Source: Natrarchaeobaculum sulfurireducens
GTDB lineage: Archaea > Halobacteriota > Halobacteria > Halobacteriales > Natrialbaceae
Direction of reading: 5' to 3'
Assembly: GCF_003430825.1 (NCBI RefSeq)
Contig: NZ_CP024047.1
Span: 1,984,001 to 2,048,000 of the forward strand
DNA length: 64,000 bases
In this document: in pieces, positions 1 to 64,000 of the stretch
How the letters are laid out: each line of letters starts with the position of its first letter
Numbering within the stretch: position 1 is the stretch's first letter
Program-made: the position numbers and the translations under genes
Notes under the pieces: generated by a model
What the model was told of the DNA's origin: nothing
Seen by the model: the letters and a program-made list of their open reading frames with translations, nothing else
Database searches by the model: none

Positions 1-1
1 C

Positions 2-1639
2 GACCACGACGACCCCTCGGTCGACAGGCTCCCTACCCCGAATTCACCCGGTGGCAGTGGCTGGGAACGAACCTCACTCGATAGGAGCGTCTCAGACGTT
101 TCGGATGTCTCCGTTTTGATCGAGCCCACTGGTCCCGGTGACGAGTACGTTCGCGATATCTACGAACTCGAGGTGGAAGCAACGACCGAGGTGGACGCAT
201 CGTCATACTGGGTGCAGCGCAACGAGACTGGCGCCGTGATCGGCACTGATTCCACAGCGACCTCGAGAGCCGTCGATATCGACGTCGAGTTCGCCATCCA
301 GAGCGAGTATGCCTTTGAAGCCGCTGGATACTACCACGAGAGTTACGACGAGTTTCGAGTCGCCGACGACCCGATCGAGACGGATTACGACGATCACGAG
401 AACGTGACGTTTCGTACGGGCGCCCGAAACGCAGTCACCGAGGTCACCGGTGTGAGTTCATACGGCACTGCTGAAAGCCAACTACGAAGCCGACTCGAGT
501 CGACTCTCGACGGGACCGACCCCGACACCGATAATCTCGGTGACGTCGCAATCGAGAGTGTCAAAGAAAGAGACGGAGCAACGTTGAAAACTGACGATGT
601 CCTCACCAGCAGTGAACGGGCCGAGGTACTCACGGCCCTCGATGAAGAACTCGAGGCGGTCCATAACGAATTCCAGGATCGGTGGGATGAAGACCCACAC
701 AGCGTCAAAGTTGGCGAGTTGACCCAGACAGACGAGACCCCTCCCGAGCAGGTCAAAACTCACATTCAGAACAACATCGAAACTGATCTCGTCGACGATG
801 GGCCGTACGAAACGCCCGAAGAAAAAGCGAGACAGCAGATCCGAAGCGCCTACTTCGACCGATTATACTACTGGCTCGACCTAGCGGACGACGACTACAA
901 TGAAAACGTCGGACAGTTCGACGACACGATAGACGGCGCAACCGGCGGTGGCGTCGACGGGATGAACGACGCACTCGACTTCGTCCAGGGCTTTGCTAAT
1001 GCCGACTTCAACCCCGAACCCGAGGACCTCGATGGCTCGCCAGTCCACGACGATGCCCAATATGAAATCTCCGGTTCGCCCACATATTTGACGTCGGTCG
1101 ACATCGACCGCGACAGAGATCCAGCAATCCGTGGCGAATCGGAAACGATTATGGACACCGATAGTGATGCCCATCACGCTCCGATGGCGATCCAGACCGA
1201 CGAATTCGTCCCATGGCCAGGTTCACCGGCGCTCTTTTACTTGCCAAACAAGTGGTACGTTACCATCAATTCCTGGACTGTCGACGTCAGAGGCGAGTAC
1301 GCCCGCCTCGAGGTCAGTTCAACGATCGGAGATCCAGCCGACAGCGACCGACTGACGTACGTCGCCGAAGAGAGCCCAGTGTACGTCGACCTCTCCGACG
1401 ACTCGAGCGTGCAGGCAGGTCGGAACGAAGCGGTCGATTTCGAGACGTACACCGAAGTCATCGTTATCATGCCTGGGGCGGTCGTGCAACGGGGTGGGCC
1501 TGTGCCGTCTGTTGCTGATGGTGATTTCGATGCTACTGGAATGATATATTGTTCAAAAACGTGGGAAAGCGTCGGACCCGAGGCAGATATTGATTACTCT
1601 GACTGTAACAATCTCGAAGACGACTCGTCCCTTCCTTAA
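2..1639 (+). CDS. Large acidic protein of unknown function, 5'-truncated by the window edge
   Basis: The reading frame is open from the first bases of the window, so the real start lies upstream. A TTG at 116 is only an internal codon. About 545 residues are visible. They are acidic and mostly hydrophilic, with charged helical stretches in the middle and a Tyr/Trp-rich C-terminal part around NKWYVTINSWTVDVRGEYAR. No transmembrane helix is seen in the visible part. The C-terminus recalls haloarchaeal surface-associated DUF7286-type proteins, but that is a weak impression. The last 80 codons are partly repeated at 3244-3465 as a gene fragment. Function is not recognised. Confidence 0.75.
   Translation, partial: DHDDPSVDRLPTPNSPGGSGWERTSLDRSVSDVSDVSVLIEPTGPGDEYVRDIYELEVEATTEVDASSYWVQRNETGAVIGTDSTATSRAVDIDVEFAIQSEYAFEAAGYYHESYDEFRVADDPIETDYDDHENVTFRTGARNAVTEVTGVSSYGTAESQLRSRLESTLDGTDPDTDNLGDVAIESVKERDGATLKTDDVLTSSERAEVLTALDEELEAVHNEFQDRWDEDPHSVKVGELTQTDETPPEQVKTHIQNNIETDLVDDGPYETPEEKARQQIRSAYFDRLYYWLDLADDDYNENVGQFDDTIDGATGGGVDGMNDALDFVQGFANADFNPEPEDLDGSPVHDDAQYEISGSPTYLTSVDIDRDRDPAIRGESETIMDTDSDAHHAPMAIQTDEFVPWPGSPALFYLPNKWYVTINSWTVDVRGEYARLEVSSTIGDPADSDRLTYVAEESPVYVDLSDDSSVQAGRNEAVDFETYTEVIVIMPGAVVQRGGPVPSVADGDFDATGMIYCSKTWESVGPEADIDYSDCNNLEDDSSLP
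1399..1523 (+). repeat. Direct repeat R1, copy in the intact gene
   Basis: This stretch of the first gene recurs at 3243-3367 with about two differences visible by eye. It starts with the 9-mer CGACTCGAG. Beyond 1523 the two copies remain homologous at protein level but diverge strongly in DNA. Confidence 0.85.
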
Positions 1640-1851
1640 CATTAAATTCATTTAATTGGTCCTGGTGAATCACTAGACGGCGGTGACTTCGGGTGAGAAA
1701 ATAGGTCGCTCGAGGCCCCACGCTGGAACAATCATGGCTGCAATCCCAACAGATCCTCCGACGGCGAACTGATTTGCCGGTCTCAGCAAGAGAGCAAGAC
1801 AGTACAACTTGGCGTAGTATGGCGATTCACCAGAGCCATTTAATTATGGTG

Positions 1852-3060
1852 TTAGCTGTATGCTATGAGTCCCAGGTCATCAAGCGGTAGTATGATTATT
1901 CCATTTAAGATAACTGGGTAGTGAGGACTGTCTCTCTCGGTTTCTTTCTGCCATAGTAACTCTCCCGAATTTGGATCTACTGCCACCAAATCAAGTGGGT
2001 CTGTCAGGTTAGCACTTATGCCGTAGCCAATTCCATCAGCAAAGACTAGCGGATTTTCAGATCCGTGCTCTGGACTCCATGTCTCTGGTGTTTCGCCAGT
2101 TTCTACATTATATGCCATTGAGCCCCGTTCGATGTAGGCAATGTGGTCGTTGACTGTCGGCCTCGTCCATGGGACCGAATCGAACTCAGTGATTTTGTTC
2201 GTGTCACCATCTGATCCATCGATTTCCAATAAATAGTCATCAGTAGCTGTGTATATTTTACTCTCAACTACGGGGAACGTTCTGGAGACTCTATCATCGA
2301 ACCATTGCTGTGCCTGTGTTATTTCGTGCTCCCAAAGTTTGTTCCCGCTGTCGCGGCTATATCCGAGTAAAACGAAATCATCGATGTCCGGATCTTCTCG
2401 ACAGCGAACGTAAACATGGTCCTGATCAACTGCGAGTGATTGGACTGGGTCGGGTGTGTCGAAACTCACAATTTCTTCGCCATGCTCGTTAAAAGTGACG
2501 ACAGAATCTTCAGAACCAGCATAAATAGCGTCTTCGTAGAGACGGATCGATGTAATAATCTGGTCAGATTTTGAGGTCCAGAGCGCTTCTCCATTGTCAC
2601 GGTCAAGCACCGTGAGGCCGTTATCACCAACCAAGAGGCCCATTTCAGAGACAGCTATCGCTTCGCTCCCGTCGGTATCCACTTCCCAAAGCATCTCGCC
2701 GTCGTTGATGTTGATCGCAGTACACGTATCGTAGCCATGATTGACGAAAGCAGTATCATCGTAGACGACTGGCGGTCTAGTTGCTCCGGTCAGTTCGGCA
2801 GTCCAGAGCACTTCGGGTTCACTGTCGAGACCGGTGTGGGGAACCGAGAGTCTATTTGTCGCATTGTAGCGTTCCATCGGCCAATCGCCGTAGTCGCCAT
2901 CACTTGCGGTAGCCCCAGGGTCGTCTAGACTCGAGGTGTCGGTCTCGTCGGAACAGCCAGCTATCGCAGCCAAACCAGCGGTTGCGCCGGCACAGGTCGC
3001 AAGCCAGCGCCGTCGAGTATGTCTGTATGCAGCCATATTGTTCGTAACTGAAACAACCAT
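1852..3060 (-). CDS. Tat-exported PQQ-like beta-propeller lipoprotein, copy A
   Basis: A 402-residue protein with a twin-arginine motif (RRRWLA, residues 16-21), a hydrophobic stretch and a lipobox ending at Cys36 (AIAGC), so probably a Tat-exported lipoprotein. The rest carries repeated PQQ/BamB-like blades of the DxxxGxxxW type (for example LDRDNGEALW and VDPNSGELLW). Such propellers usually act as binding scaffolds; no enzymatic role can be assigned. A start at Met9 is also possible. Residues 1-90 are nearly identical to copy B (3522-4742; only H14Y seen), while the remainder is clearly diverged. GC content is below that of the cobalamin genes downstream. Confidence 0.85.
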   Translation of the reverse strand: MVVSVTNNMAAYRHTRRRWLATCAGATAGLAAIAGCSDETDTSSLDDPGATASDGDYGDWPMERYNATNRLSVPHTGLDSEPEVLWTAELTGATRPPVVYDDTAFVNHGYDTCTAININDGEMLWEVDTDGSEAIAVSEMGLLVGDNGLTVLDRDNGEALWTSKSDQIITSIRLYEDAIYAGSEDSVVTFNEHGEEIVSFDTPDPVQSLAVDQDHVYVRCREDPDIDDFVLLGYSRDSGNKLWEHEITQAQQWFDDRVSRTFPVVESKIYTATDDYLLEIDGSDGDTNKITEFDSVPWTRPTVNDHIAYIERGSMAYNVETGETPETWSPEHGSENPLVFADGIGYGISANLTDPLDLVAVDPNSGELLWQKETERDSPHYPVILNGIIILPLDDLGLIAYS

Positions 3061-3251
3061 TGGTAATGTATTTTTGGATTTGCTGACAGAAGCAAAATAG
3101 TATTTGAGGACCTATCGAATCGGTTTTCCCCGACTGCTGTCACGGGCGGTCGGCAATGATAGGCTGAAAGCACTGGACTGGCAAGATGATCGCGGAGAAC
3201 ACGGTGCAACGCTGCGGGGCTTTCATCCACAGCCTCCGAAGGCGACTCGAG
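2792..3251. repeat. Direct repeat R2, copy A (propeller 5' end plus promoter)
   Basis: This tract holds the first 90 codons of propeller A and all its upstream DNA. It matches 4474-4933: three differences were seen in the coding part and none in the roughly 190 bases upstream. It ends in the shared 9-mer CGACTCGAG, where the sequence jumps into a copy of the first gene. Confidence 0.9.
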
Positions 3252-3367
3252 CGTGCAGGCAGGTCGGAACGAAGCGGTCGATTTCGAGACGTACACCGAA
3301 GTCATCGTTATCATGCCTGGGGCGGTCGTACAACGGGGCGGGCCTGTGCCGTCTGTTGCTGATGGTG
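3243..3367 (+). repeat. Direct repeat R1, second copy at the duplication junction
   Basis: Near-identical copy of 1399-1523, fused at CGACTCGAG to the upstream region of propeller A. This is the novel join made by the duplication. Confidence 0.85.
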
Positions 3368-3465
3368 AGTATGACCAATTTGGCATGACCTATTGTTCAG
3401 AAACGTGGAACGGTGTTGGTCCAGAAGCCAAAACAGATTATGACGAATGTGATAATTTTGACTGA
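3244..3465 (+). pseudogene. 3' fragment of the first gene left by tandem duplication
   Basis: The frame reads about 73 residues matching the C-terminus of the 2-1639 protein (GDSSVQAGRNEAVDF onward) and ends in its own stop. It lacks the other more than 450 residues. The only possible start is a GTG at 3253 inside the conserved part. The last 35 residues differ from the intact gene while keeping the pattern MxYCSxTW, so this tail did not arise by a simple recent copy. It is probably not expressed as a functional protein. Confidence 0.75.
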
Positions 3466-3521
3466 GTTGGCTATTATTGTGAGAGCTTACTTCTAATGTA
3501 AAGTACTATAGCGGGGATAGC

Positions 3522-4742
3522 CTAGCCTAAGGCAACGAGACCGAGAGTTTCTATTGGCAGAAGTATTAGTCCGTTCAAAACAATTGGATAATGGGAAGAT
3601 CCTTTCTCTGGTGCTGGTATTGACCAATTGACTGCCCCTGTAAGAGGATCGACTGATACGACCTCAATTGGGTCCCTAATCCCGCCAGGGCTAATCATGT
3701 AGCCGGTTCCCCCGGCGATCACCATCGGCGTATCTGCGCCCTCATCGGGGTCCCACTCTGATGGTTCTTCGCTCGTGTCTAAGTTGTATGCCATTGATCC
3801 ACGTTGGAGATAGGCAATGTCATCATGGACCGATGGTCTAGTCCACGAAGACTGGTCTAATTCCACAATTTCATCTAAGGTACCGCCTGGGCCATCAATC
3901 GAAATGAGATTCTCATTAGTAACTGTATAAGCTATTTTATCTATCACCGGAAACGTACGGGTGACTCTATCGTCGGCCCATTGTTGTGCGTGGGATATTT
4001 CATGGCTCCAAAGCTGATCACCACTCACACGTTCGTATCCGACCATGAGGAAATCATCGACATCAGGATCTTCTCGACAGCGAGCATAGATCTGATTATC
4101 GTCGATTGCGAGCGACTGAACGGGCTCAGGTGTCTCAAATTCGAGATTTTCTCCACCCTCGTTGTCAAACGCAATGACAGTATCTTCTAATCCGGCGTAA
4201 ATTGTCTCATCGTACATTCTAATTGAGGTTACTGTACGATCATGACCGCTCGTCCAGAGAACATCCCCGTTCTCGCGGTCGAGGGCCTCAAGACCGTCAC
4301 CACCGACAAACAGGCCAACTTCGGAGACAGCGATTGCCTCGCTCCCATCTGTCTCATGTTCCCACATCGGTTCGCCATCATGAATGTCGATAGCAGTGCA
4401 TGTATCGAGTCCATGATTGACAAAGACCGTGTCGCTGTAAACGACAGGCGGTTTAGTTGAACCAGCGCCCTCAAGTTCGGCAGTCCAGAGCACTTCGGGT
4501 TCACTGTCGAGACCAGTGTGGGGAACCGAGAGTCTATTTGTCGCATTGTAGCGTTCCATCGGCCAATCGCCGTAGTCGCCATCACTTGCGGTAGCCCCAG
4601 GGTCGTCTAGACTCGAGGTGTCGGTCTCGTCGGAGCAGCCAGCTATCGCAGCCAAACCAGCGGTTGCGCCGGCACAGGTCGCAAGCCAGCGCCGTCGAGT
4701 ATATCTGTATGCAGCCATATTGTTCGTAACTGAAACAACCAT
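3522..4742 (-). CDS. Tat-exported PQQ-like beta-propeller lipoprotein, copy B
   Basis: A 406-residue paralogue of copy A with the same twin-arginine signal and lipobox Cys36, then PQQ-type blades such as LDRENGDVLW and VDPLTGAVNW. From about residue 91 on it keeps the blade layout of copy A but many residues differ, including short indels (EGAGST against TGAT). Its upstream DNA is the same as that of copy A for about 190 bases, so both copies probably share one promoter type and expression pattern. It lies divergently from cbiG. The ligand is unknown. Confidence 0.85.
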   Translation of the reverse strand: MVVSVTNNMAAYRYTRRRWLATCAGATAGLAAIAGCSDETDTSSLDDPGATASDGDYGDWPMERYNATNRLSVPHTGLDSEPEVLWTAELEGAGSTKPPVVYSDTVFVNHGLDTCTAIDIHDGEPMWEHETDGSEAIAVSEVGLFVGGDGLEALDRENGDVLWTSGHDRTVTSIRMYDETIYAGLEDTVIAFDNEGGENLEFETPEPVQSLAIDDNQIYARCREDPDVDDFLMVGYERVSGDQLWSHEISHAQQWADDRVTRTFPVIDKIAYTVTNENLISIDGPGGTLDEIVELDQSSWTRPSVHDDIAYLQRGSMAYNLDTSEEPSEWDPDEGADTPMVIAGGTGYMISPGGIRDPIEVVSVDPLTGAVNWSIPAPEKGSSHYPIVLNGLILLPIETLGLVALG

Positions 4743-4933
4743 TGGTAATGTATTTTTGGATTTGCTGACAGAAGCAAAATAGTATTTGAGGACCTATCGA
4801 ATCGGTTTTCCCCGACTGCTGTCACGGGCGGTCGGCAATGATAGGCTGAAAGCACTGGACTGGCAAGATGATCGCGGAGAACACGGTGCAACGCTGCGGG
4901 GCTTTCATCCACAGCCTCCGAAGGCGACTCGAG
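4474..4933. repeat. Direct repeat R2, copy B
   Basis: Partner of 2792-3251. Here the sequence after CGACTCGAG continues into the DNA preceding cbiG, so this end looks like the ancestral arrangement and 3243 like the derived junction. Confidence 0.9.
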
Positions 4934-5089
4934 GGCTCAGGCACTTTTCCTCGACCGGATCGGCCGCCAGTAACAGCACGGAAGAAGTAAACTAATATTG
5001 CACTTGGGAAACGTAGCTTGATTAGGGAGGAGTTCGATGGTATCGCACGTGAGCACTCGAGCCAGATCGAATCGGTACGGAGGGAGTCG
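4934..5089. other. Intergenic region between propeller B and cbiG
   Basis: This segment must hold the cbiG promoter unless cbiG was originally read from genes upstream. A frame in phase with cbiG extends back to a TTG at 5018, but those 24 codons look non-coding. A purine-rich GGAGGGAG stretch at about 5080-5087 precedes the ATG at 5090 and may be its ribosome-binding site. No clear TATA box is convincing. Confidence 0.5.
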
Positions 5090-6055
5090 ATGAGTTCAGG
5101 GACGGACGACGACGGAGGTCACTGTTCGGCACCGGATTCAGACGGTGAGGTCGCCGAAGAGATCGGTATCGTCTCGTTCGGGCGGAAGATGGAGACCGCC
5201 AACGAGATCAAATCCGGCCTCGAGGATCGGTACGAGACGATCGACATCATCGAGTACCACGGTGACGTCTTCGAGGAGCACTGGGGCGAGTACGACTGTT
5301 TCGTCGGGCTGATGGCCTCAGGAATCGCGATGCGGAAGACGGCCCACTTACTCGACGACAAGTGGGAAGACCCCGCGATCGTCGTGGTCGACGAGGAGTT
5401 GACGTGGGCGATCCCGATTACGGGCGGCCACCACGGCGCGAATCAGGTTGCGGGCGATCTGGCGACCATGGGGGCCGTACCCGCGATGACGACCGCAAGC
5501 GAGGCGGCAGGGAAACAAGGCGTCGAGTCGCGTGCGAAGGCGATGGACGCGCACGTCGTCAACGGTGACTCGACGGTCCAGACGAACCTCGCCGTGCTCG
5601 ACGACAACCTCGGCCCCGTCGCGCGACTCGAGGGACCCCGTGCGGTCCTCGTTGGGGACGACGTGACCGTCCTCAAACGGAATAGCGATGACGGGGTCGT
5701 TATCGGCACCGGGAGTGTTTCCGGCGCACGCAAGGATGCGTTCCTCGCAGCGTGGGAGGAGGCACTCTCACGGACCGAGTACGACTTCGAGGACGTCGAA
5801 TTCATCGGAACCGCGACGCGTAAGGAGGACGAACCGGGCCTGCTCGAGGCCGCCCAGGAACTCGACCTCGGTGTCGTTTCCTTCGACAAGGAGACGCTGC
5901 TTGCTCACGAGGGACCAACGCCCTCGAAGTCGAAGGAGCTGATCGGCTGGCCAGGCGTCTCCGAGGCGTCGGCTATCGCGGGCGGGCGCGAGCAGGAACT
6001 GCTCCTCGAGAAGACTAGCTACGAAAACGAGGTCACGGTGGCGATCGGTCGATGA
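5090..6055 (+). CDS. cbiG: Cobalt-precorrin-5A hydrolase CbiG
   Basis: A 321-residue CbiG. In the oxygen-independent B12 route this enzyme opens the delta-lactone of cobalt-precorrin-5A and releases acetaldehyde. The N-terminal domain shows the family pattern [16 protein letters not shown], then [21 protein letters not shown]. The C-terminal domain contains [17 protein letters not shown] and [12 protein letters not shown] 5090 is chosen over TTG 5018 because it follows GGAGGGAG and starts a typical acidic leader. The stop overlaps the next ATG (ATGA), so translation is probably coupled. It is the first cobalamin gene in the window; the earlier C-20 and C-11 methylases (CbiL, CbiF) are not present upstream here. 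Confidence 0.93.
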
Positions 6056-6963
6056 GTTCTGACCTCGATATCACCGACACGGATGACTCGACGACATCGA
6101 CTGACGCCGGGACGCCCGAGGAGTACGGCACGCTCTACGTCGTCGGCATCGGTCCCGGCCTGCCAGACCACATGACCAAGCGGGCAAAGGAGGTCATCGA
6201 GACGGCCGACTGCGTCATCGTCTCGAACCTGTACCAGAAGTTCCTGCGCGAGGACGGCACCCTACCGCCGGCCGAGGCGGTGGACGACGACGGGTTCGTG
6301 ACTCGAGCCGACGATGACCACCAGGATGGGCACGAACAGCAGATCGTCCGCTCGTCGATGGGACGGCAGATAGAACTGGCTCGAGAGGCATTTGAGCGGG
6401 TTCGTGCGGGCGAGGACGTCGCTCACGTCTCCGGTGGTGATCCATCGGTCTACGGAAAATCGGACCTTCTCTTTCTGATGGCAGAGGAAGAGGCGGCTAC
6501 CGACGTCCCCATCGAGATCGTCCCCGGCGTGACTGCCGCACTCGGCGGGTCGGCGATAGTCGGTGCACCGCTGTGTAACGACTTCTGTACCGTCTCGCTG
6601 TCGGATAAGTGGCGTGGCTGGGACGAGATCGAGGAAAAACTGCGCGCCGCAGCGATTTCCGACTTCGTGATCGTCCTTTATAACTGCTGGCGCAACTACG
6701 AGAGGGCCGTCGAGATCGTCCGCGAGGAACGGACCGATGACGCTTACGTAGCGATCGTCAACGACGCCGGCCGGGCCGATGCCGGTCGAAACGGCGAGGG
6801 TCACTTCGTCACGACGTTGGGCGACGCTGTGAATCACGACGACAAAGTCTCGGGGATGGGCACCTCGCTCATCATCGGCACCCACGAGACCACAACCTGG
6901 AGCAACGACGACCGAACGTACCTGGTCACCCCGCGCGGCGGGCGTGACGTCGAGGATTTCTAA
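6052..6963 (+). CDS. cbiH2: Precorrin-3B C17-methyltransferase family protein (CbiH2)
   Basis: A 303-residue SAM-dependent tetrapyrrole methylase with the glycine-rich VGIGPGLPDHMT motif at about residues 31-42 and the second signature HVSGGDPSVYG. The C-terminal part has the family's TPRGGRD ending. It is most like CbiH, which methylates C-17 with ring contraction of cobalt-precorrin-3. A second CbiH follows directly. Haloarchaea commonly carry two, and which one does the canonical step cannot be told from sequence alone. An acidic, Thr-rich leader of about 25 residues precedes the catalytic domain. Confidence 0.9.
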   Translation: MSSDLDITDTDDSTTSTDAGTPEEYGTLYVVGIGPGLPDHMTKRAKEVIETADCVIVSNLYQKFLREDGTLPPAEAVDDDGFVTRADDDHQDGHEQQIVRSSMGRQIELAREAFERVRAGEDVAHVSGGDPSVYGKSDLLFLMAEEEAATDVPIEIVPGVTAALGGSAIVGAPLCNDFCTVSLSDKWRGWDEIEEKLRAAAISDFVIVLYNCWRNYERAVEIVREERTDDAYVAIVNDAGRADAGRNGEGHFVTTLGDAVNHDDKVSGMGTSLIIGTHETTTWSNDDRTYLVTPRGGRDVEDF

Positions 6964-6965
6964 TC

Positions 6966-8033
6966 ATGAGCAGCGACACGGACTCTGAACCAGACGGATC
7001 GACATCGAAGTGTGGTGCGAACACCGACGAGGGCAAAGCCTCGAGTTCCTCGTCGGGTTCGAAATGCGGCGCGTCCAAAAGCGACGACTCGAGTTCCTCG
7101 TCCTCGAAGTGTGGGGCCTCGAGTTCGAGTTCGAGCGACTCGAGCGGTTCCGACTCGAGCGGTTCCGACTCGAGCGGTTCCGGCTCGAACTGTGGTGCCT
7201 CGAGTAAGAGCGAGTCGGTCGAGGAGAAGGTCGAGGCGACGGTCGACGATTTCGACGCCGAACCCGGGCGACTGATGGCCGTCGGTCTCGGCCCCGGTCA
7301 CCCTGAGGGGATGACCCAGCGAGCGAGAGACGCCTTACTCGAGGCGGATCACATCGTCGGGTATACGACCTACATCGATCTGTTGCCCGACGAGATCGTC
7401 AAGGGAGCAGAGGACATCTACGACACGCCGATGTGTGGCGAGGTCTCCCGGACCGAGGAGTCGGTCGACCGAACGCTCGCGGGAAACGATGTAGCGATCG
7501 TCGGCAGCGGTGACCCGAACGTCTACGCACTCGCCGGCCTGGCCCTCGAGATTCTCGAGTCGAAAGGGGCGACGGCCTCGATGGTCGACTTCGAGGTGAT
7601 CCCCGGCGTGCCGGCAGCCCAGTCCTGTGGGGCCCGCCTGGGTGCGCCCCTCGTGAACGACACGGTCTCGATCTCGCTGTCTGACCACCTCGTGCCGATG
7701 CCCGAGATCGAGTCCCGGCTACACGCGGTCGCGAAGGAGAGCTTCACGATCACGATCTACAACCCCTGGAGCCGCAAGCGTCGTGACAACTTCGAGAAGT
7801 GCTGTGAGATCCTGCTGACTCACCGCGACCCAGACACGCCGGTGGGCATCGTCCACGCCGCCGGCCGCGAGGACGAACAGGTGATGATCACCGAACTCGG
7901 CGAACTCGAGGAGTTAGGCGAAAGCGAAATCATCGACATGACGACGACCATCGTCGTCGGTAACGAGGAGACCTACGTCTGGGACGACCGGATGGTCACC
8001 CCGCGTGGCTACGAGACGAAATACGACTACTGA
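6966..8033 (+). CDS. cbiH1: Precorrin-3B C17-methyltransferase with Ser/Cys-rich N-terminal extension (CbiH1)
   Basis: A 355-residue methylase. The catalytic part begins near residue 100 with AVGLGPGHPEGMT, followed by IVGSGDPNVYALAG and PGVPAAQSCGARLG, as in CbiH. Residues 1-90 form a low-complexity leader of Ser, Asp and Gly that carries four spaced KCGA/NCGA tetrads (C17, C37, C51, C78 approximately) and a threefold DSSGS repeat. The leader is not part of the enzyme fold. The regular cysteines suggest metal or cobalt handling, or thiol links, but that is inference. It starts three bases after the stop of the preceding gene. Confidence 0.9.
   Translation: MSSDTDSEPDGSTSKCGANTDEGKASSSSSGSKCGASKSDDSSSSSSKCGASSSSSSDSSGSDSSGSDSSGSGSNCGASSKSESVEEKVEATVDDFDAEPGRLMAVGLGPGHPEGMTQRARDALLEADHIVGYTTYIDLLPDEIVKGAEDIYDTPMCGEVSRTEESVDRTLAGNDVAIVGSGDPNVYALAGLALEILESKGATASMVDFEVIPGVPAAQSCGARLGAPLVNDTVSISLSDHLVPMPEIESRLHAVAKESFTITIYNPWSRKRRDNFEKCCEILLTHRDPDTPVGIVHAAGREDEQVMITELGELEELGESEIIDMTTTIVVGNEETYVWDDRMVTPRGYETKYDY
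7136..7180 (+). repeat. Tandem 15-bp repeat inside the CbiH1 leader
   Basis: Three perfect units of CGACTCGAGCGGTTC, with a fourth degenerate one after, encode repeated DSSGS. Repeats of this type change in copy number by slippage, so leader length may vary between strains. Confidence 0.9.
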
Positions 8034-8053
8034 CGCTGATCGATCCAACACAG

Positions 8054-8326
8054 ATGACAAAATACGAAGTTACCCTCGAAAAGGAGGCCTGTGACGGCAT
8101 CTTCGCCTGTCTGACTCGCGACCCCCGGTTCGTCGAAGACGAGGACGGCCTGGCGACGATCGATCCCGATGCCGACCCGATCTACGATGCGACGGGCGAA
8201 GAGACCGTCACGGTCGAAGCCGGTCGGGTCGTCGCCACCTTCGACGACGACCGGGTCGACGAGACGAAGAAAGCCGCTCAGGCCTGCCCCGTCGATGCGA
8301 TCGAGGTCCGGGAGGTGAGCGAATGA
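8054..8326 (+). CDS. Small single-cluster ferredoxin of the cobalamin operon
   Basis: A 90-residue acidic ferredoxin with Cys13, Cys19 and the C-terminal ACPVDAI motif (Cys78). Three cluster cysteines spaced this way resemble 3Fe-4S or incomplete 4Fe-4S ferredoxins. The ACPVDAI ending is typical of bacterial-type ferredoxins. It lies between cbiH1 and a LAGLIDADG-like protein and overlaps the latter by four bases. It probably supplies electrons for a reductive step in corrin ring assembly, or serves the nearby Fe-S-bearing CbiX; this is an inference from position. Confidence 0.82.
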   Translation: MTKYEVTLEKEACDGIFACLTRDPRFVEDEDGLATIDPDADPIYDATGEETVTVEAGRVVATFDDDRVDETKKAAQACPVDAIEVREVSE

Positions 8327-9045
8327 GCGACACCACAGCGGGCGGTCGCGAGCCGCTCGAGACCGCCGACCTCGAGGTCCCTGCAGATCCGCTCGCGAGA
8401 CACCCAACGACGGCGTACTTCTGGGGGCACGTGGCTGGCAGCGGCGAGGTCTCGGGCGACCGGATCGAGGTCGTTGCCACCGACGAGGCGTCGGCACAGG
8501 TGCTCGCGGCCGTCGCTGGCGGTACGGTCGACCACGACACGATGACCCGCGAGTACGCCCACGATACGTCGATCACCCGGACCGAAGACGAGTACACGGT
8601 CTCGATCGAACGCGATGACGACGGGCTGTTCGGACGGGAGAGTACGCTCGGCCTTCCCGTCGACGGCCGCGGCGGCTACCGGTTCGGAGCGTTTTCGAGT
8701 TACCGCCGTGAGCTCCTTCGCGGCCTGTTCGAGGGGTGTGGAACGATCTGTTTCAAGTCCTCGAGCGGTACGGTCGGTATCTCGGCCGTCCACGACGACC
8801 GTGCGCTCCTCGAGCACGTTCAGAACCTGATCGCCGCCTGTCCGGTCGATGCACCGACGGGCGATCTCGGAGAGACCTCCTCGGGAGGCTACTGGTTCGG
8901 CATCGACGACGACGCCGCCCCAGCGTTCGGGCGCTGGCTCTACGAGGACTGTGCGGAGACCGGACTGTACGCCCCGAGTCGAAACCGAAAGCTCGAGCGC
9001 AGCCTCGAGCAGGCAGCGGCCGACGACGAGGCGGCCGACGACTGA
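8323..9045 (+). CDS. Cobalamin-operon protein with two degenerate LAGLIDADG-like motifs
   Basis: A 240-residue protein of a kind usually called only a cobalamin biosynthesis protein. Reading the sequence, two halves each resemble a LAGLIDADG unit. Residues 31-60 read TAYFWGHVAGSGEVSGDRIE. Residues about 125-160 read LLRGLFEGCGTICFKSSS, then VGISAVHDDRALLEHVQNLI. The acid that binds metal in homing endonucleases is Ser in the first motif and Cys in the second, so DNA cleavage is unlikely. The fold may have been kept for binding nucleic acid or another partner. Its place inside the operon (ATGA overlap with the ferredoxin, 24 bases before cbiX) implies a cobalamin-linked role. Confidence 0.7.
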   Translation: MSDTTAGGREPLETADLEVPADPLARHPTTAYFWGHVAGSGEVSGDRIEVVATDEASAQVLAAVAGGTVDHDTMTREYAHDTSITRTEDEYTVSIERDDDGLFGRESTLGLPVDGRGGYRFGAFSSYRRELLRGLFEGCGTICFKSSSGTVGISAVHDDRALLEHVQNLIAACPVDAPTGDLGETSSGGYWFGIDDDAAPAFGRWLYEDCAETGLYAPSRNRKLERSLEQAAADDEAADD

Positions 9046-9069
9046 GATGACACGACCGATCAATCACCG

Positions 9070-10323
9070 ATGAGTACACCTGACGACACCACGTCCGATC
9101 CCGACGACACCACGTCCGCACCCGCGACGGCGTTCGACGACGAGGCCGTCTTGCTGGTCGGCCACGGCTCGAGACGCGAGAAATCGAACGAACAGGTCCG
9201 AGAGCTGGCCGCAGCCCTCGAGTCACGACTCGGCTTTCCCGTCGATGCCGCGTTTCTCGAACTCGCCGAGCCGTCGATCGACGAGGCGTTTTCGCACCTC
9301 GAGACGGTCGTCTCCCGCGTCACCGTCGTTCACTGCTCGCTGTTCGCCGCGAGTCACGTGAAAAACGACGTCCCGCTGGCCATCGAGCAGGCCCGAGCGA
9401 GCTACGACCTCGAGATCGACAACGGCTCACATCTGGGGATTCACCCGGCGATTCTGGACTTGCTCGACGACCGCGCTGCGGCGGTCGAGGCGGAACTCGG
9501 CGTCGATCGTGAGCGCGACGACGTCGTCGCCGTCCTCTGCGGACGGGGCTCGAGCGATCCGGACGCCAACGGCGACGTCCACAAACTCGCCAGACTGTTG
9601 TACGAAGGGCGATCGTTCGACCGCGTCGAGGCTGCGTTCGTCGGGATTACCGAACCCACACTCGAGGCGGCATTACACGACCTCTCGAAACACCGACCCG
9701 ATGCGGTCGTCGTCCTCCCGTATATGCTCGGTGACGGCGTGCTCACCCAGCGCGTGCGCGACTGGACTGCGGAGTTCGATGCGGAGTATCCGTACGTCGA
9801 CGCGCTGGCGGGCGATCCCCTCGGCACGGACTCCCGGCTGCTCGACGTCTTCGCCGACCGATGGCAGGAAGCCCGCACTGGCAGCGTCGAGATGTCCTGT
9901 GACACCTGCAAGTACAAAGTCGACCTCGAGGGCTACGAAGAAGACGTCGGTGGGGCTCGAGCGATGCTCCGGGCGCTTGCTCATCAGGCCGAACACGCAG
10001 ACCGCGAAGACGTCGGCGATGAGCCACACGTCCACGACGCGCCCGAGAAACACGTCGCGGTCTGTACGAACCAGACCTGTGCCGGGAGCGGCGCGGCGAC
10101 CGTCTTGGAACGACTCCGCCAGGAGGTCCGTGACGCCGAGGACTGTGACGTTCACATCTCTCGCAGCTCCTGTCTCGGCCAGTGTGGCGAGGGGCCGATG
10201 GTTGCCGTCTACCCCGACGGGATCTGGTACGGCGGCGTCACCTCAGCGGATACCGAACGCATCGTTTCGTCCCACATAGAACGGGATCGCATCGTTTCCG
10301 ATCTGGTCCAGCAAACGCTGTGA
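9070..10323 (+). CDS. cbiX: Sirohydrochlorin cobaltochelatase CbiX with C-terminal 2Fe-2S-type domain
   Basis: A 417-residue protein. The first about 250 residues are two CbiX-type chelatase halves (VGHGSRREKSNE near residue 33; HCSLFAASHVKNDVP; then CGRGSSDPDANGD and VVVLPYMLGDGVLTQRV), which insert cobalt into sirohydrochlorin. A linker with MSCDTCKYKVDLEGY follows. Residues about 335-400 form a thioredoxin-like 2Fe-2S ferredoxin domain with CTNQTCAGSGA and SSCLGQCGEGPMVAVYPDG, giving a CX4C...CX3C set. Such a redox tail on CbiX is known in haloarchaea. It may sense redox state or take part in electron transfer with the small ferredoxin upstream. Confidence 0.92.
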   Translation: MSTPDDTTSDPDDTTSAPATAFDDEAVLLVGHGSRREKSNEQVRELAAALESRLGFPVDAAFLELAEPSIDEAFSHLETVVSRVTVVHCSLFAASHVKNDVPLAIEQARASYDLEIDNGSHLGIHPAILDLLDDRAAAVEAELGVDRERDDVVAVLCGRGSSDPDANGDVHKLARLLYEGRSFDRVEAAFVGITEPTLEAALHDLSKHRPDAVVVLPYMLGDGVLTQRVRDWTAEFDAEYPYVDALAGDPLGTDSRLLDVFADRWQEARTGSVEMSCDTCKYKVDLEGYEEDVGGARAMLRALAHQAEHADREDVGDEPHVHDAPEKHVAVCTNQTCAGSGAATVLERLRQEVRDAEDCDVHISRSSCLGQCGEGPMVAVYPDGIWYGGVTSADTERIVSSHIERDRIVSDLVQQTL

Positions 10324-10356
10324 CCGGAGCTGACTATCCAACACACTACCAGACCA

Positions 10357-10734
10357 ATGGCTTGCGCAGAACTCGAAGCAGTACGACTCGCACTGATGAA
10401 CCTGACCGGAACCGTCGACGAACACGTCAAACAACACGCCGAAGCCGAAATCGGCGATGCTCTCGAGGAAGACGGCCCGATCGCCGCGCTTTCGAACGCT
10501 GAAACCCTCGACGAGATCGCGCGACATCTCGACGCGGCGCTGGTCGACCTCGAAGAGGAGGCGTCCGACGCCGATCCGACCGATCCACACGGCGCGTATC
10601 TTCGTGGACGTGTCGTTGCCGTCCGGGACGCCGAACAGCGGATCCGTCGGCTCCGCGAGCAGACTGATGGGCTCCTCGAGGACTTAGGCGAGACCCACCA
10701 CACACTCCACGAGGCGTTCCCGATCGAGGAGTGA
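10357..10734 (+). CDS. DUF3209 family protein
   Basis: A 125-residue, mainly helical acidic protein starting MACAELEAVRLALMNLTG and ending near HHTLHEAFPIEE. This matches my recollection of the DUF3209 family, which sits next to cbiX in haloarchaeal B12 clusters. His and Cys residues near both ends could bind metal, but the function is not known. Its stop overlaps the likely GTG start of the next gene, so the two are probably translated together. Confidence 0.82.
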   Translation: MACAELEAVRLALMNLTGTVDEHVKQHAEAEIGDALEEDGPIAALSNAETLDEIARHLDAALVDLEEEASDADPTDPHGAYLRGRVVAVRDAEQRIRRLREQTDGLLEDLGETHHTLHEAFPIEE

Positions 10735-12053
10735 TAGGCGTGAACGAATCGCCGTCTATCGACGCCGGGAGTGACGCTGTCCTTTCAGCCGAGGCGGAAC
10801 TGGCGCTGGGCGACCTCGGGCCAGCCGCGAGCAGACACAACTGGCGTCGCTCAGCCGTCGCCGTCGGCGACGAAACCGTCTTTGCCGGACTCGCAGACGG
10901 GCGTGTTATCGCTGCTAGGCTCGCCGAGGGAAAGCCAGAACAACGCTGGTCTGTCGACGGCGACGGCGAGCGCTATGTCGTCTCGATGGACGTCTCCGGC
11001 GACCGTCTCGTGATCGGAGAGCGTGGTTCCGAAGGACGAATCTGCGTGCGCGATGCCGAGACCGGTGCCCTCCTGTGGGAGTATGTCACCGCCGAAGACG
11101 TTGGCTCGCCCACAAACGAGACGTTCTTCGCCCAGCCGTTCGTCGTTGACGTTCGCGTTGCCGGTGACCAAATCGTCGCCGCCGCTCGCCGATACGAACG
11201 CGATGGTGACGTCCAGGAGTGGTCGAGCGTCGTCTACGGCTTCGATCTCGAGGGCGATCTCGAGTGGGCGTTCGACGTTCAGGCCTCGCCGATTGCGTTC
11301 GACGTCGACGACGAACAAGTCGCTGTGGCGTACAATCGCTGTCCCGACACCCACGACCACGAGTGTGGCCTCGTCGTGCTCGACCTCGAAACCGGCGACG
11401 AAGTCGCGAACTGGGATCCGGGCACGCCGGGTGAGCGCCGCGTCGGCGACGTCGCGCTCACCGACGATGGGATCGTCGTCGCTAGCCACGGCGACAAACA
11501 CGGCTACCTCCTCGAGAACAACTGCGGAGAGCGCTGGCGCGTCGACCTGGCGAGCGAGCGCGACTTCGAGGGCGAAACGCTGTATGCGTACCCAAACCAC
11601 GTCGCCGTCGTCGACGGCACTGCCGTCTTCGTGACCGGAAACACATTCGCCGAGAAGACCCGTGATCCCGACGGTCGCCATCCAAACGAACACACCGCGT
11701 TTGGCGTCGACCTCGAGTCTGGCGAAGCCGTCTGGTCCCACGACGTCCGCGGCTTCGCCCGGTGCGTTTCCGCCGCCGGCGATCTCGTCGCGGTTCCGTC
11801 CGCCCAGAACTTCCGCGAACGGGATGCAGAGACCCACGCCGTACACCTGTTCGAGGCCGGATCGGGGTTGCTCGAGACACATCCGATCAAAGGAATCTCG
11901 AGTGCCGGCGACCTGGCTGACGATCGACTCGCCGTGATCGAAGAGCCTGTGGAGTACCACGACGAAGGGATCACTCGAGGCGAGTATCGGCTTCACACGT
12001 GGCGCCTCGAGGCGGCCGACCGAGACTCGAGCGGCAACGACTCGCTCGAGTAG
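10731..12053 (+). CDS. Cytoplasmic PQQ-like beta-propeller of the cobalamin operon
   Basis: A 440-residue acidic beta-propeller with repeated blades such as VRDAETGALLWEY, VLDLETGDEVANW and GVDLESGEAVWSHD. Unlike the two lipoprotein propellers at the left of the window, it has no signal peptide and no lipobox, so it should stay in the cytoplasm. The start is either GTG 10731 (GTGA overlap with DUF3209) or GTG 10740. It closes the cobalamin operon. A scaffold role for the chelation step is possible but unproven. Confidence 0.85.
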   Translation: MIGVNESPSIDAGSDAVLSAEAELALGDLGPAASRHNWRRSAVAVGDETVFAGLADGRVIAARLAEGKPEQRWSVDGDGERYVVSMDVSGDRLVIGERGSEGRICVRDAETGALLWEYVTAEDVGSPTNETFFAQPFVVDVRVAGDQIVAAARRYERDGDVQEWSSVVYGFDLEGDLEWAFDVQASPIAFDVDDEQVAVAYNRCPDTHDHECGLVVLDLETGDEVANWDPGTPGERRVGDVALTDDGIVVASHGDKHGYLLENNCGERWRVDLASERDFEGETLYAYPNHVAVVDGTAVFVTGNTFAEKTRDPDGRHPNEHTAFGVDLESGEAVWSHDVRGFARCVSAAGDLVAVPSAQNFRERDAETHAVHLFEAGSGLLETHPIKGISSAGDLADDRLAVIEEPVEYHDEGITRGEYRLHTWRLEAADRDSSGNDSLE

Positions 12054-12289
12054 TAGCCGAAACTGTTCTGGTCGCTTCTGGGAGATATCAACGCTCTCGA
12101 GGCTGTTTCAGCGGTAGCTCGATCGGTCGCATACGCAAGGGAAATCCCCACAACGCTGACGACCGTGTTCTTTCCCGAATAATGACAGATATGAGAGACC
12201 CCGTCCGCTCCGGTGCGTGTCCCGATTCCGGGAGCGTTGACGAGAGCAGCCGACCGAGTGACGAGTGGGGGCCGCCGAGCGGTCGCGTG

Positions 12290-13132
12290 ATGACCGACGG
12301 CGGACAGGCACAACTCGAGGAAGCCGACGAGGAAACAGCGAAATCGGACGAAAAATCGACTGACGACGCGTCCGAAAGCGAGTCGGCAGCAGACGACGAA
12401 GCGGAATCAGCGGAAGAAACCACGGGAGACGACACAGAAACCGACGGTGAAGCGGAATCGATGGCGGAGGACGCTACCGAAGCGACAGACACAGAGTCGG
12501 TCGACGAGGAAGCGCCGGACGCCGAGGCCGAATCGCACGTCGAGGACGCAGCGGAGGTCTACCAAAGCGACGGGACATCCGGGGTCGCCCACCTCGACCT
12601 CGATGGGCTCTTTCTCGACTTGCTTGGCCTCGAGGTCAACCTGAACGAAGTGACCCTCGACGTCTCGGCTCGTCCGGGCGAGAACAACCTGCTCGGGAAC
12701 CTCCTGTCGGCGGTGTCGGGGCTGCTCGACGGCCCCAGTGCCGTCGTCGATAGCGTAACGTCGCTGCTCAGCAAGCCGGCTGAGTTCTTCAGCGGCCTGC
12801 TCGAGCGACCCCGAGCGTTTCTCAGTGACTTGCTCTCGAAACCAACGGCCGTTCTTTCGAGCCTGTTTGGCTTCGACGCCGAGCTGACCGAGGATGCCGA
12901 GGCGGGACCCGAAGGCGACAAAGCGGATGCTGACGCCGAAGAGGGTCCCGGCCGCATCTCGAGGGCGTTCAGCTGGCTGAAGGAGAAACTCGCCGGGCTC
13001 GTTCCGGGGTTCCCGCTCGAGGTGCTCGTGGCGACCATCGTCCGCGAGGTAATTCAAGCGGTGATCGACCAGCTCGAGCCCGGCGAAGAACAGGAATCAG
13101 AGCAAGCCGAGGCGGCGCAAGCGGAGGCATAA
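12290..13132 (+). CDS. Acidic unknown protein with LLGNLL-type hydrophobic core
   Basis: About 280 residues. Residues 1-90 are almost entirely Asp, Glu, Ser and Ala and look disordered. The core has GLFLDLLGLEVNLNEVTLDV, followed by a Gly/Leu stretch with NNLLGNLLSAVSGLLDG, then repeated amphipathic helices (SKPAEFFSGLLERPRAF, SKPTAVLSSLFGF). The C-terminal helix ends in another acidic tail. No signal peptide or clear membrane span. ATG 12290 (MTDGGQ) is preferred; ATG 12182 is an alternative. It heads a run of acidic genes on the same strand with the next gene only two bases away. Confidence 0.7.
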   Translation: MTDGGQAQLEEADEETAKSDEKSTDDASESESAADDEAESAEETTGDDTETDGEAESMAEDATEATDTESVDEEAPDAEAESHVEDAAEVYQSDGTSGVAHLDLDGLFLDLLGLEVNLNEVTLDVSARPGENNLLGNLLSAVSGLLDGPSAVVDSVTSLLSKPAEFFSGLLERPRAFLSDLLSKPTAVLSSLFGFDAELTEDAEAGPEGDKADADAEEGPGRISRAFSWLKEKLAGLVPGFPLEVLVATIVREVIQAVIDQLEPGEEQESEQAEAAQAEA

Positions 13133-13134
13133 GC

Positions 13135-13659
13135 ATGAACGATGGATCACCCACACAGCGTCTGGACTACGAGACGGTATCGGAGAACGTCGACGTAGAG
13201 CAACTGGTCGAAGGGACCCAGTGGGAAGACGAGGTCGGCGAGGATCGACCCCTTGGCGAAGCCCTTGGCGCACAGGTCGGTTCAGTCGTCGGGCAGAAAA
13301 TCGGCGAATCCCTCGGCCGTACGATCGGCGAGCTGGTCACGCAGGAACTGCTCGAGTCCGAGGACTCGGCTGACGAAACGGTCGAAGACGAAGATGAAGG
13401 CGAGGAAGAAACCGAATCGGAGGTCGACGAGGATGAAACAGAAGGTGATGATGAAGACGGGGACGAAGCCGAGTCGGAAGTCGACGAGGGCGAAGGCGAA
13501 GCAAAAGAAGCATCTGAAGACGGAGCAGAAGAGACCGAAGACCAAGGCTCGAGTGGTGAAGACACCGATAGCGACGCGGGTGACGAGACAGAATCCGATT
13601 CGGAGTCCGAGGACGCCGACGAGGAGACAGCCGAAAGCAGCGACAACGAAGGGGGCTAA
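13135..13659 (+). CDS. Glycine-zipper protein with long acidic tail
   Basis: A 174-residue protein. Residues about 38-70 read as a regular small-residue helix (EALGAQVGSVVGQKIGESLG, then RTIGELVTQELL), the pattern of glycine zippers that pack helices together or insert into membranes. Residues 75-174 are nearly pure Asp/Glu/Ser/Gly and probably disordered. A related zipper occurs in the protein two ORFs downstream. Function is not recognised. Confidence 0.72.
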   Translation: MNDGSPTQRLDYETVSENVDVEQLVEGTQWEDEVGEDRPLGEALGAQVGSVVGQKIGESLGRTIGELVTQELLESEDSADETVEDEDEGEEETESEVDEDETEGDDEDGDEAESEVDEGEGEAKEASEDGAEETEDQGSSGEDTDSDAGDETESDSESEDADEETAESSDNEGG

Positions 13660-13663
13660 GACC

Positions 13664-13726
13664 ATGAGCGACACCCGGCAAATCGACCGGTATACAGCTC
13701 GTCGTCGCTCGAGGTGGGGCCGATGA
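13664..13726 (+). CDS. Arg-rich 20-codon ORF between two acidic genes
   Basis: An ORF of 20 residues starting MSDTRQIDRYTARR with seven arginines in total. Its TGA overlaps the ATG of the next gene (ATGA at 13723), the arrangement used for coupled translation elsewhere in this window. The basic charge is opposite to that of all neighbouring proteins. It may be a real micropeptide, a leader controlling the downstream gene, or chance. Confidence 0.4.
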   Translation: MSDTRQIDRYTARRRSRWGR

Positions 13727-14523
13727 GCGCGGAGTCCGAACTCACGCAACTGGTTACCGACGAGCTCAGCGAACAGGTCCAGCTGGCGACGCTTCTCGGC
13801 GACGGATCGATTCAGGAGTCGATCGACGGCGGAGAACTCGGTGCAGCCGTCGGCCGAAGCGCGGGCGAACAACTCGGCCGCGAACTCGGCGCGGCGATCG
13901 GCCGCGAACTCCATCAGGGGATCTCCAAGAGCGTCGACGAGGGGAAATCCCTCGGCGAGATCAGGTCGGACCTCGCCACGGCGATCAAACGTGCCGTCAA
14001 GAGCGTCGTCCAGAACGCAGCCGTCACCGAGTCGGCACAATCGCTGGTCGAAAGCGCCGCCAAAGGGAGTGGACTCGAGGGAGTCCTCGAAGACGAACCG
14101 CAGGAAAGCGAGGAGGATGAGACAGAGAAAGCCGCCGAGGAGGACGACGAAACGAAAGACGAGTCAGCGGAAGCCGCCGAGGGGGACGACGAAACGGAAG
14201 CACAAGCGGAGTCAGCGGCCGAAGAGACAGACGAAGACGAAAGAGCGGCCGAGTCAGCCGACACGTCGACGGCCGAGACTGAGGGCGAAACCGACGATGG
14301 CGAGGCCGACCTGCCGGCCGAGGATCTCGAGGAATTGCGGACGGAAACGCTCGAGGACTTCCTCGGCGTACTGTCCTACGAGGACCTGCAATCGATCGCG
14401 AAAGACGTCGACGTCAAAGCCAACCTCGGTCGCGAGGAGATGACCGAGCGGATCGTCGACGCAGTATCCGACGGAGAGCAAGCAGAAGATGCCGACTCGG
14501 AAGCGGACGCCGAAGCCGACTGA
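13723..14523 (+). CDS. Glycine-zipper acidic protein with C-terminal SAP-like helical region
   Basis: About 266 residues. Residues 35-70 carry a zipper (GELGAAVGRSAGEQLGRELG, AAIGRELHQGI) like that of the 13135 gene, so the two proteins may pair. A helical stretch up to about 115 follows, then a 75-residue Glu/Asp/Ala linker. The last about 60 residues (EDFLGVLSYEDLQSIAKDVD, then REEMTERIVDAV) resemble a SAP or Rho-N type helix-extended-helix fold, which often binds nucleic acid. Start ATG 13723 is chosen over GTG 13714. Function is unknown. Confidence 0.7.
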   Translation: MSAESELTQLVTDELSEQVQLATLLGDGSIQESIDGGELGAAVGRSAGEQLGRELGAAIGRELHQGISKSVDEGKSLGEIRSDLATAIKRAVKSVVQNAAVTESAQSLVESAAKGSGLEGVLEDEPQESEEDETEKAAEEDDETKDESAEAAEGDDETEAQAESAAEETDEDERAAESADTSTAETEGETDDGEADLPAEDLEELRTETLEDFLGVLSYEDLQSIAKDVDVKANLGREEMTERIVDAVSDGEQAEDADSEADAEAD

Positions 14524-14569
14524 CGAGACGGCGTCGAGCCGGCAGAACTCCGGGCGAGACAATCCCATC

Positions 14570-15493
14570 ATGAGCCAGACCAAACGCGAACGAGTGACGG
14601 ACATGCTCGAGACAGCCGACCGCGAAAGCGGCGCACTGCTCTCGACCGACGAGGCGTTAGCGGATGGTTCGTTGCTCGAGGTTGCCGAAGCGGCCAGCGA
14701 GTTTCTCGAGTCGAACGACCCACAGGCGGTGCTCGAGGCGGTCGGCCTCGATATGCTCCCTGATGGAAGCGAACCCGAGTCGATTCCGGCGGCAATCGTC
14801 CGCGGGGACGAACGCGAGGTCGAAGCCCTCAAGCGGATGATGAACCTCGCGAAGTTAGCCGACGACGCAGACGGAGACGCGCTCGCAGACGCGACCGCGC
14901 CGCTCCGAGATCGACTCGACGATGCAGCCGAACTCGAGGGTGAGACAGCCGAAGCGGACGGCGACGCGACGAGTGAATCGGGTGCGAACGACGCTGACGA
15001 CGCGACGGACAACTCGGAGGAAGACGACGACCAGGTGGACGAAACCGACGCGGCTGACGACGCCGATGATTCGGGTTCCGTCCTCGAGTCACTCGCAGAT
15101 GGGCTGGTCGGCGACGAGTCGACTGCCGAAGAGGCGACTGCGGAAGAGACGGCCGACGTCGGCGATGCGCTCGAGGACGCCGTCCGCTCGTCTGTCACCG
15201 AGTTTGGCGACGACGTCCAGCGCCTTCGGGATCGACTCGAGACAGCGCGGACTGACGAGAGCGCAGAGGAGAAAGCAGGGGAGGACGACGACGAACGGAC
15301 GGCCGAGGACGAGAACGCGAGCGAAGCCGGCGAATCGGACGATCTCCTCGAGGTCGACCTCGGTGGCGACCGGGCCGACCGCTCGAGTTCACGAGGCGTC
15401 GTCAGACACTCGACGGTCGCGCCGTCGCCGTCGGATCGGGCCGACATGAAAGGGACAGCCCGCTTCTCGACGATGCCCGAGAAGAACGATTGA
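14570..15493 (+). CDS. Acidic unknown protein with structured N-terminus and basic C-terminal tail
   Basis: About 307 residues from ATG 14570. The first about 110 residues are helical and well mixed in composition (VTDMLETADRESGALLSTDE; AIVRGDEREVEALKRMMNL). A long acidic linker follows, with one more helical block (VGDALEDAVRSSVTEFGDDV). The last 40 residues switch to Arg/Ser/Thr with two similar short motifs (RHSTVAP and RFSTMPE). It closes the run of four acidic genes. No membrane segment; function not recognised. Confidence 0.72.
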   Translation: MSQTKRERVTDMLETADRESGALLSTDEALADGSLLEVAEAASEFLESNDPQAVLEAVGLDMLPDGSEPESIPAAIVRGDEREVEALKRMMNLAKLADDADGDALADATAPLRDRLDDAAELEGETAEADGDATSESGANDADDATDNSEEDDDQVDETDAADDADDSGSVLESLADGLVGDESTAEEATAEETADVGDALEDAVRSSVTEFGDDVQRLRDRLETARTDESAEEKAGEDDDERTAEDENASEAGESDDLLEVDLGGDRADRSSSRGVVRHSTVAPSPSDRADMKGTARFSTMPEKND

Positions 15494-15582
15494 TTCGATC
15501 TGCTAGACCAGGTGACCACCAGACACCCAAGACAGATCGCGGGTCTAACGGAACTGGCGGACAGCGATCCGGATGAACGGAC

Positions 15583-15813
15583 TTACTTCTCGCGCCAGTC
15601 GTCGATGAACAGTCGCGTCCCCATGATCGGGATGAACAGGAAGAACGCGAGCAGACAGGCACCGACGAAGATCGCCTGGAAGAACTCCGGAGAGAACTCC
15701 GGTGACACCGTCCAGATCGCGATGAGAATTCCACCGACGACCGAGACGAGCGCGAGCACGATCAGATCCCTGCGTTCGACGGGCACTTCCTCGGGCGCAC
15801 CGGCTTCGGCCAT
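15583..15813 (-). CDS. Small two-helix membrane protein
   Basis: A 76-residue protein from ATG 15813: a short acidic leader, a first hydrophobic helix (LIVLALVSVVGGILIAIW), a short loop, a second helix (AIFVGACLLAFFLFIPIMG) and the end RLFIDDWREK. It lies tail to tail with the acidic gene run and divergently from the first universal stress gene. The family is not recognised; small proteins of this shape are common in haloarchaea. Confidence 0.75.
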   Translation of the reverse strand: MAEAGAPEEVPVERRDLIVLALVSVVGGILIAIWTVSPEFSPEFFQAIFVGACLLAFFLFIPIMGTRLFIDDWREK

Positions 15814-15926
15814 ACCAGATCTTGTCGTCGGCGGTATAAAGTGATGGGCGTTTCTCGGCGAGTGCAGCACCCACTGGCCTCGTGCCAGCAGGTAGTGCCT
15901 TTAGGTCGGGGAACGTATCGGCGGCC

Positions 15927-16361
15927 ATGTACGATTCGATACTCGTCGCGACCGACGGGAGCAACGCCGCGTCCACGGCCGTCGAGCACGCGATCGAACT
16001 GGCACGCCGACTCGAGGTCCCGCTGTATGCGATCGCCGTCCTCGAGTCGCGGACCGAGTACGACAACGCGATCGTCGATCCGGAGGAGGTCGACCGCCGA
16101 CGACGGGAGCAGGCGTCGTCGTGGCTCGAGCACGTCGAAACGCTAGCCAAGAAGGGTGGAGTCGGCGTCGAGACGACGATCCGCTCTGGCGTCCCTGACG
16201 AAGAGATCCGCGCGTACGCAGGCGAGCTGGGTGTCGGCGCTATCGTACTTGGTGCACAGGGCCGATCGTCGTTCAGGCGGGCACTGCTGGGGAGCACGGC
16301 GGACCGGGTCGTCAGGCTTGCAGACCAACCGGTAGTCGTCGTCGACTCCGACACTGAGTGA
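15927..16361 (+). CDS. Universal stress protein (UspA family)
   Basis: A 144-residue UspA-fold protein starting MYDSILVATDGSNAAS, with the ATP-binding style GxxGxxxFxxxxLGSTA near the end (GAQGRSSFRRALLGSTADRV) and the final strand PVVVVDS. These features point to the ATP-binding subgroup. ATG 15927 fits the family start better than an upstream in-frame ATG. It is one of three Usp-like genes flanking the acetate locus. Confidence 0.92.
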   Translation: MYDSILVATDGSNAASTAVEHAIELARRLEVPLYAIAVLESRTEYDNAIVDPEEVDRRRREQASSWLEHVETLAKKGGVGVETTIRSGVPDEEIRAYAGELGVGAIVLGAQGRSSFRRALLGSTADRVVRLADQPVVVVDSDTE

Positions 16362-16495
16362 CGGCTCACAGGAACGATCGGTGCCGGTTCTGCGGCCGAG
16401 ATGATCGAAATCCGCAGCCGACGCCGACTCCCGATACTCTCAGTCGGTTGTTCGAAGCCGAACATTTACTTCACCGGTTCTCCTGCTAGTCCAAC

Positions 16496-16990
16496 ATGGC
16501 ACTGCTCGTACCGTTCGACGGCTCGGAGTTGGCGACGAAAGCGCTCGAGAAGGCCGCAACGTTCGGTGACCTGCTGGACGAGGAGGTCGTCGTGGTAACG
16601 GTTATTCCAGACGACGCAGATTACGCCCGCGAACGTGGCTGGATCACCCGAGGTGAGCCATTCGACCGCGAGGCTATCGCCGATGGGCTACAGTCTCGAG
16701 CCGCCGAGGTCGCTCCCGAGGCGACGTTTCGAACGGAGCGGGTCAGTTCGGACGAGCCGACCGCGACATCGACGACGGAGGTCGTCCGAGAGATCCGTCG
16801 CATCGCCGTCGAGATCGATGCGAGCGTCGTCTTCATCGGTTCGCAAAACGCCGGTTCCGTGATCACTCCGCAGTCGAGTGTCGGCAGCCCCGTCGCCAAA
16901 GGACAGCGCTACGACGTTTACGTGGTTCGACAGGCAGTCGACGACGCTGACGCCGACGAGATCGACGACGTCGATTCGATGGCAGACTGA
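16496..16990 (+). CDS. Universal stress family protein, divergent
   Basis: A 164-residue protein starting MALLVPFDGSELATKALEKA, a UspA first strand and helix. The ATP-binding glycine loop is not the canonical GxxGxxxG(S/T); the corresponding region reads GSQNAGSVITPQSSVGSPVA, so it belongs to a shorter or divergent branch. It ends in an acidic tail. The position just before acs suggests a role in carbon or energy stress, as inferred from context. Confidence 0.8.
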   Translation: MALLVPFDGSELATKALEKAATFGDLLDEEVVVVTVIPDDADYARERGWITRGEPFDREAIADGLQSRAAEVAPEATFRTERVSSDEPTATSTTEVVREIRRIAVEIDASVVFIGSQNAGSVITPQSSVGSPVAKGQRYDVYVVRQAVDDADADEIDDVDSMAD

Positions 16991-17140
16991 CACGACTGCA
17001 CACACTCGCCGTTGGCGGTCGATCAACAAGGGTCGTCGCGGCCACCGGCACCGCTTCGACAGCGATCGAATCGGATCGCGTCGCCGTCTATCGTCCGGAG
17101 GAACGCTTATTCCGCTAACTATCCTCGGTTGGAACGAGAC

Positions 17141-19117
17141 ATGGATAATCGGAACGGCTGGGAGCGGACGAACTCAGCCCTGACCGGCACGACCCATCGC
17201 CCTCCAGGTTCGTTCGTCGACCAGGCGAACGTCACGAACGAGTCGATTCACCGTGAGTTCGATGCCGAGTGGCCGGCGTGTTGGGACCGAGCAGCCGCGT
17301 TGCTCGAGTGGGACCAGCCGTACGAGACGATTCTCGAGGACGACAATCCTCCCTTTTACCGGTGGTTCACCGGCGGCGAACTGAACGCCTCGTACAACTG
17401 CATCGACCGACATCTCGAGACGGGGCGGAAGACCCACGCAGCGATCCGGTGGGAGGGAAAGCAGGGCGAACGCGAGACGTACACCTACCAGGATCTGGCG
17501 GTCGAGGTCAACGAGCTCGCCGCCGCCTTGCAGGGACTCGGCGTCGGCGCGGACGACATCGTGACGATCTATCTCCCGATGATTCCGGAACTCCCCATCG
17601 CGATGCTCGCGTGTGCCCGTATCGGCGCACCACACAGCGTCGTCTTCGCGGGCTTTTCGGCGGACGCACTCGCGACCCGAATGGCCGCAGCCGACAGCGA
17701 GTTCCTGATCACCTGTGATGGGTACTATCGACGTGGCGATGCGTTCAACCAGAAGAGCAAGGTCGACAACGCGTGTCTCTCACTCGACCACGACGTCCGG
17801 ACAGTCGTCGTCGACCGACTGGGCGAAGACCTCCCACACGTGTTGGGCGACGACGAGTGGGACTACCACGACCTTCAGCAGCGTTATGCTGGCGAGCGCG
17901 TCGATCCGGTGTCGCGTGACGCCGAGGACATGCTGTTTCTGATGTATACCTCCGGGACGACGGGCGAACCGAAAGGCGTCGTTCACACGACGGGCGGCTA
18001 TCTCGCACACGTCGCGTGGACGACCCACGCGGTTCTCGACGTCAAGCCCGAAGACACCTACTGGTGTGCAGCGGATATCGGCTGGATCACGGGCCACTCC
18101 TACATCGTCTACGGCCCGCTCGCGCTCGGGACGACGACGGTCATGTACGAAGGCTCTCCGGATTACCCGGATCGCGACCGGCTCTGGGAAATCGTCGACC
18201 GGAACGCAGTCGACGTCTTCTATACGGCACCGACGGCGATCCGCGCGTTCATGAAGTGGGGCGAAGAGTACCCCGGTCGCCACGACCTCTCCTCGCTGCG
18301 ACTGCTCGGGACGGTCGGCGAACCGATCAGTCCTCGGCCGTGGGCGTGGTACCGCGACCACGTCGGTGACGGCGAGTGTCCGGTCGTCGACACCTGGTGG
18401 CAGACCGAAACGGGTGCCGTGATGCTCTCGACGCTGCCCGGCGTCGACGAGATGAAACCCGGAGCCGCAGGGCCGCCGTTGCCCGGAACCGACGTCAGAG
18501 TCGTCGACGCGAACGGTCGAGAAGTCGATCCCGGTGAGACGGGCTATCTGACACTCGCCAGTCCCTGGCCTGGAATGGCACGTACACTCTACGACGGCGA
18601 CGACCGCTTTCGATCGGAGTACTGGAATCGCTTCTCGGATGCTGAAGCCGGTGAGTGGCGCTACTTCAGCGGTGACACGGCGACCATCGACGAGGACGGC
18701 TACGTTACCGTCCTCGGCCGAGTCGACGACGTAATTAACGTCGCCGGCCGCCGACTGAGCACGATGGAAATCGAAGGCGCGGTAACCGACGTCGACGGCG
18801 TCGCCGAAACCGCCGTCGTCGGCCGCTCGAGCGAGTGCGACGGGACCGAAATCTACGTCTACGTGAGCACTGAACGCAGCGTCGATGCAGACGGGGCGGT
18901 TCGGGACGCGATCGTCGAGAACGTCGAGAGCGCGATCGGCCCGTTCGCGCGCCCGAGCGAGATCGTCTTTACGCCCGAACTGCCGAAGACGCGCTCGGGA
19001 AAGATCATGCGCCGACTGCTCGAGGACGTCGCCAACGGTGAGGAACTCGGCGATACGAGCGCGCTTCGAAACCCGGAGATCGTCGGTGAAATCCAGACGG
19101 AGCGCGGCGACCACTGA
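17141..19117 (+). CDS. acs: Acetyl-CoA synthetase, AMP-forming, copy 1
   Basis: A 658-residue ANL-superfamily enzyme that makes acetyl-CoA from acetate, ATP and CoA. Visible signatures are the P-loop-like YTSGTTGEPKGVVHTTGGY, the core VDTWWQTETGAVM, the hinge LGRVDDVINVAGRRLSTMEI, and the C-terminal PKTRSGKIMRRLL whose Lys is catalytic and a known acetylation site in this family. ATG 17141 lies about 33 bases after a TTAT-rich box, fitting a near-leaderless transcript. It shares long near-identical DNA with the second acs at 21739, from which it is separated by a regulator gene. Confidence 0.95.
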   Translation: MDNRNGWERTNSALTGTTHRPPGSFVDQANVTNESIHREFDAEWPACWDRAAALLEWDQPYETILEDDNPPFYRWFTGGELNASYNCIDRHLETGRKTHAAIRWEGKQGERETYTYQDLAVEVNELAAALQGLGVGADDIVTIYLPMIPELPIAMLACARIGAPHSVVFAGFSADALATRMAAADSEFLITCDGYYRRGDAFNQKSKVDNACLSLDHDVRTVVVDRLGEDLPHVLGDDEWDYHDLQQRYAGERVDPVSRDAEDMLFLMYTSGTTGEPKGVVHTTGGYLAHVAWTTHAVLDVKPEDTYWCAADIGWITGHSYIVYGPLALGTTTVMYEGSPDYPDRDRLWEIVDRNAVDVFYTAPTAIRAFMKWGEEYPGRHDLSSLRLLGTVGEPISPRPWAWYRDHVGDGECPVVDTWWQTETGAVMLSTLPGVDEMKPGAAGPPLPGTDVRVVDANGREVDPGETGYLTLASPWPGMARTLYDGDDRFRSEYWNRFSDAEAGEWRYFSGDTATIDEDGYVTVLGRVDDVINVAGRRLSTMEIEGAVTDVDGVAETAVVGRSSECDGTEIYVYVSTERSVDADGAVRDAIVENVESAIGPFARPSEIVFTPELPKTRSGKIMRRLLEDVANGEELGDTSALRNPEIVGEIQTERGDH

Positions 19118-19119
19118 CA

Positions 19120-19243
19120 GTTTCGCAAATCCAAGTTATGCGAAACGACGACTCACAGTTTCACCCAGGATGGTGGTCGAGATCTACACAAGCGCTGTCC
19201 AGACCCAGTACAATTATGTTCGCGTCCGTTGAAATTGCGAAAC
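19120..19243 (+). promoter_or_regulatory. Inverted-repeat operator and promoter of the recombinase-Bat regulator
   Basis: GTTTCGCA at 19120-19127 and its exact complement-reverse TGCGAAAC at 19139-19146 form an 8-bp palindrome with an 11-base spacer. A third TGCGAAAC lies at 19236-19243, directly against the ATG at 19244. An AATTATG element about 29 bases before the ATG can serve as TATA box. The arrangement fits a regulator-binding site, possibly autoregulatory; which protein binds is not known. Confidence 0.55.
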
Positions 19244-21487
19244 ATGTCACTCGAGGCGGCTGCCGACGCCGTCCTCTCGCGCCGCCAGTACGAGTCACTG
19301 CTTGACGCCGCGGAAACCTACCGTGAGGCGCTAGTCGTCAGGCTCTGTGGGGAAGTCGGACTCCGGCCCGCAGAGCTCGCCGGGCTCACGATCGGCGACG
19401 TCGAGCAGGTTCGGATGGACCCGCCACGATATCTCGTGCGGGTGCCATCGATCGGCGAGCGTGAAGGGCGGACCAGCTATTTGCCGACGACCGTCGAGCG
19501 CGAACTGCGCCGCTACGCCCGGAGTAACGACCTCGCTGCTGAAGACCGAATCTTTTCGGTCACACCACGCCGACTCCAGATGCTCGTCGCCGATGTCGCC
19601 AAACGGGCCGCCGATCTGTTCGACACCCCGTCGCTGGCCGACGTCTCCTCGGGCGATCTCCGACACTACTTCGCCCATCGGTCCCTGGTCGATCACGACG
19701 TCAACCCTCGAATCGTCAAGTCTGCCGGCGGCTGGCAGAGCTTCGAGGCCCTCGAGCCGTATTTTCCCCAGCCGAGTGATGTAGAGATCGTCGACGCCTT
19801 CGACACCGTCGAGCGACCTTCAGGACCCGACCGCAACCGGTCTGGATCACGATCCGGACCAATGGTGAGCGACGACAGCGTAATCAGGCTGTTGCTCGCT
19901 GCCAGCGATCGATACGCGCTGATCCGGCTCGACGAGGACGGCTACGTCGAGCGCTGGAACCGAAGCGGTGCCTCACTGTTCGGCTACCGCGCCGGCGAGA
20001 TCGTCGGCACGCACGTCTCTACGTTTTACCCCGACGAAGCCGTCGAAGACGGAGCCCCCGAACGGACCCTGGCTACAGCGGTCGAGGAGTCCGGATACGA
20101 GACGGAGGGGTGGCGAGTGCACAAGGATGGGTCCCGATTCCGCGCGACCGAAGTCATCTCTCCGCTTCGGAACGACCGGGGACGCCACCGCGGTTACGCC
20201 GTCTTCGTTCGTGACGTCTCGACTCACTACGAGGCTCTCGAGGCAATCGAAGCCGAACGCGACGCACTCGAGCGTCAGATTGCGATCGGCCGCGGCCAGC
20301 GAGCGCTCACACGGGCGTTGCTCGGATCGACTGACCACGGAGAAGTAGAAACGCGCACGTGTGAGGCGCTGGCCAGCAGCGAGGCCTACGAGTTCGCCTG
20401 GATCGACCGGACGACGTTCACGGACCGACACAGCGAGTGGCGAGCCGCGGCTGGCATTGGACCCGGCGCAGTCGACCGACTCGTCCCCGATGAGTGGGTC
20501 GACGCGCCGACAACAGAAGTCGACGACGGCTCGCTCGACGCTGCACCGACCGACGACGCGACACCGATGGTCAACGTCGCAACCGAGGTCAGCAGCGATC
20601 TCGGAGGTGATCGGTTCGATGGCACCCTCGCGCGCGTGAGTCTCTCGTACGGCGATACGGTCTACGGAAGTCTCTCGGTGGCGACGACCAGACCGAACGC
20701 ATTCGACGGCGAAGAACGACAGTGGCTCGAGACGATCGGCAGGCAGGTCGGCTACGCGATCACCGCAGTTCGCCGGCGGAACCTCCTGCTGTCCGACCGT
20801 GTCGTCGAACTCGAGATCGCCTGTCGAGACGAGGAGTCGTTTTTCGTCGCCGCCTCCCAGGAACTCGAGTGTCGATTCGAGCTCGATTCACTCGTCCCGG
20901 TTTCGGAGTCGACCCAGTTGTACTACCTCCGTCTCGAAGGGACACCGCCGGCTGACGTGTTCGACCGTGCCGAGGCAGATCCGGGCATTGCAGACTACCG
21001 GTTGATCGAGACCTACGAGGATGGGTGGCGTGTCGAGTTCGTCGTCGAGGGATCGTCACCGACGCTGACGCTGACCGAGTACGGCGTCACGGTCGTTGAC
21101 GCGGTCTTCGATACCGGAACGGCGATGGTGACGGGCGAGTGTGCCGCCGACGCCGACCTGCGGACGATACTCAACGGACTGCGGGCCGCATTCCCGGCTT
21201 CTGAACTCATCGGAAAGCGAGAGGCCGAACGGACCGTCCAGACCGCTCGCGAGTTCCGCGAAGGCCTCGAGGATCGGCTGACCGACCGCCAGGAGGCCGC
21301 GTTGCGAGCCGCGTATTTCGGCGGTTACTACGACTGGCCCCGCGAGAGCACGGCCGAAGAGGTCGCCGACGCGATGGGGATTTCATCACCGACGCTTCAC
21401 AACCACCTTCGGAAAGGCCAGCACGAACTCCTCCGAACGTTTTTCGACGACCCGGCAGAGGGGGCCGTCGGCGAGTCGACCAGGTGA
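19244..21487 (+). CDS. Regulator fusing a tyrosine-recombinase-like domain, PAS, GAF and Bat-type HTH
   Basis: A 747-residue protein. Residues 1-180 look like the catalytic domain of a tyrosine recombinase: GLRPAELAGL (Arg41), SGDLRHYFAHRSLVDHDVNP (Arg140), AGGWQ (Trp164) and ALEPYF (Tyr173). The usual His of HxLR is missing. Next come a PAS domain (about 210-330; IVGTHVSTFYPDEA, KDGSRFRATEVISPLRND) and a GAF region (about 345-510). A Bat-associated module is followed by the C-terminal HTH_10 (LTDRQEAALRAAYFGGYYDW, EVADAMGISSPTLHNHL). Bat proteins are haloarchaeal transcription activators. Lying between two acs genes, it probably controls acetate use. The N-terminal domain is likely used for DNA or dimer contacts rather than recombination. 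Confidence 0.85.
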   Translation: MSLEAAADAVLSRRQYESLLDAAETYREALVVRLCGEVGLRPAELAGLTIGDVEQVRMDPPRYLVRVPSIGEREGRTSYLPTTVERELRRYARSNDLAAEDRIFSVTPRRLQMLVADVAKRAADLFDTPSLADVSSGDLRHYFAHRSLVDHDVNPRIVKSAGGWQSFEALEPYFPQPSDVEIVDAFDTVERPSGPDRNRSGSRSGPMVSDDSVIRLLLAASDRYALIRLDEDGYVERWNRSGASLFGYRAGEIVGTHVSTFYPDEAVEDGAPERTLATAVEESGYETEGWRVHKDGSRFRATEVISPLRNDRGRHRGYAVFVRDVSTHYEALEAIEAERDALERQIAIGRGQRALTRALLGSTDHGEVETRTCEALASSEAYEFAWIDRTTFTDRHSEWRAAAGIGPGAVDRLVPDEWVDAPTTEVDDGSLDAAPTDDATPMVNVATEVSSDLGGDRFDGTLARVSLSYGDTVYGSLSVATTRPNAFDGEERQWLETIGRQVGYAITAVRRRNLLLSDRVVELEIACRDEESFFVAASQELECRFELDSLVPVSESTQLYYLRLEGTPPADVFDRAEADPGIADYRLIETYEDGWRVEFVVEGSSPTLTLTEYGVTVVDAVFDTGTAMVTGECAADADLRTILNGLRAAFPASELIGKREAERTVQTAREFREGLEDRLTDRQEAALRAAYFGGYYDWPRESTAEEVADAMGISSPTLHNHLRKGQHELLRTFFDDPAEGAVGESTR

Positions 21488-21701
21488 CCGACCGCCCCGT
21501 CACCACACTAAGCCTCTAGAGGGGCCGTCAGATCCGGAGCGAAGCGGCCGCTCTCTGGCATCGGGCACTCTCACACGGCTCGTCGTTCGTCCGCCGTCTC
21601 TTCCTTACAGACGATTCCCTTGAATTTTTCATCGATTTTAGAAAGAAAGTATTCTGGACGATCGGTTTATCTCTCGATCGATTTTGTACAGCTAGAGTCG
21701 C

Positions 21702-21709
21702 ACTTTACT
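21702..21709 (+). promoter_or_regulatory. TATA box of the second acs gene
   Basis: ACTTTACT lies about 33 bases before ATG 21739 within an otherwise T-rich, low-GC stretch (about 21600-21720), giving a very short leader. Confidence 0.55.
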
Positions 21710-21738
21710 ATCACCGTTGCTCATTGATTGGGTGTATC

Positions 21739-23715
<1,977 letters not shown>

Positions 23716-23773
23716 CCAACGGCCTTTTCGGACGCACACGAGTGGGCACGAGACTACGAGACGAAAACAAACT

Positions 23774-24181
23774 ATGTCAGACAATACCAACCAGAATTCG
23801 ACGGACGTTGCCGAGACAGACGGCGGCGTGAAGACGGAAGCGTACCTCGATAAGGAAATAAATTTATTCAAGCCAGCGACGCCGTTCATGCGGGACAACC
23901 TGCGTGCGATGTGGGGATTGTTCGCGCTGTGGGCGATCATCGTCTTCGGACCGACGACGGCGATCCTGTTCGCCCCGGAGTTCATGACCGGGACGGAGGT
24001 GCTCGGTGGATTCCCGCTACACTTCTTCATTACGGCGGTCGTGACCCCGCTCGGGGCACTCGTGCTGTCGGCGGTTTATGCGTTCCAGCGCGACCGGCTC
24101 GATACAAAGTACGGCATCAGTCACGAAGACGAAGAAGACGCCGAGACAGGGGCAGTGGCCGCCGACGGGGGTGAACAATGA
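23774..24181 (+). CDS. DUF4212 small subunit of a sodium:solute symporter
   Basis: A 135-residue membrane protein with a soluble acidic N-terminus, the family block YLDKEINLFKPATPFMRDNL, two transmembrane helices (LFALWAIIVFGPTTAIL; FFITAVVTPLGALVLSAVY) and a short charged tail. DUF4212 proteins are nearly always encoded just before an SSS-family permease and are thought to be its partner subunit. It overlaps that permease by four bases (ATGA). Confidence 0.92.
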   Translation: MSDNTNQNSTDVAETDGGVKTEAYLDKEINLFKPATPFMRDNLRAMWGLFALWAIIVFGPTTAILFAPEFMTGTEVLGGFPLHFFITAVVTPLGALVLSAVYAFQRDRLDTKYGISHEDEEDAETGAVAADGGEQ

Positions 24182-25824
24182 TAGAGCCAGTCGTCCTCGA
24201 GTCTGCCCTCGACATCGGGTTCAAACTCGTGCCGACGCTGACGCTCGCAGGGATGCTCATACTGTTCCTGGGCGTCGGATACTTCTTCCGCGTTGCGGCA
24301 GTCGACGAACTGTGGGTCGCCGGTCGATCGATCGGTTCGATCGAAAACGGCATGGCAATTGGCGCGAACTGGATGAGCGCCGCGTCGTACCTCGGGGTGG
24401 CCGGACTGATTGCGACGATCGGCTACTTCGGACTGGCGTACGTCGTTGGCTGGACGACCGGGTACTTCATCCTGCTTATCTTCATGGCGGCCCAGTTCCG
24501 TCGCTTCGGGAAGTACACGGCACCCGACTTCGTCGGTGACCGGTTCTACTCCGACTGGGCGCGCGGTATCGCCGCGTTCACCACGCTCGTCATCGCGTTC
24601 GTCTACGCGATCGGACAGGCAAGCGGCATGGGTCTGATGTCCCAGTACATCTTCGGCCTCTCCTACGAGGTCGGCGTCATCCTGCTGATGGTTGTTACCA
24701 TCGGTTACGTTGCCCTCTCGGGCATGCTGGGGACGACCAAGAACATGGCGATCCAGTACATCATCCTGATCATCGCCTTTACGCTCGGCCTCTACGCGAC
24801 CGGCTGGGCGCAGGGCTGGTCGCTCGCCGTACCGTACTTAGAGGCCGGTCCGGAGGTCGCCGAGGCGGCGAGCCTCGAGGCCCAGCTCGTCGAACCGTTC
24901 GCGTTCACGAGCTACTACGGCTGGATCGCGCTGACGTTCAGTCTCATCGTCGGTACCTGTGGGCTACCTCACGTTCTGGTGCGGTTTTACACGGTCGACA
25001 ACGAACGGACGGCCCGCTGGTCGACGGTCTGGGGGCTGTTCTTCATCTGTCTGCTCTACTGGGGTACCGCGACGTATGCGGCCTTCGGTGGGCTGCTGTA
25101 CGCCGACGGCCCCGGTGGTGGCAGCTTCATGGACATGCCCGGTGGGGACGCGGACTCGATCGTTCTGTTGACAGCCCAGCTCGCGGAGCTGCCCGAGTGG
25201 CTGGTCGGACTCGTCGCTGCGGGTGCAGTTGCAGCGGCGCTCGCGACCACTGCAGGACTGTTCATCACGGCATCTTCGGCTGCCGCACACGACATCTACA
25301 CGAACCTCTACAAGGAGGACGCGACCCAGCGCGAACAGATGATCGTCGGTCGGACCACGATCCTCGGCATCGGTATCCTGACGATGCTGATCGGACTCAA
25401 CCCGCCGGCGCTCATCGGCGAACTCGTCGCGATGTCGTTCGCAATCGCAGGATCGATCTTCTTCCCCGTGTTCTTCCTTGGGCTCTGGTGGGAGAAAACG
25501 ACGAAAGAAGGAGCGATCTCCGGGATGCTCGTCGGAATGGCGATCTCGTTCGGCGCGATCTTGAACGACACGGCACTCCCAATGTACACCGGTGTTGAAG
25601 GGGCCGTGATTCCAGAGCTGGCCGTGTGGCTGCCAGGCACCGCCTCGGCGCTCATTGGCGTTCCGGTCGTATTCACGGTCATCATCGTCGTTTCGGTGTT
25701 CACGGAAGAGCCACCAGAGGACGTCAAACGACTCGTCCGCCAGTGTCACAGCCCCGAACCGATGAAGAAGATGGACTCCGCCGAAGACGTCGCCGCTGAC
25801 GGCGGCACCCCTGCAGACGACTAA
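24178..25824 (+). CDS. Sodium:solute symporter, probably for acetate or another short carboxylate
   Basis: A 548-residue SSS-family permease with about 13 hydrophobic helices. Recognisable parts are FRVAAVDELWVAGRSIGSIE followed by GMAIGANWMSAASYLG near the N-terminus, GTCGLPHVLVRFYTV in the middle, and a conserved late segment ATTAGLFITASSAAAHDIY. These match the ActP/VC2705 branch that pairs with DUF4212. Position after acs and before a Usp gene supports uptake of acetate or a similar acid driven by Na+. The exact substrate cannot be read from the sequence. Confidence 0.92.
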   Translation: MIEPVVLESALDIGFKLVPTLTLAGMLILFLGVGYFFRVAAVDELWVAGRSIGSIENGMAIGANWMSAASYLGVAGLIATIGYFGLAYVVGWTTGYFILLIFMAAQFRRFGKYTAPDFVGDRFYSDWARGIAAFTTLVIAFVYAIGQASGMGLMSQYIFGLSYEVGVILLMVVTIGYVALSGMLGTTKNMAIQYIILIIAFTLGLYATGWAQGWSLAVPYLEAGPEVAEAASLEAQLVEPFAFTSYYGWIALTFSLIVGTCGLPHVLVRFYTVDNERTARWSTVWGLFFICLLYWGTATYAAFGGLLYADGPGGGSFMDMPGGDADSIVLLTAQLAELPEWLVGLVAAGAVAAALATTAGLFITASSAAAHDIYTNLYKEDATQREQMIVGRTTILGIGILTMLIGLNPPALIGELVAMSFAIAGSIFFPVFFLGLWWEKTTKEGAISGMLVGMAISFGAILNDTALPMYTGVEGAVIPELAVWLPGTASALIGVPVVFTVIIVVSVFTEEPPEDVKRLVRQCHSPEPMKKMDSAEDVAADGGTPADD

Positions 25825-25826
25825 CC

Positions 25827-26285
25827 ATGTACGACAGTATACTCGTCCCGACAGATGGAAGCGCAGTCGCCGAGAACGCCGTCGATCACGCGATCGACAT
25901 CGCCTCGCAGTACGACGCGGACGTCCACGCCTTGTACGTGGTCGACCTCGACGCGATGGACGTCGCCGTCGGCACCGAACAGATCGACCGCTTCAGGCAG
26001 GGCGACCTGAGCGATCTGCCCGAACTCGAGCAACGGGCCCGTAATGCCACCGACTACGTGGCCGAACAAGCCAGTGAGCACGGACTCGAGGTAACCGAAG
26101 CGATCGTCGCGGGCAACCCGCGGAAACGAATCGCAGACTACGGTGAAGAACACGACATCGACATGGTCGTGATGGGGTCGGCCGGCCGCGGTGGCGTCCG
26201 TCGGATGCTACTCGGCAGCGTCGCCGAACGGACGCTCCGGGCGACGACCATCCCGGTCCTCGTCGTCGACGCTCGCGAGGACTGA
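25827..26285 (+). CDS. Universal stress protein (UspA family) linked to the symporter
   Basis: A 152-residue UspA protein starting MYDSILVPTDGSAVAENAVD and carrying the ATP-type loop GSAGRGGVRRMLLGSVAERT and final strand PVLVVDA. It begins two bases after the symporter stop, so the two are surely cotranscribed. Usp proteins next to SSS/DUF4212 transporters are common in haloarchaea and are thought to modulate transport. Confidence 0.93.
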   Translation: MYDSILVPTDGSAVAENAVDHAIDIASQYDADVHALYVVDLDAMDVAVGTEQIDRFRQGDLSDLPELEQRARNATDYVAEQASEHGLEVTEAIVAGNPRKRIADYGEEHDIDMVVMGSAGRGGVRRMLLGSVAERTLRATTIPVLVVDARED

Positions 26286-26350
26286 CAGTACCGACGCACC
26301 GACTGGCGGTGCTCCTGTGACGCGATTTTTGACCATAACTCACAACGCGA

Positions 26351-26797
26351 TCAGTCTTCGACGTCGAGTTCGACCAGCTCGAGCGAGCGGTCGAGATGGC
26401 AGACGTCGTGTGGCGGTTCACCGAGGATCTCGCGGATGCGGTACTCCTCGTCGAACTCGACGCCGTCGGGGTCACAGAACTCGTGGCTGGGACACTCGAT
26501 GTACGGACACGGGCCTGGAAGGCTCGTCTTGCTGCCGGCGAACGCTCCCTTGCCGTGGATGTTCGCACGGACCGAGACAGGTTCGACCTCGACGGCTCTG
26601 ACGCCATCATCGTGCATCGCACACTCGAGGGTCTGGGCGTTTTCGCGGACCGACGTGACGCGATACTTCGTATCGGTCGACAGATTGAGACACTGACTCC
26701 GGTATGGACAGCCGGCACAGCCGTCGGCTTCGCCCTGGTAGATAAACTCGGTCCCCGGCTCGGCCAGCCGGGTTCCGATGAGGGTCACGGTCGACAT
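26351..26797 (-). CDS. UPF0179 family cysteine-rich protein
   Basis: A 148-residue protein from ATG 26797 (MSTVTLIGTRLAEPGTEF). It carries two cysteine groups, CAGCPYRSQC and a later PGPCPYIECPSHEFC, plus a final Cys near DVCHLDRSLEL. The pattern matches the archaeal UPF0179 family, whose function is unknown. The regular cysteines suggest a metal or Fe-S site. It is convergent with the Usp gene. Confidence 0.88.
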   Translation of the reverse strand: MSTVTLIGTRLAEPGTEFIYQGEADGCAGCPYRSQCLNLSTDTKYRVTSVRENAQTLECAMHDDGVRAVEVEPVSVRANIHGKGAFAGSKTSLPGPCPYIECPSHEFCDPDGVEFDEEYRIREILGEPPHDVCHLDRSLELVELDVED

Positions 26798-26862
26798 GGC
26801 AACGGGTAGTGCCCACGCGTGGTTAAGCCTCACGCGTGAGCGCGTACGGACGGTCGACGCGT

Positions 26863-27267
26863 TCAGCCGTCGTCACGACCGGTGAGATCGTCCAGTCGCT
26901 CGAGATATCTGTCGCGAGGAACCTGATAGCAACTGCGATACTCGAGGTCGCCAGCGGCAAAACGCGTCGCCAACTCGCTTGCGTACTCGAGTGCGTCGTC
27001 TCGGTCCGGGAATCGTCGGCCGTCCTCGACGGTGACGTCTGGCTCTAAGTAGAACGTGACGAACCAGTCGTCGGCCGCGGTCGTATCGGTCGGGTTGCGG
27101 CCGGGGCGTCGGGTCCGGCGGCCATGGGTGACGTATAGCGTGGGGAGACACGCAGCCGGGAAGGAATCGGCGTTAAAGACGTCCGGACGATAGGCGAGGA
27201 CGAGTCGACCGTCGTCACCGTCTGCCCAGACGTCCCACGCTGCCGGTAGTGCCGGGATGTCGCTCAT
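26863..27267 (-). CDS. DUF5820 family protein
   Basis: A 134-residue soluble protein from ATG 27267 (MSDIPALPAAWDVWADGDDG). The central block LAYRPDVFNADSFPAACLPT, the basic patch HGRRTRRPGR, and VTFYLEPDVTVEDGRRF are features I associate with the haloarchaeal DUF5820 family. Function is unknown. A TATA-like ATTTACC lies about 25 bases upstream of the ATG, suggesting a leaderless message. Confidence 0.78.
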   Translation of the reverse strand: MSDIPALPAAWDVWADGDDGRLVLAYRPDVFNADSFPAACLPTLYVTHGRRTRRPGRNPTDTTAADDWFVTFYLEPDVTVEDGRRFPDRDDALEYASELATRFAAGDLEYRSCYQVPRDRYLERLDDLTGRDDG

Positions 27268-27847
27268 GTGTGTCGATAGGGCTAGTGATGGTAAATGGTC
27301 GTCGTGGCCAGTGGGCCGGTCCACGGAAGCGGGGAGTGTATAGCCACGGTGACCAACCGCGCGCGAGCAGACCACGACAATGCAAGGGGACCAGTTATGC
27401 CGTCAATCGGTAAAAATGCCCTGTGGTACCAGATGACAGTATGTTTTTCTGGCAAGAAATGCCTGAAAATAGGTTCTGGTAAATACCTGTTGGGGCCAAC
27501 TTTAAGTATCTGGATTACTCACTCATTAAATACTATCGGTATCCGTCCGCCGGACCGATCCACTCTGCGCCCGTCCCCGGCGCACGTCGTGTGAAACCAA
27601 CGACCAGGGTTCACACACCAATGAGTGGTGATCGCCCACACATGACACGACCGTTCGACGCCGCCCGAAAGGGAGACGCGTTCTGGCAACGCCTCGTTAC
27701 CGAGACGACCGTGAGGTGCCACGCTGGCTCTAGCAAGCAGTACGAACGTGACGCTTCGGCCGCGAGACGTTCCAGCAGATCGGGAACCGCACACACAAAC
27801 CCCGTGCGATCACGGACGACCGACGGTGGGGATTTACACTACCAACC
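27268..27847. other. 580-base gene-free region upstream of prkA
   Basis: No convincing coding frame is present; an 86-codon + strand frame here has a Thr/Arg-rich composition foreign to the organism. A clearly AT-rich core lies at about 27400-27540 and includes TATA-like elements CTTTAAGTA (27501) and ATTAAATAC (27526). If these drive prkA, its message would have a leader of roughly 290-320 bases, which is long for a haloarchaeon. No TATA box sits at the usual distance from the prkA ATG. Confidence 0.5.
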
Positions 27848-29920
27848 ATGACCGGTGACATCGAAACGCTCGAGAAGCTCAGTACGGCGTACAAAGAATC
27901 GATGCCCGCGGACCTGCGGGAGACCAAATCGTTCGACTGGTACCTCGAAGCGGTGTACGAGGACCCGAAGATCGCCCGCAACGCCCACCAGCGCGTCGCG
28001 GACATGTTCGACTACTACGGGACGACCTACGACGAAACCGAAGGGGTCGTCGAGTACCGCCTCGCGAGCGAGGACCCGTTACACGACGGTGAGAATACCT
28101 TCTACGGGAAGGTGATCCACCAGTCGATCCACGAGTTCGTCAACAAGGTGAAATCAGGAGCCCGCCGACTCGGTCCCGAACGCCGGATCAAACTCCTGCT
28201 CGGTCCCGTCGGCTCGGGGAAGTCTCACTTCGACAAGCAGGTTCGCAAGTACTTCGAGGACTACACGCTCCGCGAGGAGGGTCGGATGTACACCTTCCGC
28301 TGGACGAACCTCTGTGACGTCGTCAAAGACCAGGATCCGGCCGACGACGTCGTTCGATCGCCAATGAATCAGGACCCGCTGGTTCTGTTGCCCGTAGAGC
28401 AGCGCCAGTCGGTGATCGACGATCTGAACGATCGCCTGGATGCACCCTACACCATCCAGAACGAGCAGGCGCTTGACCCCGAAAGCGAGTTCTACATGGA
28501 TCGGCTGCTGGCGCACTACGACGACGACTTACAGCAGGTGCTCGAGAACCACGTCGAGATCATCCGCTTCGTCGCCGACGAGAACAAACGCCAGGGCGTC
28601 GAGACGTTCGAGCCCAAAGACAAGAAAAATCAGGACGAGACCGAACTCACGGGCGACGTCAACTACTCGAAGATCGCTATCTACGGCGAGAGCGACCCAC
28701 GTGCGTTCGATTACTCGGGGGCGTTCTGTAATGCAAACAGAGGAATATTCAGCGGTGAGGAGTTGCTCAAGCTCCAGCGGGAGTTCCTCTACGATTTCCT
28801 CCACGCCACCCAGGAGCAGACGATCAAGCCGAAGAACAACCCCCGGATCGACATCGACCAGGTGATCGTCGGCCGGACGAATATGCCCGAGTACAAAGAT
28901 AAAAAGGGCGACGAGAAGATGGAGGCGTTCAACGACCGCACCAAGCGGATCGACTTCCCGTACGTCCTGAGTTACGAAGACGAGGCGAGCATCTACGAGA
29001 AGATGCTGAACAACGCCGACGTCCCCGACATCAACGTCGAGCCACACACCTTAGAGATGGCGGGGCTGTTCGGCGTCCTCACCCGGGTCGAAGAGCCCGA
29101 CGCCGAAACCGTCGATCTCCTCTCGAAGGCCAAAGCCTACAACGGCGAGATCGACGAAGGCGACGACATCGACGTCAAGAAGCTTCGTGAGGAAGCCGCG
29201 GCGAAAGCCGAGATCGGCGAAGGGATGGTCGGCATCTCGCCTCGCTTTATCGGCGACGAGATCGCCGAGGCGATCATGGACTCGAAACACCGCCAGCGCG
29301 GGTTCCTCTCGCCGCTGACGGTGTTCAACTTCTTCGAGGAGAACTTAGAACACCACGGCTCGATCCCCGAAGACAACTTCGAGACGTACTACCGCTACCT
29401 CGAGACGGTCCGTGAGGAGTACCGCGAGCGGGCGATCGAGGACGTCCGCCATGCGCTGGCGTACGACATCGACGAGATCCAGCGCCAGGGTGAAAAGTAC
29501 ATGGACCACGTCATGGCGTACATCGACGACGACACGATCGAGGACGACCTCACCGGCCGCGAACAGGAACCCGACGAGACGTTCCTGCGCAGCGTCGAGG
29601 AGAAACTCGACGTGCCCGAAGACCGCAAGAACGACTTCCGCCAGGAAGTGTCGAACTGGGTCTCCCGGCGGGCCCGCGAAGGCGAGGCATTCAATCCCCA
29701 GGACAACGAGCGCCTGCGCCGCGCCTTAGAGCGCAAGCTCTGGGAGGACAAGAAACACAACATCAACTTCTCCGCGCTGGTCAGCGCCAGCGACGTCGAC
29801 GACGACGAACGCTCCTCGTGGATCGACGCCCTGACCGAACAGGGTTACTCCGAAGCGGGCGCAAAAGAGGTTCTCGAGTTTGCCGGCGCCGAGGTCGCCA
29901 AAGCCGAGATGGAAGACTAG
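27848..29920 (+). CDS. prkA: PrkA-family AAA+ serine kinase, copy 1
   Basis: A 690-residue PrkA protein. It has the N-terminal PrkA AAA domain with Walker A GPVGSGKS (residues 119-126) after RRIKLLL, the family segment SGEELLKLQREFLYDFLHAT and a conserved INVEPHTLEMAGLFGVLTR. The C-terminal PrkA-specific kinase-like part begins near residue 430. In bacteria PrkA works with YeaH and YcgB/SpoVR in stress and nutrient-limitation responses, and reports differ on whether it acts as kinase or protease. Here all partners follow in the same order. Confidence 0.93.
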   Translation: MTGDIETLEKLSTAYKESMPADLRETKSFDWYLEAVYEDPKIARNAHQRVADMFDYYGTTYDETEGVVEYRLASEDPLHDGENTFYGKVIHQSIHEFVNKVKSGARRLGPERRIKLLLGPVGSGKSHFDKQVRKYFEDYTLREEGRMYTFRWTNLCDVVKDQDPADDVVRSPMNQDPLVLLPVEQRQSVIDDLNDRLDAPYTIQNEQALDPESEFYMDRLLAHYDDDLQQVLENHVEIIRFVADENKRQGVETFEPKDKKNQDETELTGDVNYSKIAIYGESDPRAFDYSGAFCNANRGIFSGEELLKLQREFLYDFLHATQEQTIKPKNNPRIDIDQVIVGRTNMPEYKDKKGDEKMEAFNDRTKRIDFPYVLSYEDEASIYEKMLNNADVPDINVEPHTLEMAGLFGVLTRVEEPDAETVDLLSKAKAYNGEIDEGDDIDVKKLREEAAAKAEIGEGMVGISPRFIGDEIAEAIMDSKHRQRGFLSPLTVFNFFEENLEHHGSIPEDNFETYYRYLETVREEYRERAIEDVRHALAYDIDEIQRQGEKYMDHVMAYIDDDTIEDDLTGREQEPDETFLRSVEEKLDVPEDRKNDFRQEVSNWVSRRAREGEAFNPQDNERLRRALERKLWEDKKHNINFSALVSASDVDDDERSSWIDALTEQGYSEAGAKEVLEFAGAEVAKAEMED

Positions 29921-29921
29921 T

Positions 29922-32207
29922 ATGACCGGCGAGGACTACGTTACCGAGGCCGACCGAACGCTCGAGGCGACCTACGAAGAGCCGATGGAGCTGGCGACCT
30001 ACGTCGATCGGATCTTCGAGAACCCGACGATCGCCTCGCACGCCTCGAAGTACCTGCTCGAGGCGATCGAGGCCGCCGGGACTCGCACCGTCGTCGAAGA
30101 GGGCGAGGAGAAAGAGCGCTATCGCTTCTTCGACGACCCGCACAACGACGGTGAACACGCGATCCTCGGCAACACCGAGGTGCTCAACGGCTTCGTCGAC
30201 GACCTCCGTTCGATCGCGGCCGGCCGGGCGAAAGACGAGAAGATCATCTGGTTCGAGGGGCCGACGGCGACGGGGAAATCCGAACTCAAACGCTGTCTGG
30301 TCAACGGACTGCGTGAGTACTCGAAGACGCCCGCGGGACGTCGGTACACCGTCGAGTGGAACGTCACCAGCGCCGAGGCCGAACAGCGCGGGCTGAGCTA
30401 CGGGAGCGACCCGACCGCCGGCGACGACAAACACTGGTACGAGAGTCCCGTCCAGTCACACCCCTTGTCGGTTTTCCCCGAGGAGATCCGCGAGCGCATC
30501 CTCGAGGATCTAAACGACGAGCTCGACGAGCACGTCCCACTTCGGGTCGACGCAGAACTCGACCCGTTCTCGCGGGAGGCCTACGACTACCTCGAAGAGC
30601 GCTACCGTCGCGAAGGCGAAGACGAGTTGTTTTCGGCGATTACGAACGATCGACACCTGCGGGTGAAAAACTACGTCGTCGACATCGGCCAGGGCGTCGG
30701 CGTGCTCCACTCCGAAGACGACGGCCGCCCCAAAGAACGGCTCGTCGGCTCCTGGATGCACGGCATGCTCCAGGAACTGGACTCGCGTGGACGGAAGAAT
30801 CCGCAGGCGTTCTCCTACGACGGGGTGCTCTCGCAGGGCAACGGCGTCCTCACGATCGTCGAGGACGCCGCCCAGCACGCCGACTTGCTCCAGAAGCTAC
30901 TGAACGTCCCCGACGAACAGTCGGTCAAACTCGATAAGGGAATCGGGATGGACGTCGACACCCAGTTACTGATCATCTCGAACCCCGACCTCGAGGCCCA
31001 GCTTAACCAGCACGCCGACCGAAACGGGATGGACCCGCTGAAGGCGCTCAAACGAAGGCTCGACAAACACCAGTTCGGCTACCTGACGAACCTCTCGCTC
31101 GAGTCGGAACTCATCCGACGTGAGCTGACCAACGAGACGGAAGTCTGGGAGGCCGACACCTACGACGAACTCGAGTCGCGCATCCGCGAGCCAGTCCGGG
31201 TCACGATCAAAGCACAGGACGGTAAGACGCGAACGAAGGAGTTCGCCCCGCATGCGATCGAGTCGGCCGCGCTGTACGCGGTGGTTTCCCGCCTCGACGA
31301 GCAGGATCTGCCGAACGGCCTCGATCTGGTCGACAAGGCGTTGATCTACGATCAGGGCTACCTGCAGGAAGGGGATAGCCGACGCGAGAAAGCGGCGTTC
31401 GACTTCGCCGACGACGGCAGCGACGGCGACCACGGCATCCCGGTGACGTACACACGAGACACGCTCGCCGAACTGGTCCAGGCTGACCAGGATCGCCACC
31501 ACCCGGAGCTTCCCGTCAGCGACGTCATCATGCCGCGGGACGTGTTGAACGCGATGGCCGAGGGACTCTCGACTGCTCCCGTTTTCTCGACGGGCGAACG
31601 CTCGGAGTTCGAAGGTCGCGTCGTCCCCGTGAAAAACTACATTTACGACCGACAGGAGTCGGACGTCATCGAGGCGATCATGCACGACCGACGCGTCGAC
31701 GAGGAGACGGTCGCAGCGTACGTCGAACACGTCTACGCCTGGGAGACCGACGAGCCGCTGTACAACGACCGCGGCGAGCGCGTCGAACCCGATCCGCTGA
31801 AGATGAAACTGTTCGAGGTCGAACACCTCGGCCGGTTTGGCGAGGACGATTACGAAGGCAACCTCCCCCGCGAGAGCGTCCGAAACTTCCGCCGGGAGAA
31901 AGTGATCACGTCCCTCAACCGCCACGCCTGGGAGCACCGCGATGAGGATTTCGCCGTCCAGAACGTCGACCTGACGGCGATTCCAGTGATCAAGTCGGTC
32001 CTCGAGAGCCACGACTGGGACGACGTCCGGCGGACCTTCGAGGACTTCGACCCGCGCCAGTGGGACGATCCGCCGAGTGGGACCGAAACGGAGGGCGTCA
32101 AGGAGCGAACGATCGAGACGATGGTCGACGAGTTCGATTACTCCGAGGCATCGGCCGAACTGACCAGCCGACACGTCATGGGACAGGTGAGCTACCGATG
32201 GGACTGA
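29922..32207 (+). CDS. PrkA-family AAA+ protein, copy 2 (divergent)
   Basis: A 761-residue relative of the preceding gene, starting one base after its stop. Walker A reads [14 protein letters not shown] (GPTATGKS at residues 113-120). The following region lacks several PrkA1 motifs, and a different sensor segment [20 protein letters not shown] is seen. The C-terminal half is longer than in copy 1. The two proteins probably form a mixed AAA+ complex, inferred from adjacency. An alternative is that copy 2 is an adaptor that still binds nucleotide. Confidence 0.88.
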
Positions 32208-32229
32208 CGACTACGTACGAGGTGCGACC

Positions 32230-33555
32230 ATGGGACTGAAAGACGACCTCGAGCGATTCCGTGAAGTGGGCGAACAGCGACGCGAGGACTTAGCCGACTT
32301 CATCCAGTACGGCGAACTTGGCACCAGCAGACCGGACCAGATCAACATCCCGGTCAAGATCGTCTCGCTCCCGGAGTTCGAGTACGACCGCCGGGACAAA
32401 GGTGGCGTCGGCCAGGGCGACGGCGGAACGCCGGACGTCGGCCAGCCCGTCGGCCAGCCCCAGCCTCAGCCGGGCGACGACGACGGTGACGGCGACGAAC
32501 CCGGCGAGGAAGGCGGCGAGCACAAGTACTACGAGATGGACCCCGAGGAGTTCGCCCAGGAACTCGACGAGGAACTGGGGCTGGACTTAGAGCCAAAGGG
32601 GAAGAAAGTGATCGAGGAGAAAGAAGGGCCGTTCACCGACCTCACCAGAACCGGCCCCGACAGCACGCTCGACTTCGAGCGGATGTTCAAAGAGGGACTC
32701 AAGCGCAAACTCGCGATGGACTTCGACGAGGAGTTCCTGCGAGAACTGTGCAAGGTCGAGGGGATCAGCCCCCGCGAGGTCTTCGAGTGGGCCCGCGGCG
32801 AGAACCTCCCGGTGTCGATGGCCTGGGTCGAGGAGGCCCACGACGAGGTCGCCGACGAACGTGGGGCCTGGTCGTCGATCGAGGAGGTCGAAGCGAACGT
32901 CGAACGCGAGACTGTCCAGCAGAAGATCCGCCGTGAGGGGATCAAACACGTCCCCTTCCGTCGCGAAGACGAACGCTACCGCTACCCCGAGATCATCGAG
33001 GAAAAAGAGAAGAACGTCGTCGTGGTCAACATCCGCGACGTCTCCGGCTCGATGCGCGAGAAGAAACGCGAACTCGTCGAACGGACGTTCACCCCGCTCG
33101 ACTGGTACCTCCAGGGCAAGTACGACAACGCGGAGTTCGTCTACATCGCCCACGACGCCGACGCCTGGCAGGTCGAACGGGAGGACTTCTTCGGCATCCG
33201 CTCGGGTGGCGGCACGAAGATCTCGAGCGCGTACGAACTCGCCGCCGAACTCCTGGAGGAATATCCCTGGAGCGACTGGAACCGCTACGTCTTCGCCGCC
33301 GGTGATTCGGAGAACTCCTCGAACGACACTGAAGAGCGCGTCATCCCGATCATGGAGGAGATCCCGGCGAACCTCCATGCCTACGTCGAAACCCAGCCAA
33401 GCGGCAACGCGATCAACGCCACCCACGCCGAAGAACTCGAGCGTCACTTCGGTACCGACGCCGACGACGTCGCGGTGGCGTACGTCAACGGCAAAGCGGA
33501 CGTGACCGACGCGATCTACGAGATTCTCTCGACGGAGAGTGATTCGGATGAGTAA
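32230..33555 (+). CDS. DUF444 (YeaH/YhbH) protein with von Willebrand A-like domain
   Basis: A 441-residue protein. The N-terminal third has a Gly/Asp/Gln-rich flexible linker (about residues 58-95). The C-terminal half is a VWA-type fold with MIDAS motif DVSGSM (Asp270, Ser272, Ser274), followed by [13 protein letters not shown] and [15 protein letters not shown]. This matches YeaH of the prkA-yeaH-ycgB block. It is likely a metal-dependent adaptor between PrkA and SpoVR. Its end overlaps the spoVR start by eight bases. Confidence 0.93.
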
Positions 33556-35575
33556 GACGAATTCCAACGCCGACCGGTTTCGCAAGCAGGCGATCGCCGC
33601 CGACTTAGAAGAGCCGGTCGCAGAAGCCAGACATCTGGCACAGAAACTCGGCCTCGAGCCGTACCCGGTGAAGTACTGGATCATCGATTACGACGAGATG
33701 AACGAACTCATCGCCTACGGTGGCTTCCAGAGTCGCTACCCACACTGGCGATGGGGGATGCAGTACGACCGCCAGCAAAAACAGGGCCAGTACACCGGCG
33801 GGAAGGCCTTCGAGATCGTCAACAACGACAACCCGGCCCATGCCTTCCTCCAGGAGTCGAACACGCTGGCCGATCAGAAGGCCGTCATCACCCACGTCGA
33901 GGCCCATTCGGACTTCTTCGCGAAAAACGAGTGGTTCGGGCTCTTTACGGGCGGCCAGTCGGACGAAGCACAGGTCAACGCCGCCGCGATGCTCGAACGC
34001 CACGCCCGGGCGATCGACGAGTACATGTCCGATCCCGAGATCGACCGTGCGGAGGTCGAAAAGTGGATCGACCACTGTCTCAGCTTAGAAGACAACATCG
34101 ACCAGCACCGGGTGTTCGAACGCCGACTCGACGTCGACGGCCCCGCCGAAGAGATCGACGGGGATCTCGCCGAGAAACTCGACGAACTCGGTCTTTCCGA
34201 GGAGATCAAAGGCGAGGTGTTCGACGAGGAGTGGCTCGAGAAACTCGAGGCCGAAAACGGACAGGTCACCTTCCCCGAGGAGCCCCAGAAGGACCTCCTC
34301 TCGTTCGTCCGCGAACACGGCAAACAGTACGACGCCGAGAGCGGTCGCGCCGTCGAGATGGAGCCCTGGCAACGGGACGTCCTCGATATGATGCGCGCGG
34401 AGGCCTACTACTTCGCCGCCCAGAAGATGACGAAGATCATGAACGAGGGGTGGGCGGCCTACTGGGAGTCGGCGATGATGACCGACGAGGCGTTCGCTGG
34501 CGACGACGAGTTCGTCAACTACGCCGATCACATGGCGAAAGTGCTCGCTTCCGGCGGACTCAACCCCTACAGCCTCGGCATGGAACTGTGGGAGTACGTC
34601 GAAAACACGACGAACCGCCGCGAGGTGCTCGAGCGCCTGCTTCGCGTCGAGGGAATCTCCTGGCGTAATCTGACCGACGTCGTCGACTTTGACGACGTCC
34701 TCGAGACGCTCGAGCCGCCAGTGTCGATCGCCACGATCGAGGCCGGAACGCTCGAGGAACTCGAGGCCGCGCCGGAAGAGTGGATCGACCACGACGCACT
34801 GTCGGCTGCCCACGACGGCGAGGTCGATGTCGATCGCTACCCGTGGAAGGTCCTGACGTACGAGGGACTGGCCCGTCGGCACTACTCGCTGGTCAAACGC
34901 CAGCACCGTGGCTTCCTCTCGCGGGTCAACCAGAACGAACTCGAGCGGATCGGGCGATACCTCTTCGACGATGCTCGATACGCGAGCGTCGAGGAGGCGC
35001 TCGAGGACGTCGAGTTCACGGCGGGCTGGGATCGCATGTACGACGTACGGGAGAGTCACAACGACGTGACCTTCCTGGACGAGTTCCTCACGGAGGAGTT
35101 CATCACGGAGAACAACTACTTCACCTACGAGCACTCGAAGGCGACCGGCCAATTCCACGTCGCGAGCGACGCCGCCGAGGACGTCAAGAAGAAGTTGTTG
35201 TTGCAGTTTACCAACTTTGGGAAGCCGACGATCGCGGTCTACGACGGCAACTACAACAACGCGAACGAACTCCTGTTGGGCCACCAGTACAACGGCGTCA
35301 TGCTCGACCTCGGGAAGGCCAAGGAGACCTTGAAGCGGATCTTCGAACTTTGGGGTCGGCCCGTGAACCTCCTGACGATCGTCAAGGACGTCAACGAACA
35401 CGACGTCGAGGTCGCCAAACGACGCAATCGTGAGCCCGAGCCCGAAGAACGCGGCAAGCTCATCCGATACGACGGCGAGGAAGTGACCGTCGAGACCGTC
35501 CCCTGGAACGAGGTCGAACACCTCTCGGCCGAAGACGTCGACTACGACACGAAACCCGACGAGTGGCTCGCCTGA
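33548..35575 (+). CDS. SpoVR/YcgB family protein
   Basis: A 675-residue SpoVR family protein from ATG 33548. Typical segments are [36 protein letters not shown], and later [16 protein letters not shown] and [19 protein letters not shown]. The molecular role is not known in any organism; it always accompanies PrkA and DUF444. Archaea do not sporulate, so the name is historical and stress or starvation response is the more sensible context. Confidence 0.94.
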
Positions 35576-35651
35576 AACGTCTTTCTTTCCCAACTGTTTG
35601 TGATAAACTGTCGGAACCCTTTTGCCCTCGTTCTCGCATGAACCGGATACG

Positions 35652-36236
35652 ATGGATGGGGGACACGCCGTCGAGGAACACGACGAATCTGTCGGGTTCG
35701 ATCTGCCGTCGGTGCTCGCACAACTCGACGGACGCACGCCAGCGGAGTGCAGAGATGCAGTCGAGACAGTCCAGACGCACGTCGCCGAGAATCCGGACGC
35801 CTGTTTGCCGACCGTCCCGAAGCTCAGAACGCTGCTCGAGCAGCCTGACGTCGACTGTCAGGCGGACGCCGCGTACTGTCTCGCCGAACTCGCCGAACAC
35901 TCGCCGGTCGACGTCGCGCCGTCGGCCGACGAACTCGCCACCTTCGTCGCCGAGCGACCGGCTCACGACGCGACACCCGCGCTGATTCGGTCGCTCGCCG
36001 CTATTTCAAGCGATCGACCGGACGCCCTCGTCGACCACGTCGACGCACTCGACATCGCACTCGAAAACGACGCACCCGAGGCTCGAGCGGCCGGTGCGAC
36101 CGCCTTCGGTCGGCTTGCAACGGAGACTGACGCGACCGTCGATCCCGTCCGTGACCGACTGGCCGAACTCGCAGCCGACGATCCGGACTCGACCGTCAAA
36201 GAACGCGCTGCGGGGGCGCTCGAGCAGTTTCCGTAG
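35652..36236 (+). CDS. HEAT-repeat-like helical protein
   Basis: A 194-residue protein from ATG 35652. Repeated helix pairs with Asp/Ala/Leu spacing are seen (for example PDVDCQADAAYCLAELAEHS, APEARAAGATAFGRLA, DSTVKERAAGALEQF), the pattern of HEAT or PBS-lyase repeats. Such small halophilic HEAT proteins act as binding scaffolds. A T-rich stretch with GTTTGTGATAAACTG precedes the gene. It follows spoVR after 76 bases and may be separately transcribed. Confidence 0.82.
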   Translation: MDGGHAVEEHDESVGFDLPSVLAQLDGRTPAECRDAVETVQTHVAENPDACLPTVPKLRTLLEQPDVDCQADAAYCLAELAEHSPVDVAPSADELATFVAERPAHDATPALIRSLAAISSDRPDALVDHVDALDIALENDAPEARAAGATAFGRLATETDATVDPVRDRLAELAADDPDSTVKERAAGALEQFP

Positions 36237-36276
36237 GCACCGAAACGTACGGGCACTGTGAGCACGTACGTCTTGT

Positions 36277-36666
36277 ATGGACGTTTCAGTCGACACCGAC
36301 GCACGACTCACGACCGTCGACGTGACCGACCGGATCGCCGACGCGGTTCCCGACGAGCTGGCCACCGGAACCGCCACCGCGTTCGTCCGGCATACGACCG
36401 CGGGACTGATTGTACAGGAGAACGAGCCCCGACTGCGCGGGGACATCGAATCGTTTCTCGAGGAGGTCGTCCCGGACGAGGGCCACGCCCACGACCAGCT
36501 AGACGGTAACGCCGACTCGCACCTGCGAGCGACGCTGCTCGGGCCGGACGTGACGATTCCGGTCGAAGACGGCGAGCTCGCACTCGGCACCTGGCAGTCG
36601 GTGCTCCTGGTCGAGTGCGACGGACCGCGGACGCGAACGATCACCGTGACGACCGTCGGCGAGTAG
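36277..36666 (+). CDS. YjbQ/UPF0047 family protein
   Basis: A 129-residue UPF0047 protein with both family signatures: FVRHTTAGLIVQENEPRL at residues 41-60 and HLRATLLGPDVTIPVEDG with ALGTWQSVLLVECDGPRTR at the end. The family has been linked to thiamine-phosphate synthase activity in vitro, and its true role is unsettled. The conserved His residues probably bind metal. Confidence 0.93.
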   Translation: MDVSVDTDARLTTVDVTDRIADAVPDELATGTATAFVRHTTAGLIVQENEPRLRGDIESFLEEVVPDEGHAHDQLDGNADSHLRATLLGPDVTIPVEDGELALGTWQSVLLVECDGPRTRTITVTTVGE

Positions 36667-36699
36667 CCTCGAGAACCCCGCGAGAGCCACGGTCTGAGG

Positions 36700-36756
36700 G
36701 GCCCTACAATTGTCTCGGTCTGACAGAGCCCCTACGAGTGTCTCGCTCAGACAGAG
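36700..36756. repeat. Two tandem 28-bp repeats upstream of the MFS gene
   Basis: Two imperfect copies with period 28 (CCCTACAATTGTCTCGGTCT and CCCTACGAGTGTCTCGCTCA, each followed by GACAGAG or ACAGAG). They lie 26-82 bases upstream of the TATA box of the MFS gene, where archaeal activators or repressors bind. The shared half-sites GTCTCG and GACAGAG are partly complementary (GTCT/AGAC). Confidence 0.7.
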
Positions 36757-36781
36757 GCGGTGACAGTCTTTCGACACGGTG

Positions 36782-36787
36782 TTTATA
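36782..36787 (+). promoter_or_regulatory. TATA box of the MFS transporter
   Basis: TTTATA centred about 28 bases before ATG 36812, which would give a leaderless transcript. It supports that ATG over the longer in-frame start at 36779. Confidence 0.7.
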
Positions 36788-36811
36788 CTCCGGTCTCGAG
36801 TACGGTACGCC

Positions 36812-38125
36812 ATGACGACCGAGGCCGAGCAGCCGGACGTCTTCGATCCGTTCCGGCAGTTCTTCTCGCTGCAACGGGACGTGCTGGTACTCTCGCTGGC
36901 GATGTTCGCGTTCAGCCTCGGCTTTCAGATGACCACCCGATTTCTGCCGGACTATCTCGTCTACCTCGGTGCGACTGGGTTCGTCGTCGGCCTCTTTGCG
37001 ACGCTCGGCAACGTGATCGGTGCGGTCTTTCCGTACTACGGCGGCGTGATCTCCGACCGCGTCGGCTCGCGGTATGCACTCACCGCCTTCGGCCTCCTCT
37101 CGACGATCGGCTTCGGTATCTGGCTCGCCGGCGCGTTCGTTCCGCCGGTCGACCTGGGCGTGTTCGTTCTCGAGCCCTGGATCTGGGTATTCGTCGGCCT
37201 GTTGTTCGCACAGGGCTGGAAGTCGTTTGGGATCGGTGCCACGTACGCCATCGTCAAACAGAGCGTCCCACCGGAGCGACTCGCACGCGGGTTCGCAAGC
37301 ACCGAGACGTTCCGACGAACGGCGTTTCTCCTCGCTCCGCTGATCGTCGCGGTTCTCGTCGCCGACGATCTGATGCCCGGGTTCCTGTTCGTCCTCGCGA
37401 TTGCGGTCGTCTTCGGGCTCATCGGGACACTCACGCAGCATTTCCTCTACGACGCCTCGGCCGACTCGCTCGGTAAAGAGTTCGAGGGAATCAGACGGAT
37501 CGTCGATGACGTCCGCGCGATGCCGGATCCCCTCCGACCGCTGCTCGTCGCAGACACGTTCGTTCGCTTCGCCAACGGGATGGTCTACGTCTTTTTCATC
37601 CTCGTGATCACGCAGGTGATGGGGATTGGGCTGACCCTGTCGCTGCCGGTCGTCGGGACGGTCGAGCTCTCGCCGGCGGCGTTTTTCGGCGTTCTGCTGG
37701 GGATCGAGATGCTCGTCGCGTTGCTCACGATGGCCCCTACCGCAAAGCTCGCCGAGTACACCGGTCTCAAAACGGTCGTAGGGCTGGGCTTTTTCGTCTA
37801 CGCCGTCTTCCCCGTCCTCCTCATCTTCGCACCCGAAAGCGTTCCCGTTCTCGTCGCGCTGTTCGCGTTCTCCGGACTTCGGTTTGCAGGGCTGCCGGCG
37901 CACAAGGCGCTGGTCGTCGGCCCTGCCAAGCAAGACGCAGGTGGCCGCGTCACTGGCTCGTACTACTTCCTTCGGAACCTGATCGTCATCCCAAGCGGCG
38001 CGCTCGGTGGTATCCTCTGGGAGTTCGCCAGCCCGGAACTCTCGTTCGCCGTCGCCTCCACCATCGGCATGGTTGGCGTCGCCTACTTCGTCCTGTTCGG
38101 CGAGGAGTTCGACGCCTACCAGTGA
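36812..38125 (+). CDS. Major facilitator superfamily transporter
   Basis: A 437-residue permease with about 12 hydrophobic helices and the MFS loop-2 type motif GGVISDRVGSRYALTAFG. Another motif of family flavour is FVRFANGMVYVFFILVITQV. The short N-terminus is acidic. Substrate not recognisable. The two 28-bp repeats ahead of its promoter hint at specific control. It converges with a GDPD gene through a hairpin region. Confidence 0.9.
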   Translation: MTTEAEQPDVFDPFRQFFSLQRDVLVLSLAMFAFSLGFQMTTRFLPDYLVYLGATGFVVGLFATLGNVIGAVFPYYGGVISDRVGSRYALTAFGLLSTIGFGIWLAGAFVPPVDLGVFVLEPWIWVFVGLLFAQGWKSFGIGATYAIVKQSVPPERLARGFASTETFRRTAFLLAPLIVAVLVADDLMPGFLFVLAIAVVFGLIGTLTQHFLYDASADSLGKEFEGIRRIVDDVRAMPDPLRPLLVADTFVRFANGMVYVFFILVITQVMGIGLTLSLPVVGTVELSPAAFFGVLLGIEMLVALLTMAPTAKLAEYTGLKTVVGLGFFVYAVFPVLLIFAPESVPVLVALFAFSGLRFAGLPAHKALVVGPAKQDAGGRVTGSYYFLRNLIVIPSGALGGILWEFASPELSFAVASTIGMVGVAYFVLFGEEFDAYQ

Positions 38126-38165
38126 CCGAAATCGCGACCGACCGAGCTATCCAGACACGCGGTGT

Positions 38166-38201
38166 CCCGTGGTAAACAACCACGGGTCAGGTGACCCGTG
38201 G
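38166..38201. terminator. Overlapping hairpins between convergent genes
   Basis: CCCGTGGT-AAACA-ACCACGGG (38166-38186) forms an 8-bp stem. CCACGGGTCA-GG-TGACCCGTGG (38180-38201) forms a 10-bp stem using the same CCACGGG arm, so only one can form at a time. The place between two converging genes fits a bidirectional terminator. Sequences like this also occur at ends of IS200/IS605-type elements, so a relic is possible. Confidence 0.5.
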
Positions 38202-38218
38202 AACTCTCGCTGTTCCCT

Positions 38219-38878
38219 TTAGATCCGAATCAGACGATCAGCAGAGACACAGTCGACGCCACGCAGACCCAGCAGCTTCGCCATCAGCGGCCGTTCGATC
38301 GACCAAGCGTGGACCTCGAGGTCGACGGCTTTCGCGCGCGGGACGAGTCGCGTCGTCAGACAGCGGGCGTAGTTCGCCCCGATGACGTCACAGTCGAGTT
38401 CGACGGCCGTGGTGATGGGGTGGTCGAGGTCTCGGCGCACGAGCAGTCCCGTCGGCTGGTCCGGATCGAGGGCGCGAACCGCCCGGAGTTCATCCTCGAG
38501 AAACGAGGTGGTCACCACCCGGTTCTCGACGCCCTCGAGAGCCGCGAGGACGTCCGCCGCGATGTCGCGGTCTTTCATCTCGAGGTTGATCTCGACGTCG
38601 TCGGGGACGACCGCGAGGAGTTCCTCGAGCGTCGGAATTCGCTCACCGGACTCGAGGACGGTGTGTGTCTTGAGGTCCGCGAGCGAGGAATCGGCGACGG
38701 TGCCGACGCCACCGGTGACGCGGTCGATCGTCTCGTCGTGGATGACGACCAGCTCGCCAGAGCCACAGCGGCGGACGTCGAACTCGACAGCGTCGGCGAC
38801 GTCGGCCGCCGATTGGACGGCTGCAATCGTGTTCTCTGGTGCGGTCGCGGCGAAGCCGCGATGGGCGATCAGTCGCAT
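38219..38878 (-). CDS. Glycerophosphodiester phosphodiesterase family protein
   Basis: A 219-residue GDPD-fold protein. Catalytic and metal-site motifs are visible: MRLIAHRGFAATAPENTIAA at the N-terminus (His6, Arg7, Glu16), VEFDVRRCGSGELVVIHDET, INLEMKD in the barrel, and a later VHAWSIERPL. No signal peptide, so it should be cytoplasmic. It would split glycerophosphodiesters to glycerol phosphate and alcohol; archaeal substrates are uncertain. A TATA-like GTATAAC lies about 30 bases upstream. Confidence 0.92.
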   Translation of the reverse strand: MRLIAHRGFAATAPENTIAAVQSAADVADAVEFDVRRCGSGELVVIHDETIDRVTGGVGTVADSSLADLKTHTVLESGERIPTLEELLAVVPDDVEINLEMKDRDIAADVLAALEGVENRVVTTSFLEDELRAVRALDPDQPTGLLVRRDLDHPITTAVELDCDVIGANYARCLTTRLVPRAKAVDLEVHAWSIERPLMAKLLGLRGVDCVSADRLIRI

Positions 38879-39118
38879 TCGGCTACAGTTCGGTGGCGAG
38901 TGGGGTTATACTCCGCGCTCGCCTTCGAACGACGAGGAATAACCATCCAGCGGACAAGATGTCTGCCAGATGGCGTCTTAGACGCCTCTTTCGGCCGATC
39001 TGTGGACGCTTCCAAAGCCTTTAGCAAGCACGTTTAACCGAGTTCCGTAACTATGGATGGCCGAGTAGCTATTCATGTACACGTCGCGATACCGATCGCT
39101 TCTCTCACCGCGTAATCG

Positions 39119-39562
39119 ATGAGCACGCGATTCGAGGAGCCAGTCGAAATTCTACTGGTCGAGGACAACCCAGGCGACGTCCGACTCGTCGAGATTGCCC
39201 TTCGTGAACTCTCGACCGACACCGAACTGGACGTCGCAACCGATGGCACCAAGGCGCTCGAGACGCTCTCGGGATGTCTCCGGAACGAGTCGGTCCCGGA
39301 CCTCGTCTTACTCGATCTCAACCTGCCGCGGATGGGCGGCTTCGAGTTCTTAGATGAGATACAGGACCAACCGGCGCTCGCACGGATTCCGATCCTCGTC
39401 CTGACCGGTTCGAACGCGTGCGAAGACGTCGCCGAGAGCTACGAACGGGCCGCGAACGCCTACCTCACCAAGCCGGCCGATCCGGCAGCGTACATCGAGA
39501 TGGTCGAAGCGGTCGCCGATTTCTGGTTCGATCGGGTCGCACTGCCCTCGACTCACGCCTGA
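39119..39562 (+). CDS. Single-domain response regulator
   Basis: A 147-residue receiver domain starting EILLVEDNPGDVRLVEIALR, with phospho-acceptor Asp66 in LVLLDLNLPRMGG, Thr in VLTGSN and Lys in YLTKPAD. No output domain follows. The start motif (VEDNPGDVRL) marks the haloarchaeal stand-alone receiver class that works in phosphorelays with unlinked histidine kinases. No kinase gene lies nearby. Confidence 0.94.
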   Translation: MSTRFEEPVEILLVEDNPGDVRLVEIALRELSTDTELDVATDGTKALETLSGCLRNESVPDLVLLDLNLPRMGGFEFLDEIQDQPALARIPILVLTGSNACEDVAESYERAANAYLTKPADPAAYIEMVEAVADFWFDRVALPSTHA

Positions 39563-39638
39563 TACGGCCCGTTATGACCTCTCAGAGAGTGTGTGGGATA
39601 CCCACGCATTGATCTGTCCGGAGGGCGCAGTAGTCAGT

Positions 39639-40358
39639 ATGCCATCGACGCAGTTCGACCTCGATTTCGACGGGACCGTCGCCGTAATCACCGGTGCAAG
39701 CGGGGCGCTCGGAAGCGCGATCGTCGACCGATTTCACCGCGCAGGTGCGACCGTTTGTGCCGTCGACCTCGTCGAACCGGACGACGCGGACAGCCTACTC
39801 GAGCCGGACGATCGAATCCACTTCTATGAAGCGGATCTGACTGACGAGAGCGATGTCGCCGAACTCGTCGACCGGATCGTCGACGACCACGGCCGCATCG
39901 ATCACCTGCTGAACGTCGCCGGCACCTGGCGAGGTGGTGCGCCGATCGAGGAGACCGACGCCGAGGAGTTCGAGTTTCTGATGGACGTCAACCTGAAAAC
40001 GGCATTTCTCGCGGCGAAACACGCTCTTCCACATCTTCAACAACAGGACGGAGCGATCGTCAGCGTCAGCGCTCGCTCCTCACTCGAGGGCGGCGAGGGA
40101 GACGGTCCGTACCGCATCTCGAAGGCCGGGATTCGGCTGTTGACCGAGACGCTCGCCGAGGAAAACCGTGGAGCGGTCAGGGCCAACTGCGTAATGCCGA
40201 GCGTGATCGATACGCCGATGAACCGTGAGATGATGCCCGACGCGGATCACGACTCGTGGGTCGAGCCGGCCGAAATCGCGGACGTGATGGGGTTCCTCTG
40301 TAGCGACGCCGCAGCGGTGACGAGCGGCGCGGCGGTTCCGGTCTACGGCGAGGCCTGA
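39639..40358 (+). CDS. Short-chain dehydrogenase/reductase
   Basis: A 239-residue classical SDR from ATG 39639. The nucleotide-binding TGASGALG sits at residues 19-26, the NxAG-type motif reads LLNVAGT, and the catalytic YRISK places Tyr158 and Lys162, with Ser in the VSVSARS stretch. Asp43 (CAVDL) at the end of the second strand suggests NAD(H) preference. Substrate unknown. Its C-terminus ends in VPVYGEA, as in many acyl or sugar SDRs. Confidence 0.9.
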   Translation: MPSTQFDLDFDGTVAVITGASGALGSAIVDRFHRAGATVCAVDLVEPDDADSLLEPDDRIHFYEADLTDESDVAELVDRIVDDHGRIDHLLNVAGTWRGGAPIEETDAEEFEFLMDVNLKTAFLAAKHALPHLQQQDGAIVSVSARSSLEGGEGDGPYRISKAGIRLLTETLAEENRGAVRANCVMPSVIDTPMNREMMPDADHDSWVEPAEIADVMGFLCSDAAAVTSGAAVPVYGEA

Positions 40359-40458
40359 GCCGCTCCCGAGTAGAACGAGATGAACGAACGGGGAGTGGTA
40401 TCGACGGGACCTGGGGCGTCGTCGAACTCCTCGAGGAAGCGACCGACTGGGCTGGGCG

Positions 40459-40749
40459 TCACTCGAGTTCGACCGTCTTCGATCTGATCTCGTCGCCCTC
40501 ACGCCACTGATAGTACCGATAGCTCGTTCCGGCGACCTCCATCACCGAGACGGTCGCACGCTCCGGGACGTCGTCAGGATACGTGGCGTCGCGTTCGGTC
40601 GACTCGAGCCACGCCTCGAGTTCGGTGACGTACGTCGCGACGGCACTGACCGTCTCTAGATCCCGTTTGGAAAGCGCCTCGAGCAGGTCATAGAGGTCGG
40701 CATCGAGATCGTCGGGCGGTGCTGGACGCTCACTGCCAGTGTCGGTCAT
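40459..40749 (-). CDS. Small conserved haloarchaeal protein of unknown function
   Basis: A 96-residue acidic protein. A helical part (LYDLLEALSKRDLETVSAVA) is followed by a strand-rich C-terminus with PERATVSVMEVAGTSYRYYQ and WREGDEIRSKTVELE. The Y-x-W-R-E-G pattern recalls short nucleic-acid-associated proteins, but the family is not recognised with confidence. Confidence 0.72.
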   Translation of the reverse strand: MTDTGSERPAPPDDLDADLYDLLEALSKRDLETVSAVATYVTELEAWLESTERDATYPDDVPERATVSVMEVAGTSYRYYQWREGDEIRSKTVELE

Positions 40750-40898
40750 CCGTCCGGACGTTCGGACCGGGGTTGCCTAAAGCCGTCCCTCCAGTCGACT
40801 CGAGCGCGACGGCGGGCCGCCTTTCACATAGCGTGTCCAATGCCCACAGACTGCATACTAGGGCCTACTGGTGCATATAACCCCAATCAGAGCGTCTC

Positions 40899-40905
40899 TT
40901 ATATA
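40899..40905 (+). promoter_or_regulatory. TATA box of the small winged-helix gene
   Basis: TTATATA centred 30 bases before ATG 40932, giving a nearly leaderless message. A second TATA-like CATATAA sits at 40874-40880. Confidence 0.65.
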
Positions 40906-40931
40906 CCAGAACGTGGTCGAAGCAGGTGACA

Positions 40932-41162
40932 ATGCACTCACAAGAGCCCCGCCTCACAGAACGGCTCGACCCCGTTCCGCAATCAATCGAATCGGCACAG
41001 GCGAAACTCGTTTTCCTCTATCTCGAGACAGCAGGCAGCACAACGGCCGACGAAATCGGAAGGACGCTTACGATGAAGAAAATCGACGTCCTGAGCGTTC
41101 TGCAATCGCTCTCGAGTGCTGGCTACGTCGAGAAAGACGACGGCGAATACTCGATCGCGTAA
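40932..41162 (+). CDS. Small winged-helix transcription factor
   Basis: A 76-residue protein made almost wholly of one winged helix: KLVFLYLETAGSTTADEIGR then KKIDVLSVLQSLSSAGYVEK with a final strand DGEYSIA. It resembles MarR/TrmB-type DNA-binding domains without a sensor domain. It converges with glnA, but nothing shows it controls that gene. Confidence 0.82.
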   Translation: MHSQEPRLTERLDPVPQSIESAQAKLVFLYLETAGSTTADEIGRTLTMKKIDVLSVLQSLSSAGYVEKDDGEYSIA

Positions 41163-41313
41163 TTCTTCGCTGACGGCGACGACCGTCCCGTCGAGCCGAC
41201 GGTATCGATTCCTCGAGGGAGGCGTGTCGACACAGACGGACTCCTGTCCTCAGTTCTGCCCTGACCGCGAGCCGTCCTGTGGTCTGATCGTCAGCTCGAT
41301 ACACCAGACCGTA

Positions 41314-42669
41314 TCAGAACGTCTCGAGGTAGCGGTCGAGTTCCCACTCGGAGACGTCGATGAGGTACTCGCCGAACTCCTGGCGTTTCGCTTCGACGAA
41401 TTTGGGGGCGACGTGCTCGCCGAGTGCCTCGTAGATGGCTTCGTCTTCCTCGAGGGCGTCGACGGCCTCACCGAGGTTCGACGGTAGCGTGTCGATGCCG
41501 TACTCTTCGCGTTTGTCCTCGTCGAAGTCGTAGATGTTCTCGCGGATCGGGTCGGGCGCCTCGAGGCCCTGTTCGATACCGTCGAGACCGGCGTGGATCA
41601 TGACGGCGAACGCGAGGTAGGGGTTACACGAAGGGTCGGGTGAGCGCAGTTCGATTCGCGAGGCCGCGGGGACGCGTGCGGCCGGTTTGCGCACGAGCGC
41701 CGAGCGGTTGCGGTCGGACCAGGCGACGTACACCGGTGCTTCGTAGCCTGGCACCAGGCGTTTGTAGCTGTTGACCGTCGGGTTCGCGACCGCCGTGATC
41801 GCCGGCGCGTGCTCGAGGATGCCAGCGAGGTAGGCGTGGGCCGTCTCGCTCAGGTTGAACTCGTCGTCGTCGTCGTGGAAGGCGTTCTCGCCGCCTTCTT
41901 CCATCAGCGACATGTGTGTGTGCATGCCCGAACCGTTGATTTTCGGGATCGGTTTGGGCATGAACGTCGCGTGGAGGTCGTGCTGGGCGGCGATGGCGCG
42001 AACGACGGTTCGGAACGTCCCGACGTTGTCGGCGGTCGTCAGCGCGTCGTCGTACTCGAAGTTGATCTCGTACTGCCCCTGGGCGACCTCGTGGTGGCTG
42101 GCTTCGATCTCGAAGCCCATGTCCTCGAGTCCGTAGATGATGTCTCGGCGAACGTCAGAGGCGAGGTCCTTGGGGGCGAGGTCGAAGTAGCCGCCGTGGT
42201 CTGCGGTCTCGGTCGTGGCGCGTCCGTCCTCGTCTTCTTCGAACATGAAGAACTCGGGTTCGGGCGCGAAGTTGACCTCATAGCCCATCTCGCTTGCGCG
42301 CTCGAGCGCCTGCTTGAGGACGTATCGCGGGTCGCCTTCGAACGGCTCGCCCGTCGACGTGTCGTAGACGTCACAGATCATCCGGGCGGCAGCGGACTCG
42401 TCGTCTTGTCTCCACGGGAGGATAGCGAACGTCTCGGGGTCCGGAACGAGGCGCATGTCCGACTCCTGAATGCGGACGAAGCCCTCGATCGAGGAGCCAT
42501 CGAAATAGATCCCCTCCGTGAACGCTTTCTCGGCCTGGCGAGCCGGGACAGCGACGTTCTTGACCGTGCCGAGAATGTCGGTAAACTGCAGTCGAAGGAA
42601 GTCGACGCCTTTTGCTTCGATTTCGTCCAGTACGCTCTCTTCCGTGGAAGTCAGGTTTCCATCTGGCAT
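41314..42669 (-). CDS. glnA: Glutamine synthetase, type I
   Basis: A 451-residue GSI that makes glutamine from glutamate, ammonia and ATP. Seen are the N-terminal beta-grasp, [20 protein letters not shown], the metal-binding PEPEFFMF, the ATP loop [17 protein letters not shown], and [18 protein letters not shown]. The region near residue 390 (RENIYDF) lacks the adenylylation tyrosine context of GSI-beta, so it is of the alpha class, likely controlled by feedback and PII-type proteins. The promoter lies just upstream. Confidence 0.97.
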
Positions 42670-42699
42670 CCTTTTCTCGATCTATTCGATGGTTCCGAC

Positions 42700-42706
42700 T
42701 ATTAAA
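42700..42706 (-). promoter_or_regulatory. TATA box of glnA
   Basis: On the minus strand GCTTTAATA is centred about 34 bases before the glnA ATG, leaving a leader of only a few bases. The 230 bases further upstream are AT-rich and hold no gene. Confidence 0.6.
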
Positions 42707-42932
42707 GCTCTGCTGTTGTCGGCGAATGTACTCCGTCTAAAGTTAGAATAAAACGTTTGTAAGACAGTATCGCCAGTGACGCGGCATGAGTCGACTATCA
42801 TGTGGATGTGTCGCGCATAGTTGGTCGGCCGTCCAAAATTTAAACAAAGTAACCGCTTAATATCACCTAATATCTGCAACAGGGTCAAAGACACAGACAG
42901 GTAATTGGTGATTGGAGTCGTCGGATGTGTGG

Positions 42933-43283
42933 TCACCGCGAGGAACGATCCTCCGCGTTACGGCGGTGGTCGAGGCCACGATCCGGTGGCCGAGGTGGCC
43001 ACGTCGTCGTGAGGCCGGCGAAAGTTGCAGCGATGGAGGCCTGCCAGACGTCGACCGATTGCCGGACCAGCCGATACCAGACCGACGGCGCATCGCCACG
43101 GCGTGGCCGCTCGGTGATCGCCGTTGTGCAGTCCGGACAGACGTATGCGACCGTCTCACCTCGAGTCCGACGGATCCAGTCGCCGTCGGCCGTGCTGGCG
43201 TGGTCGCATTCGGGACAGAACAGCATCGATTTGCGGGGAACCACCGCTTCGGGGCCGGCGTCGGAGGTGGCGGATTGCGTCAT
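42933..43283 (-). CDS. Zinc-ribbon protein of unknown function
   Basis: A 116-residue protein from ATG 43283. A zinc ribbon is formed by MLFCPECDHAS and, after about 25 residues, YVCPDCTTAITERPRRG. A short polar segment and a C-terminal region rich in Arg/Pro follow. The last 40 residues are weakly supported and could be trimmed in relatives. Zinc ribbons like this bind nucleic acid or proteins; no specific function is seen. Confidence 0.78.
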   Translation of the reverse strand: MTQSATSDAGPEAVVPRKSMLFCPECDHASTADGDWIRRTRGETVAYVCPDCTTAITERPRRGDAPSVWYRLVRQSVDVWQASIAATFAGLTTTWPPRPPDRGLDHRRNAEDRSSR

Positions 43284-43506
43284 CGACTCGGAGTAGGGTG
43301 CCAATGAATAAATCCTCTGCCCTGTCGGTCAGCTATCGTACACATTACTACCGTTATACCACTCGATTGTTTTCCATAGACACAGACATCGTGGACAATC
43401 CTACGGAACAAACGCTAGGTTAGTCGTTCGTCAGTAGGTGCAGAGACGGAGTGCAGTACGGACGATCGGGCGCTATCGGTTTCCCTTCGCGACCCGTAGT
43501 CGGGCT

Positions 43507-43857
43507 ATGGGAAATCTCACGGCCAGACCGGTCCGACTCGAGGACGAAGCCGACCTCGACGCGTTCGTCGAGGGCAACGACGTTGCGCTCGTTGAACTCC
43601 ACACGAGCGGCTGTCCGAAGTGTCAGGCGATGGAGCCCGTCCTGGGGAACGTCGCGCGGTCGACCGGGGTTCCAGTTGGGACGGCCAATCCAGCCGACGA
43701 TCACGCGTTCGTCGACCGCTTCGTTACGTCCTCAGTACCGGCGCTGTTTCTCTATAAGGGCGGCGAGCAGATCGCTCGCGTCGCAGCGGGGTTCCTCGGT
43801 GGCGAGGAGGTCGTCGACTTCATCGCAGAACACGTCCCGGACGCGGTCGACGACTGA
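43507..43857 (+). CDS. Thioredoxin-like protein with CPKC site
   Basis: A 116-residue thioredoxin fold from ATG 43507, with the active site SGCPKCQAME (Cys36, Cys39), the cis-Pro segment SSVPALFLYKGGEQ and the final helix. CPKC differs from the usual CGPC, suggesting a distinct redox potential or partner. No signal peptide, so cytoplasmic. Upstream in-frame starts give an unlikely basic leader. Confidence 0.9.
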   Translation: MGNLTARPVRLEDEADLDAFVEGNDVALVELHTSGCPKCQAMEPVLGNVARSTGVPVGTANPADDHAFVDRFVTSSVPALFLYKGGEQIARVAAGFLGGEEVVDFIAEHVPDAVDD

Positions 43858-43908
43858 TTTCGGCCATTGATCGAAGGGGTGGTGTCCCAACGCCAGCGTA
43901 GGGTCGGG

Positions 43909-44169
43909 TTACTCCTCGCTCGCCTCGAGTTCGGACGGGGCGACCTCGCCGTCGAGAACCTGCCTTCCCAGGTCGGTGATATCGTAGACGCCGGTCATCT
44001 GTTTGGTCAACAGCCCGTGTTTCGTCAGCTCTCGACATCGATGAGCGGCTTTCGGTGCGCGGCAGACGTCCTCCTGGTCGACGTGTTCGGGAGCGAACAC
44101 GTGGGTTTCGCACATCACTTCGAGAATCTCCTCGTCGATCGGGTCCATCCACTCGGCGAGTTCGTCCAT
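43909..44169 (-). CDS. Winged-helix protein of the PhiH1-repressor-like kind
   Basis: An 86-residue protein from ATG 44169 (MDELAEWMDPIDEEILEVMC). The order is a helix, APEHVDQEDVCRAPKAAHRC as the HTH region, ELTKHGLLTK, then the wing TGVYDITDLGRQVL. This is the pattern of small haloarchaeal winged-helix repressors. An upstream TTG at 44196 would add nine residues and is less likely. Confidence 0.82.
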   Translation of the reverse strand: MDELAEWMDPIDEEILEVMCETHVFAPEHVDQEDVCRAPKAAHRCRELTKHGLLTKQMTGVYDITDLGRQVLDGEVAPSELEASEE

Positions 44170-44268
44170 GGAAGTCGGTAGGCGCTCGTCGGGCAAAGGA
44201 AGACCGATCTCGTCGGCATCGACTCCCTCCGAAGCGGCGGACTGACGGCAAACCGGTTCGTGACGTCG

Positions 44269-44805
44269 CTAACGGGGGTCGTCGGGGAGGAGGTCGGTGT
44301 GGACGACGGCCCGGTACTGGTCTTCGGTCGCCTCCGCGAGACGTGTGAGCAACGCCGCGGCATCGGGAAACGACTCCGGAAGCTCGAACGGATCGTCGGC
44401 GTCGGCGTCGCGACGCCTACAGATCGTGACGAACGAGAGAAGACTCGAGTGTGCGCCCGGCAGGGCGTAGACGACGCCGAGGTCGTCGGCTACCTGCTCC
44501 CGCCAGGTCTCTACGATCGCTTCGGTCTCGACACGTGGCTGTCGGTTCCGGTCGACCAGTTCCTCGGCGTCGAGGTCGTGTTCCTCGAAAACGCTGTCGA
44601 GTACGTTCTGCAGATCGTCGCCGCCATCGAGGTATGACTCCTCGGCTTCGGCCTCGAGAAGTCGATCGAGCGCCTCGAGTTCGCCGCGACGGACGGCAAC
44701 AGGGTAGACGAAGTCGTGTGTCGATTTCGGCAGTGTGTACGATTTCTCTTCGATGCCCTGTTCGCCGGGGGCCGTCCGCCCCAACATGAGATCGAGGATG
44801 CCCAT
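44269..44805 (-). CDS. Conserved haloarchaeal protein of unknown function
   Basis: A 178-residue acidic soluble protein starting MGILDLMLGRTAPGEQGIEE. It has no signal peptide, cysteine motif or known signature: mixed strands and helices (KSYTLPKSTHDFVYPVAVRR; LSFVTICRRRDADADDPFEL). The codon use is typical of the genome. It may be cotranscribed with the SprT-like gene upstream, 48 bases away. Confidence 0.72.
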   Translation of the reverse strand: MGILDLMLGRTAPGEQGIEEKSYTLPKSTHDFVYPVAVRRGELEALDRLLEAEAEESYLDGGDDLQNVLDSVFEEHDLDAEELVDRNRQPRVETEAIVETWREQVADDLGVVYALPGAHSSLLSFVTICRRRDADADDPFELPESFPDAAALLTRLAEATEDQYRAVVHTDLLPDDPR

Positions 44806-44853
44806 ACGTGAACCAGACAGGGTGAGTCGAATAAGTGTTCCGCGCTCGCCTCG

Positions 44854-45423
44854 TCACCACCGGTCGCCGAGTGCCGACTTCGCGCCGCCGTAGCCGCTCG
44901 CAGTGGTCCAGGTGCGGCCGCTGTCGACGTGTTCGACCGCGTAGGTGCCGCCACAGACGCCACAACGGTATCGCTCGGGGGACCTCACCGGAGCCGAAGC
45001 GCGATGTCGGTCGGCACGCCAGTCGCAGTCGGCCTCGAGACAGCACAGCACGTACCGGGGCTCGGTGAACGAGTGACAGTGACGCGGCGCCTCGAGTTCG
45101 GCGGCACGTTCGCGAAACCGGGGGCCGTGACCCGACTCGCCGAACTGCTGGAACTCCCAGGCGTGGACGAGTTCGTGACGGACGACGACGGCGAACGCCG
45201 ACCAGTCGTACCGTTCGTAGGCGCGTCTGGTGAGAACGATCGTCGCCACCCCACGGTCTCCGTCCCACCGACAGGCACCCGCTCGGCGTTTCGCCCGCGT
45301 GGAGACTGCCCACTCGATCGATTCGAGGTCAATCTCGAGGTCGGACTCGTCGATCACCTCACGCGCGTGAATCCGGGCTCTGGCGAGGAGTTCGTCGTCG
45401 ATCGTATACTCGCCGTCGCTCAC
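44854..45423 (-). CDS. SprT-like zinc metallopeptidase domain protein
   Basis: A 189-residue protein. The zinc site is HELVH (His83, Glu84, His87) with a third ligand in SGHGPRFRERA (His99). A C-terminal zinc ribbon follows (CCLEADCDW and YRCGVCGGTY). This is the SprT/Spartan layout. Eukaryotic Spartan cleaves DNA-protein crosslinks, and archaeal members are little studied. Length is typical of the family. Confidence 0.92.
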   Translation of the reverse strand: MSDGEYTIDDELLARARIHAREVIDESDLEIDLESIEWAVSTRAKRRAGACRWDGDRGVATIVLTRRAYERYDWSAFAVVVRHELVHAWEFQQFGESGHGPRFRERAAELEAPRHCHSFTEPRYVLCCLEADCDWRADRHRASAPVRSPERYRCGVCGGTYAVEHVDSGRTWTTASGYGGAKSALGDRW

Positions 45424-45461
45424 GGGCGGCGAAATGGTCGGACAAGCTGAAGTTCTTCCGG

Positions 45462-46379
45462 TTACGACGGCGTCCCGCGACGCCGTTCGCGTTCGATGGT
45501 CGTCACGTAGATTCCCGCGAGGACGATCAGCCCGCCCGCAATGGTGATCGAATCGGGCACCTCCGCGAGTAAGGCCAGCGCGAGGATCGTCGACCCGACG
45601 GGTTCGCCCAGCCAGGCGACGCTAACGACGACCGACTCGAGGTGCTCTAACACCCAGTTGATCACGGTGTGACCGAAGACACCGGGGCCGACCGCCATCC
45701 CCAGAAAGAGCACCCACTCGCGGGCGGGATAGGCGACGAAATCGTGGCCCTGAACGCCGACGAGGACGAACAGCGTCGCCGCACAGGCGGTGTAGACGAC
45801 GGTCACGTACGGGAACAGCGAGACGCGCTGGCGGATCGAGCGACCGGCGAGGACGTAGCCGGCAACCGTGATCGCCCCGAGTAAGGCCAGCGCGTTGCCG
45901 TACATCGTCGCATCGGAGATGGGGGCCTCGCCAGCGTCGCCGAGTGACATCGCGGCGGCCCCGACGATGGCGACGGCGATGCCGATGGCGGTCTCTTTCG
46001 AGACGCGCTCGCCGAGGACGAGGGCGGCACCCAGCGCGACGAAGATCGGCTGGGTCTGGACGAGGGTGACGCTCGCGGCAACGCTCGTGTGGTTCAGGCT
46101 CTCGAACCAGGCCGCAAAGTGGACTGCGAGTGCGACCCCGGCGACCACTGCGAAGCCGAGGTCACGCCGCGAGAGGCGGGCGAACTCCTCGCGGGAGGAG
46201 ACGAATGCGATCGGTGCTACTATCGCCGTCGTGAACACCACACGATAGAGCGCAGCGACCGAACTGGGGGCGTGACTCCAGCGAACCAGGATCGCGCTCG
46301 TACTGGCTGCAAAGACGGCAAAGGCGAGCGCGGTGAGCGGCGTTACCTCGAGGTCGGCTCCCTTCACGTCGAGGCTCAA
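45462..46379 (-). CDS. EamA/DMT-family transporter
   Basis: A 305-residue membrane protein with about ten hydrophobic helices in two similar EamA halves (PLTALAFAVFAASTSAILVR; YGNALALLGAITVAGYVLAG). Members export amino acids, metabolites or sugars; the substrate is unknown. The start is TTG 46379 or GTG 46367, and no ATG is available in frame nearby. Confidence 0.9.
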   Translation of the reverse strand: MSLDVKGADLEVTPLTALAFAVFAASTSAILVRWSHAPSSVAALYRVVFTTAIVAPIAFVSSREEFARLSRRDLGFAVVAGVALAVHFAAWFESLNHTSVAASVTLVQTQPIFVALGAALVLGERVSKETAIGIAVAIVGAAAMSLGDAGEAPISDATMYGNALALLGAITVAGYVLAGRSIRQRVSLFPYVTVVYTACAATLFVLVGVQGHDFVAYPAREWVLFLGMAVGPGVFGHTVINWVLEHLESVVVSVAWLGEPVGSTILALALLAEVPDSITIAGGLIVLAGIYVTTIERERRRGTPS

Positions 46380-46519
46380 CCCATCGAGACGTCAAACCGT
46401 TATCGAAAGCGGACAATTCCTCGCAGCCCATCCGACAGCGTCGGTCACAGGTGAGCCAGCGGCGTCCGGATCAGTCACAAGAAGACGTCGTCGAACCGGC
46501 GGGGTCAACCGCTGGTCGA

Positions 46520-48433
46520 CTATCTAGCCGATTCGCTCGGCGGGTACGCGCTACAGTCGTCGGCTGTGGCCTCCCAGTCGGTCGTTTCGAGCAATTCGGG
46601 GTTGGCCGGCTCACAGTGCGGGTGGGTATCGACGATCTGGCCGTCTCGCATTCCCGAGACGGTTCCGTCGAGTCCCCCGAGGGCGTCGACGACTGGCGCT
46701 CGTGCCAGCGTCGGCGTCGCGTCGACGCGATGGACGCGCTGGTCGACGGGGTGAGTCGGGGTGAACGCTCGATCGAGGACGTCCCCGTCGGTGGAGCCGA
46801 CGGCGCCGTCCCAGTAGTTGCCCGATCCGTCTTCGGTCCAGATCCGAAGGACACCGAGCCGTGCGTTGGCGTGGTTGTGGTTGTCGACGAAGTCGTTGTC
46901 GACGACCTGGCTCGTCGGGAGCAACTGATTCGCCTGAACGCCTTCGACGTTGCCAGCGATGACGTTCCCCTCGTACCGGGAGTTTTCCGCCCCGGTCGTC
47001 ATCCCGACGTCGTTGTCGGTCAGCACGTTGTCTGCGACGTAAGAGTCACTCCCTGCGGTAAGCAGTCCCTCGGAAGCGCCCGTGACCTCGTTGCCGACGA
47101 CGGCGTTGTGCTCCGGATCGGTCATGATGTCGATCCCCGAACTCGCCGCATCCGTGACGGTGTTGTCCGCGAGCACCACCCCGGACGTGTACATGAGGTG
47201 GATCCCGATCCGGTTGTTCTCGAGTTCGTTGTTCCGGTAGACGAGTCCGTTCGAGCGGTGCGTGTAAAGCCCGTCACGGCCGTCGACGAACCGAGAGTTT
47301 TCGACGACGTTGTCCTCGGTGCGCATCGTCAGCACGCCCATGTAGCCGTCGCTCCAGTGGTCGGCACCGTAGACGGTTACGTTTCTGACAACCGTTTCGG
47401 GAGTGTCTCGGAGTAACACTCCGTTCGACGGCGTCTCGATCGTCACGTTCTCGATCAGGGCGTTGCTCGTCCCGTTCACTTCGATCCCCGCATCGCCCGA
47501 GCCGTAGGCCATCTCGAGGGCGTCGTCGCTTTCGTCGTCCTCGTCGAAGAACGACTCACCGACGCCGGTGATCTCGAGGTCCGTGATCGCGGCGCGTTCG
47601 TCGTCGACGTAGACGACCGTTCCGGAGCCATCGCCCTCGATCGTCGCGGTCCCCTCGCCGGTGATCGTCACCGGCCGGTCGACGGTCACGTGTTCTTCGT
47701 AGGTGCCCTCGGGAACGACGATCGTCGAGTTCGCCGGGGCGATATCGACTGCCTCAGTGATCGAGTCTGCGTCCTCGCCGACGACGACCTCGACCAGACG
47801 CTCGTGAAGGGTTCGTGCATTCGCGACGTGCTCGTCCGCGAGTTCGTGTCTGTCGTCGACTTGCCCCTGGACGGCGGTCGCGTCGTCGACGTCGAAGTCG
47901 GTCTCGAGGACCGTCTCCCAGGTCGTCACGTCGCCGCCGTAGTCAGCGGCGAACGTCTCGGCATCCGCCCGGTCTGAAAACGCCATCACGGTTTCGCCAG
48001 CGGGCGTCCGAGCCTCGCTTCCGACCACGAAGGTGGCTGTCTCGGCGTCAGTCCAGCCGACGGTTCCCTCGGCGACTGGATACCCCGAGCCGGTCAGTTC
48101 GAACTCGACTTCGCTGTAATCGGAGACGTAGACGGCGAGCGGATAGCCGAATCGATCGTCGTGGCCCGGCTGCTGTGTGGCGTCGACGAACCGTTCGACA
48201 CCGCGGTAGCCAACGACGTACTCGTACTGCGAGTAGAACACCTGCGCCTTCGGGATGTCGATGTCCCGGTCGTCGTACTCGGTCTCGAGGACGACCCCGG
48301 TGTCGACGGTGTCGTCGAAGTGGACGGGATCGGGTTCGGCGGTTCCGGGTTCGAACAGAAACAGCCCGAGTGCCCCGCCGACGACGACCACGGCGAGAAG
48401 CGCCACCCAGCCTCGCTGCGGAATACCGGCCAT
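46520..48433 (-). CDS. nosD: NosD-like periplasmic-type copper maturation protein with NosL-like N-terminal domain
   Basis: A 637-residue exported protein. An N-terminal hydrophobic anchor (ALLAVVVVGGALGLFLF) is followed by a roughly 120-residue region resembling NosL (FYSQYEYVVGYRGVERFVDA; VVGSEARTPAGETVMAFSDR; ADYGGDVTTW). The rest, from about residue 215, is a right-handed beta-helix of repeated Asn-ended turns (NTVTDAASSGIDIM, NEVTGASEGLLT) as in NosD, which helps build the copper sites of nitrous oxide reductase. It is one of two in the window. A CTAAACC box about 26 bases upstream suggests its own promoter. Confidence 0.9.
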   Translation of the reverse strand: MAGIPQRGWVALLAVVVVGGALGLFLFEPGTAEPDPVHFDDTVDTGVVLETEYDDRDIDIPKAQVFYSQYEYVVGYRGVERFVDATQQPGHDDRFGYPLAVYVSDYSEVEFELTGSGYPVAEGTVGWTDAETATFVVGSEARTPAGETVMAFSDRADAETFAADYGGDVTTWETVLETDFDVDDATAVQGQVDDRHELADEHVANARTLHERLVEVVVGEDADSITEAVDIAPANSTIVVPEGTYEEHVTVDRPVTITGEGTATIEGDGSGTVVYVDDERAAITDLEITGVGESFFDEDDESDDALEMAYGSGDAGIEVNGTSNALIENVTIETPSNGVLLRDTPETVVRNVTVYGADHWSDGYMGVLTMRTEDNVVENSRFVDGRDGLYTHRSNGLVYRNNELENNRIGIHLMYTSGVVLADNTVTDAASSGIDIMTDPEHNAVVGNEVTGASEGLLTAGSDSYVADNVLTDNDVGMTTGAENSRYEGNVIAGNVEGVQANQLLPTSQVVDNDFVDNHNHANARLGVLRIWTEDGSGNYWDGAVGSTDGDVLDRAFTPTHPVDQRVHRVDATPTLARAPVVDALGGLDGTVSGMRDGQIVDTHPHCEPANPELLETTDWEATADDCSAYPPSESAR

Positions 48434-48564
48434 ACCGTTCTCTGGGGAAGCAGACGGTTTAGCCGGTCTGGTTTACCCATCGAAGCGTCCGCCAGTGCCA
48501 GCGAACAGGGGCGACCGGCGTGTCGGTGAACGGAGCCGACCTGATCGAGAGTCGAACCACCGTC

Positions 48565-48571
48565 GTTTTAC
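48565..48571 (+). promoter_or_regulatory. TATA box of the first nosL
   Basis: GTTTTAC centred 27 bases before ATG 48595, supporting that start and a leaderless message. Confidence 0.6.
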
Positions 48572-48594
48572 AGATCGCGTCCGTACGTCGACCG

Positions 48595-49206
48595 ATGGTA
48601 CAACGGGACCGATGCGTCGGCAGTCGTCGGCACGTCCTCACAGCAGTCGGGACTTCGCTCGCAGTCGGCCTCGCTGGCTGTGCCGGTGACGACGACGGTA
48701 CTGGGGACGACACCGACGCCGGGAACGAGAACACGGCGAGCACCTCCGAGTTCCTCGTCGACCATCCCGTCGACGAACCCAAGGAGTTCGCCGATGCACA
48801 CATGTGCGCAGTCTGTTCGATGGGCGTGACCAACTACGCCGATCGGATGGCCCAACTCGCCCACGAAGACGGCGACGGCGTGATGTTCTGCAGTCCGGGC
48901 TGTCTGTTCGCGTACGTCGCCGAGCCGGTCCACTTCGGCGGGTCCGACGCCGAGGTCGCCGGCGCGTGGGCGATCACGTTCGACACCGGCGAACTCGTCG
49001 ACGCCGACGAGGCGTCGTTCGTCATCGACCGGGACGAAAATCGTGCCGACGCACCGATGCAACTCGACCCCCACGTCTACGAAGTCGAAGCCGACGCGCT
49101 GGCGTTCGTCGACGAGCACGACGACCTCGAGGAAGGCGACGTTATCGACTTTTCGGAAGTCGACGGCGACATCGCCCGGATCTATCGGCTCGAGCGACTC
49201 CCCTGA
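48595..49206 (+). CDS. nosL: NosL copper-chaperone lipoprotein, copy 1
   Basis: A 203-residue Tat lipoprotein: twin Arg at residues 11-12 and a lipobox with Cys29 (VGLAGC), then an acidic linker. The copper site motif MCAVCSMGV (Cys71, Cys74, Met76) follows, and later the segment MFCSPGCLFAYVAEP with a second Cys pair. NosL delivers Cu(I) to nitrous oxide reductase maturation. ATG 48595 gives a proper signal peptide, whereas longer starts do not. Confidence 0.92.
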   Translation: MVQRDRCVGSRRHVLTAVGTSLAVGLAGCAGDDDGTGDDTDAGNENTASTSEFLVDHPVDEPKEFADAHMCAVCSMGVTNYADRMAQLAHEDGDGVMFCSPGCLFAYVAEPVHFGGSDAEVAGAWAITFDTGELVDADEASFVIDRDENRADAPMQLDPHVYEVEADALAFVDEHDDLEEGDVIDFSEVDGDIARIYRLERLP

Positions 49207-49254
49207 GCGAGTCGGCGATTCTGGAGCGTTATCCCGAAAATCGGGGATCGACCC

Positions 49255-50109
49255 TTAGAGCGGGTCGTAATACGGCAACGGCACGTGCGGCAGGTGGATA
49301 CCGACCGTCATCAGGCCGTGTTGCAGCGGGATGTAGCCGAGGACGATGAACGCGAGCCCAAGCACACGGTGAAGTCGCTCCCTGTTCTCGAGGCTGAGCG
49401 ACTGAAACAGCGTCCCGTAGAGGAACAGCGATGGAACCGTCCCGAGTCCCAACAGCCCGAGTGCCAGCGCGCCGCCGAGCGGGGAGCCCTGGACGAACGC
49501 GTAGAGGAACGCCGGATAGAGTAACGGACACGGGAGCAACCCGTGTGCCGCACCCAGGCCTGCGATGCGATAGTCGCCAACCCACGAATCGACGTTCCGG
49601 AGGAGCCGACGCTGGAGTCGACTGAGGACGCCTTCGATGACTGGGATACTGACGCCGCCGCCGACGAGCCCCCGTCCCGTCAGGTAGTGGATTCCCATCA
49701 CGATGATCGCGATACCGACGGTGATGCCAGCGATAGCGTGGACGTCGGTCGCGACGGCTGTCACCGCCTGCGGCGAGATGAACACCAGCGAGCCAGCCAG
49801 TCCGAACACCGCTCCGATGAGGGCATAACTCACCGTTCGACCGAGGTTGAACAGCGCGTGCTGGCGCACCTCTCCGAGCGTGAGATCGCTTCGCGCTCTC
49901 GGTCCGTCCCGTTTCGCAGCCATTCGATCCGAGTAGGCCGTCACGAGCGGGCCACACATCCCGAGACAGTGCGCACCACCGAGTAAGCCGATCACCCCGA
50001 AGACGATCAGACTCACGGGCTCGATCGCCGTCGGATCGAGCGACGGGTCGTAACACTCGTGTGCCTCGAGGACGATTCCCGAAGCCGAAATCGAGTCAAC
50101 GGTGGCCAT
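49255..50109 (-). CDS. DsbD/SafE-type (sulfite exporter/UreH-domain) membrane protein
   Basis: A 284-residue protein with about six hydrophobic helices, including GLLGGAHCLGMCGPLVTAYS and later GAAHGLLPCPLLYPAFLYAF. These match the DsbD_2/UreH-type transmembrane family often next to copper enzymes, where it is thought to move copper or reducing equivalents. ATG 50109 overlaps the stop of the SCO1 gene by one base (TGATG), so the two are translated together. Confidence 0.88.
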   Translation of the reverse strand: MATVDSISASGIVLEAHECYDPSLDPTAIEPVSLIVFGVIGLLGGAHCLGMCGPLVTAYSDRMAAKRDGPRARSDLTLGEVRQHALFNLGRTVSYALIGAVFGLAGSLVFISPQAVTAVATDVHAIAGITVGIAIIVMGIHYLTGRGLVGGGVSIPVIEGVLSRLQRRLLRNVDSWVGDYRIAGLGAAHGLLPCPLLYPAFLYAFVQGSPLGGALALGLLGLGTVPSLFLYGTLFQSLSLENRERLHRVLGLAFIVLGYIPLQHGLMTVGIHLPHVPLPYYDPL

Positions 50110-50789
50110 CACCAGCGCTCGAGGAGGGTCTCGATGTCATCGGTGATCTTGTCGATGTCGGGGTCTTCACCGCGGTAGGCTCGTTCGACGTAGCCTGCGG
50201 GGTTGACGAGGTAGGTAACCGTGATGTGGAGGAAGTCGTAGTTGTCGCCCCCATCGAGTTCGTCACGCTCGTACGCGATCCCCATCGAGTTGTCGACGAC
50301 CTCCCTCGCCTCGTCGTCGTCCTCGGGTCGGAGGTAGTGCCAGTTGCCGGCCTCGAGGTCGACGTGCACCATGTCGGCGTGATCTTCGAGACGCTCGGGA
50401 GTGTCACGTTCGGGGTCGAAGGTGATCGCGAGGAATCGGGTTCGGTCGTCGATTTCCTTGTCGATGGTGCGTGACTGCACCGCGGCCATGGCCGTCATCA
50501 GCGGGATACACTCGGCGGGGCACTCGGCGTAAAACGCCGTCGCGAGGAACGACTCTTCGTCGAAGTCGGCGACGTCGACGGTCGACTCGGTGAGCGGATC
50601 CGTCAACGCGAACTCCGGGAACGGTTCCCCGTAGGTCGGATACGAGGGGTCGCCGCCAACATCCTCGTCCGGCGCGTCCAGTACGACCTCGCCGTCGGGC
50701 TCCGACTCGAGAGCCCCAGTCAAACACCCGGCCAGCGCCGAGAGACCAGTCGTCACTCCAGCACCCAGTATATGCCGTCGGTTCATCAT
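50109..50789 (-). CDS. SCO1/SenC family copper chaperone lipoprotein
   Basis: A 226-residue protein with a twin-arginine start (MMNRRHILGAG) and lipobox Cys22 (ALAGC). The thioredoxin-like SCO domain carries Cys90 and Cys94 (FYAECPAECIPL) and the third copper ligand His188 (DFLHITVTYLVNP). SCO proteins assemble the CuA site of oxidases, and here, beside the nos genes, probably also that of NosZ. Confidence 0.92.
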   Translation of the reverse strand: MMNRRHILGAGVTTGLSALAGCLTGALESEPDGEVVLDAPDEDVGGDPSYPTYGEPFPEFALTDPLTESTVDVADFDEESFLATAFYAECPAECIPLMTAMAAVQSRTIDKEIDDRTRFLAITFDPERDTPERLEDHADMVHVDLEAGNWHYLRPEDDDEAREVVDNSMGIAYERDELDGGDNYDFLHITVTYLVNPAGYVERAYRGEDPDIDKITDDIETLLERW

Positions 50790-50900
50790 TCGACGCTAGC
50801 GAGTGCGAGAGCAAGTAGCGTCTGGTGCACTCATCTAGCGAACGGGGTCGATTCGGAGCCTATACACCGGTGGGCTTCGTTCGGGGGATGTACCACATTC

Positions 50901-50908
50901 GTCTTAAC
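50901..50908 (+). promoter_or_regulatory. TATA-like box of the second nosL
   Basis: GTCTTAAC lies about 26 bases before ATG 50931. It is a weak match but sits at the right distance. Confidence 0.45.
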
Positions 50909-50930
50909 GGTGTTCCCGCTAGAGGGCAGT

Positions 50931-51524
50931 ATGAACGACCATCGTTCTCGAGAGCGAGCACAGGACAGTCATCCAACGCGCCGAGTTTTCCTCGGCGGCG
51001 CGGTCGCCGTGAGCGTCGGCGCGCTCGCCGGCTGTATGGGTGACGACGACGGTCCCGATGCGATCTCGATTCCGAGCGAACAGGCGTGTGATCAGTGTTC
51101 GATGGAGATCGGGCGACACCCAGGTCCGAACGGACAGGCCCACTACGACGATGCTGAAGCGTTGTTCGACGAGGACCGACCGGCGATGTTCTGTGCGTCG
51201 ACGTGTGCCTACGTCTGGACGTTCGAACGCGAAGACGAGGGTCACGATCCGACCGCCTTCTACCTGACCGACTACTCGAGCGTCGACTACTCGGTCGACG
51301 AGGACGCTGGCATCGTCGAGATCAGTAGCCACCTCGAGGAAGAGACCTTTGCCTCGGCGACGGATCTCGCACTCGTCGTCGACAGCGAGGTCGAAGGCGC
51401 GATGGGGCCGTCGATGATCGGCTTCAGCGACGCCGACGACGCCGAGGAGTTCCAGGCCGAGTGGGGCGGCGACGTCTACGACCACGATGACGTCACGCCG
51501 GATCTCGTGATGTCGATGATGTAA
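50931..51524 (+). CDS. nosL: NosL copper-chaperone lipoprotein, copy 2
   Basis: A 197-residue Tat lipoprotein (RR at 17-18, lipobox Cys35 in ALAGC). The copper motif is ACDQCSMEI (Cys53, Cys56, Met58), followed by MFCASTCAYVWTFERE. The C-terminal part shows the NosL closing segment GFSDADDAEEFQAEWGGDVY, which also recurs in the N-terminal region of both NosD-like proteins. It is only distantly similar to copy 1, so the two may serve different targets. Confidence 0.93.
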   Translation: MNDHRSRERAQDSHPTRRVFLGGAVAVSVGALAGCMGDDDGPDAISIPSEQACDQCSMEIGRHPGPNGQAHYDDAEALFDEDRPAMFCASTCAYVWTFEREDEGHDPTAFYLTDYSSVDYSVDEDAGIVEISSHLEEETFASATDLALVVDSEVEGAMGPSMIGFSDADDAEEFQAEWGGDVYDHDDVTPDLVMSMM

Positions 51525-51720
51525 GTCGACGACGCGGTTTCTTCGACGCTTCGCGTCCATTCTCATGGCCACTCGTCGTCCGGATGGGCGGCCTCGAAAA
51601 CGGCAGTATCCCTTCCTGTTGCATACTCGTATTTCTCAGGCGTGTGTGAGTGCCTAGAAGAGTCGATGAGACGGCACATCCGGAAATGTCGGTGAAAACA
51701 GGGACAGTGGACAGCCGTGA

Positions 51721-52608
51721 TTAGCGGCCGACGCCCCAGACAGCGACCGCGAGCGAGCCGAGGCCCCAGACGGCCAGTCCGACCAGGCTCGCGATCGGCG
51801 AGGCGACCTGCGGGCCGGTGCCGCCGGCGACGACGACGGTCGTCTCGAGGACGAGCCCACGGTACGCACTCAGGGGACTTACGGCCAGTGCATTGAGCAG
51901 GTCGGTGTCGCCGATTACCCCCTCTGCGAGGCCGTAGACGAGCGCGAGGTCGAAGCCGACCAGCAACACGACGAGGGCGACGACCGAGAGGGCAAGTGCG
52001 CCGCGCGTGCCGCTGACGACCGAGGAGATGGCGATGGCGACGGCGAGGACGACGAGCGCGAACAGCAGCGTCAACACGACGAATCGGCCGAACAGGATCG
52101 GCGAGTCGGCGCCCTCGTGTGTGGCGTAGACGGCGACAGTCGTGTCACCGGTGAGCGCGATTGCGGCAGCGACGGCCGCGAGCGGGATCGCGACCACGAC
52201 GGCGAGCCCGATCGCCCGGCCGGCGTAGACGCCGAGGACGATTTCTCGAGGTGAGATCGGATACGTCGCGAGGACGTCGAGTTCACCACGTTGCTCGTCG
52301 TCGAGGATCGCCCGGTAGCCAAAGGCGACGGCAACGATCGGGACGAGCAACTCGAGCGGCGTGAGCAAGTCGACGGTCGTCGGCAAGTAGCCCGCCTGGT
52401 AGCCGCCGCCGACCCAGGTGATCCCCAGGACGATCGCGGTGAGCGCCAGCCCGAGGATGAAGATGGTTCGCGTTCGCGCGACAGTGCGAAGTTCGCGGCC
52501 GACGATTGTCTGGAGGGTCTGTGCCGTCGTCGGCCCCTCGTGTGCGACAGACTCCGTCTGCTCGCCGGTGCCGACCGACGCTGACTCGCTGGCAGATTCG
52601 CCAGCCAT
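51721..52608 (-). CDS. nosY: ABC transporter permease NosY
   Basis: A 295-residue membrane protein with about six hydrophobic helices. The N-terminus has TIVGRELRTVARTRTIFILG, and the segment GYRAILDDEQRGELDVLATY is typical of NosY-type ABC-2 permeases. It starts one base after the stop of the ATPase. NosDFY links copper/sulfur supply to the CuZ site of nitrous oxide reductase. Confidence 0.92.
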   Translation of the reverse strand: MAGESASESASVGTGEQTESVAHEGPTTAQTLQTIVGRELRTVARTRTIFILGLALTAIVLGITWVGGGYQAGYLPTTVDLLTPLELLVPIVAVAFGYRAILDDEQRGELDVLATYPISPREIVLGVYAGRAIGLAVVVAIPLAAVAAAIALTGDTTVAVYATHEGADSPILFGRFVVLTLLFALVVLAVAIAISSVVSGTRGALALSVVALVVLLVGFDLALVYGLAEGVIGDTDLLNALAVSPLSAYRGLVLETTVVVAGGTGPQVASPIASLVGLAVWGLGSLAVAVWGVGR

Positions 52609-52609
52609 C

Positions 52610-53359
52610 TTAGGAACTCACCCCCTGGACGCGGACGGTTCCGGCCTCGCCGGCAGTCGCCACCTCGTAGACGTCACGTAGCGAGTCGACGCTCAACCGA
52701 TCACACAACGTCGCTGGGGTCCCCGTCTCGAGCACCTGCCCGTCCTCGATGACGACCACGTCGTCGGCGGTTCGCCCGACGAGTTCGAGGTCGTGTGAAC
52801 TCAGGATGACGGCCGTGCCGTCGTCGGCGAGTTCGGTTGCGATCTCGAAGACGTGGCGTCGCATCCCTGGATCGAGTCCGCTGCCCGGCTCGTCGAGCAC
52901 GATAACGGGCGGGTCACCGATCGTCGCCTGGGCGATACCGACGAGGCGCGTCATCCCGCCCGAAAGCGCCTCGACCGGCCGCTCCGTTGCATCCTCGAGT
53001 CCGACCAGCCGGAGCCGATCGAGCGCGTCGGCTTCGGTCTCGCCGACCAGCGACGAGTAAAACGTCAGCGTCTCGAGAACGGTAAATCCCGGCCGGAACG
53101 CCGGCTGCTGTGGCAGGTAGCCGATGTGACGGACCGTGTCGGCACCGTGAAAGTCGACGGTACCGCCGGTGGGCTCGAGCAGCCCGGCGAGGACGCGAAG
53201 GAGCGTCGTCTTTCCGGAGCCGTTCGGCCCGATCAGTGCGGTGACGCCGTCGCTTTCGATCGTCAGCGAGACCTCCTCCAGAACGGAGACGGTCCCGAAA
53301 TCACGGTCGACTGTCGTTGCCTCCAGTATCGGGGTTCGCGTCGGTGAATGTTCGCTCAT
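52610..53359 (-). CDS. nosF: ABC transporter ATPase NosF
   Basis: A 249-residue ATPase from ATG 53359. Walker A is IGPNGSGKTTLLRVLAGLL, the signature ALSGGMTRLVGIAQA, Walker B PPVIVLDEPGSGLDP and the H-loop LSSHDLE. The position between nosD and nosY, overlapping nosD by four bases, identifies it as NosF rather than a general exporter ATPase. Confidence 0.94.
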   Translation of the reverse strand: MSEHSPTRTPILEATTVDRDFGTVSVLEEVSLTIESDGVTALIGPNGSGKTTLLRVLAGLLEPTGGTVDFHGADTVRHIGYLPQQPAFRPGFTVLETLTFYSSLVGETEADALDRLRLVGLEDATERPVEALSGGMTRLVGIAQATIGDPPVIVLDEPGSGLDPGMRRHVFEIATELADDGTAVILSSHDLELVGRTADDVVVIEDGQVLETGTPATLCDRLSVDSLRDVYEVATAGEAGTVRVQGVSS

Positions 53360-55290
53360 GTATCTGCAGTAGCCGTCGTTCGATCGCAAGACCACGCGTC
53401 ATCGGCCCACGCCGTCTGCTCGAGGAGTTCGGGGTTGTGCGGCGCACAGCTCGGCTGGAGATCCGTGACGCTGCCCGTTCGCATCCCAGGGACCGACCCC
53501 TGGAACCCGAGGATCGCATCGAGCGCCGGCGCTCGCGAGAGCGTGGGTGCGCCGTCGGTCCGGTGGAGCCGCTGGTCGACCGGCGACGTCGGTGAGTACG
53601 CCCGGTCGACCGTTCCGTCGGCCTCGAGACTCATCGCGCCCTGCCAGTAGTTGCCCGAACCGCCGTGAGTCCAGATTCGAAGCGGTCCGGAACCGGCGTC
53701 GGCGTGGACGTCGTTGCCGACGAAGTCGTTGCGAACGACGCGGTTCGTCGGTAGCATCTCGCGTTCGTTCGCGCCGATTTCGTTCCCGGCCATGACGTTG
53801 TGTTCGACGAGCGAGTTCGTCGAGTCGATCTGTAAGCCGGTGCCACCGTCGACGAGGCGGTTGTTCGCGACGTATGCGCTGTCGCCGCTCGGGATCAGGC
53901 CGATTGCGGCGTCGCGGATCTCGTTGTCGACGATCGCGTTTCGCTCAGGTCCCGTCATGATGAAGATACCCGCACTGGTCTGTGACCGAATATCGTTGCC
54001 CGCGAGCAGCGCTTCGGAGGTGTGCATCAGGTGGATGCCGAGGCGGTTGTCCTCGAAGTGAGAGTCGCGGACGATCAATCCATGTGACCGGTGTGAGTAG
54101 ATCGCGTCCCGACCATCGTACACTGTCGACTCTTCGACCACGCCGGGTGCGTGGAACAGAAGGATACCGGCCTGATCGTCCGTTGCCAGCTCAGGGCTGT
54201 AGACGGTCGCGTTCCTGATGACCGGCGCGTCGCTCCGGCGAACGATGATCCCGCTGGCCGAGGAGTGAACGGTCACGTCCTCGACGAGCACCTCGTCTGC
54301 CGTGTGCAGGCCGACACCGGCGTCGCCGCCGGCATAGTTCACCTCGAACGTCTGATCCCAGTCGTCCTCGTCGTCGTCGCCGGGCAGCGGTGCTTCGCCC
54401 TGTCGCTCCGATCCGGAGCCGGTGATCTCGAGGCCGATCAGCGCCGTTCGGTCTGCAGTGGCGGTGATCACGGTGCCGTTACCGTCGCCGCGGATCGTCA
54501 CGTCCCCGTCGCCGCGGATCGTCAGGGGACGGTCGATCTCGAGCGTCTCGTTGTATTCGCCGTCGGGAACCTCGATCGTCGTGTTCGACGGCGCCTCGTC
54601 GATCACCTCCTGAATCGTGTCGGCGTCCTCGCCGACGACAGCCGAGACGGGCCGCTCGGGAAGGTCTTCACGATCTGCGACGTACTCGTCAGCGGTTCGG
54701 TGCTGGTCGCCGACTCGGTCACGGACGGCCGTCGCATCGTCTGACTCGAACGACTGCTCGAGTAAGTCAGTCCACGCGATGACCTCGCCGCCGTGGGCGT
54801 CGACGAACGCGTCGGCGTCGGCACGGTCGCCGAACGGGACGACAGTATCGCCGCTCGGAGTGCTGGCGTCACTTCCGTAGACGAACCAGGCGTCTTCGGC
54901 GTCGATCCAGCCCAGGTCGCCGTCTGCGCGCGGATACCCGTCATCGTCGAGGTCGACGTCCGCCCCCGCGTAGTCGGTAACGTACACCGAGAGTGGATAG
55001 CCGAACTGCTGTTGGTGACCAGCCGTCTCCCGTGCCTCGACGAACGTCTCGACGCCGTAGTAGCCGACGACGTACTGGTACTGTGAGTAAAACACCTGTG
55101 CTCTCGGCAGGTCGACGTCTTCGTGGAGTCCGATCTCGTCTTCCATCGCGAGCCCCATCGAAACGGTATCGTCGAACGGGGCAGGGTCGGCCGACGTATC
55201 GACGTCGACGACGAACAGCCCGATGGCTGCGGCCACCACGACTGCGGCGGCCGCTACCAGAAGAACACTCCTGACTCGACGCTGGGACAC
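53356..55290 (-). CDS. nosD: NosD with NosL-like N-terminal domain, operon copy
   Basis: A 644-residue paralogue of the 46520-48433 protein and the first gene of a nosDFY operon. An N-terminal anchor (VLLVAAAAVVVAAAIGLFVV) precedes a NosL-like stretch (FYSQYQYVVGYYGVETFVEA; VPFGDRADADAFVDAHGGEV), then a right-handed beta-helix with NosD repeats (NDIRSQTSAGIFIM, NEIRDAAIGLI). The start is GTG; a TATA box 29 bases upstream supports it. Confidence 0.92.
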   Translation of the reverse strand: MSQRRVRSVLLVAAAAVVVAAAIGLFVVDVDTSADPAPFDDTVSMGLAMEDEIGLHEDVDLPRAQVFYSQYQYVVGYYGVETFVEARETAGHQQQFGYPLSVYVTDYAGADVDLDDDGYPRADGDLGWIDAEDAWFVYGSDASTPSGDTVVPFGDRADADAFVDAHGGEVIAWTDLLEQSFESDDATAVRDRVGDQHRTADEYVADREDLPERPVSAVVGEDADTIQEVIDEAPSNTTIEVPDGEYNETLEIDRPLTIRGDGDVTIRGDGNGTVITATADRTALIGLEITGSGSERQGEAPLPGDDDEDDWDQTFEVNYAGGDAGVGLHTADEVLVEDVTVHSSASGIIVRRSDAPVIRNATVYSPELATDDQAGILLFHAPGVVEESTVYDGRDAIYSHRSHGLIVRDSHFEDNRLGIHLMHTSEALLAGNDIRSQTSAGIFIMTGPERNAIVDNEIRDAAIGLIPSGDSAYVANNRLVDGGTGLQIDSTNSLVEHNVMAGNEIGANEREMLPTNRVVRNDFVGNDVHADAGSGPLRIWTHGGSGNYWQGAMSLEADGTVDRAYSPTSPVDQRLHRTDGAPTLSRAPALDAILGFQGSVPGMRTGSVTDLQPSCAPHNPELLEQTAWADDAWSCDRTTATADT

Positions 55291-55315
55291 GCGCTGTGCT
55301 AAGTCCGGCCCACAC

Positions 55316-55322
55316 GTATAGC
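55316..55322 (-). promoter_or_regulatory. TATA box of the nosDFY operon
   Basis: On the minus strand GCTATAC is centred about 29 bases before the GTG start of nosD, so the operon message is probably leaderless. Confidence 0.6.
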
Positions 55323-55436
55323 GTTTGGTTTGCCCTTCGAACTGCCGCTACAGGCTCGAGAACGTCCGTTCTGTCGTCTTCGCGGTCGGTACCAGCCGTG
55401 GGGTAAGCCACCGTGAGAAACGACAACCGATCTGGC

Positions 55437-55916
55437 TCACTCGAGCTCGGTGCGCGTCCGACGATGGCGGTCGCGAAACATCGCTTCGAAGCCGACCCCA
55501 GAGAACGGCGTGCCGAGTCGTCCGATCGGGCCGAACGGGAGCGTATAGTCGACGCGGTCGCGGACGATCGTCTCGTCGCCGTCGGCGAAAAACGAGTGGG
55601 TGTGGACCCACCGGTCGAACGGCCCGTGAACCATCTCGTCCCGGAAGACGGCGGTACCGTCCTCGCGCTCACGTTCGACGATCACCGACGTCCAGTGTTG
55701 TCGCGGCCCGACGTCGAACGGCCTGATGGAGACGTCGAGTTCGGAACCGACCTCGAGAACGTCGGGGTCGGACTCGCCGTCGGGTCCGATGACCGACTCG
55801 ACTCGGAGGCCCATCCAGTCGGCCGTCAGCGCCTCGAGCCCCGACGCCCGCGAGTGAAACTCCCAGACGTCTTCGAACGGGGCGCGAACGCGTGTCTGAC
55901 GTTCGTACGTTGGCAT
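55437..55916 (-). CDS. SRPBCC (START-like) domain protein
   Basis: A 159-residue START-like fold, starting with the family strand YERQTRVRAPFEDVWEFHSR and including FRDEMVHGPFDRWVHTHSF and a final helix FEAMFRDRHRRT. Such proteins bind small hydrophobic ligands. Similar proteins are annotated as polyketide cyclase or cell-division-inhibitor (SulA-like). The ligand is not predictable. Confidence 0.88.
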   Translation of the reverse strand: MPTYERQTRVRAPFEDVWEFHSRASGLEALTADWMGLRVESVIGPDGESDPDVLEVGSELDVSIRPFDVGPRQHWTSVIVEREREDGTAVFRDEMVHGPFDRWVHTHSFFADGDETIVRDRVDYTLPFGPIGRLGTPFSGVGFEAMFRDRHRRTRTELE

Positions 55917-56049
55917 GGATAGTGATACGACGAGCGCCCTGATATGTTCGCGGCCTCCGTGAGGAAAATCAGCCTGTGAATGTCGAGTGACACCGATGAA
56001 CAGTGTGGTGACGAACGAACAGCCAGCAGGCGACGGGTCGATCGGCGAA

Positions 56050-56478
56050 TTACTTCAGTCGTTCCTGCAAGAACGAAGGGTGGGCCGCAGTAACGCCGTC
56101 GATCTCGAGCAGTTCGTCTTTGATAATCTCACCGAGTGAGTCGCCGTCTTCGGCACGGACCTCCGCCATCAGCATGTGGTCGCCACTCGAGCTGTAGAGC
56201 GCTTCGACCTCGTCGAGTTCTTTGATCGCAGTCGTCGCCTCGACGTACCGTTCGCTCGCCACGTCGAAGCCGACCAGTGCGATCGTCTTACTCGAGAGCT
56301 TCTTCGGATCGATGTCCGCCGAATAGCCGACGATGACGCCCTCGTCCTCGAGTTTTCGGATATACTTTCTGACCGTAGGTTTCGAAACGTTTGCTCGCTC
56401 TGCGATCTCGGCGTAAGAGGCCTGTGCATCTTCCTCTAAGACATTGAGGATACGATCTTCCGTCGCCTGTGCGCTCAT
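56050..56478 (-). CDS. Lrp/AsnC family transcription regulator
   Basis: A 142-residue Lrp-type protein. The N-terminal winged helix (EDRILNVLEEDAQASYAEIA; VSKPTVRKYIRKLEDEGVIV) is followed by a RAM/AsnC effector domain (IALVGFDVASERYVEATTAI; DHMLMAEVRAEDGDSLGEII). Lrp regulators respond to amino acids. No enzyme gene directly beside it shows the target. Confidence 0.94.
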   Translation of the reverse strand: MSAQATEDRILNVLEEDAQASYAEIAERANVSKPTVRKYIRKLEDEGVIVGYSADIDPKKLSSKTIALVGFDVASERYVEATTAIKELDEVEALYSSSGDHMLMAEVRAEDGDSLGEIIKDELLEIDGVTAAHPSFLQERLK

Positions 56479-56629
56479 GTGAGTAGGTTTTGCTCCGACA
56501 GGAAAATATCTTTTGTATACGAAAACGTCGGATCACGTGAGAGACGATTCCCCTCGAAGGAGCAGATCCGCCCCGCTATGGGCGATATCGATCGGCGGAT
56601 TTATTCGCCCGCCCCGCCGACACCCGCCG

Positions 56630-56941
56630 ATGACCGACGCCAACGTCCTGCTCGGGCTGTTCTGGATCGTTCTGGGAGTCATTATTCTGGCCCCTGCGTT
56701 CCTGATCGCGTTTCGTGGCCGGGCTGATCTTCACGTTCACTACGACGAGGACGTCGATCCCGAATACGTCTCGCGGCGGGCCGGGACGACAGCGTTACTG
56801 ATGGGGGTCGCAGTCGTCAGTTTTGGCGCTTATCAGGTGCTGTACGGGTTCTCTTATCTGTTGTTCGGCAGCCTCATGCTCGCGTTGCTCGTTTTGAGCC
56901 AGCTCACGAAACGGTTCGCCCAGGGCTGGGGCGCGAGCTAG
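56630..56941 (+). CDS. Small three-helix membrane protein
   Basis: A 103-residue protein from ATG 56630. Three hydrophobic helices are seen (VLLGLFWIVLGVIILAPAFL, ALLMGVAVVSFGAYQVLYGF, LFGSLMLALLVLSQL) with a charged loop after the first. A TTTATTC box about 28 bases upstream supports this start. The family is not recognised. Confidence 0.78.
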   Translation: MTDANVLLGLFWIVLGVIILAPAFLIAFRGRADLHVHYDEDVDPEYVSRRAGTTALLMGVAVVSFGAYQVLYGFSYLLFGSLMLALLVLSQLTKRFAQGWGAS

Positions 56942-57016
56942 GACCTCGAACACCTCTCGTCGCTACGGCGTCCAGTACAACGAAGGATAAAAATGGCCAG
57001 TGGCGATGCAGCCGGT

Positions 57017-57952
57017 TTACGTGTGTCGCTCGAGGAGGTCGTAGCTGCGCTCCCACTCGGCGTCGTCGTCGAAGTACCGCTCGGCGAGGGGGTCCTCGGG
57101 CAGTTCGCCGACCGCTTTCTTCTCCTGGGTGTAGGACGGACGATCCTCGTCGACGTAGTACCGGCCGGTGAGGACGGTCCCTTCGTTGAGAACGTCTTCG
57201 GTCTCGCGCATCATCTCAGCGGCTTCGGCACGGTCGGTGATGTCGAAGTCGTAGTCGTCGGACTCCTGGACGTCGATGTACGGGACGTACTGGCGAGCGT
57301 CCTTGTTCCAGGTCGGACACTGGGTGAGGAAGTCGACGTGGGCGAAGCCGTCGTGTTCGATGGCCTCTTTGATGATCTCTTTGGCCTGGTTCGGGTTGAC
57401 CGCGGCCGTCCGAGCGATGTAGCTCGCACCCGAGGTCAGCGACAGCGACAGCGGTCGTAGCGGCGTCTTCGCGCTTCCCGAGGGCTGGGTCTTCGACTTG
57501 TGGCCCTTGGGGCTGGTGGGCGAGGTCTGCCCTTTCGTCAGCCCGAAGATCTCGTTGTTGAACACGATGTAGGTCATATCGTGGTTCTCACGGGCCGAGT
57601 GGATGAAGTGGTTCCCACCGATCCCGTAGCCGTCACCGTCGCCGCCTGCGGCGATGACCTCGAGTTCGGGGTTTGCCAGTTTCGCTGCGCGAGCGACGGG
57701 CAGCGACCGGCCGTGGATGGTGTGGAAGCCGTACGTGTCGAGATAGCTGTTCAGCTTGCCGGAACAGCCGATCCCGGTAACGGTCAGGACTTCCTCGGGC
57801 GTCTTGCCGACTTCCGGCAGGGCCTGTTTCAGCGACTTCAGGACACCGAAGTCCCCACAGCCCGGACACCAGGTCGGCTGCGGTTCGACACCGGGGGTAA
57901 ACTCGTCGCGGTCGATCTCTCGTTCCTCTCCGATGGCGTTGAATGCACTCAT
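57017..57952 (-). CDS. korB: 2-oxoacid:ferredoxin oxidoreductase, beta subunit (KorB)
   Basis: A 311-residue thiamine-diphosphate-binding subunit. Fe-S ligands are WCPGCGDFG (Cys29, Cys32) and GIGCSGKLNSY, and the TPP motif is GGDGDGYGIGGNHFIHSARE with IVFNN. Together with KorA it decarboxylates a 2-oxoacid (2-oxoglutarate or pyruvate) to acyl-CoA and reduces ferredoxin. ATG 57952 is used because an upstream TTG is less likely. It follows korA after two bases. Confidence 0.94.
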   Translation of the reverse strand: MSAFNAIGEEREIDRDEFTPGVEPQPTWCPGCGDFGVLKSLKQALPEVGKTPEEVLTVTGIGCSGKLNSYLDTYGFHTIHGRSLPVARAAKLANPELEVIAAGGDGDGYGIGGNHFIHSARENHDMTYIVFNNEIFGLTKGQTSPTSPKGHKSKTQPSGSAKTPLRPLSLSLTSGASYIARTAAVNPNQAKEIIKEAIEHDGFAHVDFLTQCPTWNKDARQYVPYIDVQESDDYDFDITDRAEAAEMMRETEDVLNEGTVLTGRYYVDEDRPSYTQEKKAVGELPEDPLAERYFDDDAEWERSYDLLERHT

Positions 57953-57954
57953 GA

Positions 57955-59859
57955 TCAATCACCTGCAGCAGGCTCGATTCGTACCTGTGCGGTTGGTTCG
58001 CGGTCTTCGTCGGCGACGTTGACCTCGTAGCCCTCGACGATCTCCGCCGGCTCGAACGGGTTACCGTTGAACTTGAGTAGGCTGGTCAGCTTCTCGCCGT
58101 ACTGGCCGAGTTCCTTCTGGAGCACGCCGCGGAACTGGCCGGTCGCGTTCATCTCGACGACCATCGCCTCCTCGACGCCCGCTAAGAACTCCGTTAGCTC
58201 TTCTTCGGGGAACGGCATCATATCAGAGACGCTGACGCCCCTGACCGAGTGGCCGTCGTCGTTCAGGCGCTCGATGGCCTCTTCGACGGCACCCTGGGAC
58301 GAGCCCCAGGTGATGATCCCGTAGTCGGCGTCTTCGTCGCCGAAGTAGGTCTGGTTCGACTCGCGTTCTTCGTCGAGTTCGGTACGGATGGCCTCGAGCT
58401 TCTCGAGGCGCCGTTCCATCTGGAAGACGCGGTTGTCGGGGTCCTCTTCGATGTGGCCGACCGGGCTGTGTTCGTTCCCGGTCGCGAGGTAGCGTCCGCC
58501 TTTCTGGCCGGGGAGCGACCGCGGAGCGACCCCATCTTCAGCGTTCTCGTAGTCGAAGCGCTTGAACTTGCCAGAGGCGTCGTGGGCGGCCTCTTTCAGT
58601 TCGTCCTCGGTGAGCGTCGAGCCGAGATCCGGCGCTGGCTCGCGGTCGAAGAAGTCGACGTCGACGTTCATGTTCTCACCCGAGAGCTTCTGGTCGTAGA
58701 TGAGAATCGTCGGGATCTGGTAGTCCCAGGCGATCTCGAATGCGAGTCGGGTCTGCTCGTACGCCTCCTGGATGTTTCCGGGCGCGAAGACGACGCGCTG
58801 GGAGTCGCCCTGGCTCGTATAGAGGACGAACTCGAGGTCGGACTGTTCGGGCTTCGTCGGCATCCCGGTCGAGGGGCCAGCGCGCATCGATTCGACGAGC
58901 ACGATCGGCGTCTCGGTCATCTCGGCGAGGCCGAGCGGTTCGCTCATCAGCGCAAAGCCACCGCCCGAAGAGCCGGACATGGCCTTGACGCCAGCGTGGC
59001 TCGCACCGACTGCGAGTGCGGCCGCGGCGACCTCGTCTTCGACCTGCTCGGAGATGCCGCCCATGTCGGGGAAGTTCTGGCTGAGGATGGTGAACACGTC
59101 CGTCCACGGCGTCATCGGGTAGCCAGCGATGAACCGACAACCGGCGTCGATCGCGCCGTAGGCGATCGCGTTCGAGCCAGAGAGCAGCGCCTGCTCGGTC
59201 TCGTGTTCTCCCGTCGGGGCACGGAGTTCGTGATCGAACTCGTACTCGTCACGGGTCGTCTCGTAGGCCTCGTGGAGAATGTCGATATTCGCCTCGAGGA
59301 CGTCACCGGACATGGCGTCTTCCATCAGGTCCTCGATGTGCTCGAGTTCCATGTCGAGCAGCGCCGCGGTGACGCCGACGCCGGCGGTGTTGCGCATGAC
59401 TTCGCGGCCGTGTTCCTTGGCGAGGCCGCGGAGATCCATCGGGTAGACGTGCCAGTTGTTCTCCTCGGCACGTTCCTCGAGGTTGATCGCCTCGACGTCC
59501 TCGTCGCTGACGAGACCCGCGTCGTAGACGATGATGCCACCCTCGCGCAGTTCGTCTAGGTTCTCCGAGAGCGGCTTGATCTCTTCGTTGCCGTAGTAGG
59601 CCTCTTCCTGCGGGTTCCGGGCGAACGAGTCACCCAGCGAGAGCAGGAAGTTGTAGCCGTCTCCCCGTGACTGTACATCCCGGTCTGCGGCTCGGATCTC
59701 GACGTAGGTGTGGCCACCACGGATCCGCGATGGATAGTGGCGGTGTGTGAACACGTCGAGCCCCGAGCGCATCAGCGCTTTCGCGAAGTTCTGGCTCGTC
59801 GAGTCGATCCCGTCTCCGGAACCGCCTGCGATTCGCCAGATAAGTTCGTCATCGCTCAT
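57955..59859 (-). CDS. korA: 2-oxoacid:ferredoxin oxidoreductase, fused gamma-alpha subunit (KorA)
   Basis: A 634-residue fusion: the N-terminal gamma-type domain with IAGGSGDGIDSTSQNFAKAL and HRHYPSRIRGGHTYVEIR, then the alpha domain with GSNAIAYGAIDAGCRFIAGY and PMTPWTD. Further along lie GVKAMSGSSGGGFALMSEP and the transketolase-like C-terminal part (YGIITWGSSQGAVEEAIERL). This fusion is the standard haloarchaeal form. Upstream in-frame ATGs would add 34 residues with no homologous look. Confidence 0.95.
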   Translation of the reverse strand: MSDDELIWRIAGGSGDGIDSTSQNFAKALMRSGLDVFTHRHYPSRIRGGHTYVEIRAADRDVQSRGDGYNFLLSLGDSFARNPQEEAYYGNEEIKPLSENLDELREGGIIVYDAGLVSDEDVEAINLEERAEENNWHVYPMDLRGLAKEHGREVMRNTAGVGVTAALLDMELEHIEDLMEDAMSGDVLEANIDILHEAYETTRDEYEFDHELRAPTGEHETEQALLSGSNAIAYGAIDAGCRFIAGYPMTPWTDVFTILSQNFPDMGGISEQVEDEVAAAALAVGASHAGVKAMSGSSGGGFALMSEPLGLAEMTETPIVLVESMRAGPSTGMPTKPEQSDLEFVLYTSQGDSQRVVFAPGNIQEAYEQTRLAFEIAWDYQIPTILIYDQKLSGENMNVDVDFFDREPAPDLGSTLTEDELKEAAHDASGKFKRFDYENAEDGVAPRSLPGQKGGRYLATGNEHSPVGHIEEDPDNRVFQMERRLEKLEAIRTELDEERESNQTYFGDEDADYGIITWGSSQGAVEEAIERLNDDGHSVRGVSVSDMMPFPEEELTEFLAGVEEAMVVEMNATGQFRGVLQKELGQYGEKLTSLLKFNGNPFEPAEIVEGYEVNVADEDREPTAQVRIEPAAGD

Positions 59860-60093
59860 AGGTAAATCAGTGGCCGGTGGCCAACGGTAGCCGAAAGTTG
59901 GACCACTGGACCTAAAGCCTTTGCTATACATTGGCATGCATCTATCGTGAAGAATGAACAACCATCCAATTTACAGGGGCCAGGATCGGCTTCTGTGCGG
60001 ATATGGTATGGAAAACCATTATAGATATTGCGTCTGAACAGGTGGGAGAACGATACGGTATCCGTCAGGACGAGTCGCTGGCTCGAGCACCAC

Positions 60094-60100
60094 GCTTTAC
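60094..60100 (+). promoter_or_regulatory. TATA box of the E2-OsmC gene
   Basis: GCTTTAC centred about 28 bases before GTG 60125. This distance favours the GTG over other in-frame starts. Confidence 0.55.
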
Positions 60101-60124
60101 CTCGTGTGCGTGGTACGTAGCCTC

Positions 60125-61927
60125 GTGTCATACATTGTCAAAATGCCGAAACTCGGGCTCGAGATGGAACGTGGGGAACTCCTCTCGTGGGAGATCGATC
60201 AAGGAGCGACGCTCGAGAAAGGCGAGGTCATCGCGGAAGTAGAATCCGAAAAGAGCGTCGCGGAGGTCGAAGCCCGTGAAACGGGTGTCCTGAAGCGAAC
60301 GTATCTCGACGCAGGTGAAACCGTCCCGCCGGGAACGCCGATCGGGATCGTCGCATCCGCCGACGCTGATATCGGCGACCTCGAGGCGGAGGTCGAGGCC
60401 GAACTCGACGCCGTCGGCGACGCCGACGAATCGGCCACGGACGAATCGGAGCCACAGGCGGCGAGCGACGACGAGGCCGGAGCGACCGCCACTCGAGCGG
60501 CTGACGACGGAGACGTTCAGGCGTCACCGCGTGCACGGGCACGTGCCGACGACCTCGGCGTCGACCTCACGACCGTCGGGGGGACTGGCTACCAGGGTGC
60601 GATCACCGAAGCCGACGTCGAAGCAGCCGCAGAATCCGGAACAGGGGTCGACGACGCCGACGTCGACGTCTCGCCACGGGCCCGAAAGCGAGCCGAGGAA
60701 CTCGGCGTCGACCTGACAGGCGTCGACGGAACCGGCTACCAGGGAGCCATTACGGAAGCCGACGTCGAGGACGCGGCGGCGACCGCGGATGGCCGCACCC
60801 GACTGGAGACGCGCACCCTCGACGGGATGCGTCGCACTATCGCCAGCCGGCTCGGCGAAAGCTACCGCGAGGCCGTCCACGTCACCGCCCACCGTGAGGC
60901 CGACGCCGAGGCCCTCTTCGATGCCGCCGACGCCGCCGCGGACGCCCTCGAGATGGACGTCACCATCCAGGACATTCTTGTCCTCGCCGTTTCGGCGACG
61001 CTCGAGGACCACCCCGCGTTCAACGCGACCTTCGAGGACGACGAACACGTCCTCTGGGCGGAACACAACCTCGGCCTCGCCGTCGACGTCGAACACGGCC
61101 TGATTACGCCGGTCCTGTCGGACGTCGGGAGCAAATCCCTCGAAACGATCGCCACGGAGCGTCGCGAGGTCGTCCAGTCGGCCCTCGACGGCACCTACAC
61201 CATGGACGACCTTCGCGGCGGGACGTTCACGATCACGAACCTCGGCGTCCTCGGCGTTGAGGCGTTCGATCCGATCATCAATCCGCCACAGATCGCCATC
61301 CTCGGCGTCGACGCCATCGACGAAGCCCACATCCGCGGCGCAGACGACGGCCTCGAGTGGCGACGGCGACTCCCGTTCGACCTGACGTTCGACCACCGGA
61401 TCGTCGACGGGGCCGACGCCGCCCGCTTCCTCGAAACGCTCGTCGGGCACGTCGAAGAGCCGTGGTCGCTGCTTCCCGACGAGGTGGACCGAACCGCAGG
61501 CGCTCGAGCCGGCGCGGCGACGGCGATGCCCGACCGAACGGTCACCGCGCACAATCCGGACGGGATGGCCGGCACGATCGAAGCCGGCTCGTTCGAGTGG
61601 ACCTACGACGAGCCCGAGGAGGCCGGCGGCACGGAGACGGGGCCGACGCCGGTCGACGTCTTCCTCAGTGGGCTCGCCGCCTGTCTGTCACTGAGCATCC
61701 GCTTCCAGGCGAGTAAACGCGAGACGCCGGTCGACGCCATCGAGGTGACGACCGATGCCGAACCCGCCCACGGCGCCGTCGAACAACTCGAGGCGACGAT
61801 TCGACTCGAGACGGACGCCGACGACGAGACGGTCGACCGACTCGTCGACCTCGGCGAGCGCGGCTGTCACGTCTCGCAACTGCTCGGCGACGACGTCCCA
61901 ATGGAACTCTCCTGGGAGCGCGTTTAG
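60125..61927 (+). CDS. Dihydrolipoyl acyltransferase E2 with tandem E3-binding domains fused to an OsmC domain
   Basis: A 600-residue protein starting at GTG 60125 (MSYIVKMPKLGLEME). In order: one lipoyl domain (residues 1-77; lipoyl Lys43 in VESEKSVAEV), an acidic linker, and two copies of the peripheral subunit-binding domain (about 133-169 and 182-218, each SPRARxRAxxLGVDLTxVxG). The catalytic E2 core follows (about 227-448; FDHRIVDGADAARF with His424 and Asp428). Residues about 469-600 form an OsmC/Ohr-type domain with TPVDVFLSGLAACLSLSIRF (Cys520) and ERGCHVSQLLGDD (Cys581). E2 normally ends after the core. No E1 or E3 gene is in the window. OsmC/Ohr proteins are known to use dihydrolipoyl groups as reductant, so an in-cis lipoyl-dependent peroxidase is plausible but inferred. 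Confidence 0.9.
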   Translation: MSYIVKMPKLGLEMERGELLSWEIDQGATLEKGEVIAEVESEKSVAEVEARETGVLKRTYLDAGETVPPGTPIGIVASADADIGDLEAEVEAELDAVGDADESATDESEPQAASDDEAGATATRAADDGDVQASPRARARADDLGVDLTTVGGTGYQGAITEADVEAAAESGTGVDDADVDVSPRARKRAEELGVDLTGVDGTGYQGAITEADVEDAAATADGRTRLETRTLDGMRRTIASRLGESYREAVHVTAHREADAEALFDAADAAADALEMDVTIQDILVLAVSATLEDHPAFNATFEDDEHVLWAEHNLGLAVDVEHGLITPVLSDVGSKSLETIATERREVVQSALDGTYTMDDLRGGTFTITNLGVLGVEAFDPIINPPQIAILGVDAIDEAHIRGADDGLEWRRRLPFDLTFDHRIVDGADAARFLETLVGHVEEPWSLLPDEVDRTAGARAGAATAMPDRTVTAHNPDGMAGTIEAGSFEWTYDEPEEAGGTETGPTPVDVFLSGLAACLSLSIRFQASKRETPVDAIEVTTDAEPAHGAVEQLEATIRLETDADDETVDRLVDLGERGCHVSQLLGDDVPMELSWERV

Positions 61928-61945
61928 GGACTCGAGTCCGGCTCG

Positions 61946-62455
61946 CTACTCGGGGTAGGTCATCTCCGGTTCCGGAATCGCCTCGAGGTTCGCCGCGGTC
62001 TCGAAGATCGTCCCGTTGAGTTCGTCTGCGGTGTCGAAGTACCAGTACTCGACGCCGTCGAAGTTCCCGCTCTGGATCACGGGCATTCCGGCGTCCTCGA
62101 AGGCGTCGATGACCGCGTGTGTGTCCTCGAACGCGAAACACGCCACGTGGTGGAGCCCCTCGCCGTGTTCGTCGAGGTGTTCGGTGTAGATACTCGGACC
62201 CTCGAGCGGTTCGATCAACTCGAGCATCGTCTCGCCGACGTCCGCAAGCGCCAGCCGCATGGCGTACTCGTGGGACTCGCCGCGGAACGTGCGATCGGTC
62301 AGCGCTGGCGGCTCGAACCGGTAGACGTCCCAGGGGCCGACGCCAAGGATGTTCGAGAAGCGATCCATCCCGTCCTCGAGGTCCTCGACGACGAACGCCA
62401 CCTGCGTGATCTCGGGGATTTCGACGTCTAACTGTGGGATGTCTGGACTTGCCAT
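61946..62455 (-). CDS. VOC (glyoxalase/bleomycin-resistance) superfamily protein
   Basis: A 169-residue VOC protein with two beta-alpha-beta-beta-beta halves: EITQVAFVVEDLEDGMDRFS with ILGVGPWDVY, and GEGLHHVACFAFEDTHAVID with the metal-site-like ELNGTIFET at the end. Conserved His/Glu positions (HHVACF, LNGTIFE) suggest a bound metal. It resembles epimerase/glyoxalase members, but the substrate is unknown. It converges with the E2-OsmC gene. Confidence 0.9.
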   Translation of the reverse strand: MASPDIPQLDVEIPEITQVAFVVEDLEDGMDRFSNILGVGPWDVYRFEPPALTDRTFRGESHEYAMRLALADVGETMLELIEPLEGPSIYTEHLDEHGEGLHHVACFAFEDTHAVIDAFEDAGMPVIQSGNFDGVEYWYFDTADELNGTIFETAANLEAIPEPEMTYPE

Positions 62456-62598
62456 ACTGCGACCCCCACCCTGAGTAGCTTAGTGTTTACCGTGGTCTGG
62501 ATTTCCGATGCGTTCGCCGCTCGACGCGTCGGCTCGAGCGTCGATTCTCGACGAGGTGGTTTTATTGAAATGCATAGGTGGCGGTAATTTTCGGAGGG

Positions 62599-62631
62599 GC
62601 TGCTGCATACAGAGGTTGAGTGCAGCACAAG
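62599..62631 (-). repeat. Repeat family member 1 (with 13-bp inverted partner at 63258)
   Basis: GCTGCTGCATACA (62599-62611) is the exact reverse complement of TGTATGCAGCAGC at 63258-63270. The rest, AGAGGTTGAGTGCAGCAC, recurs in similar form at about 63318-63342 and, more weakly, at 63735-63766. Together they look like pieces of a dispersed repeat. Confidence 0.5.
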
Positions 62632-62729
62632 GCGATTGTTTGCTTCGCTCCTGAATTGGCGAATTATTCGATTGCTTCACGTGCAACGGAACATGAAGAA
62701 TTATACACGATTGTCCTCTCTCCGTTCAT

Positions 62730-63140
62730 ATGAGGAGGCGGGAGTTCGTTGCAGTTTGCTGCTGTTCCGTTTGTGGAATCAGTGCCGGCTGTCTCAATGA
62801 AGACGACTCCGAGCCTGTCCCCGAGATTGTTAGCTTAGAAGTCCGAAACGATCAACGCGAAGAAGCTCACGAGTTCATGGTTCAAATTGAGGACGAAGAT
62901 GGTATCGTGTTCGAAGGGACATATCATCTTGAAGCAGCCGACCCGGGAGAATCCGCCGTTGCGCTCAAGGATCCCGTTGAGTCGGAAGCGTATACCGTTC
63001 GAGTCGAGGCAGATGGGCATTCAGCGACTGTGGATACGCAAGATCGTATCACAGATGATAAAAAGTGCATCCGTCTACAATTCTATCTGAGTGCTGAAAC
63101 CCTCCATAGCGAATATCAATTGTACGACCGCTGTGAGTGA
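62730..63140 (+). CDS. Small Tat-type lipoprotein of unknown function
   Basis: A 136-residue protein with MRRREFVAVCCCSVCGISAG then Cys21, a short twin-arginine-type signal with lipobox, and a beta-rich domain (EIVSLEVRNDQREEAHEF; AYTVRVEADGHSATVDT). Two further Cys residues lie near the C-terminus. It resembles secreted Ig-like or CARDB-type haloarchaeal lipoproteins but no family is certain. Its GC content is lower than the rest of the window. Confidence 0.75.
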   Translation: MRRREFVAVCCCSVCGISAGCLNEDDSEPVPEIVSLEVRNDQREEAHEFMVQIEDEDGIVFEGTYHLEAADPGESAVALKDPVESEAYTVRVEADGHSATVDTQDRITDDKKCIRLQFYLSAETLHSEYQLYDRCE

Positions 63141-63470
63141 TACTGGAAAAGTAGACGGGTTCACGGGGCACTACTGTTCATTCGAATAGGTATTCGCTGT
63201 ACCAACTGAACACTACCTTTCACTGGTTAGCCCTCAGTCTGTGCCACATCCGCGCTGTGTATGCAGCAGCCGTTGAACAAACTACCGAGCCGCTATCAAA
63301 ATCGGCCTGCAAGATACAGAGGAGAAGTATGAGTGCAGCACGACGTCTTTATCTGTTTCATACCGAAATCAATGAACTATCTGCTCGCTACATGTGTAAA
63401 CATATCGGCGTCCTAATTTCGGTAGCAGGGTAGCACAAAGGGTATAACAAGTATTCTTTAAATATGGCGT
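63141..63470. other. 330-base low-GC region with repeats
   Basis: No convincing gene. It carries two members of the repeat family (about 63232-63270 and 63314-63342). The segment just ahead of 63471 is AT-rich (GTATTCTTTAAATATGGCG) and may hold the promoter of the next small gene. Confidence 0.55.
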
Positions 63471-63686
63471 ATGGCTAAATTCGATTTCGCTTATGTTGGT
63501 ATAGTAGGTGGTATACTTGGTTTGTTGGTTGGCTCAATATTCGGCTCAGTAGGTGCATTAGTCGGAACTCTTGTTGGGATCGTTAGTAGTGGTATATATT
63601 GGGAGAGAAAACAGAAGATATCACAGAAGATAACTGAGCTTGAACAGCGAGTTGATAAGTTAGAACAAAACAGAGACGATAGGTAA
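63471..63686 (+). CDS. Small membrane protein with glycine-zipper helix and coiled-coil tail
   Basis: A 71-residue protein. Residues 8-42 form a Gly-rich hydrophobic stretch (GIVGGILGLLVGSIFGSVGA) long enough for one or two membrane passes. Residues 45-71 are a charged coiled-coil (KISQKITELEQRVDKLEQNR). The gene is clearly AT-richer than its surroundings, with codons such as TTA and ATA, so it may have been acquired. The family is not recognised. Confidence 0.68.
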   Translation: MAKFDFAYVGIVGGILGLLVGSIFGSVGALVGTLVGIVSSGIYWERKQKISQKITELEQRVDKLEQNRDDR

Positions 63687-63734
63687 CTGGCCTGTATTGA
63701 CCGATCACTAACTTTTGCGGATCGGTACTCAGTG

Positions 63735-63766
63735 CGTGCCACATTCGCACTGTGAGTTCAGCACGG
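63735..63766 (+). repeat. Repeat family member near the right end
   Basis: The segment GTGCGTGCCACATTCGCACT followed by GTGAGTTCAGCACGG matches the copy at 63232-63270 at roughly four in five positions. It lies on the same strand as that copy. Confidence 0.45.
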
Positions 63767-63871
63767 ATTGTTCGAACTGCTTAGCTTCTGTCAGGAGTAG
63801 CGTGACCGACTCAGAGGATGAAGTCAGCAGTGGCTAGTGCTTGATGGCAAAAATAAAATCTGTTCTGCGCA

Positions 63872-64000
63872 TTAATTGTTCTCTCCAGAGCGGTCATAAC
63901 CATGCTCTCGCCTGTGGGCTCGAACGTCGACGTATGTCTTAGCACCCACAATAAGAGCGAGTAGCCCAACAGGCGATCCGGTAAAAGTTATCGCGGCCCC
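63872..64000 (-). CDS. 3' end of a membrane protein running off the window
   Basis: On the minus strand the frame is open from the window edge to a TAA at 63872-63874. The 42 visible residues give a hydrophobic helix (ITFTGSPVGLLALIVGAKTY) and then a hydrophilic tail (VDVRAHRREHGYDRSGENN). This looks like the last transmembrane helix and tail of an integral membrane protein, perhaps of the DUF6498 kind. Most of the gene is outside the window. Confidence 0.6.
   Translation of the reverse strand, partial: GAAITFTGSPVGLLALIVGAKTYVDVRAHRREHGYDRSGENN

Follow-up and report, generated by a model that had tools for sequence, protein, structure and literature searches.

A haloarchaeal lipoyl-E2 carries a C-terminal OsmC domain that is retained after loss of the E2 core and the lipoyl lysine

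In the window, the whole stretch of 64,000 nucleotides of Natrarchaeobaculum sulfurireducens DNA analysed here, we found a gene that encodes a genuine lipoyl-E2 acyltransferase with a C-terminal OsmC domain. Comparison with relatives showed that this tail is accessory to the complex to which the E2 belongs, and that the complex in turn is dispensable to the tail. With moderate confidence, we propose that the tail is an accessory redox module with a pair of cysteines that rides on the E2 yet is independent of it.

The gene (60125..61927, plus strand, stop codon included) starts with GTG and has 600 uninterrupted codons for a protein of 600 amino acids, the homologues of which begin at an equivalent MGYIV or MSYIV. 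All Pfam domains of the protein scored above their gathering scores, and all features given in this paragraph lie on the plus strand. The lipoyl domain (residues 5-74; 60137..60346; Pfam Biotin_lipoyl, 46.6 bits) has the lipoyl Lys43 (codon 60251-60253) in an ESEK motif, a type of motif found in 45 of the 47 full fusions described below. It is followed by two tandem peripheral subunit-binding domains, the first at about residues 133-170 (60521..60634), as delimited from the Pfam E3_binding stretches and the sequence, and the second at about residues 182-222 (60668..60790; best stretch 182-215), Pfam E3_binding matching twice with 86.9 bits. The acyltransferase core (residues 229-450; 60809..61474; Pfam 2-oxoacid_dh, 217.6 bits) has an HxxxDG motif with His424 and Asp428 (61394-61408) that is conserved among relatives. 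A linker of about 17 residues then leads to the OsmC domain, of a YhfA-like class as judged below (residues 468-600; 61526..61924; Pfam OsmC 502-595, 63.6 bits), with Cys520 (codon 61682-61684) and Cys581 (codon 61865-61867).

The original prediction of a complete E2 fused to an OsmC domain was thus borne out by one intact frame and its Pfam architecture, including the numbering of Lys43, His424, Asp428, Cys520 and Cys581, which agreed with the sequence and with the relatives; what it had overlooked is that the subunit-binding domain is in tandem. Because no frameshift or stop lies between the core and the OsmC part, and because the same arrangement recurs in 47 distinct haloarchaeal proteins, the fusion is neither a product of chance nor an assembly artefact. 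The ESEK-lysine lipoyl domain, the subunit-binding domains, the full HxxxDG core and the nearby genes for E1-alpha and E1-beta are shared with the 2-oxoacid dehydrogenase E2 proteins (PF00198), to which the haloarchaeal protein adds the OsmC domain and the second subunit-binding domain. The AlphaFold model of the full chain (pLDDT 57.6) was too uncertain for placing the OsmC tail on the E2 core.

The E2-OsmC gene had been described as having no E1 or E3 partners nearby. The E1 part of this description does not hold, since genes for AcoX (64725-65732 in window-equivalent numbering; C3:2048725-2049732), E1-beta (65742-66749; C3:2049742-2050749) and E1-alpha (66746-67894; C3:2050746-2051894) lie on the window's own contig 0.7-3.9 kb past the window edge, all on the minus strand and facing the E2-OsmC gene. 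By Pfam, their products are a NAD-kinase-family protein (the AcoX-like one), a transketolase-type E1-beta and an E1_dh protein, respectively, and their presence excludes an orphan E2. The E3 part does hold, as an acoL-type E3 gene is absent from the locus. The PDH operon, at a distance of 1.3 Mb, encodes a dihydrolipoyl dehydrogenase that clearly exceeds the cut-off of its family, and the genome also encodes a lipoate ligase-family protein.

Between the E2-OsmC and AcoX genes lies a gene for a glyoxalase/VOC protein (61946..62455, minus strand) that is weakly methylmalonyl-CoA epimerase-like (TIGR03081, 40.7 bits, below cut-off) and is a conserved neighbour at this position in many relatives; the aco cluster of Pelobacter carbinolicus also holds a gene of the methylmalonyl-CoA epimerase family (PMC3543383). 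On the other side, the genes for the alpha (korA, 57955..59859, minus strand; TIGR03710, 633 bits) and beta (korB, 57017..57958, minus strand; TIGR02177, 284.7 bits) subunits of a 2-oxoacid:acceptor oxidoreductase, both above cut-off, are divergent from the E2-OsmC gene, as had been noted, and korA is a conserved divergent neighbour outside the complex. This arrangement, with E1 and AcoX facing E2, korAB divergent in the family of the window, and often the VOC gene in between, is repeated in most relatives. Farther away, a NosD-like parallel beta-helix protein (53356-55290; TIGR04247, below cut-off) may belong to a locus for nitrous oxide reductase maturation.

The partner genes mark the locus as an acetoin-dehydrogenase-type cluster by sequence. 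The E1-alpha has 49-50% identity with bacterial AcoA and 30% with the PDH E1-alpha of the same genome, while the E1-beta separates weakly (45% to the bacterial aco protein vs 42% to PDH) and AcoX is 34% identical to its bacterial counterpart. The bacterial relatives of the AcoX-like protein are located in AcoX-AcoA-AcoB-AcoC clusters annotated as acetoin dehydrogenase, of which acoX is typical (PMC3543383), and for H. volcanii HVO_0669/0668 the listed identities with B. subtilis proteins for which acetoin was characterised as the substrate are 54%/47% (PMC8305020). From these likenesses, acetoin is the likely substrate of the complex. The haloarchaeal cluster shares with the proteobacterial acoX-acoA-acoB-acoC clusters an AcoA-like E1-alpha, an AcoB-like E1-beta and an AcoX-like NAD-kinase-family protein in one locus, but differs in an E2 with a true core and an OsmC domain, in its convergent orientation and in having no E3 gene. 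Bacterial AcoC, annotated as the E2 of the acetoin kind, aligns with the haloarchaeal E2 over the lipoyl domain only. We take AcoC to consist of a lipoyl domain and an alpha/beta hydrolase.

Does the tail act as a peroxidase of the Ohr type? It had been suggested that the fusion tethers a hydroperoxide reductase to its reductant, so that the lipoyl arm alternates between acyl transfer and the delivery of electrons to Cys520. The premise is correct, as both Ohr and OsmC take lipoylated E2-type proteins as reductant (PMC8945050, PMC5962072); the fusion puts the two partners together, the genome encodes a lipoate ligase-family protein and an E3, and both OsmC cysteines were present as claimed, the equivalents of Cys520 and Cys581 being kept in all 61 distinct OsmC domains that we compared. 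On the other hand, the other catalytic residues of Ohr are missing. In profile alignments, the catalytic Arg (Arg19 of X. fastidiosa Ohr) aligned with Met481 or Asp479, and 49 of the 61 domains have M or L at position 481. Since residues 472-520 of the window protein contain no Arg and no Lys at all, no residue of that loop can replace the Ohr Arg. The position of Ohr Glu51 is Val510 in the window protein and V in 56/61 domains. The next position, 511, is always acidic (D in 57, E in 4), and the acid at Asp511 could take part in the chemistry. In X. fastidiosa Ohr, R19A or E51A leaves residual activity only (PMC5962072). Moreover, the tail scored 24.6 bits against the Ohr family TIGR03561, far below the cut-off of 88.85.

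The AlphaFold model of the tail confirmed the OsmC fold, the N-terminal loop that carries the Arg in Ohr being of low confidence (pLDDT < 50), and Foldseek matched the model with probability 1.00 to Ohr, OsmC and related structures. Among the matches listed, the top TM-score was that of 1ml8, which we take to be E. coli YhfA and regard as a structural hint. The closest solved sequence is PDB 9wo1, a 400-residue 'Osmotically inducible protein C' (E 4.4e-08). Judged also by its length, 9wo1 is presumably an alpha/beta-hydrolase-OsmC fusion, which like the window protein has OsmC as the C-terminal domain of a larger protein, but with a partner domain that is not an E2. The YhfA class of the Ohr/OsmC superfamily has the OsmC fold and keeps the two cysteines, lacks the Arg and Glu, and is one whose biochemistry remains to be investigated (PMC8945050); YhfA was left out of the proven peroxidases (PMC4069020). 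Because the Arg and Glu of Ohr and OsmC are both absent, the tail by its sequence matches this class. It differs from the YhfA proteins of PMC8945050, which are without an E2 fusion and outside dehydrogenase loci, and also from the lipoyl-dependent Ohr/OsmC peroxidases, with which it has in common the fold, the cysteine pair and a possible lipoyl partner.

To see how the tail is distributed, we searched 391 haloarchaeal genomes with the OsmC part alone as query, which returned many long open frames of about 600 amino acids; in a family-wide search, the OsmC domain was found in 55 of 125 genomes. Neighbourhoods were then fetched, frames called and domains compared, and the resulting 61 distinct OsmC domains comprise 47 full fusions, which span several families, 11 proteins in which a lipoyl-like part leads directly into OsmC, and three stand-alone forms. 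Close relatives of the tail occur only in haloarchaea within the genomes searched. As to a fusion outside haloarchaea, 393 genomes of the phylum yielded no long frame with a close relative of OsmC; two long frames in this set had distant OsmC matches (G608 and G013), the OsmC frame in G013 having 154 amino acids (L118). A plasmid origin was rejected, as no plasmid record covered 80% of the protein and there was one distant OsmC match only. Within haloarchaea the fusion is strongly associated with AcoX, being carried by 47 of 82 AcoX-positive genomes vs about 17 of 309 others by our own tally.

The association is not absolute. The OsmC tail is absent from ten type-A E2s with the same E1/AcoX surroundings, so the complex does not need it. 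In three genomes of the Haloterrigena group, the OsmC-bearing E2 is gone, another E2 subtype adjoins E1/AcoX, and OsmC is encoded nearby as a free protein. The OsmC frames there have 192 amino acids, and we counted them as stand-alone because their first 60 residues resemble upstream read-through, the domain starting at the equivalent of a conserved Met468. Both observations would suit an accidental fusion, in which OsmC is an ordinary cytosolic protein that is merely co-translated with the E2 and has no functional link to it. We consider this highly improbable, since 47 proteins from several families have kept the fusion, among them some from paralogous operons that hold other E1 pairs, and since the association with AcoX is strong. 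At four loci (L114, L115, L116 and L057), E2-OsmC fusions adjoin more distant E1-alpha/E1-beta pairs and no AcoX, so the fused module has spread to, or diverged into, paralogous complexes.

The opposite case, a tail without its complex, was found in the 11 proteins with a lipoyl-like part, from which the E2 core and the two subunit-binding domains have disappeared. The lipoyl Lys is present in none of these core-less proteins vs 45 of the 47 full fusions, although the remnant still gives a Pfam match to the lipoyl domain, in many cases with a score close to or under the gathering score. None of the 11 has AcoX in its neighbourhood; in the nine core-less genomes that were searched in full, AcoX was absent genome-wide (nine of nine) and the best E1-beta dropped to the level of paralogues (41-50% identity). 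In quick trees, with SH-aLRT as the only support, the core-less state required six changes, at least four of them forced by well-supported branches. On at least four branches, then, the E2 core disappeared together with the lipoyl lysine and E1/AcoX.

The OsmC domain did not decay with them. In pairs of core-less proteins, its dN/dS of 0.16-0.18 fell among the values of the intact forms, whereas that of the lipoyl part was 0.24-0.38 vs 0-0.11 in intact pairs. The OsmC domain and both its cysteines are therefore under purifying selection after the loss of E2 and the lipoyl site. Since 11 proteins without core and lipoyl Lys and three stand-alone proteins keep the domain, the tether is dispensable for its job, and since it has persisted more than once where the rest of the complex was lost, that job is the domain's own. 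The kept lipoyl Lys in the full fusions is uninformative on this point, because E2 function alone demands the same Lys. Together with the missing Arg and Glu, the persistence of the domain without a lipoyl Lys, or without any lipoyl domain or E2, makes the tethered, lipoyl-fed peroxidase of the original prediction unlikely. One protein (L071:8188-9618, G029) has an E2 core with an intact HRVVDG and OsmC, but no lipoyl lysine, subunit-binding domain or AcoX, and is possibly an intermediate of decay.

The same persistence bears on a structural or regulatory tail, which would dimerise and link E2 trimers, or close the complex in the manner of a redox switch. OsmC proteins are homodimers, and the tail sits at the C-terminus behind the linker; in E2 cages, the C-terminal region makes the contacts between trimers. 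Yet a pure scaffold would not be expected to survive without any E2 core, and both cysteines are kept in every one of the 61 domains; we find such a role more doubtful still than that of a lipoyl-fed peroxidase.

We prefer the accessory redox module, which would work as follows. The gene product would be the E2 of an acetoin-dehydrogenase-type complex, with a YhfA-class OsmC domain added at its C-terminus. The lipoyl arm on Lys43 would take up the acyl group at E1, deliver it to the core (His424) and be reoxidised by an E3 encoded elsewhere, probably that of PDH. Each E2 subunit would bear one thiol-redox tail (Cys520/Cys581), most likely reducing oxidised thiols or peroxides near the complex. 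Neighbouring dihydrolipoyl arms are a plausible but non-obligatory reductant, the arm being optional because selection still maintains the domain where both the lipoyl site and the complex have disappeared. The lipoyl-free forms presumably use another thiol donor such as gamma-glutamylcysteine, a main small thiol of haloarchaea (PMC7278568). We infer both the redox role, from the cysteine pair alone, and the reductant. It is possible, though we put it forward only tentatively, that a YhfA-class thiol-redox activity was coupled to an acetoin-type E2 through the lipoyl donor and was later freed several times by a switch of donor. If so, the natural forms, from intact proteins through those without the core to OsmC alone, would give the YhfA class its first known function.

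In the literature searched, which left subscription journals outside its scope, there was no OsmC combined with an E2 fusion or with a haloarchaeal E2. The parts are known and the architecture is new to that literature, though domain databases may already list it. Here a domain of the YhfA class is joined to an E2 that bears a lipoyl group and has a metabolic role that can be predicted, and the distribution corrects the notion that fusion to an E2 alone proves dependence on the lipoyl arm. Full fusions, E2s that lack the tail at the same locus, tails that lack an E2 or the lipoyl lysine, and tails that stand alone are natural controls, and therefore the role of the YhfA class and its feeding by lipoyl are directly testable in genetically tractable haloarchaea.

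Several loci deserve separate mention. In one fusion (L125:7586-9568, G402), the lipoyl region is seemingly out of frame while E1, AcoX and the remaining protein look intact; the lesion appears to be a sequencing error or recent damage. In another genome, a second OsmC copy broken by internal stops (G297:C1:3945580-3945941) lies beside an intact fusion. A second 'E2' subtype, linked to AcoA/AcoB/AcoX, forms one clade of 15 loci (L094, L095, L097, L098, L099, L100, L103, L104, L106, L107, L109, L092, L039, L040 and L042), keeps the lipoyl and subunit-binding domains, and has a core without HxxxDG (for example, LTYDTRAI replaces LSFDHRVVDG), so that by its sequence it is apparently dead as an acyltransferase. 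Some of these loci hold an adjoining alpha/beta hydrolase. The AcoC proteins at L090:9085-10218 and L091:9127-10245 are a further example of a lipoyl domain that is combined with a non-classical partner.
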